Source: Methylobacterium sp. Leaf123 (GTDB taxonomy: Bacteria > Pseudomonadota > Alphaproteobacteria > Rhizobiales > Beijerinckiaceae). Taken from it: 64,000 nucleotides of DNA. Where the stretch lies: the NCBI RefSeq assembly GCF_001423405.1, contig NZ_LMNS01000001.1, forward strand, positions 501,384 to 565,383, in the 5' to 3' direction. Below the pieces are notes generated by a model, which had not been told where the DNA came from, searched no databases, and saw nothing but the letters and a program-made list of their open reading frames with translations. This document shows, piece by piece, positions 1 to 64,000 of this stretch. Positions within the stretch are counted from its first letter, which is position 1. Each line of letters starts with the position of its first letter. A program made the translations under genes and the position numbers.

Positions 1-1026
1 CATTCCCCGGTGTTGCATTTGGCCAACGGTCAAGCCAGGTGCTACGCCAACTCTTACACTAAACCGCACAACTTTTTCGCGAGCTGGTTCTAGTTGCTCG
101 AATTCGTCGACATTATTATTAGGTACGATGCAGCGTGATGCAAACTGATTAGCCTCCCGTTCAACTTCGTCGCCATCATCCATGTCTGCGTCGACGAATG
201 CACACGCTCCATGCAGCAGAAGGTGCCCAATCTCGTGGAAAACAGTGAACCAAAATTTGTCGTCAGACAGGCCGCGAAAGCTAAGTAGGATCATCGCCTT
301 ATCTGGCCCGATCATGCGGCTTGCTCCAGAGGCTGGGCAACCCAGCGGTGCCCGTTTAGCAACGACAGCGACACCTGCTTCGGAGCACAACTCCCTTAGC
401 TTCGGTAGGAACAGATTTGGGTGTTTGACTTTAGATAGCTTGCGGATTTCGTCCAACCGATCTTGTAAGTTGCCAGCGCTCCACGAGCGGGTGTCAACTA
501 GATCGGCAGATAGCTCGCCCATGCGTAGCCACATCAAAATTGCAGCGTCGTCAGAAGTGAACGCGGCGGATTTTCTAAATAGCGTATCGGAGCAGATCCG
601 CCCGTAGCGTGCTTGCCAAGCCTTCAACGTACCAACATTAAAGAATTTAAGCCGACGCTGCACCTCAGCACGACGCTTTTCTGCCGAGAGTCGGCCGCGC
701 GGCCTTTCCCCTGGAACCGGTAGCAAAAGCCAGTCGTCACCCTCAGATGCGACGGCAAGATCGACTGCGCGCTCGAGAGCTACCTCGTAGTTTTTCTGTC
801 TTTTCAGCCAGAACGAAACGGTGCCGCCGAGGTGCTCGGCCAAAGCCGCTGCCTGCCGCTCATCGACGGATCCAGTGCCATCAAGAAGGCTACGTAACGT
901 AGCCATCCCCCCGTGCAAATGATCGGCAACATCCTTTGCCGCCAAGCCACGCCTGAGCATCAACGCACGCAGCGAGTCGCCGGGCATCGAAAACCAGTCG
1001 GGCGTGAACTCATGTCCCTGCTTCAC
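1..1026 (-). CDS. HTH (HigA-like) protein with ImmA/IrrE metallopeptidase domain, C-terminus off window
   Basis: My translation of the minus strand gives 342 codons without a stop before the window edge. The N-terminal ~80 residues are an XRE/HigA-type helix-turn-helix (PGDSLRALM, then TLRSLLDGTG and FWLKRQKNYE). The C-terminal part has the zinc-protease motif HEIGHLLLHG, with His264-Glu265 and His268, and an EREANQFAS block about 25 residues later, as in ImmA/IrrE (DUF955) peptidases. The GTG start at 1026 overlaps the upstream stop in a GTGA, with GAGG just upstream, so translation is probably coupled to the toxin-like gene. By family it should be the antitoxin/repressor of a type II pair. 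GC is clearly lower than in the flanking chromosome. Confidence 0.8.
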   Translation of the reverse strand, partial: MKQGHEFTPDWFSMPGDSLRALMLRRGLAAKDVADHLHGGMATLRSLLDGTGSVDERQAAALAEHLGGTVSFWLKRQKNYEVALERAVDLAVASEGDDWLLLPVPGERPRGRLSAEKRRAEVQRRLKFFNVGTLKAWQARYGRICSDTLFRKSAAFTSDDAAILMWLRMGELSADLVDTRSWSAGNLQDRLDEIRKLSKVKHPNLFLPKLRELCSEAGVAVVAKRAPLGCPASGASRMIGPDKAMILLSFRGLSDDKFWFTVFHEIGHLLLHGACAFVDADMDDGDEVEREANQFASRCIVPNNNVDEFEQLEPAREKVVRFSVRVGVAPGLTVGQMQHRGM

Positions 1027-1352
1027 GGGCACCTCGAAATTGCAACTAGCTTCAATCGGGTCACACTGGCCCAAACGATCCGTCCGTCAGCATTCCGACC
1101 GAAGCGCGTTCCGACTACAACGAGGGTCGCGCGGTAGTCTGAACCAATCGCCACGATAAGAGAATCGTGCACAGAAATCTCAGCGTCCTCGCTTAAGAAG
1201 TCAATCAACTCATGAGCGTTTTCGAAAGCATTGGCGTCAGATATTAAATTAATCAATGCGCCTGCGCTAACGGTTCCAAGCGTGTGCTCGGCGCGCTCCA
1301 AATTAACGCACAGATCGTGCAGCGCGTCATCTTCGAAAGAAATATTGATCAA
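1023..1352 (-). CDS. RelE/HigB-like toxin candidate
   Basis: A 109-residue small protein directly upstream of, and overlapping by 4 nt, an HTH-metallopeptidase gene. The pattern F-x-D-x-x-L-x-x-LC, then LG, A-x-x-L-x-x-L-x-D-x-x-A near the N-terminus resembles HigB/plasmid-killer toxins of the RelE fold, which are mRNA interferases. The conserved C-terminal part is weak, so activity is unproven. The start is TTG at 1352 with GGGAG about 11 nt upstream; no ATG fits. The gene order toxin then HTH antitoxin is the HigBA order. The segment has atypically low GC. Confidence 0.6.
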   Translation of the reverse strand: MINISFEDDALHDLCVNLERAEHTLGTVSAGALINLISDANAFENAHELIDFLSEDAEISVHDSLIVAIGSDYRATLVVVGTRFGRNADGRIVWASVTRLKLVAISRCP

Positions 1353-1428
1353 CGCGCGATATCTCCCGCGTGATCGTTATCGACGCGAAGTATGTGCCGA
1401 TATACTGGCGACCGTTCGTCCCGTAGCA

Positions 1429-1938
1429 TCATTGAGGCAGCGGTGATCCCTGCTGCTTTGACTGTTGCTTGGCGCGGATCTGGTCAATTCGGTCCCAGTT
1501 TCGATCCAGCTCCTGCTCGCCCGCCTCGGCCATGTTGATGCCGGAAGCGCTGCAAAGGGCAGCCAAAGTCACCAGTACTCCGCCGACTTCTTGGACCGGC
1601 TGGCCAGACGGGCGCCTAAAAACGTAATCAACGAGCGCCACGGCGTCGGCGCGCGTGCATCCGTTAGCTTGGGCTAATTCTAACGCCTCTTCTAAGAAAC
1701 GATGTGTGCGCTCATTACGATCGAGTCGGATAGACTGCGGGAAGCAGGCTTCAAGCCACTTTTCGACTTGAAGCTGATAGGAAACAATTTCCGTGGTCAC
1801 CTCGCCCCCCTTGAACTTTGGTAGGCTTATATCACGAAGCAATACCATTTCTAGGATATCAAAACGGTTCAAGCGTCGCGCTGGCGGTATCCACACGCGA
1901 TCCCCAGGCTGCCATTCTTCTTCTTGGACCCTTAGCAA
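1429..1938 (-). CDS. MazG-like nucleotide pyrophosphohydrolase family protein
   Basis: A 169-residue frame whose C-terminal ~115 residues match a phage/prophage family of all-alpha NTP pyrophosphatase-like proteins: ERTHRFLEEALELAQ (acidic helix), LVDYVFRRP, EVGGVLVTLAAL, and a terminal IRAKQ...SPLPQ. The paired acidic helices are where MazG-type enzymes bind Mg2+ and nucleotide. The N-terminal ~50 residues are not recognised. The start is uncertain: TTG at 1938 is the longest option and an internal ATG lies near 1848. It lies in the same leftward direction as the replication gene, consistent with nucleotide-pool control during element replication. The substrate is unknown. Confidence 0.65.
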   Translation of the reverse strand: MLRVQEEEWQPGDRVWIPPARRLNRFDILEMVLLRDISLPKFKGGEVTTEIVSYQLQVEKWLEACFPQSIRLDRNERTHRFLEEALELAQANGCTRADAVALVDYVFRRPSGQPVQEVGGVLVTLAALCSASGINMAEAGEQELDRNWDRIDQIRAKQQSKQQGSPLPQ

Positions 1939-2030
1939 TGGGTGCGATTAGATGATTTCCTTTGCGAGGTCCGCGGCAGACTGTACGCCGAGCGCAATGT
2001 CTGACCCTTTTTTGGCGTCCTAACCAAGCC

Positions 2031-3098
2031 TTATCTATTTCCAAATCCCCTACACGCCGGCCGCGCCCCGTTGGCCGCCGGCGGCAGCTCGCTCGGGAAA
2101 TGCCAGCCCGGATTGGCGTAGCCCGGCTTCGACGTGGTCGCGCAACGGCCTTCACCCCGCGCCCGACGGAAAGCCATCCAGGCGCTCCACGCCGGCGTCC
2201 CCTCCTCCACGAACACGCGGGTCGCGCCGATCGGCGCCGCCGACGCCGCACAGGGCCGAGCGTTCTCGAATCGGCGGGTGCGCAGCCAGGTGTGCAGCGC
2301 CTTCGACGAGCGGCCCGGGTGCTTGGCGAGGTGCGCCGCGTAGCTGCCGGCCGCGGTCACGGCGAGATCGCGATCGGCGTCGGGCAGGGCGGCGAAGATC
2401 CGCTCGGCCATGCTCCGGTCGGCATCGAGGCGCCCGCCCTCGGGGAAAGCCGCCCAGAGCCGGGCGAAGTGCTCGGCCGTCAGCGCGGTGAGCCGTCCCG
2501 GTGGCGATCGCCCGGCGGCGGTGATGCGCTCGGCCGGTGCCGATGGGGATTTACTCCGGAATTGTTTTTGAACCGCGCCTGCCCCCCCGCTGGGGGGATG
2601 GGGGGATTCTTTTCTGACGGTTGAATCTGACGGATTCTCTATGGGGGTGACAGGGGAGTCACCCTCCCCGGTGACAGCGTTGTCACCCTCCCCGGTGACG
2701 GACAGGCACCCCTCACCCGAAAGATGGGGTGTCCCAAAGTCACCCCTCAGACTAGGCTTTGCCGATCCTGCGCCGTTCTGGTCACCCCTCACCGAACGCT
2801 CGTTCCGCCCGGGCACGTCTACGTCCGGCAGGTGCAGGATGTAGCTGTTGGCCCGCTGTCGTCCGGACTTCGGACAGTGCCCATTCTGGATGGTGATGAC
2901 GTCGAGATCCTGGAGCACCCGAAGCTTGCGCTGCACCGATCGCTCCGACTGCGAGCAGGCCTGCGCGAGTTGCTTGATCTTGGGGTGCGCCTCCCCGGTG
3001 TGCCGGTCGGCGTAGTCGGCCAGTACCATGGCGACGAGCTTCGCCACGCCGTCGGGGATGTCTTGCTTGATGACCCAGGAAATCGCTTCGATCGACAT
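2031..3098 (-). CDS. Phage/plasmid-type replication initiator, winged-helix (lambda O-like)
   Basis: A 355-residue protein starting at ATG 3098 (MSIEAISWV), with an AGAGG-type site upstream; the frame stays open to 3266 but the extension is low-complexity. Residues ~1-90 form a helix-turn-helix replication-protein domain (KQLAQACSQSERSVQRKLRVLQDLDVI) as in phage replication initiators. A central low-complexity linker contains repeated VTGEGD units, encoded by DNA repeats that look like origin iterons. The C-terminal ~120 residues are a helical region ending in a Trp-rich tail (PAWSAWMAFRRARGEG), typical of DUF-type phage replication proteins. Its place behind the cro-like gene matches lambda's O gene. 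Confidence 0.7.
   Translation of the reverse strand: MSIEAISWVIKQDIPDGVAKLVAMVLADYADRHTGEAHPKIKQLAQACSQSERSVQRKLRVLQDLDVITIQNGHCPKSGRQRANSYILHLPDVDVPGRNERSVRGDQNGAGSAKPSLRGDFGTPHLSGEGCLSVTGEGDNAVTGEGDSPVTPIENPSDSTVRKESPHPPSGGAGAVQKQFRSKSPSAPAERITAAGRSPPGRLTALTAEHFARLWAAFPEGGRLDADRSMAERIFAALPDADRDLAVTAAGSYAAHLAKHPGRSSKALHTWLRTRRFENARPCAASAAPIGATRVFVEEGTPAWSAWMAFRRARGEGRCATTSKPGYANPGWHFPSELPPAANGARPACRGFGNR
2646..2793. repeat. Iteron-like repeats inside the replication gene (candidate origin)
   Basis: On the plus strand GTCACCCTCCCCGGTGAC occurs twice exactly (2658-2675 and 2682-2699, 24 bp apart). Related copies are GGTGAC at 2646, CACCCCTCACC at 2707, GTCACCCCTCA at 2739 and GTCACCCCTCACC at 2781. 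Each 18-mer is itself nearly palindromic (GTCACC...GGTGAC). Just left lies a less GC-rich stretch with TCTGACGG repeated (about 2614-2640). Iterons in the middle of the initiator gene plus a neighbouring easily melted stretch is the lambda O/ori layout. Assignment as an origin is inference. Confidence 0.5.
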
Positions 3099-3452
3099 GG
3101 TGGGCGCCTCTTGGCGGGCCCTTTCAGGCATAGGGGAAGCGTTGCGCCGCGAAGCCTTGCCGGCTCCGGGCACGCGAAAGCCCATCGCCGGAATCGCGGG
3201 TCGCGCGCGGCGTTGGGCTGATCGAGGGGAGGGGGGACTGCCGGCCGCGCCCGATGGATCGGGCAAAGCTTCGCCAGTCGCCTGCCAAGGGGGGCCTTGA
3301 ACAGGGCGCGAGCGGGAGGCTGCGCGGAATCGGAGGTGCGCCGCCCGGGGGCAAGCGGGCGCAGTTCGCCGATTCAGCGCGCGACGGCGGTCATCGTTCC
3401 TAGGTCGGTGGAGGGGGGCCGCGGACAGGCGGCCTTAGGCGGGGGCGCGGTC
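3099..3452. other. Intergenic stretch, no convincing gene
   Basis: A very GC-rich 354-base stretch between the replication gene and the methyltransferase stop. Only proline/arginine/alanine-rich shadow frames occur in it. No tRNA, terminator with a T-run or clear promoter was seen; the replication-gene promoter or read-through from the methyltransferase must lie here. Confidence 0.5.
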
Positions 3453-4316
3453 TCATTCCGCGGCCATCGCCGGCATGGCCGGCGCCTCGGTGTAGAGGTT
3501 GGTGAAGTCGGGCCGCGCCTGGCGCTGGAAGGCCTCGCCGTAGGGGCCGGGGCTCGCCGCGCGCACGAGGTCGAAGAAGCTGTCCGGCTTCTCGCTATGC
3601 CGGCCGGGGGCGCCCTCGAACACGTTGGGAAGGTCGGCCCGGGCCAGCATCAGCCCGCCGCGTGTGGCGAAGACGCAGTACTCGTCGAGGGTCCGGAAGT
3701 AGCGGCCCATCGAGAAGGACGCCTTCCGGAACGTCAGCACCTGCTTGAAGTCGTAGCCCCACCCCTGGACGAGGCGCACCGCCATCGGGAGGAAGGGCCC
3801 GGGCGCGTGGCAGTAGATGTGTCCCTCGTCCAGCGCCCAGGTTTCCACCGGCACCGCCGCGATCTCCGGCTCGGTCATCGTGGCATAGGGCGGGCGTTGG
3901 TTAGGGGAGACGCTTTCGTCCTGCCAGGGCGGATCCAGGACCAGCGTCGCGAACCGGCCTTGCGTCGGGGCTAGGCGCCGGACCCGCTCCAGGTCGACAA
4001 GCCGGCGCATCCGGTTCGAGGCATCGTGGATGTTTTCGGAGCGCTCGAGGTACTCGACCACCGGGCCGAACAGGTCCGGATCGCGCTCGGCCGCCTCGTA
4101 GATCGCGTTGCACTTCTCGGCCAGGACACCGGAGACCCCGGCGAGCTGGCCGATCTGCTCACGCACGCGGCCGGCTTCGAGCCTCGAACCCCCGGATAAT
4201 TTGCCGAGGGTACGACCGGAGCGAATGCGGCTTTCGGCCTGCGCCCGCTTCGTCGGGCCGAGCACGAGCCACAATTCTCGAATCTGGCGTGGAGAGAGAC
4301 GCGCGCGGTTACGCAT
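3453..4316 (-). CDS. MT-A70 family (N6-adenine) methyltransferase
   Basis: A 287-residue protein from ATG 4316; the frame also allows ATG 4391 (+25 residues). The N-terminal ~110 residues are a helical ParB/HTH-like region (LSPRQIRELWLVLGPTKRAQAESRI). The C-terminal catalytic domain has LVLDPPWQ at about 127, the DPPW motif of MT-A70 adenine methyltransferases, then PPYATMTEPEI and a terminal SEKPDSFFDLV...SPGPYGEAF block. Such orphan enzymes are common in prophages and may protect DNA or time replication. No paired restriction gene is visible within the window. Confidence 0.8.
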   Translation of the reverse strand: MRNRARLSPRQIRELWLVLGPTKRAQAESRIRSGRTLGKLSGGSRLEAGRVREQIGQLAGVSGVLAEKCNAIYEAAERDPDLFGPVVEYLERSENIHDASNRMRRLVDLERVRRLAPTQGRFATLVLDPPWQDESVSPNQRPPYATMTEPEIAAVPVETWALDEGHIYCHAPGPFLPMAVRLVQGWGYDFKQVLTFRKASFSMGRYFRTLDEYCVFATRGGLMLARADLPNVFEGAPGRHSEKPDSFFDLVRAASPGPYGEAFQRQARPDFTNLYTEAPAMPAMAAE

Positions 4317-4440
4317 ACGGACGCCTGATAGGAATCGAATCGGATTCGGAGTCTCAGTCTGGCGGGAGGGAGCGTCCCGCCGGCCGCTCATGCGCGGCTG
4401 CGCCCTGGAAGGCCGGGGGCCCGATCCATCTTGGGCGGGC

Positions 4441-5106
4441 TCATAGCGCCGCCCCGAAGTTAATCCCGCAGAACGCCCACCGTCCGGTGTTGGCCTCGAT
4501 GGCGGCGCGGGTGCGCGCCAGCTCGCTTTCGAGATGGGCTTGGTCGGCGAGGATTCGCGCGCCGGCGAGCCAGCGCTCGTCCGCGTCGGGCATCACCGCC
4601 GCCAGCAGCTCGGGCCCGTAGGCGATGACGCAGAGCAGGAAGTTGCGCCCGTTGGGCAGGCTCTCCCGCACCAGCATCTTGTCGACGCTGTCGAAGGGAA
4701 TCCCGGTGAGCGCGGCGCATTGCTCGGCCGGCTTGTGCGGGTGCCGCGCCCGGATGAACGCCGCGAAGGCCTCCGGCCGCACCGTGAGGCGGCGTGGAAC
4801 GGGCCGCGGCGTCATTCCGATTCCGCCGTCCTGTCGGGGATCGGCTGCACACGCTTCCGCGAGCGGCCGGGGGGCCGCGCGGAGCGGATCATGCCCCGGC
4901 GGCATCACCAGATCGAGCGCGGCCGTCAGTGCCGAGACGGCCGCGGCGGCTTCCTCGGGCAGAGCCTGGACGCGGGCAAGGGCCGCGGCGAGCTGTGCGC
5001 CCACCGCCTCGCCGGCCTCGGCGGTGCTGCGCAGCGCGGCGTCGGCATAGTCGGCCACGCCGGCGTAGAGATCTGCGAACCAGGACGATGGGGCGGGATC
5101 GCTCAT
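4441..5106 (-). CDS. Hypothetical element protein, helical N-terminus
   Basis: A 221-residue protein of unknown function. Residues ~1-75 are alanine-rich and probably helical; residues ~110-175 form a more conserved-looking block (AFAAFIRARHPHKPAEQCAALTGIPFDSVDKML) that resembles a helix-turn-helix-like fold but matches no family I can name. The ATG at 5106 overlaps the stop of the small upstream membrane gene in an ATGA, so the two are translationally coupled. It lies in the leftward early operon. Confidence 0.6.
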   Translation of the reverse strand: MSDPAPSSWFADLYAGVADYADAALRSTAEAGEAVGAQLAAALARVQALPEEAAAAVSALTAALDLVMPPGHDPLRAAPRPLAEACAADPRQDGGIGMTPRPVPRRLTVRPEAFAAFIRARHPHKPAEQCAALTGIPFDSVDKMLVRESLPNGRNFLLCVIAYGPELLAAVMPDADERWLAGARILADQAHLESELARTRAAIEANTGRWAFCGINFGAAL

Positions 5107-5285
5107 CGCGCCCTCGCCGCGATCAGGACCAGCACCGACGCCGCCGCAGCTGCCAGTGCGATGCGTCCGGCTTCGACGAGGGCGCGACCGCGCTGGCGCG
5201 ACCGAAGGGCGGAATCGAGACGAAGGATGAGCGGCAGCGCCGCAAGCAAGATCGCAAAAGCCAGGACGAGGGCCGGGATACGCAT
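5103..5285 (-). CDS. Small two-helix membrane protein
   Basis: A 60-residue protein with two hydrophobic segments (residues ~4-20 and ~42-58) separated by a basic loop, starting at ATG 5285. It resembles the size and topology of phage holin-like or superinfection-exclusion small proteins, but there is no motif to decide. Its TGA overlaps the next gene's ATG. The frame is open upstream to 5480, but that part is Cys/Arg-rich and overlaps the repressor gene in another frame, so the short form is preferred. Confidence 0.55.
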   Translation of the reverse strand: MRIPALVLAFAILLAALPLILRLDSALRSRQRGRALVEAGRIALAAAAASVLVLIAARAR

Positions 5286-5325
5286 CACAATGCTTTCACG
5301 AATGGGCTTTGAGCGCATTATTGCG

Positions 5326-5532
5326 TCACTGAGAGGCCGGATAGATATCTGGCCTAAGCTCGTGGCGACTGATTCCGAGCTTTTTTTCCAAGTCGAGTAC
5401 CATCTCTGCCGGCACCCTGTGTTTCTCCCAGCGCATGAATGTAGTCTTGTGCACGCCGAACAGCTCCGACGCCTTCTCAAGCGTCATCTTCGATCTGGCG
5501 CGGTATGCTTTCAGTGGGCTGAGAATCGCCAT
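5326..5532 (-). CDS. Cro/YdaS-like HTH repressor
   Basis: A 68-residue protein with an HTH (KMTLEKASELFGVHKTTFMRWE) and the ending GISRHELRPDIYP that is characteristic of YdaS/Cro-like prophage repressors. It is divergent from the CI-like gene, as in lambdoid immunity regions. The ATG at 5532 has no Shine-Dalgarno sequence and lies only about 13 nt from the operator/promoter dyad, so the transcript may be nearly leaderless. It should repress the switch promoters and heads the leftward early operon. Confidence 0.8.
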   Translation of the reverse strand: MAILSPLKAYRARSKMTLEKASELFGVHKTTFMRWEKHRVPAEMVLDLEKKLGISRHELRPDIYPASQ

Positions 5533-5535
5533 GCA

Positions 5536-5650
5536 GCCGAAGTTGCATAATACGCAACTGACGGTCAAGCGGATGGTTGCGCTCCGGCCTAACGACGGCT
5601 GTCTGTCCCCATGGCACTCGTTGCAGATGTTGCTAACGAGGATCGACCCC
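5536..5650. promoter_or_regulatory. Immunity-region operator and divergent promoters
   Basis: AGTTGCATAATACGCAACT at 5541-5559 is a perfect dyad (GTTGC-N7-GCAAC). On the minus strand TTGACC (5568-5563) lies 4 bp from the dyad, which is followed by TT. The same TTGAC-N4-GTTGC-N7-GCAAC-TT arrangement recurs at 5972-6000 on the plus strand. A degenerate copy, GTTGC-N7-GCTAA, lies at 5620-5636 next to the CI-gene ribosome site (GAGG at 5638). The CI promoter is not clear to me. Confidence 0.65.
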
Positions 5651-5959
5651 ATGGAGTCGTTGCCGCCTCGGCGGCACTTTATCCCCGAATGGGCGATGAA
5701 GTCCGGGTTGCGACGCGCTGATGTAGCCCGCGCGACCGGCGCCGATAAAGCTACTGTGACACGCTGGTTCCGAGGAACCGCACCGCAAGATCAATATCTT
5801 ATGACGCTCGCATCGCTGTTCAACGTAAGCGTGCCGGATCTGTTTCGGCACCCGGATGACGTTTGGGTTTCGCGATTCCTAGAGGGTAGAAGCGAGACTG
5901 AGATCGAGCGGATTAAGAAGACGCTGGAGGCCGCCTTCCCAAAAGGGGTTGCGTCCTAA
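5651..5959 (+). CDS. CI-like HTH repressor
   Basis: A 102-residue DNA-binding protein. The HTH is at residues ~16-50 (LRRADVARATGADKATVTRWFRG, then LMTLASLFNVSVPDLFR). There is no peptidase (LexA/S24) domain, so it is not the self-cleaving CI type. The start chosen is ATG 5651, with AGGA 12 nt upstream; ATG 5629 in the same frame is possible. It is divergent from the YdaS/Cro-like gene. Its own stop lies inside one of the GTTGC-N7-GCAAC operators, which suggests it or Cro controls the rightward operon from the end of its own gene. Confidence 0.8.
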   Translation: MESLPPRRHFIPEWAMKSGLRRADVARATGADKATVTRWFRGTAPQDQYLMTLASLFNVSVPDLFRHPDDVWVSRFLEGRSETEIERIKKTLEAAFPKGVAS

Positions 5960-6007
5960 GCAACTTTCTCCTTGACGTTCGGTTGCATAAACCGCAACTT
6001 TAGGCCC
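5948..6007 (+). promoter_or_regulatory. Tandem operators and early rightward promoter
   Basis: Two dyads of the same class: GTTGC-GTCCTAA-GCAAC at 5948-5964, which overlaps the CI-gene stop, and GTTGC-ATAAACC-GCAAC at 5982-5998. TTGACG at 5972-5977 lies between them and 17 bp before CAACTT (5995-6000). The -35 is good and the -10 poor. Repressor bound at 5982 would occlude the promoter of the operon starting at 6036. Confidence 0.65.
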
Positions 6008-6035
6008 GGCGCATGTTGCGCCGGAGGCCTTCTTA

Positions 6036-6341
6036 GTGTCGGCGCATGCTGCACCTCATCCCCATGCCGGCCAGCGGGTAACGGTCGCATCCGGCTTCTA
6101 CGCTGGCACCACGCGCGAGGTCGTCGATTGGTACGACCGCGTGACCGGTCGTCCGTGGAGCGAAAACGGCGTCGAGGACGCCCGCACCCACCGCTTCGCC
6201 TTCCGCGCCGCCTACGACCGTCTGCCGCTCGATCAGGAAGTGGTCCTCGTTCACTTCCATCGCGGCGAGGGCGCGCTCCTCCACGCCACTGAGTTGGGCG
6301 AACCGGCCTACGCCCTTGCGCCGATCGGGGCGCGCTCATGA
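6036..6341 (+). CDS. Hypothetical protein, first gene of rightward early operon
   Basis: A 101-residue protein starting at GTG 6036 with a strong GGAGG 8 nt upstream. The segment GQRVTVASGFYAGTTREVVDWY looks like a short beta-rich KOW/SH3-type strand pair; no firm family is recognised. Its stop overlaps the next ATG (ATGA). As the first gene behind the repressed promoter it is expected to be switched by the CI/Cro pair. Confidence 0.6.
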   Translation: MSAHAAPHPHAGQRVTVASGFYAGTTREVVDWYDRVTGRPWSENGVEDARTHRFAFRAAYDRLPLDQEVVLVHFHRGEGALLHATELGEPAYALAPIGARS

Positions 6342-6727
6342 GCCGGCACGTCCTCGTCGACTTCGATCACTGCCGGATCGTGCTCGGGTTCGACCATCCG
6401 CTGCGCTCCCTGTTTGGCCAGGTGTTCGACCCATCCCGTGACGAAGGCAGCGCGATCGACGGCTGGCCGACGTCATCCGGCCTTGGTCTGCGTCGCCCGA
6501 TCGGGGACCAAGGCCAATTCGATGCGGATCTCACGGAGCTGTCCATGTGGGCGCTCGACTGCGATCGGCTCCCTCATGGCCTGTGGCAAGGCTCGGCTTG
6601 GACCCGCCTGAAGGGCCTGCAACTGCTTCTGCTCGCGGAGTGGCAGGGCGGCGAGGATCTCTTCAGCTTCCCCGCTCCCGACAACCTGCGCGGCCCCTTC
6701 CATCCGATTCCGAAGGGGCGGTCATGA
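6338..6727 (+). CDS. Hypothetical protein
   Basis: A 129-residue protein, 4-nt overlaps (ATGA) at both ends with its neighbours. It contains no recognised domain; Trp- and Asp-rich, with MSRHVLVDFDHCRIVLGFDHPL at the start and LLLLAEWQGGEDLFSF late. Acidic overall and probably soluble. It may be conserved only among related elements. Confidence 0.55.
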   Translation: MSRHVLVDFDHCRIVLGFDHPLRSLFGQVFDPSRDEGSAIDGWPTSSGLGLRRPIGDQGQFDADLTELSMWALDCDRLPHGLWQGSAWTRLKGLQLLLLAEWQGGEDLFSFPAPDNLRGPFHPIPKGRS

Positions 6728-7164
6728 GCAACGCGTCCGCCATGCTCTCGGCCGACGTGCGCGCCGCCGCCGCCGCGATCGCCAACGCCCGCGCCGGCCG
6801 GCGCGGCATCCCGGCGGTGACCAACATCCTGGATGTGCTGCCCGAGGATCTCTTCGCCGAACTGGTCGAGGATGCGCGGGCCGCGATCGGCGCGGCCGAC
6901 GCCGCCCGCCAAGCCGCAGCGAGCACACCGAAGCCACGACGCCGCGGCCCGGTCTGCGCGAGCGACGCCGAGGCCCTGCGCCTCGATCTCGGCGCCGGCA
7001 CCCTTCTGATCCTCACCCGCGACCGCGCCAGCCGCGCCAAGGCAGCACTCTCGGCCGCCGGCGCCGAGACCGCGCTCCTCGAGCACGACGAGGCCCACGC
7101 CATGTGGGTCGCCATCGCGGCCTGCCTCCGAACCTTCCCCGACGAACAGGAGCCGACCTCGTGA
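6724..7164 (+). CDS. Hypothetical protein, Ala-rich
   Basis: A 146-residue soluble protein starting at ATG 6724, chosen because it gives the ATGA overlap typical of this operon. The N-terminal half is alanine-rich helix (VRAAAAAIANARAGRRG) with NILDVLPEDLFAELVEDARAA; a basic proline linker (TPKPRRRGP) separates a C-terminal alpha/beta segment (LGAGTLLILTRD). The family is not recognised. Confidence 0.55.
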   Translation: MSNASAMLSADVRAAAAAIANARAGRRGIPAVTNILDVLPEDLFAELVEDARAAIGAADAARQAAASTPKPRRRGPVCASDAEALRLDLGAGTLLILTRDRASRAKAALSAAGAETALLEHDEAHAMWVAIAACLRTFPDEQEPTS

Positions 7165-7457
7165 TCCAGCGCGCGCGCATCAAGCCCGTCGAGCCCCTGG
7201 CCCGTCGCCTCGTCCGCAAGCCGCCCGCCGCCCGGGCGAGCCGGGGTGCGGCGATCGCCGCCCTGCAGGCCGATGGCGAGTTCCCCTTCGAGGATATCGA
7301 GGATTCGATCGACCTCGTCATGTCCCGCGCGGCGCAGCTCGTCGTCGCCGCCGCCTCCGACCGCCCGTGGGCGCTCCGGCTCGGGCACCTGCGCGACCTC
7401 GTCTCGCTGTGCGTCGTCGCCGGCGGCATCGTCTACGGATGGGGTGTCCTGTCGTGA
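7161..7457 (+). CDS. Hypothetical small protein, weakly hydrophobic C-terminus
   Basis: A 98-residue protein from GTG 7161 with a GTGA overlap with the previous stop. The N-terminus is basic (IQRARIKPVEPLARRLVRKP); the C-terminal ~25 residues are hydrophobic (VSLCVVAGGIVYGWG). No domain is recognised. Position in the coupled operon is the main support. Confidence 0.5.
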   Translation: MIQRARIKPVEPLARRLVRKPPAARASRGAAIAALQADGEFPFEDIEDSIDLVMSRAAQLVVAAASDRPWALRLGHLRDLVSLCVVAGGIVYGWGVLS

Positions 7458-7855
7458 GCCGGCCTGCCGCCTTCGTCGCTGACCTCGTGAAGTGGGACGG
7501 GGGCTTGAACAAGGACGTCGCCGTCGTTGGCGTCGCCATCGGTCTCGGCGAGATCCACCACTTCTTCGAACAGGTGGGATACGCGCCCGGGCTCGTGCAC
7601 TACCTCACCGCCCCGGCGCTCGCCCCGGCAATGCTGATCCTGCCTTGCCGCCGGCCGCTGCATCCGGAGCGGGACTTGGACGTCGCCGGCGAGGCCGCGT
7701 TCGATCTCTTCGAGCGCTACGTCCGCGATCAGCTCGCCGCCGGCGCCTCGCCCGCGATCGAGGCAGCGATCGCGCTACGCCTCGCCGATCTGTCGGCGGC
7801 CGTCACCGCCAGCTTCGAGCCCGGCGAGCCGGAGGCGTCCGCCGATGGCCTATGA
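7454..7855 (+). CDS. Hypothetical protein
   Basis: A 133-residue protein from GTG 7454 (GTGA overlap with the previous stop). The central FFEQVGYAPGLVHYLTAPALAPAMLILPCRRP and the helical AGEAAFDLFERYVRDQL are visible, but no family is recognised. It ends in an 11-nt overlap with the next ATG. Codon use matches the rest of the element's GC-rich right arm. Confidence 0.5.
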   Translation: MSRPAAFVADLVKWDGGLNKDVAVVGVAIGLGEIHHFFEQVGYAPGLVHYLTAPALAPAMLILPCRRPLHPERDLDVAGEAAFDLFERYVRDQLAAGASPAIEAAIALRLADLSAAVTASFEPGEPEASADGL

Positions 7856-8072
7856 CTCGATCCGCCAGCGCTACCCGGGCGCGCCCTGCGCCCTCGGCGT
7901 CCGCGTGCGCCTCACGGAGACCGGTGAGGCCGGCACCATCGCCCCGCGCCGCGCCGGCGACAACGGCCTGCGGGTGAAGGTGGACGGCTGCTTCCTGCCT
8001 GTCGCCTGCGACCCGCGCCATGTCGAATACCTGCGCGCGCCCGTGGTCGCGATCGGGGATGGGCGCCGGTGA
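7845..8072 (+). CDS. Hypothetical small beta-rich protein
   Basis: A 75-residue protein starting at ATG 7845, inside the end of the previous gene. GVRVRLTETGEAGTIAPRRAGDNGLRVKVDG followed by FLPVACDPRHVEYL looks like a small SH3/KOW-like barrel, as also suspected for the first gene of the operon. The function is unknown. Its TGA overlaps the next GTG. Confidence 0.5.
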   Translation: MAYDSIRQRYPGAPCALGVRVRLTETGEAGTIAPRRAGDNGLRVKVDGCFLPVACDPRHVEYLRAPVVAIGDGRR

Positions 8073-8818
8073 TCCCCGTCGCGCCCCCGATCGGCGTGGC
8101 CGACGTGCCCGGTGGCTACCTCGTGAGCCTGCCGCCGCAGCTCGCCCTCGTGCTGTCGCTGCGCCGCGCCTTCCGCAAGGTGCGCGCCGCGGCCGAGCCC
8201 TGGACCTACTTCGTGCCGGGCCCGGCCAAGCGGCTCGGCGAATGGCTTGCCGAGGTCGAGCTGCGCGCGCTCACCGAGCGCCGCCGGCGGGCATGGAGCG
8301 CCAACGACGCCGAGTGGGCGAGCGCGATCGCGCCGGCGCCCGCGGCCGAGGCGACGGCCGCCGTCCCGTTCACCATCTCGCTGCCGAAGAAGCGCACGGC
8401 CCGCCCGCTCCTGGAGCTGCTGCAGCACCTGGCCGCCGGCGAGATCCTGATCGCCGAGTCCGGCCGCTTTCACCTTCACCCCTCCGGACGGACGGCCCCG
8501 GCCGGCGTCGCTCGCCGCGCCATCGAGCAGCGCCTGATCGTCCCGAGCTGCGACGGGCTGTTCGGCCCCGACTGTTCGCAGAGCTGGCGCGCCCCCAAGC
8601 AGGAGGAAACCGATGCAGCAGCGGAGCGAAGCGGCCCGGGTTGCCCTAAGGCAGGTGCAGAAGGGAAGGCTGATCGACCCTCGGCGGTACGAGGCTCTGC
8701 GGCACGCCGGCCTCGTCGATCAATGCCGACGGGGCTTCAAGGCGCGCCGGTGGCTGACGGAAGCCGGCGAGCGGTTCCTCGCCGAAGCCGAGGCGTAGAA
8801 GCCGAGGCCGCCCGGTGA
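8069..8818 (+). CDS. Hypothetical protein whose 3' third overlaps another gene
   Basis: A 249-residue frame from GTG 8069. Residues ~1-180 look like a real protein (YLVSLPPQLALVLSLRRAFRKV, WTYFVPGPAKRLGEWLAEVELRAL, LLELLQHLAAGE). After about residue 182 the sequence becomes Arg/Ala/Pro-rich low complexity, and a second gene with a strong ribosome site starts at 8613 in another frame. Either the genes are truly nested or the functional protein ends earlier, with an indel having removed its stop. The family is unknown. Confidence 0.5.
   Translation: MIPVAPPIGVADVPGGYLVSLPPQLALVLSLRRAFRKVRAAAEPWTYFVPGPAKRLGEWLAEVELRALTERRRRAWSANDAEWASAIAPAPAAEATAAVPFTISLPKKRTARPLLELLQHLAAGEILIAESGRFHLHPSGRTAPAGVARRAIEQRLIVPSCDGLFGPDCSQSWRAPKQEETDAAAERSGPGCPKAGAEGKADRPSAVRGSAARRPRRSMPTGLQGAPVADGSRRAVPRRSRGVEAEAAR
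8613..8798 (+). CDS. Small winged-helix-like protein nested in preceding frame
   Basis: A 61-residue protein with an excellent ribosome site (AGGAGGAAACCG before ATG 8613). ALRHAGLVDQCRRGFKARRWLTEAGERFLAE resembles the end of a small winged-helix/MarR-like fold. It lies entirely inside the long 8069-8818 frame. The ribosome site and plausible composition favour this frame over the low-complexity tail of the other. Confidence 0.55.
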   Translation: MQQRSEAARVALRQVQKGRLIDPRRYEALRHAGLVDQCRRGFKARRWLTEAGERFLAEAEA

Positions 8819-9204
8819 TGCCGATCTCCCGCGAGCGTCAGAAGCTCTATCCCGGCGGATCGATCCGCTCCGTGGTCTGGATCCGCGAGTACCGCGAGCC
8901 GACGCTGGCGAGGGCCGGGTGGCGTTGCGAGGGCACGCCGCAGCGGCCGAACTGCCGCGCCGAGAACGACAAGCCGCATCCCGAGACCCAATCGTTCGTC
9001 GTGCTCACGGTCGCGCACCTGGATCAGAACCCGGGCAACAACGATCCGGCGAACCTGAAAGCCCTCTGCCAGCTTTGCCACAACCTGTGGGACTCGATGT
9101 CCCGCACCAAGAACGCCAAAGCCACGCGCGCGCGTAAGCTTGGCGAGGGAACTCTCGATCTGTTCATGTGCGACGGGATCCGCATCGATGCCGGCCGCCG
9201 ATAA
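8818..9204 (+). CDS. HNH endonuclease family protein
   Basis: A 128-residue protein from ATG 8818 (GTG 8815 immediately before is the alternative). It starts PISRERQKLYPGGS as phage HNH proteins do, has Cys residues in WRCEGTPQRPNC, and the nuclease core VVLTVAHLDQNPGNNDPANLKALCQLCHNLWD with His, Asn and CxxCH. Family members nick or cut DNA. The usual AHLDH reads AHLDQ here; the catalytic-position His in AHL is kept. Located two genes before the integrase. Confidence 0.75.
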   Translation: MPISRERQKLYPGGSIRSVVWIREYREPTLARAGWRCEGTPQRPNCRAENDKPHPETQSFVVLTVAHLDQNPGNNDPANLKALCQLCHNLWDSMSRTKNAKATRARKLGEGTLDLFMCDGIRIDAGRR

Positions 9205-9469
9205 GCGATTCAGTGCCTTGCCGCTCGGCATGATCCCGCTCGGTCTCTCGCGGGTCGTGGCATCGAGCTACGTCGGTGTCTCGCCATCGACATGGGACAA
9301 CATGGTCGATGACGGCCGGATGCCGAAACCGAAGCGAATCAATCGCCGACGGCTATGGGATCGGCGGGAGGTTGAAGAGGCGTTCGCGCGGCTTGATGCT
9401 GCTGGCAGCGACTCGGGCACCCCGCCCAGCCCCCAGGATGACGACGACTGGGAGAACGTCGCGACATGA
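9188..9469 (+). CDS. Excisionase/AlpA-like HTH protein
   Basis: A 93-residue protein from ATG 9188. SRVVASSYVGVSPSTWDNMVDDGRMPKPKRINRRRLWDRREVEEAFARL is a MerR/AlpA-type winged HTH with a YVGVSPST recognition helix and a wing (RINRRRLWDR), the layout of phage excisionases and AlpA regulators. It lies directly upstream of the integrase with an ATGA overlap, as expected for a recombination directionality factor. Confidence 0.75.
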   Translation: MPAADKRFSALPLGMIPLGLSRVVASSYVGVSPSTWDNMVDDGRMPKPKRINRRRLWDRREVEEAFARLDAAGSDSGTPPSPQDDDDWENVAT

Positions 9470-10650
9470 GCGACGGAACGACCATGCCGAAACGGCTGCC
9501 GAAAGGCTGCATCGAGGACACAGACCGTCACGGCAACGTGCGGGTCTATTTCCGGGCGAAGGGACGCCCGAAGATTCGGCTGGCCGGTATCCCGTGGTCC
9601 GAGCCGTTCATGGAGGCCTACCGCGCCGCCGTCGAGGCGCGGACGGTGACGCCAGCACCGGCGGACAAGCCCGTCGCGCGCTCGGCCACGACACAGGGCA
9701 CCTGGCGGTGGCTGTGCGAGCGCTACTTCGTGGCGCCCGAGTTCACCGGTGGGCTCGACCCGCGCACCCGGAAGGTCCGGCGCGCGCTCCTCGAGGCAAC
9801 CTTCGTCGAGCCGATCGCGCCGGGCTCGACGAAGCTGTTCTCGGAATTTCCGATCGATCGCATGACGCCGAAGGCCATCCGGGTCCTGCGCGATCGGCGG
9901 GCGGACAAGCGGGAGGCGGCAAACGGCAGGCTGAAGGCCGTGCGCCAGGTCTTTGCCTACGGCATCGACGCCGAGCTGGTGGAGGCCAACCCCGCGCGCG
10001 AGGTGCCCTATCTGATCGGCAAAACAGAAGGCTTCCACACCTGGAACCTGGACGAGGTCGCGCAGTACGTCCAGCGCCACCCGCCGGGCACGAAGGCCTA
10101 CCTCGCGCTCGCCCTGTTGCTGTTCGTTGGGTGCCGGCGCGCGGACGTCGTCGCGCTCGGCCGGCAGCACATCCGCAAGGGGTGGCTGCGCTACACCCAG
10201 CACAAGAACCGGAACCGCTCGCCCGTCACCCTCGATCTGCCGGTGCTGCCGATCCTGCAGCGCGCGATCGACGCCATGCCGGCGGACAAGGCCGCCGAGA
10301 CGACGCTCGCCTTCCTCACCACGGAGTATGGCAAGGCGTTCACAGCCAACGGGTTCGGGAACTGGTTCCGGAAGCGCTGCACGGAAGCCGGCCTCCCGCA
10401 TTGCACCGCCCATGGCCTGCGCAAGGCCGGCGCCGCAATCGCGGCCGAAAACGGCGCGACCGAAAATCAGCTCATGGCCATCTACGGCTGGACCAACCCG
10501 AAGCAGGCCGCGCTCTACACGCGCAAGGCACGCCAAAGGGTGCTAGCCGGCGGCGCGATGCATCTGATCAACCTCGACGGCTCGAAGGAGCCGGAGGTCC
10601 CACCGGGAACGGGGGTTGGGGAAAGTGGGACTTTGTTGGCCTCTAAGTAA
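9466..10650 (+). CDS. int: Tyrosine recombinase / integrase
   Basis: A 394-residue protein. Residues ~1-60 are an arm-binding-like N-terminus; ~70-185 a SAM-like core-binding domain; ~190-360 the catalytic domain with Arg224 (GCRRADVVAL), a Lys247-type beta-hairpin (TQHKNRN), His316-x-x-Arg319 (HGLRKA), Trp342 (YGWTN) in the second His position, and nucleophile Tyr351 (AALYTRKA). All catalytic residues are present. It catalyses integration/excision and sits 28 bp from the tRNA-Phe 3' end, its probable target. Confidence 0.93.
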   Translation: MSDGTTMPKRLPKGCIEDTDRHGNVRVYFRAKGRPKIRLAGIPWSEPFMEAYRAAVEARTVTPAPADKPVARSATTQGTWRWLCERYFVAPEFTGGLDPRTRKVRRALLEATFVEPIAPGSTKLFSEFPIDRMTPKAIRVLRDRRADKREAANGRLKAVRQVFAYGIDAELVEANPAREVPYLIGKTEGFHTWNLDEVAQYVQRHPPGTKAYLALALLLFVGCRRADVVALGRQHIRKGWLRYTQHKNRNRSPVTLDLPVLPILQRAIDAMPADKAAETTLAFLTTEYGKAFTANGFGNWFRKRCTEAGLPHCTAHGLRKAGAAIAAENGATENQLMAIYGWTNPKQAALYTRKARQRVLAGGAMHLINLDGSKEPEVPPGTGVGESGTLLASK

Positions 10651-10678
10651 CTGAAAGTACTGAGGCTGGAAATGACTA

Positions 10679-10700
10679 TGGTGCCCAGGGACGGAGTCGA
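10679..10700. other. Predicted attachment junction (attR/attL) at tRNA-Phe 3' end
   Basis: The integrase gene stops 28 bp from the tRNA-Phe 3' end and gene content changes sharply from phage-like to housekeeping at this point. Elements of this class recombine within the tRNA 3' half, so one attachment core should lie here. I find no second copy in 1-10,650, so the partner site must be outside the window. Confidence 0.55.
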
Positions 10701-10754
10701 ACCGCCGACACTGCGATTTTCAGTCGCATGCTCTACCAACTGAGCTACCTGGGC
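10679..10754 (-). tRNA. tRNA-Phe (GAA), CCA encoded
   Basis: Minus-strand cloverleaf: acceptor GCCCAGG pairs with CCTGGGC, TAGCTCAGTTGGTAGAGCA D arm, anticodon loop CTGAAAA with anticodon GAA, T arm GGCGGTTCGACTCCGTC, discriminator A and encoded CCA at 10681-10679. The 3' end faces the integrase gene, so it is the likely attachment site of the element. Confidence 0.95.
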
Positions 10755-10869
10755 ATCCGCCGCGTCGCGCTGCGTCGTCGGCTGGCGGGGGTATAGTGAA
10801 GGGTTTTGGGCCTGTCCAGCCTTCCGACAACCGAAGGCGAAGCTTTTTTGCCGGGTGCGGATCTCAGCC

Positions 10870-11088
10870 TCAGTGCGAGCGATTCTCGTCGTCCGAACGG
10901 GGCGGGTAGGACAGCTCATCCTCCTCCGGCCCCGGAATGACGTAGCGCTCGCCGAGCCAGCGTCCGAGGTCGATATCGGCACAGCGAGGCGAGCAGAACG
11001 GCTTGGTTTCCTGCCGTGCCGGCTTGCGGCAGATCGGACAGGTGGCCAGGGGCTTGTCTGCCGCCGTCTTCTTCACCGGTTGACTCAT
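10870..11088 (-). CDS. yacG: DNA gyrase inhibitor YacG
   Basis: A 72-residue protein starting at ATG 11088, overlapping the Maf stop (ATGA). It has the YacG zinc signature CPICRKPA...[19 protein letters not shown] (four Cys) and an acidic tail ([19 protein letters not shown]). YacG binds GyrB and inhibits gyrase. Length and motif are typical. Confidence 0.92.
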
Positions 11089-11756
11089 GTGGCCGCTCCC
11101 CAGGCGCCGCGCACGGGAAAGCCCTCTCCTTCGAGCAGGCTCATCGTCTCGTATAACGGCAGCCCGACCACCGCGCTGTGCGAGCCGACCAGCTTCACCG
11201 CAAAGGCCGCCGCCAAGCCCTGGATGGCGTAGCCGCCGGCCTTGCCGCGCCACTCGCCCGAGGAAAGATAACCCTCGATCTCGCGGTTCGAGAGGCGCTT
11301 GAAGCGCACGCGAGTCTCGACCATGCGCTCGCGGCGCCGATCCTTCGGGGACAGGATGCAGACGGCGGTATAGACGCGATGCGCCCGCCCCGAGAGCAGC
11401 CGCAGGCAGTCGGCGGCTTCGTCGAGCAGCTCGGCCTTGGGCAGCACGCGGCGGCCCACGGCGACCACGGTGTCGGCCGAGACGAGATAGGCCTCGCGCA
11501 AGTCGTCCCGACGCCGCGCTGCAGCCTGGGCTGCCTCCAGCTTTTCCCGGGCGAGGCGGCGGGCCAGGTCGCGGGGCGATTCGGATTTGCGCGGGGTCTC
11601 GTCGATATCGGCGGGCAGGAGCGCATCCGGCTCGATTCCGACCTGTTGCAGCAGCGCCAGCCGGCGCGGAGAGGCCGAAGCAAGCACGAGGGGCGGTCGC
11701 GCAGGCCCCCCGGGAACCTGCGGCTTCAGGGCGTCGGAAGTGAGAAGCTCGTTCAT
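11085..11756 (-). CDS. maf: Maf-like nucleoside triphosphate pyrophosphatase
   Basis: A 223-residue protein from ATG 11756. [16 protein letters not shown] at residues ~24-39 is the Maf signature, with [16 protein letters not shown] in the middle and [30 protein letters not shown] near the end. Family enzymes hydrolyse non-canonical or methylated nucleotides (dTTP/UTP/m7GTP subtypes). Coupled by ATGA to yacG, a pairing common in alphaproteobacteria. An extra 16 N-terminal codons are open but unlikely. Confidence 0.92.
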
Positions 11757-11898
11757 CGGCGAGGTCTTACGCCCAAGCCCGGTGGTACCGCAACGCAGTG
11801 TCACGCATCAGACGGCGTCGGAGGCTTGCCAAGGGCAGGGCGGCCGTCTAAGACCCGGCACATTCCACCGGGCGTCGATGCGGCGAACCGGATGTGAC

Positions 11899-11974
11899 GC
11901 CGCAATAGCTCAGCTGGTAGAGCACCTCATTCGTAATGAGGGGGTCGGGGGTTCGAATCCCTCTTGCGGCACCA
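11899..11974 (+). tRNA. tRNA-Thr (CGT), CCA encoded
   Basis: Cloverleaf with acceptor GCCGCAA/TTGCGGC, D arm TAGCTCAGCTGGTAGAGCA, anticodon loop TTCGTAA (anticodon CGT), T arm GGGGGTTCGAATCCCTC, then A and encoded CCA. Confidence 0.95.
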
Positions 11975-12054
11975 CTCTCCCCCCCCTCTGCGATTTTCTG
12001 CGCTCCAGCGATGTTGGATCGGGATTTCCCGTCGATCCGCTGGCGAGCGCGCTC

Positions 12055-12363
12055 TCACTCCGTGGCGCCAGATCGGCTGGCCTGCAGCGAAACGCAGGTG
12101 CGCACCATATCACTTAGCGTGAGATCCTTGGTGTCGCCGATATTGGCGACCTCTTCCAGGCAGCGCATGAAATAGCCGCTGTCGAGGCCCGGCGAGAGCG
12201 TGCTCATCGATTTGCCGACGCGGTTGGTGAAGTCGATCTTCTCGCTGGCCCCAGTACGCGGCCAAAGCGAGGCCTTGTCGTCCATTTTCAGACGGGCTCC
12301 CGCCAGCGACGGGCTGACAAGCGTCAGCATTGCCAGGATACCCATTGCGGTCGCTCGGCCCAT
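12055..12363 (-). CDS. Small exported protein of unknown function
   Basis: A 102-residue protein from ATG 12363 with GGGAG upstream. Residues 1-~22 are a signal peptide (GILAMLTLVSPSLAGA). The mature part has two Cys (FMRCLEEVA and VRTCVSLQ), as in the Rap1a/Tai-type periplasmic inhibitor shape, but the family is not certain. Confidence 0.6.
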   Translation of the reverse strand: MGRATAMGILAMLTLVSPSLAGARLKMDDKASLWPRTGASEKIDFTNRVGKSMSTLSPGLDSGYFMRCLEEVANIGDTKDLTLSDMVRTCVSLQASRSGATE

Positions 12364-12561
12364 CGTTGCGCTCCCTGTCGTGGCGTCGGACGTGTTGCCG
12401 ACCGACCGCGGGCCCAACGCGAGCGCGCTTACCGACGTTGCATCGGGCTTCGCATGCGCGACGAAATTAAACGATTTCTCAGAGACTTACTCGCGGCACT
12501 GCCGGCCCGGCGCGTCGGGATCCTGTTCGGCGCCGGGCCGGCCTTCTCGGCTGTGCTATTC

Positions 12562-12852
12562 TTACCGCGAGCTGCCGCCGCCGCTGCCGCCGCCTGCGCT
12601 GCCCTGCGGGATGGCCCGCTCCGGCTGCCCGGCATTGCCGCCCGCCGCCGAATTCGTGGTGATGGTGTCGGCTCCCGTGGCGCCGGGGGCGATGATGTAA
12701 TCGACGGTGTTGCCGGTCGTGTTGGTCTGGCGCTGGATGATCGTGCCCGGCGGGAACGGGCCGCCGGGGAGGCCGGGAGGGCCAGCCTGCGCGGTCGCTG
12801 CGCTTGCGCCGAGGCAGCTCAGAACGGTGAAGGTGAGGGCGATGCGGTGCAT
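12562..12852 (-). CDS. Small exported Gly/Pro-rich protein
   Basis: A 96-residue protein starting at ATG 12852 with AGGAG 7 nt upstream. An N-terminal signal peptide ends near ASAATAQA; the mature chain is GPPGLPGGPFPPGTI followed by Thr/Asn-rich and Gly/Ser-rich low complexity. No family is recognised. The longer frame to 13275 lacks support. Confidence 0.6.
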   Translation of the reverse strand: MHRIALTFTVLSCLGASAATAQAGPPGLPGGPFPPGTIIQRQTNTTGNTVDYIIAPGATGADTITTNSAAGGNAGQPERAIPQGSAGGGSGGGSSR

Positions 12853-13016
12853 CGAGGGACTCCTGAACGAAACGGCGTCTTCGCACGCCCCGGAGGCCTG
12901 CGAAGGATCAACTCTCCGCAAGGCAAGTCCCCCATCGGCCATGCGGTTTCCCGAGGGGCCTGCGGCGTGGTGACGACACGCGCAGGCCTCCGTGTTCGAG
13001 CGTCCCGGTGCGCAGT

Positions 13017-15260
13017 TCACCACGCGATCGTGTAGGCGACCTCCAACGAGCGCGGGCGCCCGAGAACCCAGGCGGTGCCGATGCCGTTCACGGCGCTGCC
13101 ATCGACCGCGTAGACTTTGTCGAACAGGTTGAAGACCCGCAGCGAAAGGCGGGAACCGGCCGTGACCTGATGGTCGAGGCCGAGATTCACCAGCGTGTAG
13201 GCCGGTCGCAGCGCGGTGTTGCCGAAATCGGAGAAGACTTCGCCGACATGCTGGAGGCCGACGCGCCCCTCCCAATCGCGGGCGAAGGCCCAGTTGACCC
13301 AGAGATTGGCCACCTGCTCCGGCACGTTGATCGGCTGATTGCCGGCATAGGAGACGGCAACCCCGCCGACATTCTGGGTGAAGTCGTCGTACTGGGCATG
13401 AAGCAAGGCGAGGTTGGCATCGATACGCCAGCCGGGGGCGGGGAGCCAGGAGAGCGCGGCCTCCGCGCCGAGGGAGGATTGCTGGCCGACCTGGATCGAG
13501 ACCGTCGGCTGGCCCGGAACCGCCGAGATCAAGTTATCCTTGACGATGCGGTAGCCGGCCAGCGTCCATTCCACGGCGTCGCCGAAGACGACGCCCTTGG
13601 CGCCGAGTTCGACTTGGCGGCCGGTCGAGAGTTCGAAACCGGCCAATGATTGCGAGAGGCTGATCAGGCTGTTCACCGGATCCGTCGCGGTGGCGTATTG
13701 CGCGTAGAGTGCTGTGTCCGGCATCGGCTCGTAGAGCAGCGCGAAGCGATAACCGAGGGCCCGGAACGAGCGCTCGAAGGTTGCGCCGCTGCGCAGATCC
13801 TCCCGGTCGAGACGCGGCGCGTCGAAGCGCACGCCGCTGAGGAACGACAGCCGGTCGGTGAGGAACAGCCGATCCTCGGCGAAGACCGAAGCCTGGTTCG
13901 TGCGCGTGGCGTAGGCCGGACTCGCCCGCCCTCCTGGCGGGAAGAAGCCCGGATCGTAGTCGTTCAGGGGCACGCTCGTCGGCGTCTCGGAAAAGGTGAA
14001 GTTGTTGGTGTGGCGGAAACTGACGTGGTTCATGTCGAAGCCGGCCGAGAACGTGTTGGCGAATCCGAGAACGGCACCGCGGAAGGTCGCGTCGAACCGA
14101 TTCCCGACCTGTTCCTGGCTATGGTAGATTTCGAGATAGTCGGAGCGATCGACGAGGCCCGTTGCCGGATTGAAGCGGTACTGTTCGACGTCGCGCCAAT
14201 GCCGGCGGCTCTGGAGGCGGTAGGCGGTGTTGCGCACCGTCACATCGGCCGAGGGGGTCCACTCCGTCCGGAACTGCGTCCAGTTGTCGGTCCAGGCGAT
14301 CTTCGAATCGCGGACGTTGTAGTTGTTGAAGCGGATGGCGTCGGGGACCCGCCCGTTCACCAGCGGCGTGCCCCAGTAGCGGGTGGGCTCTTGGTAGCCG
14401 AGATCGTGGCTAACCGTAAAGGCGAGATCCGGATTCGCCTGGAGCGTCAGTGCGCCCGAGACCGCGAGGTTGCGGAAGTCGCCCTCCGGCGTGATCCAGC
14501 CATCGGCACGGTTGCCGCTGACATTGAGGCGGTAGGCCACGGATTCGCCGATCGGCCCGGTCGAATCGACCGCCGCACGGGCGATGCCGTCCTCGCCGAG
14601 CCCGAAGCGGGCGACGTTGAGGGGCGTGAACAGCGGCTTCTTCGAGACGACGTTGACGATGCCGCCGATGGCCCCGTCCCCGTAGAGAACGGAAGCTGGC
14701 CCACGCAGCACCTCGATCCGCTCCACGTTCCACGTATCGAACGGGAAGGTGACGGTGTTGGCGCCGACATAGAGCCGAGTGCCGTCGAACAGGGTCTGGA
14801 TCGAGTTCGCCCCGGCAAAGCCTCGGGCGGTGAAGAAGCCGAGTCCCGAGCCCGGCGAGCCGAAGGCGGTGATGCCGGTGCCGTTCTGCGACACGGCGTC
14901 GAGCACGCTGGTCTGACCGCGCAGGCGGATGGTCTCGCCCGAGATGATGTCGAGACTCGCGGGCGTTTCCATCGGCGTGAGGCCGAGACGGCTCGCCGAG
15001 CGCGACGGCGTGCGCAGGTTGAGCCCGACCGGCGAGGATTGCGTCAGGCTCGGCGTCCGCAGAGATGCAGCGGCGTCCATGCCGACGGCGTCGGCCGGGG
15101 CGTTGGTGGGCAGGCCGATTCCGGCACCGCCTTGCACCGCGATCTCATCGAGATGCGTCTGGGGTTCTTGGGCCCGAACCGGGCCCGACAGGGTGAGGGG
15201 AAGTAGGGCGACGGCGGACAGGAAGGACCGGCCGCAGACGCGGCGGTGAAGGGGGGACAT
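13017..15260 (-). CDS. TonB-dependent outer-membrane receptor (siderophore-type), B12-riboswitch controlled
   Basis: A 747-residue protein from ATG 15260. A signal peptide (residues ~10-31, ending VRAQ) is followed by the plug domain (THLDEIAVQG; ETIRLRGQTSVLDAV; VERIEVLRGPASVLYGDGAIGGIVNVVSKKP) and a 22-strand-type barrel ending in the aromatic VAYTIAW. The plug signature is that of ferrisiderophore receptors, but a cobalamin riboswitch precedes it, so the cargo is probably a corrinoid, cobalt chelate or a related compound. No TonB/ExbBD or ABC genes lie beside it. Confidence 0.88.
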   Translation of the reverse strand: MSPLHRRVCGRSFLSAVALLPLTLSGPVRAQEPQTHLDEIAVQGGAGIGLPTNAPADAVGMDAAASLRTPSLTQSSPVGLNLRTPSRSASRLGLTPMETPASLDIISGETIRLRGQTSVLDAVSQNGTGITAFGSPGSGLGFFTARGFAGANSIQTLFDGTRLYVGANTVTFPFDTWNVERIEVLRGPASVLYGDGAIGGIVNVVSKKPLFTPLNVARFGLGEDGIARAAVDSTGPIGESVAYRLNVSGNRADGWITPEGDFRNLAVSGALTLQANPDLAFTVSHDLGYQEPTRYWGTPLVNGRVPDAIRFNNYNVRDSKIAWTDNWTQFRTEWTPSADVTVRNTAYRLQSRRHWRDVEQYRFNPATGLVDRSDYLEIYHSQEQVGNRFDATFRGAVLGFANTFSAGFDMNHVSFRHTNNFTFSETPTSVPLNDYDPGFFPPGGRASPAYATRTNQASVFAEDRLFLTDRLSFLSGVRFDAPRLDREDLRSGATFERSFRALGYRFALLYEPMPDTALYAQYATATDPVNSLISLSQSLAGFELSTGRQVELGAKGVVFGDAVEWTLAGYRIVKDNLISAVPGQPTVSIQVGQQSSLGAEAALSWLPAPGWRIDANLALLHAQYDDFTQNVGGVAVSYAGNQPINVPEQVANLWVNWAFARDWEGRVGLQHVGEVFSDFGNTALRPAYTLVNLGLDHQVTAGSRLSLRVFNLFDKVYAVDGSAVNGIGTAWVLGRPRSLEVAYTIAW

Positions 15261-15394
15261 GATGGAAACGATGCCTCGGCAGCGACGGTGGTACGTCACC
15301 GCGACCGAGGCCGATCCACTGCCGGCCATGGGCCTTCAGCGTTTCGACACCTGCTGGGACACCCCGCCCGGCATGGCTCGCGTGTGACCACGGC

Positions 15395-15566
15395 TGACGG
15401 CAGGTCTCCTGGCTCGCGGGTCGTCGCCCTCCATCGTCTTCCCAGGCGAGGCATGCCCAGTGACGTGGTGATGGGGGGCTCTCCGCTCACAGTTGCGGGG
15501 GCAGCCGCGGGATCGAGCCCGAAAGCCCTCCACCGCGTTCCCTTTTGATCCCTTGCGGGAACCGTC
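15395..15566 (-). promoter_or_regulatory. Cobalamin (AdoCbl-type) riboswitch
   Basis: Read on the minus strand: a P1/P2-like start with GGTTCCCGCAAGGGA and GGGAACGCGGTGG, then the conserved core GCTGCCCCCGCAACTGTGA at about 15512-15494, CACTGGGCATGC and GGGAAGACGATGGAGGGCGA, closing with GAGCCAGGAGACCTGCCG at about 15415-15398. This is the B12-element consensus. It lies about 135 nt upstream of the TonB-dependent receptor start in the same direction, so corrinoid should repress the receptor. Confidence 0.9.
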
Positions 15567-15680
15567 AACGGCCAAGCTATGGCCAAGGCGGCGCTGCGGT
15601 CAATGCGCTTAGGACGCTCGTGTGAGCGGCGATCCACAATCGCGGACCAGAGCGCGGGCAAAGCCGAACGGTGGCCAAAA

Positions 15681-15775
15681 CAAAAAAAGGCCGCCCCGAA
15701 GGACGGCCCGAAGTCTAGGGAGGAAACGCCCAAGAAGGGCTGCAGGACCGCGACGCCATCGCGATCCGGCATGGC
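15681..15775 (-). ncRNA. Candidate sRNA with anti-Shine-Dalgarno segment
   Basis: On the minus strand three hairpins line up: 15767-15745 (GGATCGCGA pairing TCGCGGTCC), 15740-15728 (GCCC-UUCUU-GGGC) and a Rho-independent terminator at 15709-15689 (GGCCGUCC/GGGCGGCC) followed by a run of seven T. Between the last two lies unpaired UUUCCUCCCU (15726-15717), complementary to ribosome-binding sites. No minus-strand protein gene ends here. The layout resembles alphaproteobacterial anti-SD sRNAs (CcsR/cuckoo, alpha-r14 type). The 5' end is estimated. Confidence 0.55.
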
Positions 15776-15934
15776 CATGATTTCTCACGTTGCACTGCAC
15801 AAAGCAATTGCCGGCGCGTCGGATCGGGCATGCATTTATCGCATATGTTAGTTCCCGATCTCATCCGCTCCGGCGGAGCCATTCGGCCGGCCAGGGGTTT
15901 CGGTCCTCCGGATGCTTCCTCATGGATGCCAGAT

Positions 15935-16066
15935 ATGCCCCGTTGGATGTTCGCTTTCCCCGTCGTGCTGATGATCCTGGCAGGGCTCGTCGTCTTCGCC
16001 TTCACGCGCACCGGCCCGACCGACAACCAGAACACTCACGCTCCGGCGACCGGCCAGACCCGCTGA
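15935..16066 (+). CDS. Small single-pass membrane protein
   Basis: A 43-residue frame from ATG 15935: a hydrophobic segment at residues ~4-22 (MFAFPVVLMILAGLVVFAF) followed by a polar Thr/Asn-rich tail. No clear ribosome site, and other in-frame ATGs exist upstream (15830, 15926). Small tail-exposed membrane proteins of this kind are common in the group; support is composition only. Confidence 0.4.
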   Translation: MPRWMFAFPVVLMILAGLVVFAFTRTGPTDNQNTHAPATGQTR

Positions 16067-16156
16067 CGCTGATTTCCCGAACGTGCCGGCCCCAAGGCCA
16101 TTCCGGCCCGCAAATTGCGAAGTTTGCGCGGTTAGACTCGTTCGGTGGGGTCCTCC

Positions 16157-16576
16157 ATGCGGATCGGATGCGTTTTCACCTTGAGCGGCCTTTTGCTTTC
16201 AACCGGGGCTCACGCACTCGACGCGCATGCGGACGCGGCGGTCTTCGCGGCGACGGCCCGGCATCATGTCGGTGAGCGCGTCACGCTCGATCACTGTCAC
16301 CTCGTCTATGCCAGGGATGACGAGATCACCTGCATCGGCCTGATGCCGGAGGATGCGACGGGCAATGTCCGCTTGGCCGGCAAGCTTCTGATCCGGGTCG
16401 CGACCGCGGAGACGCAGGGCCGCAGCCGTGCCCTCGCGCTGTGTGCCGGTGGCGCGCTCGATGAAGCCTGCGAAGTGAGCGTGGCGGGCGAAGTGTTCGA
16501 TGCCTCGCGTTCGTTCGGGCTCGACGAGGCCCGTCTGATGGGTTTGCGCGAAGCGACGATCTGCTGGCCGGACTGA
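16157..16576 (+). CDS. Small exported protein of unknown function
   Basis: A 139-residue protein from ATG 16157 (alternative ATG 16145), with GGTGGGG upstream. A signal peptide runs to about ALA/DAHA near residue 20. The mature domain has four Cys (DHCHLVY, ITCIGLM, LALCAGG, DEACEVS) probably forming two disulfides. A DUF-type OB-like periplasmic domain is possible; the family is not recognised. Confidence 0.65.
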   Translation: MRIGCVFTLSGLLLSTGAHALDAHADAAVFAATARHHVGERVTLDHCHLVYARDDEITCIGLMPEDATGNVRLAGKLLIRVATAETQGRSRALALCAGGALDEACEVSVAGEVFDASRSFGLDEARLMGLREATICWPD

Positions 16577-16695
16577 GTCCGGTGGAGCGCTGTCGCGCTG
16601 GAACGTGCGAGAGCTGATGCGAGGTCGATTTCCTGCGGTGGACCGGCGTGAACCCTCGGGGGTCTAGTGCGTTCGAACCCCAAGGGAGTTTGCCG

Positions 16696-16959
16696 ATGAT
16701 CACTCGTCTGTCGTTCGCTGCGGTTCTGGTCGCGGCCCTCGCCACATCCGCTGCCGCCGAAGGGCCGGCGCAGACCGGCACCGGAGGTGGTCCGACGTCG
16801 ACCATCTACGCGCCGAACACCTCCGCTGTCGGCCAGACCATGCCGCCCGCCGGGGCGGGTGGTGCACCGCGCGGCGCGGGCAATCCCGACCGCGAGACCG
16901 CCATGGAGAAAAAGGACGACAAGATCGACACAGGCATCTGCATCGGCTGCGACAAGTAA
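16696..16959 (+). CDS. Small exported protein with C-terminal CxxC
   Basis: An 87-residue protein from ATG 16696 with GGGAG upstream. The signal peptide ends at ATSAAAEG; the mature chain is Gly/Pro/Thr-rich and ends in GICIGCDK, a CxxC motif that could bind metal or form a disulfide. The family is unknown. Confidence 0.6.
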   Translation: MITRLSFAAVLVAALATSAAAEGPAQTGTGGGPTSTIYAPNTSAVGQTMPPAGAGGAPRGAGNPDRETAMEKKDDKIDTGICIGCDK

Positions 16960-17073
16960 GCGTCTCGCCCGAAGCTGCCGCCGCGCTGCCGGGACCGGAC
17001 GGCGGGCGAGCATCTTGTGGAGCGCCTCACATCCGACGAACTGAGGCGCAGCCTTGATAGAGCCGCGCCCGGT

Positions 17074-17748
17074 TCATTCCGACCAGCGCAGCGCCGCGGC
17101 GGCGGCCAGGGTGCCCACCACCGCCGCGATCAGGCTCAAGGCGGCGAGCACCGTCAACGGGGTCGTGAACGGCACCGTGCCGCCGAGCGCAGCCTCGGCC
17201 GCCGAGACCCCGAAGATCAGGGTCGGGACCATCAGCGGCAGCACGATGATGGCCAGGATCAGGCCGCCCCGGCGGATGGTGGCGGTCAGCGCTGCGCCGA
17301 CCGCGCCGATGAAGGCCAAAGCCGGCGTGCCCAGGGCCAGCGTCAGGGCTGTGGCGCCCATGGCCTTCGGGGAGAGGGCCACCAGCAGGCCGAACAGCGG
17401 CGAGGCCAGCGCCAGGGGCAGGCCGGTGGTGAGCCAGGAGGCCAGAACCTTGGCCAGCACCACTAGCTCCAGCGGCACGGCAGCGCCGGTCATCAGGTCG
17501 AGGGAGCCGTCCTCCTCATCCGACTGAAACAGCCGGTCGAGACCGATCAGGGTGGCGAGCACCGCTGAGAGCCACAGGATCGCGGGGCCGATCCGCGACA
17601 GCAGGTTCATGTCGGGCCCCAGCGCGAAGGGCACCAGCACCACGATCATCAGGAAGAAGACGAGCGAGAGCGCGCCCGAGCCGCCGACCCGGGCAGCCAG
17701 CTTCAGATCACGGGCGAGGAGCGCGGAGAAGGCCCGGATCACAGCCAA
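17074..17748 (-). CDS. ccmB: Heme exporter protein CcmB
   Basis: A 224-residue polytopic membrane protein with six predicted helices and the family-typical sequence LFQSDEEDGSLDLMTGAAVPLELVVLAK after the second helix. CcmB is the permease of the CcmAB transporter, which with CcmCDE delivers or releases heme during cytochrome c maturation. It overlaps ccmA by about 10 nt (ATG 17748; GTG 17742 would give a 4-nt overlap). Confidence 0.93.
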   Translation of the reverse strand: MAVIRAFSALLARDLKLAARVGGSGALSLVFFLMIVVLVPFALGPDMNLLSRIGPAILWLSAVLATLIGLDRLFQSDEEDGSLDLMTGAAVPLELVVLAKVLASWLTTGLPLALASPLFGLLVALSPKAMGATALTLALGTPALAFIGAVGAALTATIRRGGLILAIIVLPLMVPTLIFGVSAAEAALGGTVPFTTPLTVLAALSLIAAVVGTLAAAAALRWSE

Positions 17749-18386
17749 TCCTCCGCCTCGGACGCGGCTTCAGGGGTGGCTTCGGGCACTGCCGCTCCGA
17801 TGCGCAGCTCTCGGGCATCCTCAAGGCCGAGGGTTTGGTGCGTTGCAGCAACTACGAGTCCGCCTTCGGCCCGGTGGCGTCCCATGAGCTCGGCGAGAAC
17901 CCCCTGCGAGGCGAGATCCAGCGCGGCGGTCGGTTCGTCGAGGAGCCAGAGCGGGCGGCGGCAGACCAGCAGGCGCGCCAGCGCCACCCGGCGCCGCTGA
18001 CCCGCCGACAGGTAGCCGACTGGCAACCGCGCGACATGCGGCAGGCCCATGGCCTCCAGAGCCGCCTTTGGGGAGGCAGCGGGATTGCCGAGGAGATCGC
18101 GGGCGAATTCGAGATTCTCGGCGGCCGTCAGCGACGATTTCAAACCGTCCCGGTGCCCGACCACGTGCAGACATTCCGGAAGATTCGCCTCGCCGATGCC
18201 CTCGGCGCGGATGGTGCCGGCATCGGGCTTGAGGCGGCCGGACAGCATCGTGAGCAGGCTCGATTTGCCCGCGCCGTTACGGCCGGTGACCATCAAGCCT
18301 TCGCCGGGTCCGAGCGAGAAGGAAAGGCCGGAAAAGATACGGCGTCCGGAGCGGCGACAGGCCAGGTTCTCGACGATCAACCGCAC
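17739..18386 (-). CDS. ccmA: Heme exporter ATP-binding protein CcmA
   Basis: A 215-residue ABC ATPase: Walker A GRNGAGKSS at ~35-43, signature LSAGQRRRVALARL at ~125, Walker B LWLLDEPTAALD at ~146, and switch ATH near 180. In the CcmAB complex it drives release of holo-CcmE during cytochrome c biogenesis, which Methylobacterium needs for its methanol dehydrogenase cytochromes. ccmC and the later ccm genes are not adjacent here. Confidence 0.93.
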   Translation of the reverse strand: MRLIVENLACRRSGRRIFSGLSFSLGPGEGLMVTGRNGAGKSSLLTMLSGRLKPDAGTIRAEGIGEANLPECLHVVGHRDGLKSSLTAAENLEFARDLLGNPAASPKAALEAMGLPHVARLPVGYLSAGQRRRVALARLLVCRRPLWLLDEPTAALDLASQGVLAELMGRHRAEGGLVVAATHQTLGLEDARELRIGAAVPEATPEAASEAEDWL

Positions 18387-19106
18387 GGATCGGCCTTCGA
18401 TGAGGGGGAGGTCCGCACGCTTCGTCTCGGTCCTGGCTGTGGGATGTCCTCACGTTGCGCGAGGGGGAAACCGGGACATCCCGCGGGGGAGAGGCCGGTC
18501 TCGTACGGCCTATAGCGGATCGTTCGACGGCGCGCGAACCGCTCGGGCCACCGACGCATTGATTCGGTGATGCCGAAGGGCGGTTTCGCAGGATGGCCGA
18601 CCATGGATGCCGAGACGGCCCCGCGGGCTCCACCTCACTCGTCCGAAGAGGCTTTGGCCCGCGATCCCGCCGCCATCGCCGGGCGCGTGCAAGTGGAGGC
18701 GCGGCTCGCACGCCTGACCCCGGACCAACGCACAGCTTTTTGGGACGCCGTGCACCACTGCTATGCCTTGAGAGGCGGACGGGCGCCGGACCCATCGATC
18801 GGGCGGGGCGAGATATCAGTCGCGCGCCTGTGTCATCGGGCCAGTAGCGGCCAATTTCGAAACGTTCTATAGACCGGCTCAGGCTGCGCCGCGCGATCAT
18901 TCCAGGGCGTCCAAATCGCCCCTCGCGCACCATCCTGAGTGTCATTTGCGGGCCTCCCGGCCGCCGGGAGTTCTCCGATGGCACTCGCTACCCGGGCACC
19001 CCCGGGGCGGCGCGCGCTCCTTGGAGCGCCTCCGGCCGAACACCTCTCGTGGCGCAGGTTATGCCTGCTCCGTGTTCGCTAACGCCAGCTCAGGACCCGA
19101 CTCGCC
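18387..19106. other. Long spacer between ccmA and acnA
   Basis: Divergent spacer of 720 bases holding the ccmA and acnA promoters. One plus-strand frame (18603-18872) is listed separately. From 18873 to 19106 I see only GC-rich inverted repeats (for example CCCGGCCGCCGGG near 18957) and no gene; no clear sigma70 pair could be picked. Confidence 0.4.
18603..18872 (+). CDS. Possible small hypothetical protein
   Basis: An 89-residue frame from ATG 18603 (ATG 18567 also in frame). The helical stretch QVEARLARLTPDQRTAFWDAVHHCYALRGG looks protein-like, but there is no clear ribosome site and no family I recognise; the tail codons are less typical of the genome. It may be spurious. Confidence 0.35.
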   Translation: MDAETAPRAPPHSSEEALARDPAAIAGRVQVEARLARLTPDQRTAFWDAVHHCYALRGGRAPDPSIGRGEISVARLCHRASSGQFRNVL

Positions 19107-21806
<2,700 letters not shown>

Positions 21807-21833
21807 GCGCTTCCATCCGTTCGCGCTGCCTGA

Positions 21834-21862
21834 AAGCCTCTCCCGCAAGGGAGGGGCTTTTT
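21834..21862 (+). terminator. Rho-independent terminator of acnA
   Basis: AAGCCTCTCCC, loop GCAA, GGGAGGGGCTT, then a run of T. Located 28 bp after the acnA stop. Confidence 0.85.
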
Positions 21863-22082
21863 CGTTGAGCGAGCGGTTCCGTCCACCGTATCGGTCGTCA
21901 TTCTGCGCCGCTCTTCCGTGGCCGGATCAGAAGCGGTGCGATGGCCGTACCGAAGCAAACGAGACGAAGAGGGGGGGAAGGCGTCCGTCCTGGCTCGACG
22001 CTTCATCGGAGCATCGGCTATTCCCCCGCTTCGAACGCTCGCCCGAAAAACTTCGGCGGGCAAAGGTTGGGAAGCGGCGGAC

Positions 22083-22382
22083 ATGATCCTCGAAATTGCG
22101 CAGATCGACGTGAAGCCTGGCGCGGAAACCGAATTCGAGGCCGGCATCGCCCGGGCCGCCGAGATCTTTCGGGCCGCTGCCGGGTGCCGCAGCTTCGCGG
22201 TGCGCCGCTCCATCGAGAAGCCGCAGCGCTACCGCCTGCTGATCGAGTGGGATACGCTGGAGGCGCACACCAAGGACTTCACCGGCTCGCAGGCCTGGAA
22301 GGATTACCGGGCGATGGTCTCTCCCTATTTCGAGGCGCCGCCCCAGGTGGAGCACACCGAACTGACGCTTCAGGCATTCTGA
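22083..22382 (+). CDS. Antibiotic biosynthesis monooxygenase (ABM) domain protein
   Basis: A 99-residue single-domain protein from ATG 22083. It has the ABM/dimeric alpha-beta barrel layout (ILEIAQIDVKPGAETEFEAGIARAAEIF, then VRRSIEKPQRYRLLIEWDTLEAHTKDFTGS). Members range from small oxygenases to heme or quinone-binding proteins; the substrate is not inferable. Single gene between acnA and the isomerase. Confidence 0.75.
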   Translation: MILEIAQIDVKPGAETEFEAGIARAAEIFRAAAGCRSFAVRRSIEKPQRYRLLIEWDTLEAHTKDFTGSQAWKDYRAMVSPYFEAPPQVEHTELTLQAF

Positions 22383-22506
22383 CTGTTTCGCACAGAACGC
22401 CCGCCGCAATGTGAGGCCTACGGCGAAACGGTCGCAGGCCGGGAGTTCTGTGCGGCATTCTAAAACGGCCACCCAAGGCCGGACGACATAGGGGAGAGAC
22501 GGCCTC

Positions 22507-23154
22507 ATGAAGATGTACGGCAATTGGCGCTCGGCCGCGGCGTTCCGCGTGCGCATGGCCCTCAACCTCAAGGGCATCGCCTACGAGGAAGTCTTCCTCG
22601 ACCTCGACGCCGGCGACCAGCACAAGCCCGACTTCCTCGCGATCAATCCGCAGGGCGCGGTGCCGGCTGTGTTCGATGGGGACGGCCCGCCGCTGACGCA
22701 GTCGCTCGCGATCCTCGACTATCTGGAAGAGACCCGGCCCGGCGTGCCGCTGCTTCCCGAGGAGCCGCGGGCGCGGGCCCGTGCTCGCTCGCTGGCGCAG
22801 GTCGTCGCCTGCGACACCCATCCCCTCTACGTGCCACGGGTGCGCACCTTCCTGATGGAGAATTACGGCCTGCCGCGGGAGCGGATGCTCGAGTTTCTGC
22901 GCAACGCCTTCACCACCGGTTTGAAGACGCTGGAGACCCGGCTCTCGACCGAGGCGGGCACCGGCCGCTTCTGCCAGGGCGACGCGGTGAGCCATGCCGA
23001 CCTGTGCCTCATCAGCCTGTGGGTCGGCACCGGCATCTTCGGGATCGACACCGCCGCCTATCCCACGGTCAAACGCATCGCCGACGAACTTCTCGCCCTC
23101 GACGCCGTCGCCTGCGCCCATCCGCTCCGCCAGCCCGGCGCTCCCGCAGCGTAA
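22507..23154 (+). CDS. maiA: Maleylacetoacetate isomerase (zeta-class GST)
   Basis: A 215-residue glutathione-S-transferase-fold protein. The N-terminal thioredoxin-like domain (YGNWRSAAAFRVRMALNLKGI; NPQGAVPAVFDGD; LTQSLAILDYLEE) and the C-terminal helical domain (FCQGDAVSHADLCLI) match zeta GSTs, which isomerise maleylacetoacetate or maleylpyruvate using glutathione. The usual SSCS start reads RSAAAF, so the catalytic Ser/Cys region is partly altered. GGGGAGAG lies before ATG 22507. No tyrosine-degradation genes are adjacent. Confidence 0.8.
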   Translation: MKMYGNWRSAAAFRVRMALNLKGIAYEEVFLDLDAGDQHKPDFLAINPQGAVPAVFDGDGPPLTQSLAILDYLEETRPGVPLLPEEPRARARARSLAQVVACDTHPLYVPRVRTFLMENYGLPRERMLEFLRNAFTTGLKTLETRLSTEAGTGRFCQGDAVSHADLCLISLWVGTGIFGIDTAAYPTVKRIADELLALDAVACAHPLRQPGAPAA

Positions 23155-23312
23155 GCAAAATTTTTTTTACGAAACGGACCGGTCAGTAATGCTGGATTTG
23201 CGTTCCAGACACGCTGCGAACGTGTGGGTGCTTTCACGGTTAGCGATGTAAGATCATTCCAAACTGAAAGGCTGCCGGAGCGAGGCGGCCGGCGACGGGA
23301 GTGGGGGCGAGG

Positions 23313-24644
23313 ATGGTTCCGAGCGAATCGGTCACGGATCAGCACAAGATCGTCGTGGTGGGGGGAGGGGCCGCCGGGCTGGAACTGGTAACCAAGCTCG
23401 GCAACAAATACGGCAAACGCGGCACGGCACACGTCACCCTGGTGGACCGGGCGCGCACCCATATCTGGAAGCCGCTGCTGCACGAGGTCGCCGCTGGCTC
23501 GCTCGATGTGGGCCACCACGCGATCGATTACCTGCACCACGCCCACGCCAACCACTTCCGCTACCGCATCGGTGAGATGACCGGGCTCGACCGCGAGAAG
23601 CGGGTGATCCATCTCGCCGCCAGCCGCGACAGTGAGGGGCGCGAGGTCACGCCCGTGCGCACCATCCCCTACGACACGCTGATCATGGCGGTGGGCTCCA
23701 CCACCAACGATTTCGGCACGCCGGGGGTGGCCGAGTACGCCATCGCGCTGGACACCAAGGAGCAGGCGCTTCGCTTCCATCAGCGCCTCGTCAACGGCAT
23801 GCTGCGTGCCCACACCCAGGAGGGTCCGGTGCGTCCCGGCCAGCTCCATGTGGCGGTGATCGGCGCGGGCGCGACCGGTACCGAGCTGGCGGCGGAGCTG
23901 CACCGCACCACCCGCGAGGTCGCGCGCACCGGCCTCGACCGGATCGATCCGGCCAAGGATCTGAAGATCACCCTGATCGAGGCGGCCGACCGCATCCTGC
24001 CGGCCGTGCCGCAGCGGCTGGCGGTTGAGGTGATGGAGCAGCTTGCCAAGATCGGCGTCGAGGTGCGGGTGCAGGCCCGCGTTACCGAGGTGCGGGCCGA
24101 CGGCGTCCAGCTCGCCGATGGCGGCTTCATCCCCTCCGAACTCGTGGTCTGGGCCGCGGGTGTGAAGGGGCCGGCCTTCCTCAAGGATCTCGGCGGGCTG
24201 GAAAGCACCCGCAACAACCAGCTCGTCGTCACGGCGACGCTGCAGACCTCCCGCGATCCGGACATCTTCGCCATGGGCGATTGTGCCTACCTCGTCGAGG
24301 AAGGCTCCCAGACGCCGATCCCGCCCCGCGCTCAGGCAGCTCACCAGCAGGCCTCGCACCTCTACGGGCAGATGGCCAACCGTCTCGCGGGCCGGCCGCT
24401 GAAGCCGTTCAAATATCGCGATTTCGGCTCGCTGGTTTCGCTGGGCGAGTACACCGCCGTCGGCAACCTGATGGGCTTCATCCAGGGGAAGAACATGTTC
24501 ATTGCCGGGCTGTTCGCCCGGCTGATGTACCGTTCGCTCTACAAGATGCACGAGACGGCGGTGAACGGCTGGTGGAAGACGAGCCTCGATGCCCTGGCCC
24601 GGGCGCTCACCCGGCGCACCGAGCCGCGGGTGAAGCTGCACTGA
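23313..24644 (+). CDS. ndh: Type II NADH dehydrogenase (NAD(P)/FAD oxidoreductase)
   Basis: A 443-residue flavoprotein from ATG 23313 (GTG 23301 possible). FAD site VVVGGGAAGLELVTKL near the N-terminus, second Rossmann motif VAVIGAGATGTELAAEL at ~185, and FAMGDCAYL at ~320. The C-terminal amphipathic region (FIAGLFARLMYRSLYKMH) anchors the enzyme peripherally to the inner membrane. NDH-2 passes electrons from NADH to quinone without pumping protons. Confidence 0.88.
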   Translation: MVPSESVTDQHKIVVVGGGAAGLELVTKLGNKYGKRGTAHVTLVDRARTHIWKPLLHEVAAGSLDVGHHAIDYLHHAHANHFRYRIGEMTGLDREKRVIHLAASRDSEGREVTPVRTIPYDTLIMAVGSTTNDFGTPGVAEYAIALDTKEQALRFHQRLVNGMLRAHTQEGPVRPGQLHVAVIGAGATGTELAAELHRTTREVARTGLDRIDPAKDLKITLIEAADRILPAVPQRLAVEVMEQLAKIGVEVRVQARVTEVRADGVQLADGGFIPSELVVWAAGVKGPAFLKDLGGLESTRNNQLVVTATLQTSRDPDIFAMGDCAYLVEEGSQTPIPPRAQAAHQQASHLYGQMANRLAGRPLKPFKYRDFGSLVSLGEYTAVGNLMGFIQGKNMFIAGLFARLMYRSLYKMHETAVNGWWKTSLDALARALTRRTEPRVKLH

Positions 24645-24729
24645 TGACGCCCGAGACTTGATCCGGCGGGCGGGCGCGACATGTTCCTGATCCGCCGGCT
24701 CAAGGAAGAAGCCGGCGGAAGGAGACGCC

Positions 24730-25056
24730 ATGATCCTCGTCAGCGTGATGTATCCGAGCGGTGCCGGCACCCGCTTCGACATGGACTATTATCTGAAGAA
24801 GCACATGCCGCTGGTCAGCCAACGCTGGACCGGCAAGGGTCTGCATGACTACACGGTCGTGACGGGCACCGGCACGCCGGATGGTGGCACGCCACCCTAT
24901 CAGGTCGTGGCGCTGCTGCGCTTCGAATCCGCCGACGCGTTCAAGTCCGCGGCCGCTGCGGATGGGCCGGAGATCTTCGGGGATATTCCGAACTTCACCG
25001 ACACGCAGCCGATGGTGCAGCTCAGCGAATTTGCGGCGTCTGAAGTGAGAGGGTGA
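24730..25056 (+). CDS. EthD family protein
   Basis: A 108-residue dimeric alpha-beta barrel protein: MILVSVMYPSGAGTRFDMDYYLKKHMPLVSQRW is the EthD signature, with DIPNFTDTQPMVQLSE at the end. EthD-like proteins accompany oxidative degradation steps but their chemistry is mostly unknown. AAGGAG upstream of ATG 24730. Its end touches the next gene. Confidence 0.8.
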   Translation: MILVSVMYPSGAGTRFDMDYYLKKHMPLVSQRWTGKGLHDYTVVTGTGTPDGGTPPYQVVALLRFESADAFKSAAAADGPEIFGDIPNFTDTQPMVQLSEFAASEVRG

Positions 25057-25367
25057 TGATCGACATCATCAAGCAGATCCAGGCCTCCAATCCGGGGCTT
25101 GGCACGACGATCATCGTGCTGCGGGCCGATTCGCGGGCGCTGGCCGATCCGGCGACGCTGACGCCCGAGGCGAAGGCGTGGATCGATGCGAACGCCCCCG
25201 ACGCGCGCCTGTCGCAGGAAACGGTGCTTCTCGCGCCCTATCCTGGTGGCATGCCGACGGAGCGCAGGGTCACGGTGCTTGCCTTCTCCGATGCGCGTCA
25301 CCTCGCGGCCTTCGCCACGGCCTGGACCGGCGATCCCACGCTCGATGACGACGAGGAGGCCGCCTGA
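25056..25367 (+). CDS. Hypothetical protein coupled to EthD gene
   Basis: A 103-residue soluble protein from ATG 25056 (GTG 25053 possible). It ends in an acidic DDDEEAA tail and has a regular alpha/beta pattern (TTIIVLRADSRALADPATL; RVTVLAFSDARHLAAFATAW) with no recognised family. Overlap with the EthD-type stop suggests co-translation. Confidence 0.6.
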   Translation: MIDIIKQIQASNPGLGTTIIVLRADSRALADPATLTPEAKAWIDANAPDARLSQETVLLAPYPGGMPTERRVTVLAFSDARHLAAFATAWTGDPTLDDDEEAA

Positions 25368-25434
25368 TCGCGGCCGGGCCGCGCCCGCCCGAGAGGCAGG
25401 GGCGGCCCGTTTCAAAGTGAGAGCGGCCCGGCGC

Positions 25435-26817
25435 TCAGGCCGCCTCGATGATCCGGGCGGCGGCCGTGACCATGTCTTTCATCGCCGCGTTCGCGGCCTG
25501 ATAGGCCGGGGTGCCGACATCCCAATTGTTTTGGGCGAGAGCCTTCACCATCCGCTCGGCTTCGGTGTGGGCGGTCGCCTCGGCCTTCAGGAAGGCCTCC
25601 GCCGCGTGCCGGCGGGTCGGGTCGGCGGTCAGGCCTTCCACCGCCTGCCGCGCGGCCCGGCCCCGCAGGATCGCCGCCGCCGGATCGGCGGGCGCCGCGC
25701 CGAGCAGGATCGTCGCGAGCCCCCGCTTCCACAGGCCGAGATCTGCCGGCAGACGCACCAACTCGTAGAGGTCGAGCCCGCTCGAATCGGCCAGCGCCGT
25801 CTGCGCCAGGGTCTCGGCCTTCACGAGGCGCTTGGTAATCGCATCGATCTCGGTGCGGGTCTTGGCCGCCTTGGCGGCGATGCTCTGGACGCTGCTCGAA
25901 ATTTCCGCCGTCGCGCTGCTCTGCTGCGTGATGGCGGCGGCAAGCGCCGCGGTCATCTCGCTCGTGCGGGCGATCCGTTCGGCCGCACTCTCGACGCGGG
26001 TGCCGAGGCTCTCGACCACGCTGCTGCCGGTCGAGACGGCGCCGCGGCTCTCCTCGACGGCACGGGCGATCTGGCTCATCTCGCCCTGAAGCGTGTTGAG
26101 CCACGTCCGGATCTGCTCGGTCGAGCGCGCGGTCTGGCCGGAGAGCGATTTCACCTCGGCTGCCACCACCGAGAAGCCGCGACCGGCCTCGCCTGCGCGC
26201 GCCGCCTCAATGGTGGCGTTGAGCGCGAGCAGATTGGTCTGGCTCGAGATCGTGGCGATGGTGCCCGCCATCGTGCCGATCTGGGCGATGGCGTTCTGGA
26301 GAAGCTGAAGGCGCTCGTCGATCTGGTGGGTGCGGTCGCGGATCGCGTCCATGGCCGAGCGGGCGTTGCCGACGTCGGACATGCAGGCCGCCATCGCTTG
26401 GCGGGCCTCGGCGGCGCTGGATCCGGCCCCCTCGGAGGTCTCGGCGACCTCGGCAATGGAAGCGCCCATCTCTTCGATCGCGCTCGCGATGGTCTGCGTC
26501 GATTGCGCGACCTCGCCCACGTCGTAGGTCGTCCAGCCGATATTGATCGCGCCTTCCGAGGCCTGCCTGGCCACGGCAGCGAGGCTGGCCCGTTCGGCGC
26601 GCAGATCGCTGCGCCGCACCCGCTCGAGATCGCTCAGGGCGGCATCCACAGCATTCCCCGGCACGGCGGCTTCGTCGAGGCCGGTACGATGGGTCAGGCG
26701 CTGAATGGCTGCGATCAGACGCGCCTCGTCGGACGGGCCGGCGGCCGGGATGTCGGACGAAACCGATGCGGACGATGCGGACGATGCGGCGGTACGACCG
26801 AGCTTGAGAGACAGCAT
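25435..26817 (-). CDS. Soluble methyl-accepting chemotaxis-type receptor
   Basis: A 460-residue protein from ATG 26817 (GTG 26850 possible). Long coiled-coil signalling region with the hairpin tip [30 protein letters not shown] at ~215-245, the hallmark of MCPs. There is no transmembrane segment, so it is cytoplasmic. The C-terminal ~110 residues are a helical domain ([37 protein letters not shown]) that may sense a ligand or bind a partner; I do not recognise it. No che genes are adjacent. Confidence 0.85.
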
Positions 26818-26850
26818 TGCGTCAGAGCCCCCGATTACTTCTTTTTTCAC

Positions 26851-27224
26851 TTATTATGGAAAGTCCGGCCCGGATTGGGTTTGCTCGGCGGCAGTCGCAC
26901 ATCTGCCGGTTGAGTAAGGCTGGGCACAGCACTCTCTATGATCACGGCGCCGATTGTTGCCGCTCGCCAGTTAATGTTGGATTTAAAAGATCTGGAGATT
27001 TCATCTAAGGTGTTGATGAAAGCTAGCAAATGACGAATTTTATGCGGCTATGATTCACCTAGGTTGATATTTATTGCCTGGGTCGGCCGCAGCGCTGTGT
27101 GCAGATGCAGCAAAATTTTGCGTCGCAAAATCGTTATGCTCAGTCTCAGCATATCTGGACAAGGCCAGGGACGGCGCCTAACTTAGGCGGCACAATGCTC
27201 ATTTTGAGCATAAAGGAGACCGCG
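26851..27224 (+). promoter_or_regulatory. nadABC upstream region with paired ATGCT-N7-AGCAT operators
   Basis: AT-rich spacer relative to the rest. Two palindromes of the same form, ATGCT-N7-AGCAT, lie at 27136-27152 (spacer CAGTCTC) and 27195-27211 (spacer CATTTTG), 59 bp centre to centre; the second ends just before the AAGGAG of nadA. A separate 17-bp palindrome ATTTTGC-GTC-GCAAAAT is at 27115-27131, overlapping GCAAAATTTTGC at 27110-27121. Likely repressor sites for NAD synthesis (NadQ-type regulation is known in alphaproteobacteria; I infer the match). Confidence 0.6.
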
Positions 27225-28268
27225 ATGTCCGAGGCAGGATCCGCCTTTCGCGTGCCGGCCGACCGGGCCTTCCCGCTGCCCGATCTCTATGCGCGCGTGA
27301 GCCGTCACGTGCCTGCGATCGAGTGGCCGGCGCTGGCTCCCGATGTCGAAGCAATCCTGCGCCTGAAACGCGAGCGCAACGCGGTGGTTCTGGCGCACAA
27401 TTACCAAGCGCCGGAGATCTTCCATACGGTGGCGGACATCGTCGGCGACAGCCTCGCGCTGGCCCGTGAAGCCGCGCGGGTCGATGCGGACGTGATCGTG
27501 CTGGCCGGTGTCCACTTCATGGCCGAGACCGCCAAGCTGCTGAACCCCGGCAAGACCGTGCTGATGCCCGATATGGCCGCCGGCTGCTCGCTTGCCGATT
27601 CGATCACCGCGGCCGACGTGCGGGCCCTGCGCGCCAAGTATCCGGGCGTGCCGGTCGTGACCTACGTCAACACCTCCGCCGCGGTGAAGGCGGAGTCGGA
27701 TGTGTGCTGCACCTCCGGCAACGCCGCCGACGTGGTGCGTGCGCTCGGGGTGCCGCGGGTTCTGATGATCCCGGACGAGTTCCTGGCCCAGAACGTCCAG
27801 AAGCAGGTGCCCGAGGTCGAGATGCTGACTTGGGCCGGCCATTGCGAGGTGCATGAGCGCTTCACCCCGGCCGACATCGCCGATGTGCGCGAGAGCTATC
27901 CCGGCATCACCGTGATCGCCCATCCCGAATGCCCGCCGGACGTGGTCGAGGCCTCGGACTTCTCCGGCTCGACGGCGATGATGATGAACTACGTCACCGA
28001 GAAGCGGCCGTCCCAGGTCGTGCTCGTGACCGAATGCTCGATGGCCGACAACATCGCGGTGGCCAATCCCGACATCGAGTTCATCAAGCCCTGCAACCTC
28101 TGCCCGCACATGAAGCGGATCACCTTGCGCAACATCCGTGAGGCGCTGGAGACGATGACGCACGAGATCACCGTCGAGGAGGGCCTGGCCGAGCGCGCGC
28201 GCCTCGCCGTCGAGCGGATGCTTGCAGTGAAGCCGACCCAGACCGTCTCACCCCGGCAGGCCGCCTGA
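27225..28268 (+). CDS. nadA: Quinolinate synthase A
   Basis: A 347-residue enzyme that condenses iminoaspartate with dihydroxyacetone phosphate to quinolinate. It has the NadA triad of [4Fe-4S] cysteines in [19 protein letters not shown] and [10 protein letters not shown] regions, plus [11 protein letters not shown] and [10 protein letters not shown]. The ATG at 27225 follows AAGGAGACCGCG; the longer frame to 27099 would run through the operators and is rejected. First gene of nadABC. Confidence 0.96.
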
Positions 28269-29797
28269 TGAGCGTCTTCGCCCGGAGTCCTGCCGACCGG
28301 GTGGTCGTGGTCGGCGCCGGGGTGGCCGGGCTCGCCACGGCCCTGCGGCTCGCGCCGCGCCCGGTCACCCTCATCACCGCCGCGCCCCTCGGGGCCGGCA
28401 CCGCCACGGGCTGGGCCCAGGGCGGCATCGCCGCCGCGATGGGCGCGGACGACGCGCCCTCGCTCCACGCGGACGACACGCTTGCCGCGGGCGCCGGCCT
28501 GACCGAACCGGAGGTCGCCCTGCGCGTCGCCGAGGCGGGACCGGGCCTGATCGATTGGCTCGTCGCCCTCGGCACCGGCTTCGACCGGGAGGCGGACGGC
28601 GCCCTGGCGCTCGGGCTGGAGGCGGCCCATAGCCGCCGCCGGATCGTGCGGGCGCGGGGGGATTCCACTGGCCGTACCGTGCTCGACGGGCTGGTGCGTG
28701 CCACCCAGGCGACACCCTCGATCGAGGTTCTCGTCGCCGGCCTGCACGGCCTGATGCAGGATGCCGACGGCCGCGTCTGCGGTGTCGTGTGCGAACGCGA
28801 CGGCGCGGCCTTCCGCCTGCCCGCCCGCGCCGTGGTGCTGGCGACCGGCGGCGCTGGTGCGCTCTACGCCTCGACCACCAATCCGCGGAGCGCTCTCGGG
28901 CGGGGGCTTCTCGTTGCCGCGCGGGCCGGTGCGGTCCTGCGCGACCTCGAATTCGTGCAGTTCCACCCGACCGCCATTGCCGCCGGCCGCGATCCCATGC
29001 CGCTCGCCACCGAGGCGCTTCGTGGCGAAGGCGCTGTGCTGATCGATGAGAACGGCGCGCCCGTGATGGCGGGGATTGAAGGCGGCGACCTGGCCCCCCG
29101 CGACGTGGTGGCCCGGGGCATCTTCCAGGCGCTCGGCCGGGGCCGCACGGTCTATCTCGACACGCGTGGCCCTCTCGGCGCCCGCATGCCGCAACGCTTC
29201 CCGACCGTCTTCGCGCTCTGCGCCGAGGCGGGCATCGATCCGGCGGTTCAACCGATCCCGGTTCGTCCGGCCGCGCACTATCACATGGGCGGCATTCTCG
29301 TGGACGCTGCCGGGCGCAGCACCGTGCCGGGCCTCTGGGCCTGCGGCGAAGTATCGTCGACCGGTCTGCACGGCGCCAATCGCCTTGCCAGCAACTCGCT
29401 TCTCGAAGCGCTGGCCTTCGCGCCACGCATCGCCGCGTCGATCGATGCAGCCTCGGCCCCGGTGAGCACGGATCGCCCGGCGCCGCTGCCCGAGATCGTA
29501 CCGCAGCATGCCGCAGCGCTCGCCGAGGTTCGCGGCATCATGGAGCGCGACGTCGGCGTGGTGCGCGATGAGGCCGGCCTGTCCCAGGCCATCGCCCGTC
29601 TCGCCGATCTGTCCGAGCGCGGCAGCGATGCCGCCGCCACGGGCCTGATGATCGCCCGCTCCGCCCTCGACCGGTGCGAAAGCCGCGGCGCCCATTGGCG
29701 CAGCGATCATCCGGGCCAGCTCCCGGCCCGGCAATCTATCTTCACGCCCGCCGCAGCCGATGCCCCGTGCGCGCTTCAGGAACTCACCGATGCCTGA
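28268..29797 (+). CDS. nadB: L-aspartate oxidase
   Basis: A 509-residue flavoprotein of the succinate dehydrogenase/fumarate reductase family. FAD site VVVVGAGVAGLATALRL at the N-terminus, substrate/FAD loop LATGGAGALYASTTNPRSALGRGL, and AAHYHMGGILVDAAGRSTVPGLWACGE. It oxidises aspartate to iminoaspartate for NadA. TGATG overlap with nadA. Somewhat shorter than the E. coli enzyme (540), with a reduced C-terminus. Confidence 0.95.
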   Translation: MSVFARSPADRVVVVGAGVAGLATALRLAPRPVTLITAAPLGAGTATGWAQGGIAAAMGADDAPSLHADDTLAAGAGLTEPEVALRVAEAGPGLIDWLVALGTGFDREADGALALGLEAAHSRRRIVRARGDSTGRTVLDGLVRATQATPSIEVLVAGLHGLMQDADGRVCGVVCERDGAAFRLPARAVVLATGGAGALYASTTNPRSALGRGLLVAARAGAVLRDLEFVQFHPTAIAAGRDPMPLATEALRGEGAVLIDENGAPVMAGIEGGDLAPRDVVARGIFQALGRGRTVYLDTRGPLGARMPQRFPTVFALCAEAGIDPAVQPIPVRPAAHYHMGGILVDAAGRSTVPGLWACGEVSSTGLHGANRLASNSLLEALAFAPRIAASIDAASAPVSTDRPAPLPEIVPQHAAALAEVRGIMERDVGVVRDEAGLSQAIARLADLSERGSDAAATGLMIARSALDRCESRGAHWRSDHPGQLPARQSIFTPAAADAPCALQELTDA

Positions 29798-30650
29798 CGA
29801 CGTCCTGCTACCGCTGCCGCGCCTTCTCGTGGAGCCCGTGGTGCGGGCGGCTCTTCTCGAAGATCTCGGTCGGGCGGGCGATATCACCACCGATGCCATC
29901 GTGCCCGCGGGCGAGCGCATGGAGGCGGTCATCGCCTCCCGTCAGGACGGCGTGATCGCCGGAACCGACGCCGCCGTGATCGCGTTCGAGCTGATCGATC
30001 CGAGCCTCAGGGTGTCGGTCGAGCGGCCAGACGGATCGCGCGTCGCGCCGGGCGATACCGTGATCCGCCTTTCCGGCCCGGCCCGCGCCGTTCTGACCGC
30101 CGAGCGCGTCGCCCTCAACCTCCTCTGCCGGCTGAGCGGGGTCGCCACGGCGACGGCCTCGCTGGTCGAGGCGGCGCGGCCGCACGGCAAGGCGCGGATC
30201 GTCTGCACCCGCAAGACCACGCCGGGCCTGCGGGCGCTGGAGAAACACGCGGTGCGCGCGGGCGGCGGCTCGAACCACCGCTTCGGCCTCGACGATGCGG
30301 TGCTGATCAAGGACAACCACGTCGCGGTCGCGGGCGGGATCATCCCCGCCATCGAGCGGGCCCTCGCGCGGACCGGTCACCTCGTCAAAATCGAGGTCGA
30401 AGTCGATACCCTGGCCCAGCTCGAAGAGGCGCTCTCGGTAGGCGCCGACGCGGTGCTCCTCGACAATATGAGCCCCGATACGTTGCGTCAGGCGGTGGCG
30501 ATGGTCGATGGACGCGCCGTGACCGAGGCCTCGGGCCGGATCAACCGGGAGACGGTCGGCGCGGTGGCGGCCTCGGGCGTCGATCTGATCTCGGTCGGCT
30601 GGATCACCCACAGTTCGGCGATCATCGATCTGGGGCTCGACGCGGCGTAG
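29790..30650 (+). CDS. nadC: Nicotinate-nucleotide pyrophosphorylase (carboxylating)
   Basis: A 286-residue enzyme converting quinolinate and PRPP to nicotinate mononucleotide. LLEDLGRAGDITTDAI, NLLCRLSGVATAT, RIVCTRKTTPGLRALEKHAVRAGGGSNHR and KDNHVAVAGG are family signatures, with Arg and Lys phosphate contacts present. ATG 29790 lies inside the nadB end (8-nt overlap). Last gene of the operon; its 3' end overlaps the convergent acetyltransferase gene by 29 nt. Confidence 0.95.
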   Translation: MPDDVLLPLPRLLVEPVVRAALLEDLGRAGDITTDAIVPAGERMEAVIASRQDGVIAGTDAAVIAFELIDPSLRVSVERPDGSRVAPGDTVIRLSGPARAVLTAERVALNLLCRLSGVATATASLVEAARPHGKARIVCTRKTTPGLRALEKHAVRAGGGSNHRFGLDDAVLIKDNHVAVAGGIIPAIERALARTGHLVKIEVEVDTLAQLEEALSVGADAVLLDNMSPDTLRQAVAMVDGRAVTEASGRINRETVGAVAASGVDLISVGWITHSSAIIDLGLDAA

Positions 30651-31185
30651 CGCCGAGACCATCCTTCCGCATCCGGTGGCGCCGGAACGTCTGACCGTTG
30701 CGCGTCACCGTTTCCTCTTCGATGGTTTCGAAGCCGTGGGCTGCGAAGAATGGCCGGGCCGTCAGGCTCGCCTCGGTCCGTAAACCGGTGAGGCCGCGGG
30801 CGATGGCCGCCGCCTCGGCGGTCCGGAGGAGGGCCTTCGCGACGCCTCTTCCGCCATGGGCCGGGTGAACGTAGAGCATGGCGAGGCGGCCGCACGGCTC
30901 GAGATCCGCGAACCCCGCCGCCTCCGGGCCGATCCACGCGATCAAGCGTTGTCCCCGCTGCGCTTGCGTTGCCCAAGCCGTTCGATCGACCCGCGACCAC
31001 GCCTCGATCTGCGCCCCATCGTAATCGACTGAGGCGGTCTCGCGAATGGCGGATTGGAAGATCGCGATGACCGCATCCAAGTCAGCCTCGGCATAACGGC
31101 GGACGGTGACGCGATCCGCCGAAGCGCTGCTCGGGAAGGTTCCGGCCACCGACGATAATCCTTGCCCCCACGGCCGAGCTGCCAC
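30622..31185 (-). CDS. GNAT family N-acetyltransferase
   Basis: A 187-residue protein from GTG 31185. The GNAT core starts at VTVRRYAEADLDAVIAIFQSAI, with LAMLYVHPAHGGRGVAKALLRTAEAAA as the acetyl-CoA motif A (GGRGVAKAL) and LRTEASLTARPFFAAHGF as motif B. The substrate is unknown. The first ~25 residues are low complexity, so the true start may be later. Convergent with, and overlapping, nadC. Confidence 0.8.
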   Translation of the reverse strand: MAARPWGQGLSSVAGTFPSSASADRVTVRRYAEADLDAVIAIFQSAIRETASVDYDGAQIEAWSRVDRTAWATQAQRGQRLIAWIGPEAAGFADLEPCGRLAMLYVHPAHGGRGVAKALLRTAEAAAIARGLTGLRTEASLTARPFFAAHGFETIEEETVTRNGQTFRRHRMRKDGLGATPRRAPDR

Positions 31186-31347
31186 AGTGTGGCCACACGG
31201 TCACGAGGATGGCCGAACCGATACCGCACTGCAAATCAAGCTTGGCTTTAAACGGGGAGCGTTTACGCCTTGGCGAGGGTCCGCACGGCATCGTGCGGCG
31301 GTTCTTCCACCGCGTCCCCTGTTCTTCGCCTGCCCCGAGAGGCCCTG

Positions 31348-32025
31348 ATGCGCCGTTTCGTCGTTGCCCTGGGCGGGCTTGCCTGCGCGACGTTCGCGCT
31401 GGCAAGCTCCGCCGCAGCCTATGAGATTGACCCGCTCACGCGTCAGCCGCTGACCGAGGTTCTGACGGTGCGCGTGCGCCCGCAGAACACGCTGCCGACC
31501 GCCAACGCGGCGCTGCCGGCGGATGTCCCGGGCGCGCCCGCCTCGGCCAGCGACCCGCTGGCCTCGACCGTGCCGCAGATGACCGCGATCCCGCGCGATA
31601 CGGTTCCTTATTCCGGACCCTACGCGCCCGGCACCATCGTCGTCTCGACCGCCGAGCGCCGGCTCTATCTCATCCAGCCCGGTGGCGAGGCCCTGCGCTA
31701 CGGCGTCGGCGTCGGCCGTCCCGGCTTCACCTGGGGCGGCACGCAGACCGTCACGATGAAGCGCGAATGGCCCGATTGGCGCCCGCCATCGGAGATGCTG
31801 CGCCGCCGTCCCGACCTGCCGCGCTACATGAAGGGCGGTATCGAGAACCCGCTCGGCGCGCGCGCCATGTATCTTGGCAACACGATCTATCGCATCCACG
31901 GCTCCAACGAGCCGGAGACGATCGGCACGGCGGTGTCGTCCGGCTGCATCCGCATGACCAACGAGGACGTGACGGATCTCTACAGCCGCGTGAAGGTCGG
32001 CGCTCGGGTCGTCGTCCAGCGCTGA
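31348..32025 (+). CDS. L,D-transpeptidase (YkuD/ErfK type)
   Basis: A 225-residue exported enzyme from ATG 31348 (GAGAGG upstream). Signal peptide to about SSAAAYE; catalytic domain from ~85 (IVVSTAERRLYLIQPGGEALRYGVGVGRPG) with YRIHGSNEPETIG and the active-site Cys in SSGCIRMTNEDV. Such enzymes make 3-3 cross-links in peptidoglycan or attach lipoprotein to it. Followed by a strong terminator. Confidence 0.92.
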   Translation: MRRFVVALGGLACATFALASSAAAYEIDPLTRQPLTEVLTVRVRPQNTLPTANAALPADVPGAPASASDPLASTVPQMTAIPRDTVPYSGPYAPGTIVVSTAERRLYLIQPGGEALRYGVGVGRPGFTWGGTQTVTMKREWPDWRPPSEMLRRRPDLPRYMKGGIENPLGARAMYLGNTIYRIHGSNEPETIGTAVSSGCIRMTNEDVTDLYSRVKVGARVVVQR

Positions 32026-32050
32026 TCGTCCATTTGAGACAGCAATGAGA

Positions 32051-32078
32051 AAGGGCCGGCAGCGATGCCGGCCCTTTT
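32051..32078 (+). terminator. Rho-independent terminator of the L,D-transpeptidase gene
   Basis: GGGCCGGC, loop AGCGAT, GCCGGCCC, then TTTT. Starts 26 bp after the stop codon; may also serve the small minus-strand gene as a mirror hairpin. Confidence 0.85.
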
Positions 32079-32124
32079 CGTTTGGTCGTAGTCCAAGTTG
32101 GTCTTGGTCCGAGAAAGCGACGCG

Positions 32125-32262
32125 TCAGCCGATCAGCAGCAGATCGAGCACGATGGCGGCGATGCCGCCCGCCACGGCGAGGCCGAGGATGACGACGCTG
32201 CTGAGCTGATCGACGGTATCCACGTCCTGTCCGACGCGATGTTGGAACTCGTTGGCTGACAC
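32125..32262 (-). CDS. Small membrane protein of 45 residues
   Basis: Read by hand on the minus strand: GTG 32262 preceded by a perfect GGAGG with 6-nt spacing, a polar N-terminus (SANEFQHRVGQDVDTVDQLSS) and one hydrophobic helix (VVILGLAVAGGIAAIVLDLLLIG) running to the stop. No family is recognised. The ribosome site and clean amphipathic layout make it a good small-gene candidate. Confidence 0.65.
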   Translation of the reverse strand: MSANEFQHRVGQDVDTVDQLSSVVILGLAVAGGIAAIVLDLLLIG

Positions 32263-32417
32263 GCGCTGCCTCCGTTGGAATATCGCACGCCAACGGGTGG
32301 GGGAGGGGATGGTTCAATGCCGGACCGTCGCAGGTCAGCCCCCGAAGCCGCGTCGATCGCCCACGAGGAACCTCCCCTCGCAATGCCAGTTGGCTGTCCT
32401 CAACAGGGAGGACAGCC

Positions 32418-32660
32418 ATGGTCGATGCCAGCCAGATACGCGAGCACGCCACCGTCGTCGGTTCCGACGGCGGACATGTCGGCACGGTGGATCACGTCGG
32501 GAAAGGCGAGATCAAGCTGACGAAGAGCGACGCCGATGCCGGCGGGCTCCATCACTACATCCCCCTCGATTTCGTGATCGCCGTCGAGGGCGATCAGGTC
32601 CGCCTCAATCGGAGTGCGGACGAGGTGAAGAAGGAATGGAGCACGTCGGGCGCCGCCTAG
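32418..32660 (+). CDS. DUF2171 family protein
   Basis: An 80-residue protein with GGGAGGACAGCC before ATG 32418. IREHATVVGSDGGHVGTVDHVGKGEIKLTKSD and HYIPLDFVIAVEGDQVRLNRSADEVKKEW are typical of DUF2171/PRC-barrel-like proteins, often stress-induced in this group. The biochemical role is unknown. Confidence 0.8.
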   Translation: MVDASQIREHATVVGSDGGHVGTVDHVGKGEIKLTKSDADAGGLHHYIPLDFVIAVEGDQVRLNRSADEVKKEWSTSGAA

Positions 32661-32780
32661 GCGAACGTGGCTCGCCCCGGCCGTCATTCGAGCGGCCGGA
32701 TGAATGCTCTTGCCGCGCAAATGCACCGACTTCGCCCTCACCACACGGAGAGGGCCGACATCGCATCCAGGGAGAAACGC

Positions 32781-32939
32781 GTGACTGCACAGAATGATCG
32801 GCCGCAATCCGAGACCGAGCCGAAGCCGATCGGTGATCCGGCCCCCGCTCCGCAGCCGCCCGCCGGGGATCCCCCGCCGCATCGGCCGGATGCGATCCCC
32901 GATGAGGATCTCGACCAGGTCGAGGAACAGCCGAGCTGA
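32781..32939 (+). CDS. Small Pro-rich acidic protein
   Basis: A 52-residue frame from GTG 32781 with GGGAGAAACGC upstream. Composition is Pro/Asp/Glu-rich (PAPAPQPPAGDPPPHRPDAIPDEDLDQVEEQ), likely disordered. Follows the DUF2171 gene at 120 bp. Support is the ribosome site and context; function unknown. Confidence 0.5.
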   Translation: MTAQNDRPQSETEPKPIGDPAPAPQPPAGDPPPHRPDAIPDEDLDQVEEQPS

Positions 32940-32999
32940 TGCGTTTCGCGGGCCACCTCACGTGTGGCCCGCGCCGCCTCGGACGATCTCAGTGGGTGC

Positions 33000-33428
33000 T
33001 TAGTGGCAGCCGCAGCCGCCGCTTCCGCAGCCCCCGCCGGCATGGGCGGGCTTCGCAGGTGCGCTGGCCACGCGATCCCGGGTGAGGCCCCGCTCCTCCA
33101 GCTCGCTCAGATAGGTCGACCAACGGTTCCGGTACTCGCGGCCGAGATCGAACAGGTAGTCCCACCCGTAAATACCCGTATCGTGCATATCGTCGAAGAA
33201 CAGCTTCACGGCGTAGTTGCCGATGGGCTCGACCGAGAGGATTGCGACATCGCGCTTGCCGCCCAGCACCTTGCGTTCGGCCGGAGAATGGCCTTGAACC
33301 TCCGCCGAGGGACTCGACACGCGCAAGTATTCGGCGGGCAGCTCAAAGCGACCGCCGCCATCGAACGCAACGGTCAGAATGCGCTTGTCTCCGGACAGGC
33401 GGATCTCGGTGGGCCAGCGCTCACTCAT
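33000..33428 (-). CDS. DUF971 (GBBH-like N-terminal domain) protein
   Basis: A 142-residue protein from ATG 33428. WPTEIRLSGDKRILTVAFDGGGRFELPAEYLRVSSPSAEV and NYAVKLFFDDMHDTGIYGWDYLFDLG define DUF971, the N-terminal domain of gamma-butyrobetaine hydroxylases, often linked to Fe-S cluster carriers. The C-terminus is a Gly/Cys/His metal-binding-like tail (GGGCGSGGCGCH). Divergent from moaA. Confidence 0.85.
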   Translation of the reverse strand: MSERWPTEIRLSGDKRILTVAFDGGGRFELPAEYLRVSSPSAEVQGHSPAERKVLGGKRDVAILSVEPIGNYAVKLFFDDMHDTGIYGWDYLFDLGREYRNRWSTYLSELEERGLTRDRVASAPAKPAHAGGGCGSGGCGCH

Positions 33429-33502
33429 GACGGTCGGTTCCACGCTCTCATGCCGGCGTTGCGCTCCCGCGCTTGCCGGATAATGCCACCGCCCTCATAT
33501 GG

Positions 33503-34606
33503 ATGGCGATGTTGGATCTGTCAGCCGACAAAACCACCCAGGCCGGCACCGAGTCGAGTTCAGAGGCGCGTATGTGGGGCCCCGCCGACGATATCCTCGC
33601 ACCGGTGCGGCCGGCGCCGCTGATCGACCCGTTCCAGCGGGCGATCACCTATCTCCGGATCTCGGTGACGGATCGCTGCGACTTCCGCTGTGCCTATTGC
33701 ATGTCCGAGGACATGCAGTTCCTGCCCAAGCGCGATCTGTTGACGCTCGAAGAGCTCGATCGGCTCTGCGGCGTGTTCATCGACCGCGGTGTGCGCAAGC
33801 TGCGGATCACCGGCGGCGAGCCGCTGGTGCGCCGTGACATCATGCATCTGTTCCGCCGGCTCTCCCGCCACCTCGAGAGCGGCACCCTCGACGAGCTGAC
33901 GCTGACGACCAATGGCTCCCAACTTGCCCGCTTCGCGCCCGAACTGGCCGAACTCGGCGTGCGCCGGATCAACGTCTCCCTCGATACGCTGGACCCCGAC
34001 AAATTCCGAGCGATCACCCGGCGCGGCGACCTCTCGGTGGTGCTGGCGGGGATCGAGGCGGCGCGGGCCGCCGGCATCAAGGTCAAGATCAACGCCGTGG
34101 CGCTCAAGGGCGTCAACGAGGACGAGATCGCCGACATGATCACCTGGGCCCACGGCCTTGGCATGGACATGACGCTGATCGAGGTGATGCCGCTCGGCGA
34201 GATCGAAGGCGACCGCACCGACCAGTTCCTGCCGCTCTCGGTCGCCCGCGAGCGCTTGGAGCAACGCTTCACGCTGACCCCGCTGCCCGACCGCACCGGC
34301 GGCCCGGCCCGCTACGTGCGGATCGAGGAAACCGGCGGGCGGCTCGGCTTCATCACGCCGCTGACGCACAATTTCTGCGAGAGCTGCAACCGGGTGCGTC
34401 TCACCTGCACCGGCAAGCTCTACATGTGCCTGGGCCAGGAAGACGCGGCGGATCTGCGCGCGGCGCTGCGGGCCTCGCCCGACGACGCATTGGTGACGCA
34501 GGCTGTCGTGGAGGCGATCTCCCGCAAGCCCAAGGGGCACGACTTCGTCATCGAGCGCGCCCGCCCGGCCGCCGTGCCGCGGCACATGAGCGTCACCGGG
34601 GGCTGA
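33503..34606 (+). CDS. moaA: GTP 3',8-cyclase
   Basis: A 367-residue radical-SAM enzyme of molybdenum-cofactor synthesis. The N-terminal [4Fe-4S] site is CDFRCAYC (Cys59, 63, 66 counting from ATG 33503); the C-terminal cluster is in [20 protein letters not shown]; the chain ends in Gly-Gly, as MoaA requires. GGEP at ~100 contacts SAM. The N-terminal ~40 residues are an unconserved extension; TTG 33473 and ATG 33509 are alternative starts. Confidence 0.95.
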
Positions 34607-34612
34607 TCGGCC

Positions 34613-35533
34613 TCAGCCCGCGACGGGGACCAGACTGTCTCTGATCTCTCGGTTCGAGAGCCAGGTCTGCACGCGATCGCAATGCGTGGCGACCTTCGGC
34701 GTATGCGCGTAGATCGCCAGCGATCCCTCGACCATCGCCCGCAGTTCGATGCAGCGGGCGGCATCCACGAGAAAGTTCAGGCCGCCGAGCGGCGGCTTGA
34801 AGGTCGTGCTGCCGGTGACGCCGAGCCGTGCTGCGATCTCAGGATAGACCGGCCAGATGCTGCCGCTCAGCGGATCGGGCAGGTAATCCTCGCAGGCCGC
34901 CGTCCGCGCCGGAATCCCGGCACGGTGAAGCGCGTCGCGGGCCAGATCTGCGAGCACGAACAGCTTCGGATGATTGATCGTATGCATGAAACAGCCGCGG
35001 CGCATCCACCCGGCGAACAGGCGGTCGAGGTTGCAGCCGTGCGCGTGGCTCATCGCCAGCAGGGCATCGCGATTGGGAAACCAGCCGTCGAGATAGCCGA
35101 CGCGCGAGAAAACATCCGCCCGGAACAGCGAGACGATCTCGTCGGCCGAGAAGCCGCGGGCGAAGCCGTAGACGATCAGCGCCGAGTGGTAATCACCCAT
35201 CGGCGAGCCGAACAGGCCGCCCTTGTGGGCGATGTAGACGATATCCGGGTGGAAGGCCGGGAAGACGATCGTCGGCACGGGCACGACGAACCGGGCGGTC
35301 TCGAAGATCCGCGCGGGTGTCACCTCGCCGAACGGGCCGGCCTCGAACGGGAAGCACACGGTCAGGTCGGCGTCTCGAACCGCTTCGAGCAGCCGCGCGG
35401 GGCTCGCGTCGAACTGCGAGAAGGTCGCCGGCTCTACCGACGCGATCTCAGCATCCGGCGCAAGGAACCCCAGGCACCCCGCAAGGACGGCGACTTGGCA
35501 GTTGTTGCCGACGACGACGATTCGCCTAGCCAC
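34613..35533 (-). CDS. WcbI-family polysaccharide biosynthesis acyl/acetyl transferase-like protein
   Basis: A 306-residue protein from GTG 35533. RIVVVGNNCQVAVLAGCL is the WcbI NCQ motif; FPFEAGPFGEVTP, IVFPAFHPDIVYI and HTINHPKLFVLADLA follow as in WcbI, which binds CoA and acts in capsule synthesis. The start region lies inside the end of the GSCFA gene (100-nt overlap), so the two are one transcriptional unit. Confidence 0.8.
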   Translation of the reverse strand: MARRIVVVGNNCQVAVLAGCLGFLAPDAEIASVEPATFSQFDASPARLLEAVRDADLTVCFPFEAGPFGEVTPARIFETARFVVPVPTIVFPAFHPDIVYIAHKGGLFGSPMGDYHSALIVYGFARGFSADEIVSLFRADVFSRVGYLDGWFPNRDALLAMSHAHGCNLDRLFAGWMRRGCFMHTINHPKLFVLADLARDALHRAGIPARTAACEDYLPDPLSGSIWPVYPEIAARLGVTGSTTFKPPLGGLNFLVDAARCIELRAMVEGSLAIYAHTPKVATHCDRVQTWLSNREIRDSLVPVAG

Positions 35534-36630
35534 GGCCGGGTGCCTCCGGCTGCCAGCAATTCCTCGTCGCAGACCACGGCGGCCTGCCGGGCGAATTCAT
35601 GGCGGGCCTCGTGCAGGCTGCGGCTGGAAGCGGGGAGGGCGTCCTGGTCCCCGCCCTCGGTGAGATGGCGGAAGAAGACCCGCATGACATGATCGACACC
35701 GTCCTTGCTGACGGACCTGAGATCGCTCTCGAGATAGCGGAAGGCGCCCTCGGGCGAGGTGATGATCTCGTAGGAGGGGAAGTACAGCGTATCGTCGCGG
35801 GTGTCGGCGAGCCGCTGGGCGGCGACCCGGAGTACCGCCTTGCTGTGAATGGTCGACTGCAGCACGTGGCGCCCTTCATAGGTCGCCACAAGCGGCACCG
35901 GCGAGACCGTCAGGATCAGGCGCGCCCGCGGATTGACCGCTTTCAGGGCGTCGGCGAAGGCGGACAGGTCCGCGATCACCTCCTCGACCGGCTGGTTCCT
36001 GAAGGCGTAGGCGTCCGGATCGAAGGCGCCGGCGGCGACACCGGGGCAGAGCGGGAAGGCCGCGCCGTCGGCCGTTGCCTGCCAGCCTTCGGTGAGGCCG
36101 AGGGTGAAGACGAAGACATCAAGGCTTTCGAAGAGCCGGCGCACCTGGGCGAAGTGCTCTTGCCGGTCCGCCTCGATCGCTTCGGGGCTGGCAAAGCCCG
36201 CAGGCTCGATACGCGGACGGAACGGGTCGGCGAATCGCCCATCCGCTCGTACCCAGGCTGTATCGGCGGGGGTGAAACGGCCATAGGCGCGCTCGATGAG
36301 CTGCAAGAGCTGGCGCGCGGTGTAGACGTTGCCGTAGCGCGCCGAGAACAGGCGGTAGCCGCGAGCCCGTGCCTCGTCCGGCGAGACGCTTTCGGGCGCG
36401 TCCTCCGTGACGAGATAATGGTAGCCGCTCGCCTGGAGCCTGTCGGCGATGTGCTGGGCAAAGCAGCTTCCCGCCGTGGCGATCCGGGTCTGCCGCGTCA
36501 GGCGGAAGCCGTCCGGCACCGGCGGGCCGGCCATCGGGTCGAGGGCAAAAAGCGGCAACGAGCCGACAGAGCGGTCCCAGAAGGCGTGGTCGGCAAGACC
36601 GGAATAGGGGTTTCGGGCGCGGTCTTGCAT
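35434..36630 (-). CDS. GSCFA domain protein
   Basis: A 398-residue protein from ATG 36630. ATAGSCFAQHIADRLQASGYHYLVTEDAPES is the GSCFA motif of an SGNH-hydrolase-like family; FVFTLGLTEGWQA, LILTVSPVPLVATYEGRHVL and YFPSYEIITSPEGAFRYLESDLRSVSKDGVDHVM follow, the last two resembling SGNH blocks. Probably modifies surface glycans with the WcbI partner. Its Ser/Arg-rich C-terminal ~33 residues are encoded in the overlap with the next gene. Confidence 0.85.
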   Translation of the reverse strand: MQDRARNPYSGLADHAFWDRSVGSLPLFALDPMAGPPVPDGFRLTRQTRIATAGSCFAQHIADRLQASGYHYLVTEDAPESVSPDEARARGYRLFSARYGNVYTARQLLQLIERAYGRFTPADTAWVRADGRFADPFRPRIEPAGFASPEAIEADRQEHFAQVRRLFESLDVFVFTLGLTEGWQATADGAAFPLCPGVAAGAFDPDAYAFRNQPVEEVIADLSAFADALKAVNPRARLILTVSPVPLVATYEGRHVLQSTIHSKAVLRVAAQRLADTRDDTLYFPSYEIITSPEGAFRYLESDLRSVSKDGVDHVMRVFFRHLTEGGDQDALPASSRSLHEARHEFARQAAVVCDEELLAAGGTRPWLGESSSSATTAKSPSLRGAWGSLRRMLRSRR

Positions 36631-36824
36631 CGGCGGGCGGACCCTAGCCGACCGGCTTCGTAGCGGCAACGGCCGTCAACCGAGACGTATCCGATCGGAA
36701 CGCCTTGGGCCGGCGTCCACTCATCGGAAAGCACACGAGCACTGCCGCGCTTTGCATTTTGAATGTGGTGCGCACGGGGCTAGAGCACGCCCTGAGACGA
36801 TCGGATACCGGAGACACCAATCCC

Positions 36825-37691
36825 ATGGCGAAAGTCGCGTTCCTGGGCCTCGGCGTGATGGGCTCGCCGATGGCGGGGCACCTTGCGAAAAAGGGCCACG
36901 ACGTCACCGTCTTCAACCGCACCGGCGCCAAGGCCGAGGCCTGGGTCGCCGCCAACGGAGGCCAAGCCGCCGCGACGCCCCGCGAGGCGGCGGCCGGCTG
37001 CGCCATCGTCTTCGCTTGTGTCGGCAATGACGACGACCTGCGCTCGGTGGTGCTCGGCGCGGACGGTGCCTTTGCCGGCATGGAGAAGGGGGCGATCTTC
37101 GTCGATCACACCACCGCTTCGGCCGAGGTCGCCCGCGAATTGTCCGCGGCGGCGGATGCGGCCGGGCTTCGCTTCATCGATGCCCCGGTCTCCGGCGGTC
37201 AGGCGGGCGCGGAGAACGGCGTGCTGACCGTGATGTGCGGCGGCGAGGCGACGACCTACGCCGAGGCCGAGCCGGTCATCATGGCCTACGCCCGGTCCTG
37301 CCGCCTGCTCGGGCCCTCCGGCTCGGGCCAGCTCACCAAAATGGTCAACCAGATCGCCATTGCAGGGCTGGTGCAGGGACTTTCGGAGGCAATTCACTTC
37401 GGTAAGCGCGCCGGCCTCGACATGGAAGCGGTGCTCGACGTGATCTCCAAGGGCGCGGCCGGCTCCTGGCAGATGGAGAATCGCGGGCGCACGATGAACG
37501 CGGACAAATTCGACTTTGGTTTCGCGGTCGAGTGGATGCGCAAGGATCTCGGCATCCTGCTCGCCGAGTCCCGCCGCAACGGCGCCCGGCTGCCGGTGAC
37601 GGCGCTGGTCGATCAGTTCTTCGCCGAGGTGGAGGCCATGGGCGGCAAGCGTTGGGACACCTCCGCCCTCATCGCCCGGCTGGAGCGCTGA
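36825..37691 (+). CDS. Beta-hydroxyacid dehydrogenase (3-hydroxyisobutyrate dehydrogenase family)
   Basis: A 288-residue NAD(P)-dependent oxidoreductase. Nucleotide-binding GLGVMGSPMAGHLAKKG at the N-terminus, FIDAPVSGGQAGAENGVLTVMCGG (substrate motif), catalytic Lys in GSGQLTKMVNQI. Family members reduce or oxidise 3-hydroxyisobutyrate, tartronate semialdehyde or glyoxylate/succinic semialdehyde; sequence alone does not choose. Its 3' end overlaps the convergent miaA by 23 nt. Confidence 0.85.
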   Translation: MAKVAFLGLGVMGSPMAGHLAKKGHDVTVFNRTGAKAEAWVAANGGQAAATPREAAAGCAIVFACVGNDDDLRSVVLGADGAFAGMEKGAIFVDHTTASAEVARELSAAADAAGLRFIDAPVSGGQAGAENGVLTVMCGGEATTYAEAEPVIMAYARSCRLLGPSGSGQLTKMVNQIAIAGLVQGLSEAIHFGKRAGLDMEAVLDVISKGAAGSWQMENRGRTMNADKFDFGFAVEWMRKDLGILLAESRRNGARLPVTALVDQFFAEVEAMGGKRWDTSALIARLER

Positions 37692-38637
37692 GCCGGGCTT
37701 GCACCAGGGACCACGCCGCGTCCGGCGTGGTCCAGTGCCAATCCTCGCCCATCTGGTGGCGGAACCACGTGAACTGGCGCTTGGCGTAGCGGCGGGTGTC
37801 GCCCTGGCCGCGCTGGATCGCCTCCGCGCGGGAGATCGCCCCGTCGAGATGGGCGATCAGTCCCGGCACGCCATGGGCGCGCATCACCGGGAGCAGAGGA
37901 TCGAGGTGCCGTTCCCGGAGCGCGGCGACCTCGTCCAGCGCGCCTTGCTCCATCATCGTCACGAATCGCGCGTCGATGCGCTGGCGCAGCGCCTCGCGCT
38001 CGGTGGCGAGGAAGATCTTGAGCAGCGGCTTTCCGGCGAGCGGGCCCGGCACACGGGCATCCTGAAACGAGCCGATCGAGCGGCCGGTCGCCGCGTGGAT
38101 TTCGAGCGCCCGCATCACCCGCATCCGGTCGGAGGGTCGCAGCCGCTGGGCGCTGTCGGGATCACGCAGTGCCAGCGCGGCGTGCAGCGCCTCGGTCGGC
38201 TGTCCGTCCGCCTCCGCTCGGATCCGCTGGCGGACGGCGTCGGGCACCTCCGGCAGATCCGAGATGCCCTCGTCGAGGCTGCGGAAATAGAGGCCGGTGC
38301 CGCCGACGAAGACCGGCAGGGTTCCGGTCTCCAACTCGGACAGGATCGCGGCCGCCTGCCGCTGGAAATGCCCGACGGAGAAATTCATCGCCCCATCGAT
38401 GCTGCCGTAGAGGCGATGCGGGGCCAGCCGTTCCTCCTCGGCGGAGGGCCTTGCCGAGAGCACGCGCAGGTCGGCGTAGACCTGCATCGAATCGGTGTTG
38501 ATCACCGTGCCACCAAAGGCGCGGGCGATTCGTAACCCCAGCGCCGACTTGCCCGAGGCGGTGGGCCCTGCAATGAGGATGGCGGCCGGGTGCCCCGCGT
38601 CCTGCCCGTCCGAACCCTGCACGGCCTCGATCTCCAT
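37669..38637 (-). CDS. miaA: tRNA dimethylallyltransferase
   Basis: A 322-residue enzyme that prenylates A37 of tRNAs reading UNN codons. P-loop LIAGPTASGKSALGL, DSMQVYADLRVLSARPS, FVGGTGLYFRSLDEG and RRYAKRQFTWFRHQ (tRNA-binding) are all present. The ATG at 38637 overlaps the divergent serB ATG by two bases; a longer frame to 38685 would extend into serB. Confidence 0.95.
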   Translation of the reverse strand: MEIEAVQGSDGQDAGHPAAILIAGPTASGKSALGLRIARAFGGTVINTDSMQVYADLRVLSARPSAEEERLAPHRLYGSIDGAMNFSVGHFQRQAAAILSELETGTLPVFVGGTGLYFRSLDEGISDLPEVPDAVRQRIRAEADGQPTEALHAALALRDPDSAQRLRPSDRMRVMRALEIHAATGRSIGSFQDARVPGPLAGKPLLKIFLATEREALRQRIDARFVTMMEQGALDEVAALRERHLDPLLPVMRAHGVPGLIAHLDGAISRAEAIQRGQGDTRRYAKRQFTWFRHQMGEDWHWTTPDAAWSLVQARLSAPAGR

Positions 38638-39532
38638 GACCCTCGTCGCGACGCTGATAGCAAACCCCGATCGGCCCGCCATCACCGATGCGGTGCTCGC
38701 CGAGGCGCGCCGCGTGACGCGGACGGAGCATCAACCGCGCATTCTCCACGGTGAGGTGGCGGCCGAGCTTCTGGTGCCGGGCGCGCCCGACGAGGCGGCG
38801 GCCCTCACGGAAGCCCTGCGCGCGGCGCTCGGGGCCGAGCCGATCGACGTGGCGGTGCTCCCTCACGATCAGCACCGCCGCAAGCGGCTGTTCCTTGCCG
38901 ACATGGACTCGACCATGATCGAGCAGGAATGCATCGACGAACTCGCCGACGTCGTCGGGATCAAGGATCAGGTGGCGGCGATCACCGAGCGGGCCATGCA
39001 GGGTGAGATCGCCTTCGAGCCGGCCCTGCGGGAGCGGGTGGGCCTGCTGAAGGGCCTATCCGTTAGCGTCATCGATGGTCTGATCCGCGACGCGATTCGC
39101 TTGACGCCGGGCGGCGGCACCCTGGTTGCGACGATGCGGGCGCACGGCGCCTTTACCTGCCTCGTCTCGGGCGGCTTCACCCTGTTCACCGGCCCCATCG
39201 GCGCCCGTCTCGGCTTCCACGAGACCCGCGCCAACCGCCTCAATGTGGCGGACGGGCATCTGACGGGACAGGTTGTCGAGCCGATCGTCGGCGCGGAGGC
39301 CAAGCGCGCCAGCCTCATCGAACTGCGCGAGCGGCTGGGCCTGAACCCCGCGGAGACGATCGCTGTGGGTGACGGGGCGAACGACCTGCCGATGCTCGGG
39401 GAAGCCGGAATCGGCGTCGCCTTCCGCGCCAAGCCGAAGGTGGCGCAGGCCGCGCGGGTGCGAATCGAGCACGGCGACCTGACCGCGCTGCTCTACCTGC
39501 AAGGTTTCTCGGCGGCCGAGTTCGCCGCTTAG
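38636..39532 (+). CDS. serB: Phosphoserine phosphatase
   Basis: A 298-residue HAD-family enzyme, the last step of serine synthesis (and relevant to the serine cycle of methylotrophs). FLADMDSTMIEQECIDELAD carries nucleophile Asp and acid Asp; LVSGGFTLFT, KRASLIELRERLG and GDGANDLPMLGEAGIGVAF complete the HAD motifs. The N-terminal ~80 residues are an ACT-like domain. Start ATG 38636 overlaps the start codon of divergent miaA. Confidence 0.95.
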   Translation: MTLVATLIANPDRPAITDAVLAEARRVTRTEHQPRILHGEVAAELLVPGAPDEAAALTEALRAALGAEPIDVAVLPHDQHRRKRLFLADMDSTMIEQECIDELADVVGIKDQVAAITERAMQGEIAFEPALRERVGLLKGLSVSVIDGLIRDAIRLTPGGGTLVATMRAHGAFTCLVSGGFTLFTGPIGARLGFHETRANRLNVADGHLTGQVVEPIVGAEAKRASLIELRERLGLNPAETIAVGDGANDLPMLGEAGIGVAFRAKPKVAQAARVRIEHGDLTALLYLQGFSAAEFAA

Positions 39533-39581
39533 TCTCGCCCGGCGAAGGCGCGACGCTTCAAGACGCAACCCGGCGGCGTGT

Positions 39582-39616
39582 CCATCCCCTCTCCCTAGTT
39601 TGGGAAGAGGGGATGG
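39582..39616. terminator. Perfect hairpin between convergent serB and protease gene
   Basis: CCATCCCCTCT pairs with AGAGGGGATGG (11 bp) around CCCTAGTTTGGGA. No T-run on either strand, so it may act as a bidirectional stop or an RNA-stabilising hairpin. Confidence 0.5.
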
Positions 39617-39640
39617 CAGCACCATCGATCGGGTCGCCGC

Positions 39641-41176
39641 TTACTCCAGCCCGATCGCCACGAAGCGCACGTCGCCGCTGGTGCTGGCCACCAGCAGCAG
39701 CACCGACTTGCGGCCCTCCTTCTTGAAAGCCTCGACGCGCTTCGTCACGTCGGCGGGGTTCGAAACCGCTTCCTGGCCGACCTCGACGATAACCTCGCCC
39801 GGCTGGATGCGCTTGTCGGCGGCGGTCGAGTTGGGGTCGACCTTGGTGACGACCACGCCGGTCTTGACGCTCTCCTTGATGCCGTAGCGGCGCCTTGCCT
39901 CGTCATTGAGGCCGGAGAGGTTGAGGCCGAGGACTTGGCGATTGACCGATTCCGCCTCCGGCTGCTTGACGTTGGCGACCTGCGTCTTCTCGCCGTCCTC
40001 CAGGCGACCGAGCACGACGGATTTCGTCTGCTCTTCGCCCTTGCGCACGACCTGGACGTCCACGGACTTGCCCACCGGGGTCGCGGCGACGATGCGCGGC
40101 AACTCGCTGGAGGATTTCACCGGCACACCGTTGAACTTGACGATGACGTCGCCGACCTCGAGCCCCGCGGTCTTGGCCGGGCCCTTCTCATCGACGCCGG
40201 CCACCAGTGCGCCCTTCGCGCCGCCCTTCAGGCCGAGCGCCTCGGCGGTGGCCTCATCGACGTTCTGGATGCGCACGCCGATCCAGCCGCGGCGGACCTC
40301 GCCGAACTGGCGGAGCTGATCGACGACCTGATTCGCCGTCGCCGAGGGCACGGCAAAGCCGATGCCGACCGAGCCGCCGGAGGGCGAGAGGATCGCGGTG
40401 TTGATGCCGATCACCTCGCCGTCCATGTTGAACAGCGGGCCGCCCGAATTGCCCTTGTTGATGGCCGCATCCGTCTGGATGTAGTTGTCGTAGGGGCCTG
40501 ACTCGATGTTGCGGCCCCGGGCCGAGACGATGCCGGCGGAGACCGATCCGCCGAGGCCGAACGGGTTGCCGATCGCCATCACCCAGTCGCCCGGGCGCAT
40601 CTTTTCGGAATCGCCGAAGGGCACGGCCTTGAGCGGGCGCTCGGCCGTCGGCTTCACCCGCAGCAGGGCGAGGTCGATCTTCGGATCCTTGCCGATGATC
40701 TCCGCCTTCAGCTTGGTGCCGTCGCTCAGGATGACCTGGATGTCGTTGGCGTCGCCGATGACGTGGTTGTTCGTCACCACGATGCCCGACGCGTCGATGA
40801 TGAAGCCGGAGCCGAGCGAGTTCGACTTGCGCGTCGGTCCGCGCGGGCTGTCCTCGTCACCCTTCGGCGCACCTTGGCCGCGCCGCTTGAAGAACTCCTC
40901 GAAGAGATCCTCGAATGGGGTGCCCTGAGGCAGTTGCGGCATGGTCCGGCCGCCGCGGTTGCTGGCTTCGACCGTCGTCGAGGCGGAGATGTTCACCACC
41001 GCATCCGTCACCTTCTCGGCGAGGTCGGCGAGCGATTCCGGGCCGCGGGCAAAGGCGGGGAGCGGCAGGGCGGTGACCGTGACGGTGACGCCCAGCACCG
41101 CGGCGGCCAGGGCCGATGAGGCGCGCCGGGCAAACGACGGCGTTCGACCCCGGACGGCGTTCGCGGCGAGACTCAT
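39641..41176 (-). CDS. Do-family periplasmic serine protease (DegP/MucD-like)
   Basis: A 511-residue exported protease. Signal peptide (residues ~18-44), catalytic triad His138 (NNHVIGD), Asp168 (IDLALLRV), Ser244 (GNSGGPLF), then two PDZ domains (~285-385 and ~405-505). Degrades misfolded envelope proteins. GAGGAAACGTCC precedes ATG 41176. It lies downstream of hflKC in the same direction, an arrangement common in alphaproteobacteria. Confidence 0.94.
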   Translation of the reverse strand: MSLAANAVRGRTPSFARRASSALAAAVLGVTVTVTALPLPAFARGPESLADLAEKVTDAVVNISASTTVEASNRGGRTMPQLPQGTPFEDLFEEFFKRRGQGAPKGDEDSPRGPTRKSNSLGSGFIIDASGIVVTNNHVIGDANDIQVILSDGTKLKAEIIGKDPKIDLALLRVKPTAERPLKAVPFGDSEKMRPGDWVMAIGNPFGLGGSVSAGIVSARGRNIESGPYDNYIQTDAAINKGNSGGPLFNMDGEVIGINTAILSPSGGSVGIGFAVPSATANQVVDQLRQFGEVRRGWIGVRIQNVDEATAEALGLKGGAKGALVAGVDEKGPAKTAGLEVGDVIVKFNGVPVKSSSELPRIVAATPVGKSVDVQVVRKGEEQTKSVVLGRLEDGEKTQVANVKQPEAESVNRQVLGLNLSGLNDEARRRYGIKESVKTGVVVTKVDPNSTAADKRIQPGEVIVEVGQEAVSNPADVTKRVEAFKKEGRKSVLLLVASTSGDVRFVAIGLE

Positions 41177-41287
41177 GGACGTTTCCTCAAGCTCAAAGAG
41201 TGCCTGTTTCAGGCCGACTTATAAATTCAGCGGCCGGCACCCCGATCAAGGGCGCCGGCCGCGATGGTCGTATCGGTCGCAGATCGC

Positions 41288-42244
41288 TTAGCGCACCGTG
41301 CCGGTCGTGGCGCCCGAAGCCGTCGGCTGGGCGGCGCCGGTGCGGGCGCCCTGCGGGCGGCGTCCCTGCGGATCGTTGAAGAAGCGGAAGAAGTCCGAGT
41401 TCGGACTCACCACGAGGCGGGTGTCCTGCCCCTTCAGCGCCTGCTCGTAGGCCTGCATCGACCGGTAGAAAGCGAAGAAGTCAGCATCCTGGCTGAACGC
41501 TTCGGCGAGGATGCGGTTTCGCTCCGCGTCGCCCTCACCGCGCAGCTCTTCCTGCTTCTGATTGGCCTCGGCCAGGATCACGACGACGTCGCGGTCGGCC
41601 TTGGCGCGGATCAGCGTTGCCGCCTGATCACCGTTGGCGCGAATGTCGGTCGCCTCCTTCTTCCGCTCCGAGGTCATGCGGTCATAGACCGCCTGACTGT
41701 TCTTCGCGGGAAGGTCGACACGGGTCATGCGCAGGTCGACGATCTCGATGCCGAGGCTCTTGGCCTGTTTGTTCACGTCCTCTTGGATCGTGTTCATCAG
41801 CTCGGCGCGCTCGGTCCGCACGATGGCGTCGCGGCTGGTCCGGGCCAGGACGTTGCGGAGCGCCGAGTTGGTGAAGCTCGCCAGACGCTGGTTCGCCAGG
41901 GCGATCGCCCCCGCCGCCTGATAGAACTTCAGCGGATCGATGATCCGGTAGCGGACGAAGGCGTCCACTTCGAGGTTCTGTCGGTCGGCGGTGAGCAGGG
42001 TCTGAACCGGAAGGTCGAGATCCAGCACCCTTTTGTCGAACAGCACGACGCTGTCGGTGAACGGCACCTTGAAGTAGAGGCCGGGCTTGTTCTGGCCGAC
42101 GGGGTTCAGCACGTCGCGCACGCGGCCGAGCTGAAGCACGAGCGCCTGCTGCATCTGCCCCACGGTGAAGACGGAGGCGTAGAGGCCGATCGCGGCGACC
42201 GCCGCGAGGATGACCAGGCCGGTTCGAATGGCTGGATTGTTCAT
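41288..42244 (-). CDS. hflC: HflC, FtsH protease modulator (SPFH/Band 7)
   Basis: A 318-residue membrane protein: one N-terminal transmembrane helix (TGLVILAAVAAIGLYASVF), then the Band 7 domain (FTVGQMQQALVLQLGRV...FVRYRIIDPLKFYQ) and a coiled coil. Forms a hetero-complex with HflK that regulates the FtsH protease. ATGA overlap with hflK. Confidence 0.95.
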   Translation of the reverse strand: MNNPAIRTGLVILAAVAAIGLYASVFTVGQMQQALVLQLGRVRDVLNPVGQNKPGLYFKVPFTDSVVLFDKRVLDLDLPVQTLLTADRQNLEVDAFVRYRIIDPLKFYQAAGAIALANQRLASFTNSALRNVLARTSRDAIVRTERAELMNTIQEDVNKQAKSLGIEIVDLRMTRVDLPAKNSQAVYDRMTSERKKEATDIRANGDQAATLIRAKADRDVVVILAEANQKQEELRGEGDAERNRILAEAFSQDADFFAFYRSMQAYEQALKGQDTRLVVSPNSDFFRFFNDPQGRRPQGARTGAAQPTASGATTGTVR

Positions 42245-43389
42245 CGGCCCGTCGCTCCGTTCGTCTGCGTCCGTCCATTCTCCATCAGAGGCAGCACCGG
42301 CAGCACGCCTGCGGCGTTGGCACCGGCCACGCCACCGTTCTGATCGATGATGACCTTGTTCACCGAGCCGAGCACGCGCTCCATCGTCTCGAGGAAGATC
42401 CGCTCGCGGATGACCTCGGGCGCGACCTTGTAGGAGTCGTAAACCTGACGGAAGCGGGATGCCTGACCGGTCGCCTCGGAGGTCGCCTGGGACTTGTAGG
42501 CCTCGGCCGCTTGCAGAACCTTGCTGGCATTGCCTCGTGCTTCCGGCGTCACGCGGCTGGCATAGGTCTCGGCCTCGTTACGCACCTGCTGGGCATATTG
42601 CTGCGCCGCGTTCACGTCGATGAAGGCGGGCCGCACCTCCGGGGGAGGGGTGACGCTGGTGAGCTGCACGACCTCGATCCGCACACCCGCGCCGTACTCG
42701 TCCAGAGCGCCCTGGACGATCTCCTTGACCTCCTGAGAGATGCTGGATTGCTCGTTGGTCAGGATCGCCTGGATGTTGCGGCGGCCGATCACCTCGCGCA
42801 TCGCGCTCTCGGCGATGGCCTTGATCGTCCCGTCCGGGTTGGCGAGGTTGAAGACGTAGTCCTCCGCCTTGAGCGGGTTGACGCGCCACTGCACCTCGAA
42901 ATCGATGTCGACGATGTTTTCGTCGCCGGTGAGCATCAGGCTCTCTTCCGGCACGTCCCGCTGGCGGGTGGTGTTGCCGGCGGCCATGTAGCCGATCGGA
43001 ATCGAGTTCACGATGCCGACATTGGGCTTCTGCACGGAGCCGATCGGGTAGGGGAAGTTGTAGCGCAGGCCTTCACCGGACTGGCCGGTATAGCGCCCGA
43101 AGATCGTGTTGATGCCGACCTCGTTCGGCTTCACGATGTAGAAGCCGGTCAACAGCCACGCGCCGAGCACGAGGCCCGCTGCCAGGAGGAGTCCCTTGCC
43201 GCCGCCGAAGCCTCCGCCCGGCATGACGCCGCGGAGTCGATCCTGGCCGCGCCGGAGCAGATCCTCGAGATCGGGGGGCGTCTTGCCGCCACCCCCGCCA
43301 CCCCAGGGGCCGCCGCCGTTACCGCCGCCGCCGCCGCCGGGACGGCCCCAGGGGCCACCTCCGCCGCCGCTCTGATTGCTCCAAGGCAT
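42241..43389 (-). CDS. hflK: HflK, FtsH protease modulator (SPFH/Band 7)
   Basis: A 382-residue membrane protein from ATG 43389. A Gly/Trp/Pro-rich cytoplasmic N-terminus (GGGGGPWGRPGGGGGGNGG) precedes a transmembrane helix (LLLAAGLVLGAWLLTGFYIV) and the Band 7 domain with DENIVDIDFEVQWRV and SSISQEVKEIVQGALDEY. Upstream of and coupled to hflC. The frame open to 43524 lacks support. Confidence 0.95.
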   Translation of the reverse strand: MPWSNQSGGGGGPWGRPGGGGGGNGGGPWGGGGGGKTPPDLEDLLRRGQDRLRGVMPGGGFGGGKGLLLAAGLVLGAWLLTGFYIVKPNEVGINTIFGRYTGQSGEGLRYNFPYPIGSVQKPNVGIVNSIPIGYMAAGNTTRQRDVPEESLMLTGDENIVDIDFEVQWRVNPLKAEDYVFNLANPDGTIKAIAESAMREVIGRRNIQAILTNEQSSISQEVKEIVQGALDEYGAGVRIEVVQLTSVTPPPEVRPAFIDVNAAQQYAQQVRNEAETYASRVTPEARGNASKVLQAAEAYKSQATSEATGQASRFRQVYDSYKVAPEVIRERIFLETMERVLGSVNKVIIDQNGGVAGANAAGVLPVLPLMENGRTQTNGATGR

Positions 43390-43657
43390 TCTCGACGTGA
43401 ACTCCTGCTGAAGCCGGTCCCCGCGGATGCGGACGACCCTTGCCCTAAACTCGATCCGTCGCCCCGCTATGGGGCGGGAAAAGCCGGTTTTCCCAAGCGC
43501 CAGAACGCGTTTGCGGTGCCGCACGGACGCTGCGCACCTGAGTGGTGCCGCGCAGTCCTGTCAAGGCTGGCAGGTGGGCCCACACCGCGTCAACCGCAAC
43601 GGCCGTTCGTGCCAAGAAACTCTTTCCGCCCCTGCGGCCAAAACGCCTGACGCTGGG

Positions 43658-44158
43658 TCAACGGCTGCCCGACCGCTCCAAGTCCACGAATTGAAACGCG
43701 AACTCGTCGCGCTCGCCGGGGCCGTGCGCCTCGCGCAGCGTCTCACGGAAGAGGTCTCGGTCGAAGGGCGGAAAGTACGCATCGCCCTCCGGCGCCGCAT
43801 CGACTTCGGTGAGATGCAGCCGGTCGGCATGAGGCAGGGCGAGTCTGTAGATCTCGGCGCCGCCGACCACCATCAGCTCGTCGCCCTGGGCGGCGGCAAG
43901 CGCCTCGTCCCAATCATGTACGACGGTGACGTCGGGGAGGGCGAGGCTGCGGTCGCGGGTGATGACCAGACTGCGCCGCCCGGGCAGCGGGCGGCCGATC
44001 GAATCCCAGGTCTTGCGCCCCATCAGGATCGGCTTGCCCATGGTCAGCGCCTTGAAGCGCTTGAGGTCGCTGGACAGCCGCCAAGCGAGGCTGTTGTCGC
44101 GGCCGATCACGCCGTTGCGGGCGATGGCCGCGACCAGAGCGATGCGGGGCCGGTCCAT
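43658..44158 (-). CDS. folA: Dihydrofolate reductase
   Basis: A 166-residue enzyme that reduces dihydrofolate with NADPH. IALVAAIARNGVIGRDNSLAWRLSSDLKRFKALT and GRKTWDSIGRPLPGRRSLVITR, then VVGGAEIYRLALPHADRLHLTEVD, are DHFR signatures. ATG 44158 overlaps the thyA stop (TGATG), so it is translated with thyA, which produces its substrate. Confidence 0.95.
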   Translation of the reverse strand: MDRPRIALVAAIARNGVIGRDNSLAWRLSSDLKRFKALTMGKPILMGRKTWDSIGRPLPGRRSLVITRDRSLALPDVTVVHDWDEALAAAQGDELMVVGGAEIYRLALPHADRLHLTEVDAAPEGDAYFPPFDRDLFRETLREAHGPGERDEFAFQFVDLERSGSR

Positions 44159-44952
44159 CAGACCGCCACCGGTGCCTTGATCGCGGGATGCGGTTCGTAG
44201 CCTTCGATCACGATGTCCTCGAAGCGAAAGTCGAATGGCGAGCGCACCTCCGGGTTCAGTCGCAACCGGGGCAGGGCGCGCGGTTCGCGGGAAAGCAGGA
44301 GGCGGGTCTGCTCCAGATGGTTGGCGTAGAGATGCGCGTCGCCGAAGGTGTGGACGAAGTCGCCGGGTTTGAGCCCCGTCACCTGCGCCATCATCGCGGT
44401 CAGCAGGGCGTAGCTCGCGATGTTGAACGGCACGCCGAGGAAGGCGTCGGCCGAGCGCTGATAGAGCTGGCAGGAGAGGCGCCCGTCCGCCACGTAGAAC
44501 TGGAACAGGCAGTGGCAGGGGGCGAGCGCCATCCGGTCGAGGTCGGCCGGGTTCCAGGCCGAGACGATGAGGCGGCGCGAATCCGGGTTGCGGGCGATCT
44601 CGTCGAGAATCCAGGCGATCTGATCGACGGTGCCACCGTCGGGCTTCGCCCAGGATCGCCACTGCTTGCCGTAGACGGGGCCGAGATCGCCGTTCGCATC
44701 GGCCCACTCGTCCCAGATCGAGACGCCGTTCTCCTTGAGATAGGCGACATTGGTGTCGCCCTTCAGGAACCACAGCAGCTCGTGGATGATCGAGCGCAGG
44801 TGGAGCTGCTTCGTCGTCACCAGGGGAAAGCCGTCCGCCAGATCGAACCGCATCTGATGGCCGAACACCGAGAGCGTGCCCGTGCCGGTTCGGTCCTCCT
44901 TGCGGACGCCTTCGGTCAGGATGCGGGTGAGCAGATCGTGATAGGCGCGCAT
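44158..44952 (-). CDS. thyA: Thymidylate synthase
   Basis: A 264-residue enzyme, the same length as the E. coli protein. Catalytic Cys146 in [22 protein letters not shown] and [17 protein letters not shown] are intact. It converts dUMP and methylene-THF to dTMP and DHF. First gene of the thyA-folA unit. Confidence 0.97.
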
Positions 44953-45047
44953 GGCCCCTCAGGTCTGGCAAGTGCCCCGGCGGATGTCGAGTCGGGCCGT
45001 GCTGCCGTCCCGCCTTTCCCACCGTCGTGGTTACGTGGGATCAGCGG

Positions 45048-45926
45048 CTATCGCAGGAGGCTCGGCCCGAGCTGGTAAGCGAGCAGACAGAAATTGCTCC
45101 AGCCATGGAGCAGCATGCAGGGCCAGAGCCGGCCGGTGCGCCAGCGCAGCCAGCCGAGGGTGAGCGCGAGCGGCAGCAGGGTGAGTGGCCGGGCGAGCGC
45201 GCTCTTGGCGCCCGGATCGAGGGAGATATGGGCGAGGCAGAAGAGGAGCGCCGTTGCCACGATCGTTCCCGCCGGGCCGAGGAACGCGCTGGCTCGGGCG
45301 AAGGTCTCGCCCCGCAGCAGCAACTCCTCCGCGACCGGGGCCAGCACCACGACGAAGGCGAACCACAGGCCGAGCATCGTCGGGTTCAGGAAGGGCGAGA
45401 GACGCACCCCGCTGCCGAAATTCATGTGGAGCGCCGCCGCCGTGGTCGTCACCCAGGCGATGTGGATCAGCGGCCAGAGCGGGAGCAGCAGCCAGAGCCG
45501 CCGCATCGGCAGGCGTGGTTCGAGGGGGCGAGCCAGTCCGAGCCGCTGGCGCCACGCGCCGCCGCTGGCCCAGGCGGCGAGCCCGATCACGAGCCCCGCC
45601 ATCAGCACCTGCCGCAGGGCGTCCATCATGACGCCGCGCCCCGTCACCTCCGACAGGGGCAGCCGCGGGCGGGCGGCGGCGTTCGTGAAAGGGTCGATGC
45701 CGAGCCGCAGATCGCCGCCCACGCGCACGAGGAGGATGGCGAGCCCGCTGGCCAGAAGCAGAATCGCGAGCGGGACCGCGATAAGCCGCAGCACCCGGCC
45801 GAACCACAAAACCCCTCCTTTGAGGGGGGCGAGCGGGGGCTTCGACGGGCGCGCGTCGGCGGTGGCGGGCGGCATATCAGCCACGCTCGCAACGCGGAGC
45901 GGGTCTGAGCGCAGATCGCTCTTCAA
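45048..45926 (-). CDS. CPBP (Abi/CaaX-type) intramembrane metalloprotease
   Basis: A 292-residue polytopic membrane protein with about 7 helices. EELLLRGETFARAS (Glu-Glu-x-x-x-Arg) at ~197 and FCLAHISL and LLHGWSNFCLL supply the metal-binding His/Asn of CPBP proteases. Targets in bacteria are mostly unknown. An in-frame Met17 (MPPATADARP) is another possible start. Confidence 0.85.
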   Translation of the reverse strand: MKSDLRSDPLRVASVADMPPATADARPSKPPLAPLKGGVLWFGRVLRLIAVPLAILLLASGLAILLVRVGGDLRLGIDPFTNAAARPRLPLSEVTGRGVMMDALRQVLMAGLVIGLAAWASGGAWRQRLGLARPLEPRLPMRRLWLLLPLWPLIHIAWVTTTAAALHMNFGSGVRLSPFLNPTMLGLWFAFVVVLAPVAEELLLRGETFARASAFLGPAGTIVATALLFCLAHISLDPGAKSALARPLTLLPLALTLGWLRWRTGRLWPCMLLHGWSNFCLLAYQLGPSLLR

Positions 45927-45959
45927 AACCGCCGTCGGCCTCTCTATATTCGCTTTGCC

Positions 45960-46295
45960 GGTCGCAAGGCCGGCTATGGCGATAAACGTTCTTCGAAATA
46001 AACCTATCGGACCCGGGGGCGGTACCCGGCGCCTCCACCCGAACCCAGGACCGATGGCCGCACGGCCTCAGCGTGTTGGGTTCCGGCGGGGGCGAAATAG
46101 GATCGACGAGGGCGTAAAGGGTGAACTTTCGCTCGGCATGGTTCCGCCGTTATCGGGCCTTTGCAATAGTTGCCAACGACAACTTTGCTCCGGTGGCTGT
46201 CGCCGCGTAAGCGGTGCCAAAAACCGACCTAAAGTCCTAGCGGGTAGCACCGCATAGGCGGGGTTCGGAGGTACCTGGCAACAGAAACCTCCACT
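45960..46295 (+). ncRNA. ssrA: tmRNA (ssrA), two-piece circularly permuted type
   Basis: The acceptor piece ends with T stem CCGGG/CCCGG and CGCCTCCACC at 46029-46038. After a ~50-nt spacer the coding piece begins GGGGGCGAAATAGGATCGAC at 46088; GGGGGCG pairs with CGCCTCC to rebuild the acceptor stem. The tag frame is 46172-46210, GCC to TAA, reading ANDNFAPVAVAA. A 3' hairpin GGAGGT/ACCTCC ends near 46292. The full CCA is not encoded. This permuted form is characteristic of alphaproteobacteria. Piece boundaries are estimated. Confidence 0.92.
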
Positions 46296-46352
46296 CAATT
46301 TCCACGACCCGGCGCAGCCCCATCCCGGCCGTGACCGGTGAAGCGAGCGCCG

Positions 46353-47006
46353 ATGGCCGAAGATCTGATCCGTTACGATCTCCTGGTTCAGGACGCCCTG
46401 CGCGGTGTCGTGCGCAAGGTGCTGACCGACGCCGCGCGTGAAGGGCTGTCGGGCGAGCATCACTTCTACATTTCGTTCCGGACCGAGGCGCCGGGTGTGC
46501 GCATGTCGCAGCGCCTGCGCGAGAAGTACCCGCAGGACATGACAATCGTCCTGCAGCACCAGTTCTGGGATCTCGGCGTGACGGAGCACAGCTTCGAGGT
46601 CGGGCTGTCCTTCTCGGGCGTGCCGGAGCGGCTGCTGATTCCGTTCGACGCTTTGTCGGGCTTCTTCGATCCGTCCGTGCAGTTCGGGCTCAAGTTCGAC
46701 CTCAACGAGGGGGCCGAGGGCGAACAGACGGATGAGACGCAGCCGAGCGCCCCGGCCAAGACCGGCCCGCGCGGAGCGGCCTCCGAGCCCGCCGAGATCA
46801 AGCCGAGGAGCACGGGTCTCGCCACGGTGCAGAACGGCCCGAAGATTGTTCCGGCCCTTCCCGCTACGGGCAAGGCGAAGACGGATCTCAAGCCGGACAA
46901 CAAGCCCGAAGAGGGCGGCGAGGCCAAGCCCGAGGCCGCCGAGAAGACAGATCGCGACGGCTCGGCCGAGGTCGTGAGCCTCGACGCCTTCCGTAAAAAG
47001 AACTGA
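46353..47006 (+). CDS. sspB: SspB-family ClpXP adaptor
   Basis: A 217-residue protein from ATG 46353 (GTG 46338 possible). The folded SspB domain (RYDLLVQDALRGVVRKVLTDAA...FYISFRTEAPGVRMS; MTIVLQHQFWDLGV) is followed by a long disordered acidic/proline linker and the C-terminal ClpX-binding tail VVSLDAFRKKN. It tethers ssrA-tagged proteins to ClpXP. It lies directly downstream of the tmRNA gene that makes those tags. Confidence 0.93.
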   Translation: MAEDLIRYDLLVQDALRGVVRKVLTDAAREGLSGEHHFYISFRTEAPGVRMSQRLREKYPQDMTIVLQHQFWDLGVTEHSFEVGLSFSGVPERLLIPFDALSGFFDPSVQFGLKFDLNEGAEGEQTDETQPSAPAKTGPRGAASEPAEIKPRSTGLATVQNGPKIVPALPATGKAKTDLKPDNKPEEGGEAKPEAAEKTDRDGSAEVVSLDAFRKKN

Positions 47007-47018
47007 TTCTTTCTCCTC

Positions 47019-47054
47019 CGCGGCCCGCTCCTCTTCCGGAGGAGCGGGCTGCGC
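47019..47054. terminator. Long hairpin between convergent sspB and P450 genes
   Basis: GCGGCCCGCTCCTC pairs with GAGGAGCGGGCTGC (one G-U) around TTCCG. Placed between two converging genes; no strong T-run on either side. Confidence 0.55.
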
Positions 47055-47058
47055 GCGT

Positions 47059-48459
47059 TTAAGCGCGCCGCTGGGCCAGCATTCGCAGGCCGTCCTTCGG
47101 CCGCAGCGTCACGCGGTGAAGCGGTGTCACCGGCGGATGATCCGCCGGCAGGGTGAGCCGCACCGCGCGCGCTACATGGGCGAGGACCAACGTCGCCTCC
47201 TGCACCGAAAAACTCTGGCCGATGCAGACCCGCGGACCCGCCCCGAACGGCAGGTAGGCGAAGCGCTCGACGCGGTCGCGCCGCTCTCCGAGGAAGCGCT
47301 CGGGAATGAAGGCGTCGGGCTCGTCCCACAGCTTGCGATGCCGGTGCATCACCCAGGGCGCGATGATGACGGTCGAGTTGCGTGGGATCTTCACCCGGCC
47401 GATTCGGTCCTCGCGGAGCGCTTGGCGGCTGAGGAACGGCACCGGCGGGAAGAGCCGCATCGTCTCCTCCATCACCGCCTTGGTGAAGGGCAACCGGTCG
47501 AGCTGCAACGCGCCGTCCGGTCCCACGGCGGCATCGACCTCCGCCTCGACACGGGTACGCGCCGCCTCATCCTGCGACAGGCAGTAGAGCGCCCAGGTCA
47601 GGGCGTTGGCCGTGGTCTCGTGGCCGGCGGCGATGAAGGTGACGATGTTGGCCTTCACTTCGAGGTCGGAGAGGCCGCGGCCGGTCTCCGGGTCCTGAGC
47701 CGCGAGGAGCAGCGTCATCAGATCGTGCGGCGCCTCGCCGCGGGCGAGCGCCGCCTTGCGCTCGTCGAGCAGCGTATCGACCACCTCGGCAAAGAACCGC
47801 AAAGCCGGCCGCGCCCGCAGGCGGCCGAGCCGCGGTACGAAGGCGGGGAAGCCGAACACGTCGAGGGGATCGATCGGCCCAATCGATTCGAGCAGGCGGG
47901 TGATCGCGCGTCCCAGCGCATCGGGATCGCCCGGAAGCCCTTGCGTGAAGATCGTCCGCTCCAACACGTCGAGGGTGGCGCGGGTCATCTCCAGGGCGAC
48001 ATCGACCGTGGCGCCGTCGCGGCGCGCCAGACGCCGGCCGAGGCGTTCGCCGGCGGCGTCCATCTTCGCGACGAAGCCAGCGACATGACGCGCCGAAAAG
48101 ATCGGCGCGAGCGTGCGCCGCTGAAGCCGCCACTCGTTGCCTTCCGCCGTGAGCAGGCCGTCGCCGAGGCCAGGGGCCAGCACGCGCTTTTGCAGGTCGT
48201 CCTTGCGGTAGTGGGCGGCACGCTCCACCAGCAGGTAGCGCACCAGGGCCGGATCGCTCACGACGGTGATGCGCCCCATCGCCGTCTCGCCCGCGACGAC
48301 GAATTCCTCGAAATGCGCGTCCATCCACGTCGCGATCGGGTTCTCGCGCACCTTTTTCAGGAAAGCGAAGAGACCGAGCGGCTGCGTGAGCGGCGGCGGC
48401 ACCTTGGGCCGGAAAAGCGGTGTGGTCGTCGGTGGCGCGAGGGGCAGCGTATCCAGCAT
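47059..48459 (-). CDS. Cytochrome P450
   Basis: A 466-residue P450. I-helix oxygen motif AGHETTANAL at ~280, K-helix ETMR, and heme loop FGAGPRVCIGQSF with Cys412 as the iron ligand. No membrane anchor; soluble bacterial class. The sequence pattern (VVADLLVERAAHYRKDD-like start, PRVCIGQ) suits fatty-acid/CYP102-like hydroxylases, but the substrate and redox partner are not inferable. No ferredoxin gene is adjacent. Confidence 0.93.
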   Translation of the reverse strand: MLDTLPLAPPTTTPLFRPKVPPPLTQPLGLFAFLKKVRENPIATWMDAHFEEFVVAGETAMGRITVVSDPALVRYLLVERAAHYRKDDLQKRVLAPGLGDGLLTAEGNEWRLQRRTLAPIFSARHVAGFVAKMDAAGERLGRRLARRDGATVDVALEMTRATLDVLERTIFTQGLPGDPDALGRAITRLLESIGPIDPLDVFGFPAFVPRLGRLRARPALRFFAEVVDTLLDERKAALARGEAPHDLMTLLLAAQDPETGRGLSDLEVKANIVTFIAAGHETTANALTWALYCLSQDEAARTRVEAEVDAAVGPDGALQLDRLPFTKAVMEETMRLFPPVPFLSRQALREDRIGRVKIPRNSTVIIAPWVMHRHRKLWDEPDAFIPERFLGERRDRVERFAYLPFGAGPRVCIGQSFSVQEATLVLAHVARAVRLTLPADHPPVTPLHRVTLRPKDGLRMLAQRRA

Positions 48460-48584
48460 CGGCAGGCGAACAACCTCGGCGGTAACGGAGTGCGCGATGC
48501 GTCATCCCCCGTTCCGGGCTGGCATCGCGCTTGTCATCGTGCTTCGTTAAGTAGGGCCGCATCAGAGCCAACGAAGAGGCCACG

Positions 48585-50003
48585 ATGTCGCCGCACGAGA
48601 ACCCTTCCGTCGAGACGCGCACCGAGTCCGACACCTTCGGCCCGATCGAAGTGCCCGCCCACCGCTACTGGGGCGCCCAGACGCAGCGCTCGATCCAGAA
48701 CTTCAAGATCGGCACCGAGCGCCAGCCGGCGCCGCTCGTCCATGCGCTCGGCATCGTCAAGCAGGCGGCCGCGCTGGTGAACAAGGATCTCGGCGGCCTC
48801 GATCCGAAGATCGCCGACGCGATCGCCGAATCCGCCGCCGAAGTGGTCGCCGGACAGCACGACGACGAGTTCCCGCTGGTGGTGTGGCAGACGGGCTCGG
48901 GCACGCAGTCCAACATGAACGCCAACGAGGTCATCGCCAGCCTCGCCAACGAGCGGCTCGGGGGCAAGCGCGGCGGCAAATCGCCGGTCCACCCCAACGA
49001 TCATTGCAACCGCGGCCAGTCCTCGAACGACACCTTCCCCACCGCCATGCACATTGCGGTTGCCCGCGAGGTTCAGGAGCGGCTGCTGCCGGCGCTCTCC
49101 CACCTGCACACCGCGCTCGATGCCAAGGCGAAAGAGTTCGAGAGCATCGTCAAGATCGGCCGCACCCACTTGCAGGATGCGACGCCGGTCTCGCTCGGTC
49201 AGGAATTCTCCGGCTACGCCGCACAGGTCGCGCTCGGTGGCGCGCGCATCGCCGCTACGCTCCCCGGCGTGCTGGCGCTGGCGCAGGGCGGCACCGCCGT
49301 CGGCACCGGCCTCAACGCGCATCCGGAATTCGCGGAGCGGTTCGCGGCCAAGGTCGCGGAGTTGACCGGGCTGCCCTTCACCTCGGCCGAGAACAAGTTC
49401 GAGGCGCTTGCCACCCACGACGCCCTCGTCTTCCTCCAGGGCGCGCTGACGGCTTTGGCCTCGGGCCTGTTCAAGATCGCCAACGACATCCGCCTGCTCG
49501 GCTCCGGCCCGCGCTCGGGCCTCGGCGAATTGTCGCTGCCGGAGAACGAGCCCGGCTCGTCGATCATGCCGGGCAAAGTCAACCCGACCCAGTGCGAGGC
49601 GCTGACGATGGTCTGCGCGCAGGTGGTCGGCAACGGCACCACGGTGAGCTTTGCCGGCTCACAGGGCCATTTCGAGCTCAACGTGTTCAAGCCGGTGATC
49701 GCCAACGCGGTGCTGCAATCGGTGCGGATTCTGGCCGACGCCTCGGTCAGCTTCACCGACAATTGCGTCGTCGGCATCAAGGCCAACACCGACCGGATCA
49801 GCGACCTGATGAGCCGCTCGCTCATGCTGGTGACGGCGCTCGCCCCCTCGATCGGCTACGACAAGGCCGCCGAGATCGCCAAAACCGCGCACAAGAACGG
49901 CACCACCCTCAAGGAAGAGGCGCTGCGGCTCGGCTACGTCACGGACGAGGAGTTCGAGCGGGTCGTGCGCCCCGAAACCATGCTGGCGCCGAGCGCGGAA
50001 TAA
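48585..50003 (+). CDS. fumC: Fumarate hydratase class II
   Basis: A 472-residue iron-independent fumarase. [36 protein letters not shown] and the signature [15 protein letters not shown] at ~326 are intact. TCA cycle step fumarate to malate. Start ATG 48585. Length is typical (460-470). Confidence 0.96.
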
Positions 50004-50063
50004 GCGCTAGTTTCGCTTCCCGGCGCGGACCATCCGCGTCGGGTCGTACGGAGGGCTAACACG

Positions 50064-50252
50064 GTGGCCGAGATCATCAACCTGCGCCAAGTGCGCAAGG
50101 ACCGTGAGAAGGCGGCGAAAGAGGCCAAGGCCGCGGAGAACCGCATCCTGTTCAGCCGGCCGAAGAAGGCGAAGACACTGGCCGAGACGCGCAAGGCGAT
50201 CGAGCAGTCCCGCCATGAGGGACACCGCCTCGCCGATCCCGACAAGGAATGA
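50064..50252 (+). CDS. DUF4169 family protein
   Basis: A 62-residue basic helical protein (AEIINLRQVRKDREKAAKEAKAAENRILFSRPK), the DUF4169 signature. GTG 50064 follows GGAGG. Its stop overlaps the next gene's ATG. Function unknown, but the pair with an RHH protein is conserved in alphaproteobacteria. Confidence 0.85.
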   Translation: MAEIINLRQVRKDREKAAKEAKAAENRILFSRPKKAKTLAETRKAIEQSRHEGHRLADPDKE

Positions 50253-50560
50253 CGCGGGCGCCCCTGCGGGAAAACGCGAAACGCTCGGTCATGATCGCGG
50301 GCCACCGCACCAGCGTTTCGCTGGAAGCGGAGTTTTGGGGCGCACTCCAAGAGATCGCGCAGGCGCGCGGACAATCGGTGCAGGCGCTGATCGGCGCGAT
50401 CGATTCCGAGCGCGGCGCGCGTAATCTTTCCTCGGCAATCCGGGTGTTCGTGCTCGGCGCGTTTCGCGACGAGCACGCGCCGTCAGAGCGCCCCCTCCCT
50501 GATCGCACCGGGATCGGCCAGGGCGTGCAGGAGGCCGGCGGCGGAATGGGCGAAGCGTAG
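50249..50560 (+). CDS. Ribbon-helix-helix domain protein
   Basis: A 103-residue protein. KRSVMIAGHRTSVSLEAEFWGALQEIAQARGQSVQALIGAID is an RHH DNA-binding fold (pfam RHH_4 type), and NLSSAIRVFVLGAF is the following helix. ATGA coupling to the DUF4169 gene. Its last 78 nt overlap the convergent mmcB gene. Confidence 0.8.
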   Translation: MTRAPLRENAKRSVMIAGHRTSVSLEAEFWGALQEIAQARGQSVQALIGAIDSERGARNLSSAIRVFVLGAFRDEHAPSERPLPDRTGIGQGVQEAGGGMGEA

Positions 50561-50968
50561 GGTGACGGACTTGCGCCGGGCCGGGCTCAGCGGATGGTCC
50601 GGCGGTTCGCGCAGGATCGCCGCGCCGAAGGAATCGGCGACGATGAGGCCGCATTCCTCCGGGATCAGCGATTCCGGCACCGTCTCGGGGATCGCGAAGA
50701 AGAAGCGGTCGCAATAGTCGCGGTAATCCGGCCATTTCCGGTCGGCGCGGAAATCGGCGACGCTCGACTTGATCTCGACAATGGTGAGCCGGCCCGCGCC
50801 GCAGAGCGCGATCACGTCGGCCCGGCGCCCATTGGCGAGTGAGAATTCCGGTAGGCTCACGCAGCCCATTTCGGCGAGCAGGCGACGGACCCCGCGCTGG
50901 ATGTTGAGCGCGGTCGGCGACTGGCGCCGGTCCGGTGGCAAGACGAGGTGAGCGAGCGCTGTGGACAT
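50483..50968 (-). CDS. mmcB: MmcB family DNA repair protein
   Basis: A 161-residue protein from ATG 50968. ALNIQRGVRRLLAEMGC, EFSLANGRRADVIALCGAGRLTIVEIKSSVADFRADRKWPDYRDYCDRFFFAIP contain a PD-(D/E)XK nuclease-like core (Asp-Val-Ile...Glu-Ile-Lys). MmcB is a damage-induced repair nuclease in alphaproteobacteria. The first 15 codons of the longer frame are not conserved-looking. Confidence 0.88.
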   Translation of the reverse strand: MSTALAHLVLPPDRRQSPTALNIQRGVRRLLAEMGCVSLPEFSLANGRRADVIALCGAGRLTIVEIKSSVADFRADRKWPDYRDYCDRFFFAIPETVPESLIPEECGLIVADSFGAAILREPPDHPLSPARRKSVTLRFAHSAAGLLHALADPGAIREGAL

Positions 50969-51037
50969 GCCGGGGCGTTGGCTTGCGGATGAGGCCGAAT
51001 CGAGTCCGCGCATCCTGCCAGCACGATTACCTCGGTG

Positions 51038-51832
51038 TCACCGGCCGCTTTGCCGCACGGCCAAAGCCGCCCGGATCGCCGCGAACCCATCCGTCAGCGC
51101 GGCCGGGCCCGGCTGGAGGATCAGCGGCGACTTGATCTCGTGGATACGGCCCGTCGCCACGGCGGGAATGGCCTCCCATCCCGGCCGGTTGCGGATGCGC
51201 TCCACATTGACGCGCTTGCCGCACCACGAAGCGAGGATGACGTCGGGTGCGCCTGCGATCACCTGCTCAGCGGTGACGATCCGGTCTTTCGCTGCCTGCG
51301 CACGGCTCAACTCCGGAAACACGTCCTGCCCACCGGCATAGCCGATGAGGTCGGAGACCCAGCCGATGCCGGAGATCATCGGCTCGTCCCATTCCTCGAA
51401 ATAGACCTTCAGCCTCACGCCGCCCGCGCTCTCGGCGGCAGCCTCGGCAAGCTGTGCCTCGTAGGACCGGGCCAGCGCCTCGGCCCGCTCCGCCGCGCCG
51501 ACGAGGGCGCCGACGGTGCGGATCATCGCGAGGCAGCCGGCGACATCGCGCTGGTTGAACAGGTGGACCGCGATGCCGGCGCGGGCGAGGCTGGCGACGA
51601 TCTCCGCTTGAAGATCTGAGAAGGCCAGAACGAGATCCGGTTCGAGGGCGAGGATCTTGGGCAGATCGGCGCTGGTGAAGGCCGAGACCCGCGGCTTCTC
51701 CCGGCGCACCTGCGGCGGGCGCACGGCGTAGCCCGAAACGCCGACGATGCGGCGATCCTCGCCCAGCAGGTAGAGCGTCTCGACGGTCTCCTCGGTGAGG
51801 CAGACAATGCGTTCGGGCGGAAAGCGGCGCAT
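51038..51832 (-). CDS. Cobalamin-binding (BtuF-like) protein without signal peptide
   Basis: A 264-residue protein with the periplasmic-binding fold of BtuF/FhuD (RIVCLTEETVETLYLLGEDRRIVGVSGYAVRPPQV; LALEPDLVLAFSDLQAEIVASL; WDEPMISGIGWVSDLIGYAGG). It starts directly at the fold, with no signal peptide or lipobox, and no BtuCD genes are adjacent. It may act in the cytoplasm or be exported in an unknown way. Upstream (51839) is a DedA gene in the same direction. Confidence 0.75.
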   Translation of the reverse strand: MRRFPPERIVCLTEETVETLYLLGEDRRIVGVSGYAVRPPQVRREKPRVSAFTSADLPKILALEPDLVLAFSDLQAEIVASLARAGIAVHLFNQRDVAGCLAMIRTVGALVGAAERAEALARSYEAQLAEAAAESAGGVRLKVYFEEWDEPMISGIGWVSDLIGYAGGQDVFPELSRAQAAKDRIVTAEQVIAGAPDVILASWCGKRVNVERIRNRPGWEAIPAVATGRIHEIKSPLILQPGPAALTDGFAAIRAALAVRQSGR

Positions 51833-51838
51833 GGCGCG

Positions 51839-52360
51839 TCAGTAATGCAGCCACGTCAGCAGGCCCGCACCGGGGGCGAGCAGGACGAAGGCCCAGACGA
51901 AGGCCGAACTCCAATTCGCGAGCTGGAACGGGATGCGGGCGAGGCCGAAGCTGCCGGCGACCAGCGGCACCACCGCCCGCGCCGGACCGATGAAGCGGCC
52001 GATGAGAATCGCCCCCGCCCCCCAGCGCCGCAGGAAGGCTTCGGCCTTGGCCGTCATCTCCGGGTGCCGGCTCATCGGCCAGAGGCGCTTCACGCCGTCC
52101 TTGTAGTAATGCCCGACCTCGTAGGAGACCCAATCCCCCAGCCCCGCGCCGATGCCCGCCCCGATCACCAGGGGCCAGAACGGCAGGCCGCTGCTGCCGA
52201 TCAGCGCGCCGACGCCGAGCAGGATCGCCGTGGCCGGCACCAGCAGCGACAGGACCGCCAGCGATTCGCAGAAGGCGATCACGCCCGTCACCAAGGGTGC
52301 CCACGCCTTGTAGGTCTCGATGAAGGTGAGGACGGATTGGCGGGCGGCGTCGAAATCCAT
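51839..52360 (-). CDS. DedA family membrane protein
   Basis: A 173-residue protein from ATG 52360. SNARE-associated/DedA fold: VIGAGIGAGLGDWVSYEVGHYYKDG, FLRRWGAGAILIGRFIGPARAVVPLVAGSFGLARIPF with the family's Arg and Pro-containing helices. DedA proteins act as lipid flippases/translocases. Shorter than many members at the C-terminus. Longer frame to 52444 looks unconserved. Confidence 0.88.
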   Translation of the reverse strand: MDFDAARQSVLTFIETYKAWAPLVTGVIAFCESLAVLSLLVPATAILLGVGALIGSSGLPFWPLVIGAGIGAGLGDWVSYEVGHYYKDGVKRLWPMSRHPEMTAKAEAFLRRWGAGAILIGRFIGPARAVVPLVAGSFGLARIPFQLANWSSAFVWAFVLLAPGAGLLTWLHY

Positions 52361-52577
52361 ACGCACTCCGGAAGATTGGCCGAGAGCCGTATCCGACCTG
52401 ATGGCATCAGGCCGGCGTCTCTCGGTCTTTGTTTTGATGTGCATCTTTCGACGAACCGGTGACCGCTTCGTCGGGCTGCGCTCAAGGTCGGCCGAGCCCT
52501 AACGCGCCGCTGCATCGATCGGATGCGCGCGGGGGCCCGCCGGGTTATCACGATGCAGGAGCGGATACCGGAGCACC

Positions 52578-53429
52578 ATGAAGGTCCTGTCGATCCAGTC
52601 GCATGTCGCCTACGGCCATGTGGGCAATTCGTCCGCCGTGTTCCCGATGCAGCGGCTCGGGGTCGAGGTCTGGCCGGTGCACACGGTGCAGTTCTCCAAC
52701 CATACCGGCTACGGGCAGTGGCGCGGGCGCGTCTTCGACGGGCCGGCGGTGGAGGAGGTGGTGCAGGGCGTGGCCGAGCGCGGCGCGCTCAAGGAGTGCA
52801 ACGCCGTGCTCTCCGGCTATATGGGCTCGGCCGATATCGGCACCGCGATCCTGCGAACGGTCGCCGCCGTGCGGGCTGCCAACCGCGAGGCGCTCTATTG
52901 CTGCGATCCGGTGATCGGCGACACCTATTCCGGCGTCTATGTCCGTCCCGGCATCGCCGATTTCATGCGCTCGCAGGCCGTTCCGGCGGCCGACATCCTC
53001 ACCCCGAACCAGTTCGAACTCGACCTGATCTCGGATGCGCCGAGCGACACGCTGGAGGCGGCCAAGGCGGCGGTTGCTTCCGTGCAGGCGCTCGGTCCCC
53101 GCGTCCTGCTCGTCACCTCGCTCGTCACGGCGGAGACGCCGCCGGACGCGATCGACATGATGGCAGCCGAGGGCGGCTCGTTCTGGCGGGTGCGCACGCC
53201 CCGGCTCGACCTGAAAGCGGTCTCGGGCGCGGGCGATGCGGTGGCCGCGCTCTATCTCGTGCATTACCTGCGCACCGGCTCGGCGGCCCTGGCGCTCGGC
53301 ATGGCGGCGGCCTCGATCCACGGCCTGCTGCGCCGGACCGCGGAGGCCGGCTCGGAAGAGTTGCTGACCGTCGCCGCGCAGGAAGAATTCGTCGCGCCGA
53401 GCGCCGCCTTCCCCGTCGAGATCGTTTGA
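52578..53429 (+). CDS. pdxY: Pyridoxal kinase PdxY
   Basis: A 283-residue ribokinase-family enzyme. MKVLSIQSHVAYGHVGNSSAVFPMQRLG, FSNHTGYGQWRG, YCCDPVIGDTYSGVYV, ILTPNQFELDLIS and the catalytic GAGDAVAALYLVHYL (Asp) are intact. It phosphorylates pyridoxal in the B6 salvage pathway. First of a possible three-gene run with the PhzF and Nudix genes. Confidence 0.94.
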   Translation: MKVLSIQSHVAYGHVGNSSAVFPMQRLGVEVWPVHTVQFSNHTGYGQWRGRVFDGPAVEEVVQGVAERGALKECNAVLSGYMGSADIGTAILRTVAAVRAANREALYCCDPVIGDTYSGVYVRPGIADFMRSQAVPAADILTPNQFELDLISDAPSDTLEAAKAAVASVQALGPRVLLVTSLVTAETPPDAIDMMAAEGGSFWRVRTPRLDLKAVSGAGDAVAALYLVHYLRTGSAALALGMAAASIHGLLRRTAEAGSEELLTVAAQEEFVAPSAAFPVEIV

Positions 53430-53445
53430 ACCGTCCCAAGGAGTC

Positions 53446-54378
53446 ATGATGCCGGAACGCCGCTTCGCCACCCTCGACGTGTTCACCGATACGCCGCTGG
53501 CCGGAAACCCGCTCGCGGTGGTGCTCGATGCCGATGGGCTCAGCGCCGAGGCGATGCAGGCGATCGCCGGTGAGTTCAACCTGTCGGAAACGGTGTTCGT
53601 CCTGCCCCCGGCCGAGCCGCGCCACCGGGCCCGCCTGCGCATCTTCACGCCGGCCCGCGAACTGCCCTTCGCCGGTCACCCGACGGTCGGTACGGCCGTG
53701 CTGCTCGCCCTGCGCGACCGGGCCGAGCGGCAGGCGGTGGCTTTGGCGGATGCTGCCGCCTTCGGGCTCGAGGAAGAGATCGGTATCGTCTCCTGCGTCG
53801 TCGAGGCGGCGGAGGATGGCAAAACCGGCCGTGCCCGCTTCAAGCTGCCGGTTCTGCCGACCTATCTCGGCGAGGCCCCGGCCAACGATGCCCTGGCCGC
53901 GGCCCTCGGACTGAAGCCGAGTGATCTCGGCTTCAACCGCCATCAGCCGAGCCGGCACGGCGCCGGCCCCGCCTTCACCTTCGTGCCGCTCGCCTCCGGC
54001 GAGGCGCTGGCACAGGCCCGGCTCGATACCGCCCGGTTCGAGCGCCTGTTCCGGCATGCCGAGCCCAACGCGCTCTACCTCTACGCCCTCGATGCGGAGG
54101 GCCTTGGGCAGAGCTACCAAGCGCGGATGTTCGCCCCTCATTTCGGCATCACGGAAGACCCGGCCACGGGCGGCGCCGCGGCGGCCTTCGCCGGTGTGCT
54201 GATGCAGTTCGAGCCGCTGGGCGAGGGCACCCACGACGTGGTGATCCGCCAGGGCGTCGCCATGGGGCGGCCGAGCACGATCGACCTTCAGGTCGTCATC
54301 GCGGAGGGCGCCCTGCGCTCCGTCGAGATCGGCGGGAAGGCCGTGGTGGTGAGCGAGGGCGTGCTGCGTGTCGATTGA
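53446..54378 (+). CDS. PhzF family isomerase
   Basis: A 310-residue protein (ATG 53446 or 53449, AAGGAG upstream). FATLDVFTDTPLAGNPLAVVLDADGL, FNLSETVFVLPP (catalytic Glu) and FAGHPTVGTA are PhzF signatures; EDPATGGAAAAFAGVL is in the second half. Family members isomerise or epimerise small acids; the actual substrate is unknown and no phenazine genes are nearby. Overlaps the Nudix gene start by 11 nt. Confidence 0.88.
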   Translation: MMPERRFATLDVFTDTPLAGNPLAVVLDADGLSAEAMQAIAGEFNLSETVFVLPPAEPRHRARLRIFTPARELPFAGHPTVGTAVLLALRDRAERQAVALADAAAFGLEEEIGIVSCVVEAAEDGKTGRARFKLPVLPTYLGEAPANDALAAALGLKPSDLGFNRHQPSRHGAGPAFTFVPLASGEALAQARLDTARFERLFRHAEPNALYLYALDAEGLGQSYQARMFAPHFGITEDPATGGAAAAFAGVLMQFEPLGEGTHDVVIRQGVAMGRPSTIDLQVVIAEGALRSVEIGGKAVVVSEGVLRVD

Positions 54379-55099
54379 GATCGCGGGCGACGCCGCACCC
54401 GGCTTCAGCCTCACGCCGCTGGAGCGGGTCTCGGCGCGGCGCGTCGAGCACGATTGGGCCTGGGCGCAAGATAATGCCGAGGCGATCGACCGCAACTGGG
54501 AGCGCCGGCTGGCGGAGACGCCGGGCCTGTTCGACGGGCCGGTCTACCTCGCCAGCGGCTGCACGATCGCGGACGGGGCCTGCGAGGCGAGCCTGTTCGA
54601 GGTGCGCTACTCACGCTTCCTCGCCTTCCGCGATGCGGGCGTGCCCGACGCGCTGGTGGCCAACGCCTTCGCGGCGATCGTCCCGCACAGCGATGACGGC
54701 GCGGTCCTGCTCGGTGTCATGAGCGACCAAACCGCCAATGCCGGCCAGATCTACTTCCCCTGCGGCACGCCCGATCCCGACGACCTGCGCGACGACGGCA
54801 CGGTCGATCTCGCCGGCAGCGCCGCGCGCGAGCTTCAGGAGGAGACCGGCCTGACGCTTCCCGAGGGAGCGGAGGAGGAATGGGTGCTCCTGCGCGGCGA
54901 CGGCCAACTCGCCTTCCTGCGCCCGGTGCGGTTCGATGGCTCGGCCGAGACGCTGAAGGCGCGTATTGAATCGCATCCCGGCCACGAGGGCGAGCCGGAA
55001 CTCGCCCGCAGCGTCATTGCCCGCTCGCGCTCCGACATCGACGCTGCCCGGATGCCGGGCTTCGTCCAGGCCTATCTCGCGAGCGTCTTCCCGGCCTGA
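54368..55099 (+). CDS. Nudix hydrolase
   Basis: A 243-residue protein from GTG 54368. The Nudix helix AARELQEETGLTL (REx2EExG) is present at ~157-167, but the upstream GX5E part (CGTPDPDDLRDDGTVDLAGS) has extra residues, so the box is degenerate. The N-terminal ~70 residues are an unassigned extension. Substrate unknown. Confidence 0.82.
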   Translation: MSIEIAGDAAPGFSLTPLERVSARRVEHDWAWAQDNAEAIDRNWERRLAETPGLFDGPVYLASGCTIADGACEASLFEVRYSRFLAFRDAGVPDALVANAFAAIVPHSDDGAVLLGVMSDQTANAGQIYFPCGTPDPDDLRDDGTVDLAGSAARELQEETGLTLPEGAEEEWVLLRGDGQLAFLRPVRFDGSAETLKARIESHPGHEGEPELARSVIARSRSDIDAARMPGFVQAYLASVFPA

Positions 55100-55110
55100 A
55101 GGCCCGGCTG

Positions 55111-55437
55111 TTACCGGTAGCCGTAGCGTGATTTGGCCGCCGCGAGCAGGCTCATCGCCTCGCCCTCGCGGCCGGCGGCGCAGGCACCCGCCGCCTTGTC
55201 GAGGTCGGCGCTGAAGCGCGTGCCGACGGCCGCGGACAGATCACCGGTCTTCACGTCGCCGGCGACGATGGCCTGTGTCCGGGCGATGGTCGGGCCGCAA
55301 CCGGTCCCGGTCGGCAGGGTGGTGACAGCCGGTGCCGCGGCGACGGCCGCGACCGGAGGCGGCGCGCTCGATTGGCAGGCAGTCAAGGCGCAGCCGAGGA
55401 GAAGGATGGAGACGGCACGGGGAAGCGGCGCGGGCAC
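55111..55437 (-). CDS. Small lipoprotein
   Basis: A 108-residue protein from GTG 55437. Signal peptide with lipobox LTAC (Cys21) and Ala/Pro/Val-rich linker, then a small domain with two Cys (GTGCGPTIA and GACAAGREGEAMSLL). Anchored in the outer or inner membrane by lipidation. Family unknown. Confidence 0.75.
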   Translation of the reverse strand: MPAPLPRAVSILLLGCALTACQSSAPPPVAAVAAAPAVTTLPTGTGCGPTIARTQAIVAGDVKTGDLSAAVGTRFSADLDKAAGACAAGREGEAMSLLAAAKSRYGYR

Positions 55438-55820
55438 GACGGATCTCTACGGTTGCAAGAGGAGGTTCGCTAAAGCCAAGCTCGGCTGGCGGTTTGTGCC
55501 CTCCGCGCATGGACCGGTCAATTGTCGGAGAGACGCGGCACAGTTTCATTTGCCCGAAGCCGCTGGCGCGGCTTCACGGTGCGAAGAGCGCCGCGCGGAG
55601 CGGGCTTGTCGGGGCGTGAGCCCCGGACAGCATCGAGCGGAGCCGAAGCCTGGGCCCGCCGAGGCGGGCGCCGGCGACGGAGGCCCGCAGAGAACCAGGG
55701 TGATCGCCTTCAAGCGAGACCCTGGCATGTGCTTGTCACGATCCCCGCCAATCGGTACATACCGGCACCCTGGTCTCGTGACGGTCGTCCGGCGAGTCAG
55801 CCTCTTGAGGAGAATCGAGC
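55438..55820. other. Upstream region of the leuA leader
   Basis: 383 bases between the lipoprotein gene and the leader peptide. Only shadow frames are present. The leuA promoter must be here; TTGTCA at about 55733 with TACATA at about 55757 is a possible sigma70 pair. Nothing else is recognised. Confidence 0.4.
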
Positions 55821-55922
55821 GTGGCCCCTGGCCGCCCTGCGCAGACGAACGATGGCGCCGCTCTCGCGGCCGCGTCGTCATGCGCGCTCATTCTCGTAGT
55901 CCTGCTTCTTAGCCGCCCCTGA
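55821..55922 (+). CDS. leuL: Branched-chain leader peptide of leuA (attenuator)
   Basis: Read by hand: GTG 55821 with GAGGAG 8 nt upstream opens a 33-residue peptide ending ALILVVLLLSRP. Codons 23-30 are CTC ATT CTC GTA GTC CTG CTT CTT, so ribosome pausing would sense leucine, isoleucine and valine. The stop TGA at 55920 lies in a GC-rich hairpin zone 119 bp before leuA. This is the classic leader-peptide layout of transcription attenuation; the exact terminator is uncertain. Confidence 0.75.
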   Translation: MAPGRPAQTNDGAALAAASSCALILVVLLLSRP

Positions 55923-56000
55923 GGGCCGTCCGGGCGTGATCGCCTGGGCTCGCAGGGGATGCCGCTCATCAACCGGAAGACAGGTTTTTCCGGCGCCGCT
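55911..56000 (+). promoter_or_regulatory. Candidate attenuator structures upstream of leuA
   Basis: After the leader stop: GTCCGGGCG/CGCCTGGGC forms a stem around TGAT (about 55928-55949). CCCCTG at the leader's end (55916-55921) can instead pair with CAGGGG (about 55952). CCGGAA/TTCCGG (about 55981-56000) encloses a T-run (GGTTTTTCC) that may act as a weak terminator. These mutually exclusive pairings are what attenuation needs; the terminator hairpin is not strong by eye. Confidence 0.45.
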
Positions 56001-56041
56001 CCCACAGTGTCGAGCGCGCCGGCTGCGAGGAACGAAGACCC

Positions 56042-57604
<1,563 letters not shown>

Positions 57605-57627
57605 CCAACGCTCGTCCCACCCAATCC

Positions 57628-57728
57628 CCTCATCCTGAGGTGCCCGCCTTGGCGGGCCTCGAAGGAGGGCTCCAGGGATCGCGAGACTTCTGGAGGCCTC
57701 CTTCGACGCTCCGCACCTCAGGATGAGG
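57628..57728. repeat. Hairpin repeat with 16-bp inverted ends (copy 1)
   Basis: CCTCATCCTGAGGTGC at 57628-57643 is repeated inverted (GCACCTCAGGATGAGG) at 57713-57728; the inner halves also pair (GGGCCTCGAAGGAGG with CCTCCTTCGACGC), so the whole element folds into a long hairpin. This is a known style of REP/MITE-like repeat in Rhizobiales. It lies between leuA and ilvD. Confidence 0.7.
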
Positions 57729-57786
57729 ATGCGTTTTGGAGGATCGGCCTTGCGGCCGATCCGGTTCGAAAAGTCGATCAGCAAAA

Positions 57787-59622
57787 ATGCCCGCTTACCG
57801 CTCCCGCACCACCACCCATGGCCGCAACATGGCCGGCGCCCGCGGCCTTTGGCGCGCCACGGGCATGAAGGATTCAGATTTCGGCAAGCCGATCATCGCG
57901 GTGGTGAACTCGTTCACGCAGTTCGTGCCCGGCCACGTCCATCTGAAGGATCTCGGCCAGCTCGTGGCTCGCGAGATCGAGCAGGCGGGCGGTGTGGCCA
58001 AGGAGTTCAACACCATCGCGGTCGATGACGGCATCGCCATGGGCCATGACGGGATGCTCTACTCGCTGCCATCGCGCGAGCTGATCGCCGACAGCGTCGA
58101 GTACATGGTCAATGCGCATTGCGCCGACGCCATGGTCTGCATCTCGAATTGCGACAAGATCACCCCCGGCATGCTGATGGCGGCGCTCCGCCTCAACATC
58201 CCCGCGGTCTTCGTCTCCGGCGGGCCGATGGAGGCGGGCAAGGTCGTCATGGACGGCGTCACCCGCAAGTTCGACCTCGTCGATGCCATGGTGGCCGCGG
58301 CCGATGACCGGGTCTCGGACGAGGATGTGGCCGTCATCGAGCGCTCGGCCTGCCCGACCTGCGGCTCGTGCTCGGGCATGTTCACGGCCAACTCCATGAA
58401 CTGCCTCACCGAGGCGCTCGGCCTGTCGCTGCCGGGCAACGGCTCGACGCTGGCGACCCATGCCGACCGCAAGCGCCTCTTCGTGGAGGCCGGCCACCTG
58501 ATCGTCGATCTGGCGCGTCGCCACTACGAGCAGGACGATGCCAGCGTGCTGCCGCGCTCGATCGCGACGATGGCCGCCTTCGAGAACGCGATGACGCTCG
58601 ACATCGCCATGGGCGGCTCGACCAACACGGTGCTGCACCTGCTCGCCGCTGCGCATGAGGGCGAGGTGCCCTTCACCATGGCCGATATCGACCGGCTGTC
58701 GCGCCGCGTGCCGGTGCTGTGCAAGGTCGCCCCGGCGGTCGCGAACGTCCACATGGAGGACGTGCACCGGGCCGGCGGCATCATGGGAATCCTGGGCGAA
58801 CTCGACCGCGCCGGCCTGATCGACCGATCCGTCGGCAATGTCGGCTCGGGCACGCTCGGCGCCGCGCTCGACCGCTGGGACGTCAAGAAGACCCAGAGCG
58901 AATCGGTCCAGACCTTCTTCCGCGCCGCGCCCGGCGGCGTGCCGACCCAGGTCGCCTTCAGCCAAGCCTCGCGCTGGGACGAACTCGACCTCGATCGCGA
59001 GGCGGGTGTCATCCGCGCGGCCGAGCATGCCTATTCGAAGGATGGCGGGCTCGCCGTGCTCTACGGCAACCTCGCGGAAGACGGCTGCATCGTGAAGACG
59101 GCCGGGGTCGATGCCTCGATCCTCACCTTCACCGGCACCGCCCACGTCTTCGAGAGCCAGGATGCATCGGTGGATGCCATCCTCAACGGCCGGGTGAAGG
59201 CCGGCGAGGTCGTGCTCATCCGCTACGAGGGCCCCCGCGGCGGCCCCGGCATGCAGGAGATGCTCTATCCGACGAGCTACCTGAAATCGAAGGGCCTCGG
59301 CAAAGCCTGCGCGCTCGTCACCGACGGCCGATTCTCCGGCGGCTCTTCGGGCCTGTCCATCGGCCATGTCTCGCCTGAGGCCGCCGAGGGCGGTCTGATC
59401 GGCCTCGTCGAGCAGGGCGACCGGATCGAGATCGACATCCCGAATCGGCGCATCCACCTCGCGGTGGACGAAGCCGTGCTCGCCGAGCGCCGCGCCGCCC
59501 GCGATGCGGAGGGCTGGCGCCCGGCCGCGCCCCGCAAGCGCAAGGTCAGCACGGCTTTGCGCGCCTATGCCATGCTCGCCACCAGCGCCGCCAAGGGGGC
59601 GGTGAGAAGAATCGAGCCGTAG
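57787..59622 (+). CDS. ilvD: Dihydroxy-acid dehydratase
   Basis: A 611-residue enzyme from ATG 57787, the common step in valine, isoleucine and leucine synthesis. FeS-linked and active-site motifs [51 protein letters not shown] and a C-terminal [23 protein letters not shown] are present. The extra N-terminal frame to 57736 is unlikely. Flanked by hairpin repeats on both sides. Confidence 0.96.
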
Positions 59623-59662
59623 GGTATGCTTGTATCGCACCGGTTCTGGCTTCCGCCCCGCA

Positions 59663-59802
59663 CCTCATGCTGAGGCGCCCGCGCAGCGGGCCTCGAAGCA
59701 CGGCGCAAGGTTGATCCAGGCCCGGCGCGCTGCTCCAAGCGAAGGCAGAACCGCCGCGGTGTGCCTCGAGGCCGAGCTTGCGCTCGACACCTCAGCATGA
59801 GG
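59663..59802. repeat. Hairpin repeat (copy 2), diverged
   Basis: CCTCATGCTGAGG at 59663-59675 and its inverse CCTCAGCATGAGG at 59790-59802 bracket a 140-bp element that also contains GCCCGCGCAGCGGGCCTCGA. It is the same class as the copy before ilvD, one base different in the core (ATGC/ATCC). Confidence 0.65.
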
Positions 59803-59911
59803 GATCGAAGCTGGGTTACAGCAATGCAGAGGTCATGCCTCGCGCATTGGGCACGGATCGCGCATAGACGCGTTCTCAGGCGGAGCTTCGCTCCGGACGG
59901 GACCAGCGCCT

Positions 59912-60922
59912 ATGCAGATCGCCACGCCCTACCTGATGTTCCTCGGTGACGTGCCGGACCGGCTCGCCGCCAAGACCGCCTACGGCATCAACGATTGGCG
60001 GCCGGAATGGTGTGTCGGCCAACTCCGGATGGAGGGCTGCGCCGCCGATCTCGGCATCCCCGACCTGACGCTGGAGGAGGCCGTCGCCAAAGGCTGCAAG
60101 ACCCTAGTCGTCGGCGTCGTCAATGCGGGCGGCGTGCTGCCCGATCATTGGGTCGCGGAGATCGTCGCCGCGCTCGATGCCGGGCTCGACGTAGCGAGCG
60201 GTCTGCACGTGCGGCTCGGTTCGGTCCCGCAGATCGCCGAGGCGGCCAAGCGCAGCGGTCGCGCTCTGCACGATGTCCGCCACACCACCGAGACCTTCCC
60301 CACCGGCAAGGGCACGAAGCGCCCCGGCCGGCGCCTGCTCACCGTCGGCACCGATTGCTCCGTGGGCAAGAAGTACACCGCGCTTGCCCTCGAACGGGGC
60401 ATGCGCGAGCGCGGCTTCGACGCCGATTTCCGCGCCACCGGCCAGACCGGCGTCTTCATTTCCGGCCGCGGCGTGGCCATCGACGCCGTCGCGGCCGATT
60501 TCATCTCCGGGGCCGTCGAATGGGTCTCGCCGGCGGCCGAGCCGAACCATTGGGATCTGATCGAGGGGCAGGGCTCGCTGTTTCACCCCTCCTTTGCCGG
60601 CGTCAGCCTCGGCCTGCTGCACGGATCGCAGGCCGATGCCTTCGTGATCTGCCACGAGCCGACCCGCACGCGTATGCGTGGCGTCGAGGCGAGCCTGCCG
60701 ACGATCCAGGAGGTCATCGACCTGACCATCCGCTGCGGCTCGCTCACCAACCCGAAGATCCGCCCCGTCGGTATCGCCGTGAACACGCAGGCCTTGCCTG
60801 AATCGCAGGCACGCGCGCTGCTGAGCGAGGCGGAAGCCGTTCACGGCTTGCCCGCCACCGATCCCGTGCGCTTCGGCGTCGAGGGAATCGTCGATCGGAT
60901 CGCCGCCGAGTTTCCGGCCTGA
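59912..60922 (+). CDS. dgcN: DUF1611 protein, DgcN (D-glutamate N-acetyltransferase)
   Basis: A 336-residue protein. The N-terminal domain (PYLMFLGDVPDRLAAKTAYGINDWRPEWCVGQLR) and the P-loop GTDCSVGKKYTALAL at ~147 plus GQGSLFHPSFAGVSLGLLHGSQADAFVICHEPTR match DgcN, which acetylates D-glutamate. It is followed 13 bp later by the racemase partner DgcA; together they form a D-glutamate catabolic route. Start ATG 59912. Confidence 0.88.
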   Translation: MQIATPYLMFLGDVPDRLAAKTAYGINDWRPEWCVGQLRMEGCAADLGIPDLTLEEAVAKGCKTLVVGVVNAGGVLPDHWVAEIVAALDAGLDVASGLHVRLGSVPQIAEAAKRSGRALHDVRHTTETFPTGKGTKRPGRRLLTVGTDCSVGKKYTALALERGMRERGFDADFRATGQTGVFISGRGVAIDAVAADFISGAVEWVSPAAEPNHWDLIEGQGSLFHPSFAGVSLGLLHGSQADAFVICHEPTRTRMRGVEASLPTIQEVIDLTIRCGSLTNPKIRPVGIAVNTQALPESQARALLSEAEAVHGLPATDPVRFGVEGIVDRIAAEFPA

Positions 60923-60935
60923 GGGAGAGTTGCCG

Positions 60936-61916
60936 ATGCCGCGTCTGACCGTTGCCCGCGAGCGCTTCCCCATCGCCGGATCGTTCACGATCTCCCGCGG
61001 CAGCCGCACCGAGGCGGTCGTCGTCGTCGCGACGCTCGAGGACGGTTCGTTCCGGGGCCGGGGCGAATGCGTGCCCTATGCCCGCTACGGCGAGACGGTC
61101 GAGAATGTGGCCGCCGCCCTCGAAGAGCAGGCGGCCTGGATCGCCGACGGGGGAGGGCGGTTCGACCTCGCCGGGCGGATGAAGCCGGGCGCCGCGCGTA
61201 ACGCCCTCGACTGCGCTCTGTGGGATCTTGAAGCCAAACGCACCGGTAGGCCGGCCTACGACCTCGCGGGCGTCGCCGCGCCGGGGCCGGTCACCACTGC
61301 CTACACGCTGAGCCTCGGCGATCCCGAGGCGATGGAGGAAGCGGCCCGCGGGGCGGCGCATCGGCCGCTGCTGAAGGTGAAGCTCGGCGGCGAGGGCGAT
61401 CCTGAGCGGATCGCTGCCGTGCGCCGCGGAGCGCCGGAGTCGCGCCTCATCGTCGATGCCAACGAGGCGTGGCGGCCGGAGACGATCCGCGACAACCTCG
61501 CGGCCTGCGCGGCGGCGGGCGTCGGCCTGATCGAGCAGCCCCTGCCGGCGGGCGAGGACGGGCTGCTCGCCGAGATCGACCGCACGATTCCGATCTGCGC
61601 CGATGAGAGCCTGCACGACCGCGCCGGGCTCGATGCCCTCGCCAAGCGCTACGATGCGATCAACATCAAACTCGACAAGGCCGGCGGCCTGACCGAGGCG
61701 CTCAAGCTGGCGCACGAGGCGCGGGCGCGGGGCTTCGAAATCATGATCGGCTGCATGGTCGGCTCGTCGCTCGCCATGGCACCGGCCCTGCTGCTCACCC
61801 ACCACGCGGCTTACGTCGATCTCGACGGGCCGCTTCTGCTCGCTCAGGACCGGGCGCCGGCCCTGCGCTACGAGGGCAGCACGGTCTATCCGCCGTCGCC
61901 CGAATTGTGGGGTTAG
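60936..61916 (+). CDS. dgcA: N-acetyl-D-glutamate racemase DgcA (enolase superfamily)
   Basis: A 326-residue enolase-superfamily enzyme from ATG 60936 (TTG 60930 possible). Lys pair in LLKVKLGG, Asp/Glu metal ligands in IVDANEAW, LIEQPLPAGED and ICADESLHD, then INIKLDKAGGLTEAL with the second base Lys. Sequence alone would also fit a dipeptide epimerase; the dgcN neighbour decides. Confidence 0.88.
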   Translation: MPRLTVARERFPIAGSFTISRGSRTEAVVVVATLEDGSFRGRGECVPYARYGETVENVAAALEEQAAWIADGGGRFDLAGRMKPGAARNALDCALWDLEAKRTGRPAYDLAGVAAPGPVTTAYTLSLGDPEAMEEAARGAAHRPLLKVKLGGEGDPERIAAVRRGAPESRLIVDANEAWRPETIRDNLAACAAAGVGLIEQPLPAGEDGLLAEIDRTIPICADESLHDRAGLDALAKRYDAINIKLDKAGGLTEALKLAHEARARGFEIMIGCMVGSSLAMAPALLLTHHAAYVDLDGPLLLAQDRAPALRYEGSTVYPPSPELWG

Positions 61917-61979
61917 CATCGTCCCGAAAGGTGGCCGCCGGCTTTCGGAAAAAAGACGATGCTCCTCATCCGGCGGTGC

Positions 61980-63098
61980 CTACTGCACCGAGCCGATCGC
62001 CAGCGACGGCACCACGTCTTCGTTGAGACGCAGGCGGGCATCGAGGATCGGCGCCGCCGGCTCCTCGGCCTGCTGCTGCGCGAGGTCGGCGATGGCCTGA
62101 TACTGGCTCAGGCGTCGGTCGATCATGCCGTCGAGCTTCTCGTGCACTTCGGCCACGGTCAGGCTGCGGCGCTTGCCCCCGTCCTTGGCGGTGAAGATGG
62201 CGCGGTTGGCCCGCGCGGCCCGGCCGAAGGCGGCCTTGGCGACCTTGTCCGGATCTTCGGCGCTGAGCGACAGGAACTTGCCGGCGCTCGCGGTGCCGAG
62301 GAAATGCGCGAGATAGAGTTCGGTGGTCTTCAGCTCGCGGCCGATGCGGGCCTCGATCCGGCTGCGGTCCCGCTTGATCAGCTCGCCGGCCATCAGCCCG
62401 GAGACGTAGGGGTCGTTGCGCAGGTCGAGCACCCGCTTGCGCGTCGCCGCGTCGGCGATGGTGATGCCGGCACCATGGCCCTTCACCGCGGCGGCGTCAT
62501 CGGCCATCCCGTGCTTGGCGCCGTATTGCCGGATCATCTCCAGCCAGGTGCCGGTGACGAACTGGAACAGACCCTGCGCCGAGGAGGCGGAGGACTTCAC
62601 GCTGGTGTCGAAGCTCGATTCCTTGTCGGCGAGCGCCATCATGTAGACGGGATCGACGCCGGTCACCTCGGAGGCCTTCAGGATCGTCTCGACCAGCGGA
62701 CGCGGCACGCTCATCTCGCCGAAGCGAAGGATCTCGTCGTCGCTGTCCGAACGGGGATTGGCCAGCGACGCCTGCATCCGGTCGATCGAGGCGGTCAGCC
62801 CGCCATCCTGGCCGAGCAGCGCGGTGCCGCCCCATTCCGCCTCGGCCCCAACCGGGCGGAGATCGGCCCGCACCATCATCGGGATCGATATCGCGACCTG
62901 TGCGTTCTCGTAGGCGGACACGGCCTGCGGCCCGGCCAGCAGCAGGGTCACGCTGGCGGTCAGGGTGGCAAGGCTGCGCACGAGCGGCGAACGAATGCGC
63001 GACGGCTGCGAAGCAGCACCGTTGCCGGCATTCGACCCGCAAGGCACGAGTCGGCTTACGTCGTCGGCGCAGCGCGCCGGCTCCGGGTAAACCCCCAT
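61980..63098 (-). CDS. Lytic transglycosylase (SLT domain)
   Basis: A 372-residue exported enzyme from ATG 63098 with AGGAAGACCG upstream. A basic N-terminal stretch is followed by a hydrophobic signal segment at ~43-62 (ATLTASVTLLLAGPQAVSAYEN). The catalytic core is DPVYMMALADKESSFDTSVKSSASSAQGLFQFVTGTWLEMIRQYG (Glu in KES). It cleaves peptidoglycan glycan chains. Two CtrA-type boxes lie 120-155 bp upstream. Confidence 0.88.
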   Translation of the reverse strand: MGVYPEPARCADDVSRLVPCGSNAGNGAASQPSRIRSPLVRSLATLTASVTLLLAGPQAVSAYENAQVAISIPMMVRADLRPVGAEAEWGGTALLGQDGGLTASIDRMQASLANPRSDSDDEILRFGEMSVPRPLVETILKASEVTGVDPVYMMALADKESSFDTSVKSSASSAQGLFQFVTGTWLEMIRQYGAKHGMADDAAAVKGHGAGITIADAATRKRVLDLRNDPYVSGLMAGELIKRDRSRIEARIGRELKTTELYLAHFLGTASAGKFLSLSAEDPDKVAKAAFGRAARANRAIFTAKDGGKRRSLTVAEVHEKLDGMIDRRLSQYQAIADLAQQQAEEPAAPILDARLRLNEDVVPSLAIGSVQ

Positions 63099-63215
63099 CG
63101 GTCTTCCTTGTTGGTGCCGCGGCGTTCTTTTGTGCCGGGCTTCGTTTGACCGGCGGAGGTTTCGCCGCCGGGTGTGACCACAATGGGACCACCCCGTGAT
63201 CCAAACGTGATCCCG

Positions 63216-63254
63216 TTAACGCAGCGTTAAGCCATTGTGTTTACGATATTTTAA
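63216..63254. promoter_or_regulatory. Two CtrA-type boxes in a divergent intergenic region
   Basis: TTAA-CGCAGCG-TTAA at 63216-63230 matches the TTAA-N7-TTAA CtrA consensus exactly; TTTA-CGATATT-TTAA at 63240-63254 is a one-mismatch copy, 24 bp downstream. Located between the lytic transglycosylase (minus) and inositol-phosphate synthase (plus) genes. Either or both may be under CtrA cell-cycle/motility control. Confidence 0.55.
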
Positions 63255-63413
63255 CCAAACGATGCGGTCCCGGCGAAACGGGGCCTGCGGCAAAGATGGC
63301 AAGGTCGGCATCGGAACGCACCGGGTTGGTCACAGTTGTCATGGGCCGCGCGGCCTCCCGTTAGGGCTCATCCTAAGGCGTCAGCGCCACCACAACAGAA
63401 AGATCGAGTTCCC

Positions 63414-64000
63414 ATGGGCATTCAGACCGGTCGCCGCGTCGGAGTGGCGTTCGTTGGCATGGGCGGTGCAGTCGCGACGACAGCCATCGCCGGCATCGAA
63501 ACCATCAAATCGGGTTCGAACCGTCTGGATGGCCTTCCGCTCGCGGGCGTGTCCGTCGCCGGGATGGCCGACTACAAGGATCTCGTGTTCGGCGGCTGGG
63601 ATCTGAACGGTGACGACCTTGCCTCCGCCGCCACCGGCCACGGCGTGTTGACCCGCGAGGACATCGAGAGCGGCGCCCAGGCGCTCAAGGGCATCACGCC
63701 CTGGCCGGCGGTCGGTTCGGCCAAGTTCTGCAAGAACATCGACGGCGGCAACCGCATCGTCGCCAAGGACCACCGCGAGACCGTCTCGGTCATCGCCAAC
63801 GACCTCAACCGCTTCCGCAAGGAGAGCAATCTCGACGACGTCGTGGTGATCAACCTCGCCTCGACCGAGCGTTGGCCGGATCTCTCCGTCCCGGTGCTCA
63901 ATTCGGCCGAAGCCTTCGAGAAGGGGCTCGATGCGAGCGACGAGTCGATCTCGCCGGCGATGCTCTATGCCTATGCGGCGATCAAGAGCGGCGTCCCTTA
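63414..64000 (+). CDS. Inositol-3-phosphate synthase, 3' end off window
   Basis: Starts at ATG 63414 and runs off the window (195 codons visible). RVGVAFVGMGGAVATTAIAGIE is the N-terminal NAD-binding motif of myo-inositol-1-phosphate synthases; VVVINLASTERWPDL and SISPAMLYAYAAIKSGVPY continue the family pattern. It converts glucose-6-phosphate to inositol-3-phosphate. The ribosome site before ATG is weak. Confidence 0.88.
   Translation, partial: MGIQTGRRVGVAFVGMGGAVATTAIAGIETIKSGSNRLDGLPLAGVSVAGMADYKDLVFGGWDLNGDDLASAATGHGVLTREDIESGAQALKGITPWPAVGSAKFCKNIDGGNRIVAKDHRETVSVIANDLNRFRKESNLDDVVVINLASTERWPDLSVPVLNSAEAFEKGLDASDESISPAMLYAYAAIKSGVP

Follow-up and report, generated by a model that had tools for sequence, protein, structure and literature searches.

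A conserved leucine-codon leader with a hairpin at its stop codon upstream of leuA in Alphaproteobacteria, a candidate for translational attenuation

Described leaders and the leuA locus of Methylobacterium sp. Leaf123

The closest described counterpart of the element reported here is the LEU element, which precedes leuA in Actinobacteria (Seliverstov et al. 2005; PMC1262725). As described there, it has an ORF ahead of the gene in which Leu codons form a run, a base stem that joins this run to the leuA ribosome site, and, further in, inner helices and a pseudoknot. In Streptomyces, according to that paper, mutation of candidate leader codons gave results that did not fit classical attenuation, and the authors prefer a binding protein (PMC1262725). 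Two further leaders come from the class studied here. The ilv leader of the alphaproteobacterium Caulobacter crescentus (PMC4117421) also controls branched-chain synthesis through a leader peptide, but it belongs to another operon and is described as transcription attenuation, and leuA does not occur in that text. The trp leader peTrpL of Sinorhizobium meliloti (PMC10117765), from the same order as our strain, is a translated leader peptide that belongs to a gene for amino-acid synthesis; it differs in serving another amino acid and in being a transcription attenuator that yields a short RNA, and leuA is again absent from the text. In the open-licence literature we found no description of the present element in Alphaproteobacteria; an earlier prediction may exist. 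Older comparative work on proteobacterial attenuators is said to have been carried out by Vitreschak and colleagues in 2004.

The window analysed is a stretch of 64,000 nt from Methylobacterium sp. Leaf123, and its leuA locus shares several traits with the LEU element as far as the latter is described. A leader ORF with a Leu run lies upstream of leuA; a counterpart of the base stem is present statistically, in part of the loci and in no fixed register, and is weak in swaps between nearest relatives; and there are inner helices, with no terminator described for leuA. On the other hand, the phylum is a different one, a pseudoknot is described for the LEU element, the authors of that work propose a binding protein, and the likeness is one of description. 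Likened by description in this way, the alphaproteobacterial element may work as the LEU element is described to do. The relevant parts of the window are as follows.

55732..55760, + strand: promoter-like CTTGTC-N17-GTACAT (pattern CTTG-N17..21-TACA; weak evidence)
55807..55812, + strand: GAGGAG, ribosome site of the leader ORF, 8 nt 5' of the GTG (from the sequence)
55821..55922, + strand: leader ORF of 33 codons with GTG start and TGA stop (from the sequence; Leu-rich end conserved)
55887..55910, + strand: codons L I L V V L L L, positions −11 to −4 (conserved residue: Leu)
55891..55899, + strand: predicted locking strand UUCUCGUAG, within Ile-Leu-Val codons (minimum-energy fold of the free RNA)
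55916..55958, + strand: conserved hairpin, outer strands 55916–55923 and 55951–55958 (covariation and model matches)
55990..56022, + strand: second hairpin, in the linker (minimum-energy fold; prediction for the window only)
56023..56031, + strand: CUGCGAGGA, holding the leuA ribosome site GAGG (56027–56030); predicted partner of 55891–55899
56042..57604, + strand: leuA, 2-isopropylmalate synthase (sequence and profile scores)

The leader ORF translates to MAPGRPAQTNDGAALAAASSCALILVVLLLSRP. A reading of the window made from its letters alone (hereafter the sequence-only reading) had described a 33-residue leader with a good ribosome site and a stretch of five Leu, one Ile and two Val in eight codons; both are present, the latter exactly, and the run is followed by Ser-Arg-Pro-stop. 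From the first base of the stop codon to the leuA start there are 122 nt. The LeuA protein scores above the cut-offs of TIGR00973 (685.5 bits; cut-off 598.7) and NF002087 (866.3 bits; cut-off 729) and is 96, 97 and 96% identical to those of L001–L003 (records of Methylorubrum thiocyanatum and Methylobacterium sp.), a group to which the window probably belongs. The promoter-like pattern occurs upstream in 12 of 131 representative loci, compared with a mean of 1.1 and a maximum of 5 after shuffling. A 28-codon ORF at 55959–56045, which overlaps the leuA start, was discarded by eye, its ATG being missing in most of the relatives listed. Downstream, the gene 3' of leuA resembles dihydroxy-acid dehydratase when judged by eye, and an inverted repeat, CCTCATCCTGAGG ... 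CCTCAGGATGAGG, lies between the two genes at 57620–57730.

The reading that we prefer, with a probability of roughly 0.6, is that of a leucine-specific leader-peptide element most likely acting on leuA translation, i.e. translational attenuation.

Leader codons and the hairpin at the stop codon

A Leu-rich ORF ending in x-x-Pro-stop was parsed 5' of 79 of the 80 named leuA loci, and LPLPLTRP-stop is visible in the 80th (L020); judged by this recurrence, the leader ORF upstream of leuA is more than a chance occurrence. Codon counts refer to 131 representatives, obtained by thinning 203 sequences at 80% identity. Excluded beforehand were L020 (Pro at −5, which the pattern misses), L138 and L126 (another gene lies in between, and the 'leader' parsed in L126 is false), L145, L079 and L148 (by hand), L152, L153, L156, L161, L167, L183 and L214 (low identity to the window LeuA) and L184 (no start found). 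One sequence set left out L129 and had the window in place of L001.

Leu occupies codon −4 in all 131 representatives, codon −6 in 126 and codon −5 in 111, the remaining 20 having Arg at −5. At −4 the codon is CTT in 127 cases and CTA in four, compared with a CTT share of 5.5% among the Leu codons of the leuA stretches. Ile and Val are absent from codons −12 to −4 in 89 of the 131. Since Leu is invariant at −4 and Ile and Val are mostly missing, a waiting ribosome would report leucine, not all three branched-chain amino acids as the sequence-only reading had supposed; that reading had named loss of the Leu/Ile/Val run in relatives as its own refutation, and such loss is what we found for Ile and Val, but not for Leu. 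A leader sensing leucine, isoleucine and valine together is thus highly improbable: the one Ile and two Val codons of the window speak for it, as does Ile inside the run at some further loci, such as L046 (NALILRALLLLSRP), but most representatives have neither residue there, and Gly replaces one Val in L001–L005.

The typical leader end reads CTN CTN CTT ANC NGC CCC TGA, and its letters are better conserved than its residues: codon −3 often encodes Ser, Thr or Ile, and codon −2 often Arg, Ser, Cys or Gly. Conservation of letters rather than residues at these two codons would suit a protein or other factor that binds the RNA, the leader codons counting mainly as RNA sequence; for the actinobacterial LEU element, a binding protein is what its authors favour (PMC1262725). 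We consider this reading decidedly unlikely here, because −4, −5 and −6 retain Leu even though, at −5 and −6, the spelling of the codon differs between loci, and because the CCCC strand of the hairpin described below is able to change together with its partner.

For the preferred leucine-specific leader, translation of the predicted ORF is supported by the openness of its frame, which extends over at least 25 codons in 131/131 representatives, as against 47% and 58% for the other two frames; mismatches per codon position in 33 close-relative pairs (87/118/120) show no clear sign of coding upstream of the Leu run. Leaders of amino-acid attenuators are in general short ORFs that precede a synthesis gene, contain a run of codons for the product of its pathway and recur in relatives; the present ORF shows these traits. 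The proposal that the leader peptide controls leuA, made from the window alone, gains strong support from this conservation, and on comparative grounds the conserved, leucine-specific leader element is real.

A hairpin begins at the leader stop codon, so that in the window TGA (55920–55922) lies inside its 5' strand. Its commonest strands are CCCCUGAG...CUCAGGGG, and its inner part is variable. RNAalifold predicted 15 pairs, with double changes in 10 of them; when the structure was given by hand, 92.7% of cells paired and double changes occurred in 11/17 pairs, compared with 4.0 after shuffling. In a set of 42 diverse sequences, 93.3% of cells paired, as against 52–54% when the partner was slid by one column, and double changes occurred in 6/11 pairs (3.8 after shuffling; 17 of 500 shuffles reach 6). 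The stop codon of the 131 representatives is TGA in 117, TAG in eight and TAA in four, with TGG at this place in two, and its changes are matched by the partner strand, e.g. CCCCTAGG/TTTAGGGG and CCCCTAAG/CTTAGGGG. The CCCC/GGGG part covaries as well: among 22 loci retrieved later, seven have CCTCTGAG/CTCAGAGG and nine more have CCTCTGAG with a G-U partner, the last leader residue of loci with CCTCTGAG being Leu instead of Pro; in L148, CCCTTAAG faces CTTAAGGG in this part. The covariation indicates that the hairpin is held as a structure at the RNA level. The leader ORF is one half of a conserved RNA element, in which the Leu run is followed by a hairpin with the stop codon in its 5' strand. 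Rfam 15 gave no match at E up to 1 within positions 55001–58000 of the window and none at the gathering cut-off in 11 loci.

Two variations of the hairpin region may be recorded here. TGG stands at the usual stop position in L088, L129, L256, L257 and L259, where the leader would continue into the hairpin. At 55951–55958 the window has CGCAGGGG where its relatives L001–L005 have CTCAGGGG; the change costs one hairpin pair and gives CTCGCA a complement, TGCGAG, at the leuA ribosome site.

A leader peptide with a hairpin at its stop codon looks like a classical attenuator, in which the hairpin would be part of an antiterminator or terminator and RNA polymerase would stop before leuA at high leucine, perhaps via Rho instead of a U run. 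T tracts are indeed more frequent than in shuffled sequences, both within 12 nt after the hairpin (5/131 versus 1.3) and in the linker (13 versus 8.3), and the hairpin 5' strand pairs with the linker at z −2.5 within G+C blocks. Nevertheless, 126 of the 131 hairpins have no T tract within 12 nt, so intrinsic termination was rejected as the general mechanism, and premature transcripts are not to be expected as a rule. Pairing of the hairpin 3' strand with the linker, a candidate alternative structure, is weak (z −2.1 within G+C blocks, −0.8 to −1.4 within kinship blocks). With few T tracts and weak alternative pairing, the intrinsic terminator competing with an antiterminator that defines a classical transcription attenuator was not found as a general feature of the 131 loci, and we regard transcription attenuation as unlikely. 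The competing hairpins of the sequence-only reading reduce to one conserved hairpin; the competition itself is better seen as one between the leader codons and the leuA ribosome site.

Leader codons and the leuA ribosome site

When 20 whole leaders were folded, Leu codons paired with the leuA ribosome site in several of them, e.g. L025, L051, L075 and L078. Such complementarity was assessed by swap tests, with partners exchanged between species within blocks of similar G+C or kinship. The leader stretch and the ribosome site matched better than swapped partners within G+C blocks (z −7.2, 0/3000), and leader positions −24 to −4 did so within kinship blocks of 4, 8 and 16 (z −5.4, −6.5 and −7.3; 0/3000 each). 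Other comparisons in the kinship-block test gave z −0.5 to −4.0, the largest of the controls being the adjoining segment −44 to −24 (z −3.4 to −4.0), which includes the window's own locking strand. A longer stretch, −36 to −4, gave z −6.1, −7.2 and −9.4 in blocks of 4, 8 and all (0/3000 each), with controls between −0.2 and −2.8.

Perfect complements of at least 6, 7 and 8 letters are present in 50, 30 and 18 of the 131 loci, compared with 30.5, 12.0 and 4.4 after swapping (0/5000 each); the excess is small at 5 letters (84 versus 73.8), and at 9 letters the counts are 6 versus 1.3. The control leader segment −64 to −44 was also above chance at 6 letters (18 versus 7.9), and another control slightly so at 7. 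In a later set of 21 loci, two of which had been looked at before, a complement of at least 7 letters occurred in 8, against 14.5% for swapped partners (z −2.9, 13/5000). Swaps between nearest relatives gave a weak result (p 0.012; 69 better, 62 worse), which did not stand out from that of one control (p 0.029). Among motifs, CCTTC in the leader goes with GAAGG at the site (27/14/17/73; Fisher p 2.5e-7, uncorrected for kinship). TCCTTC/GAAGGA gave p 1.8e-5, and of eight motif pairs three more lay between 0.01 and 0.05 and three above 0.08, all uncorrected for kinship and number of tests.

Two more specific pairings were rejected. A fixed register of CUUANCNG beside the ribosome site was complementary at 134/545 positions, compared with 137.1 after permutation (109 of the 131 loci); L190 and L191 show this register fully. 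The hairpin 5' strand paired with the ribosome site no better than swapped partners did, one swap test of this pairing leaving out L040, L042, L079 and L086.

Over the 131 loci, the predicted openness of the leuA ribosome site averages 0.34 in the free RNA. Occupying the leader codons raises it to 0.55 (up in 71 loci, down in 6). A ribosome at the stop codon raises it as well, to 0.47, and the values obtained by blocking the hairpin 5' strand or the linker are 0.38 and 0.32. On average, the site is predicted to pair more with native Leu codons than with synonymous ones (0.38 versus 0.18; higher in 75/131). The window is an exception, its native Leu codons pairing less than random synonymous ones (0.29 versus 0.53). 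Its predicted lock joins UUCUCGUAG to CUGCGAGGA, and the openness of its GAGG is 0.02 in the free RNA, 0.52 with the leader codons occupied and 0.02 with a ribosome at the stop codon; when everything up to the stop is masked, the GAGG site pairs instead with the hairpin 3' strand (0.74). The ATT-CTC-GTA codons of the window's clade fall in this predicted locking strand, which would give a reason for them other than sensing. Among the close relatives, occupation of the leader codons opens the site to 0.73, 0.32, 0.69 and 0.46 in L001–L004; in L005 it reaches 0.20, below the 0.42 obtained with a ribosome at the stop codon. From these comparisons, a translational lock formed by the leader's own codons is likely.

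Distribution of the element and proposed mechanism

The covariance model R1 matched the window's genome once (E 2.2e-14), 73/385 genomes of the class and 236/297 genomes of the order, two of the latter twice. A broader model, R2, matched 108/385 genomes of the class, one of them with two matches, and across the phylum 72/398, comprising 69 in the class and three outside it with weak matches (E 4e-4 to 6e-3); the E-values of both models are rough, the models having been built from some of the sequences searched. There is usually one copy of the element per genome. Of the R1 class matches other than the window's own, 69/72 were fetched.

All of the 136 R1-found loci examined (L083–L218, a subset of all matches that were best-scoring or picked by family) contain a LeuA gene, 128 nearer the window's subfamily and eight nearer another. 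The latter are L148, L152, L153, L156, L161, L167, L183 and L214, assigned by tblastn in all cases but L152, whose LeuA belongs to TIGR00970 (709.8 bits; cut-off 697.4) and not, like the window's, to TIGR00973. These loci look as if the LeuA gene had been exchanged while its control stayed in place. Predicted leader–site pairings of −12.2 to −16.0 kcal/mol were obtained for five loci with the other subfamily.

The element is separated from leuA in L138, L126 and L250 by a small gene that looks cupin-like when judged by eye. In L138 and L126 this intervening gene has a ribosome site with 8 letters complementary to the end of the leader; in L138 the 8-letter complementarity to the first gene's own site is present despite a change of the leader codon CTT to CTA. 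The prediction that the intervening gene is the locked one could be judged in three of the 22 later loci, and it held clearly in L138 and L126, both seen beforehand, with an ambiguous outcome in L250. Family f196 of the same order had no R1 or R2 match among the 16 genomes listed. The seven f196 loci inspected (L233–L239) all encode a LeuA of the other subfamily. Their Leu leader is of a different kind (e.g. LLLLGLIGDRRVR-stop), and a different hairpin surrounds its end; this may be a second version of the control described here.

Taken together, the comparison shows a Leu run, a hairpin from the stop codon, leuA downstream in the loci retrieved and a codon stretch complementary to the ribosome site of the first downstream gene. 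The leader's Leu codons probably have two roles, reporting a lack of leucine and locking the leuA ribosome site. We infer that, when leucine is plentiful, ribosomes would read the leader fast and leave, whereupon the vacated codon stretch would pair with the leuA ribosome site, the hairpin keeping both near, and little leuA would be translated. When leucyl-tRNA is scarce, a ribosome would wait on the Leu codons and cover the stretch, and the leuA ribosome site would be freed; the same codons would thus act as sensor and as lock. A wider formulation is more tentative, and we hold it somewhat below even odds: sense codons would be sensor and locking strand throughout the class, whatever the LeuA subfamily or the first gene, and together with the actinobacterial LEU element would represent a general terminator-free form of translational attenuation.

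If this is true, a widespread regulatory RNA absent from Rfam 15 would be present in a class whose members include plant symbionts and methanol users, and its mechanism would be one that a single set of reporters can test. Pairing of leader codons with the ribosome site ahead of leuA, as proposed in 2005 for Actinobacteria, would then also occur in a distant phylum.
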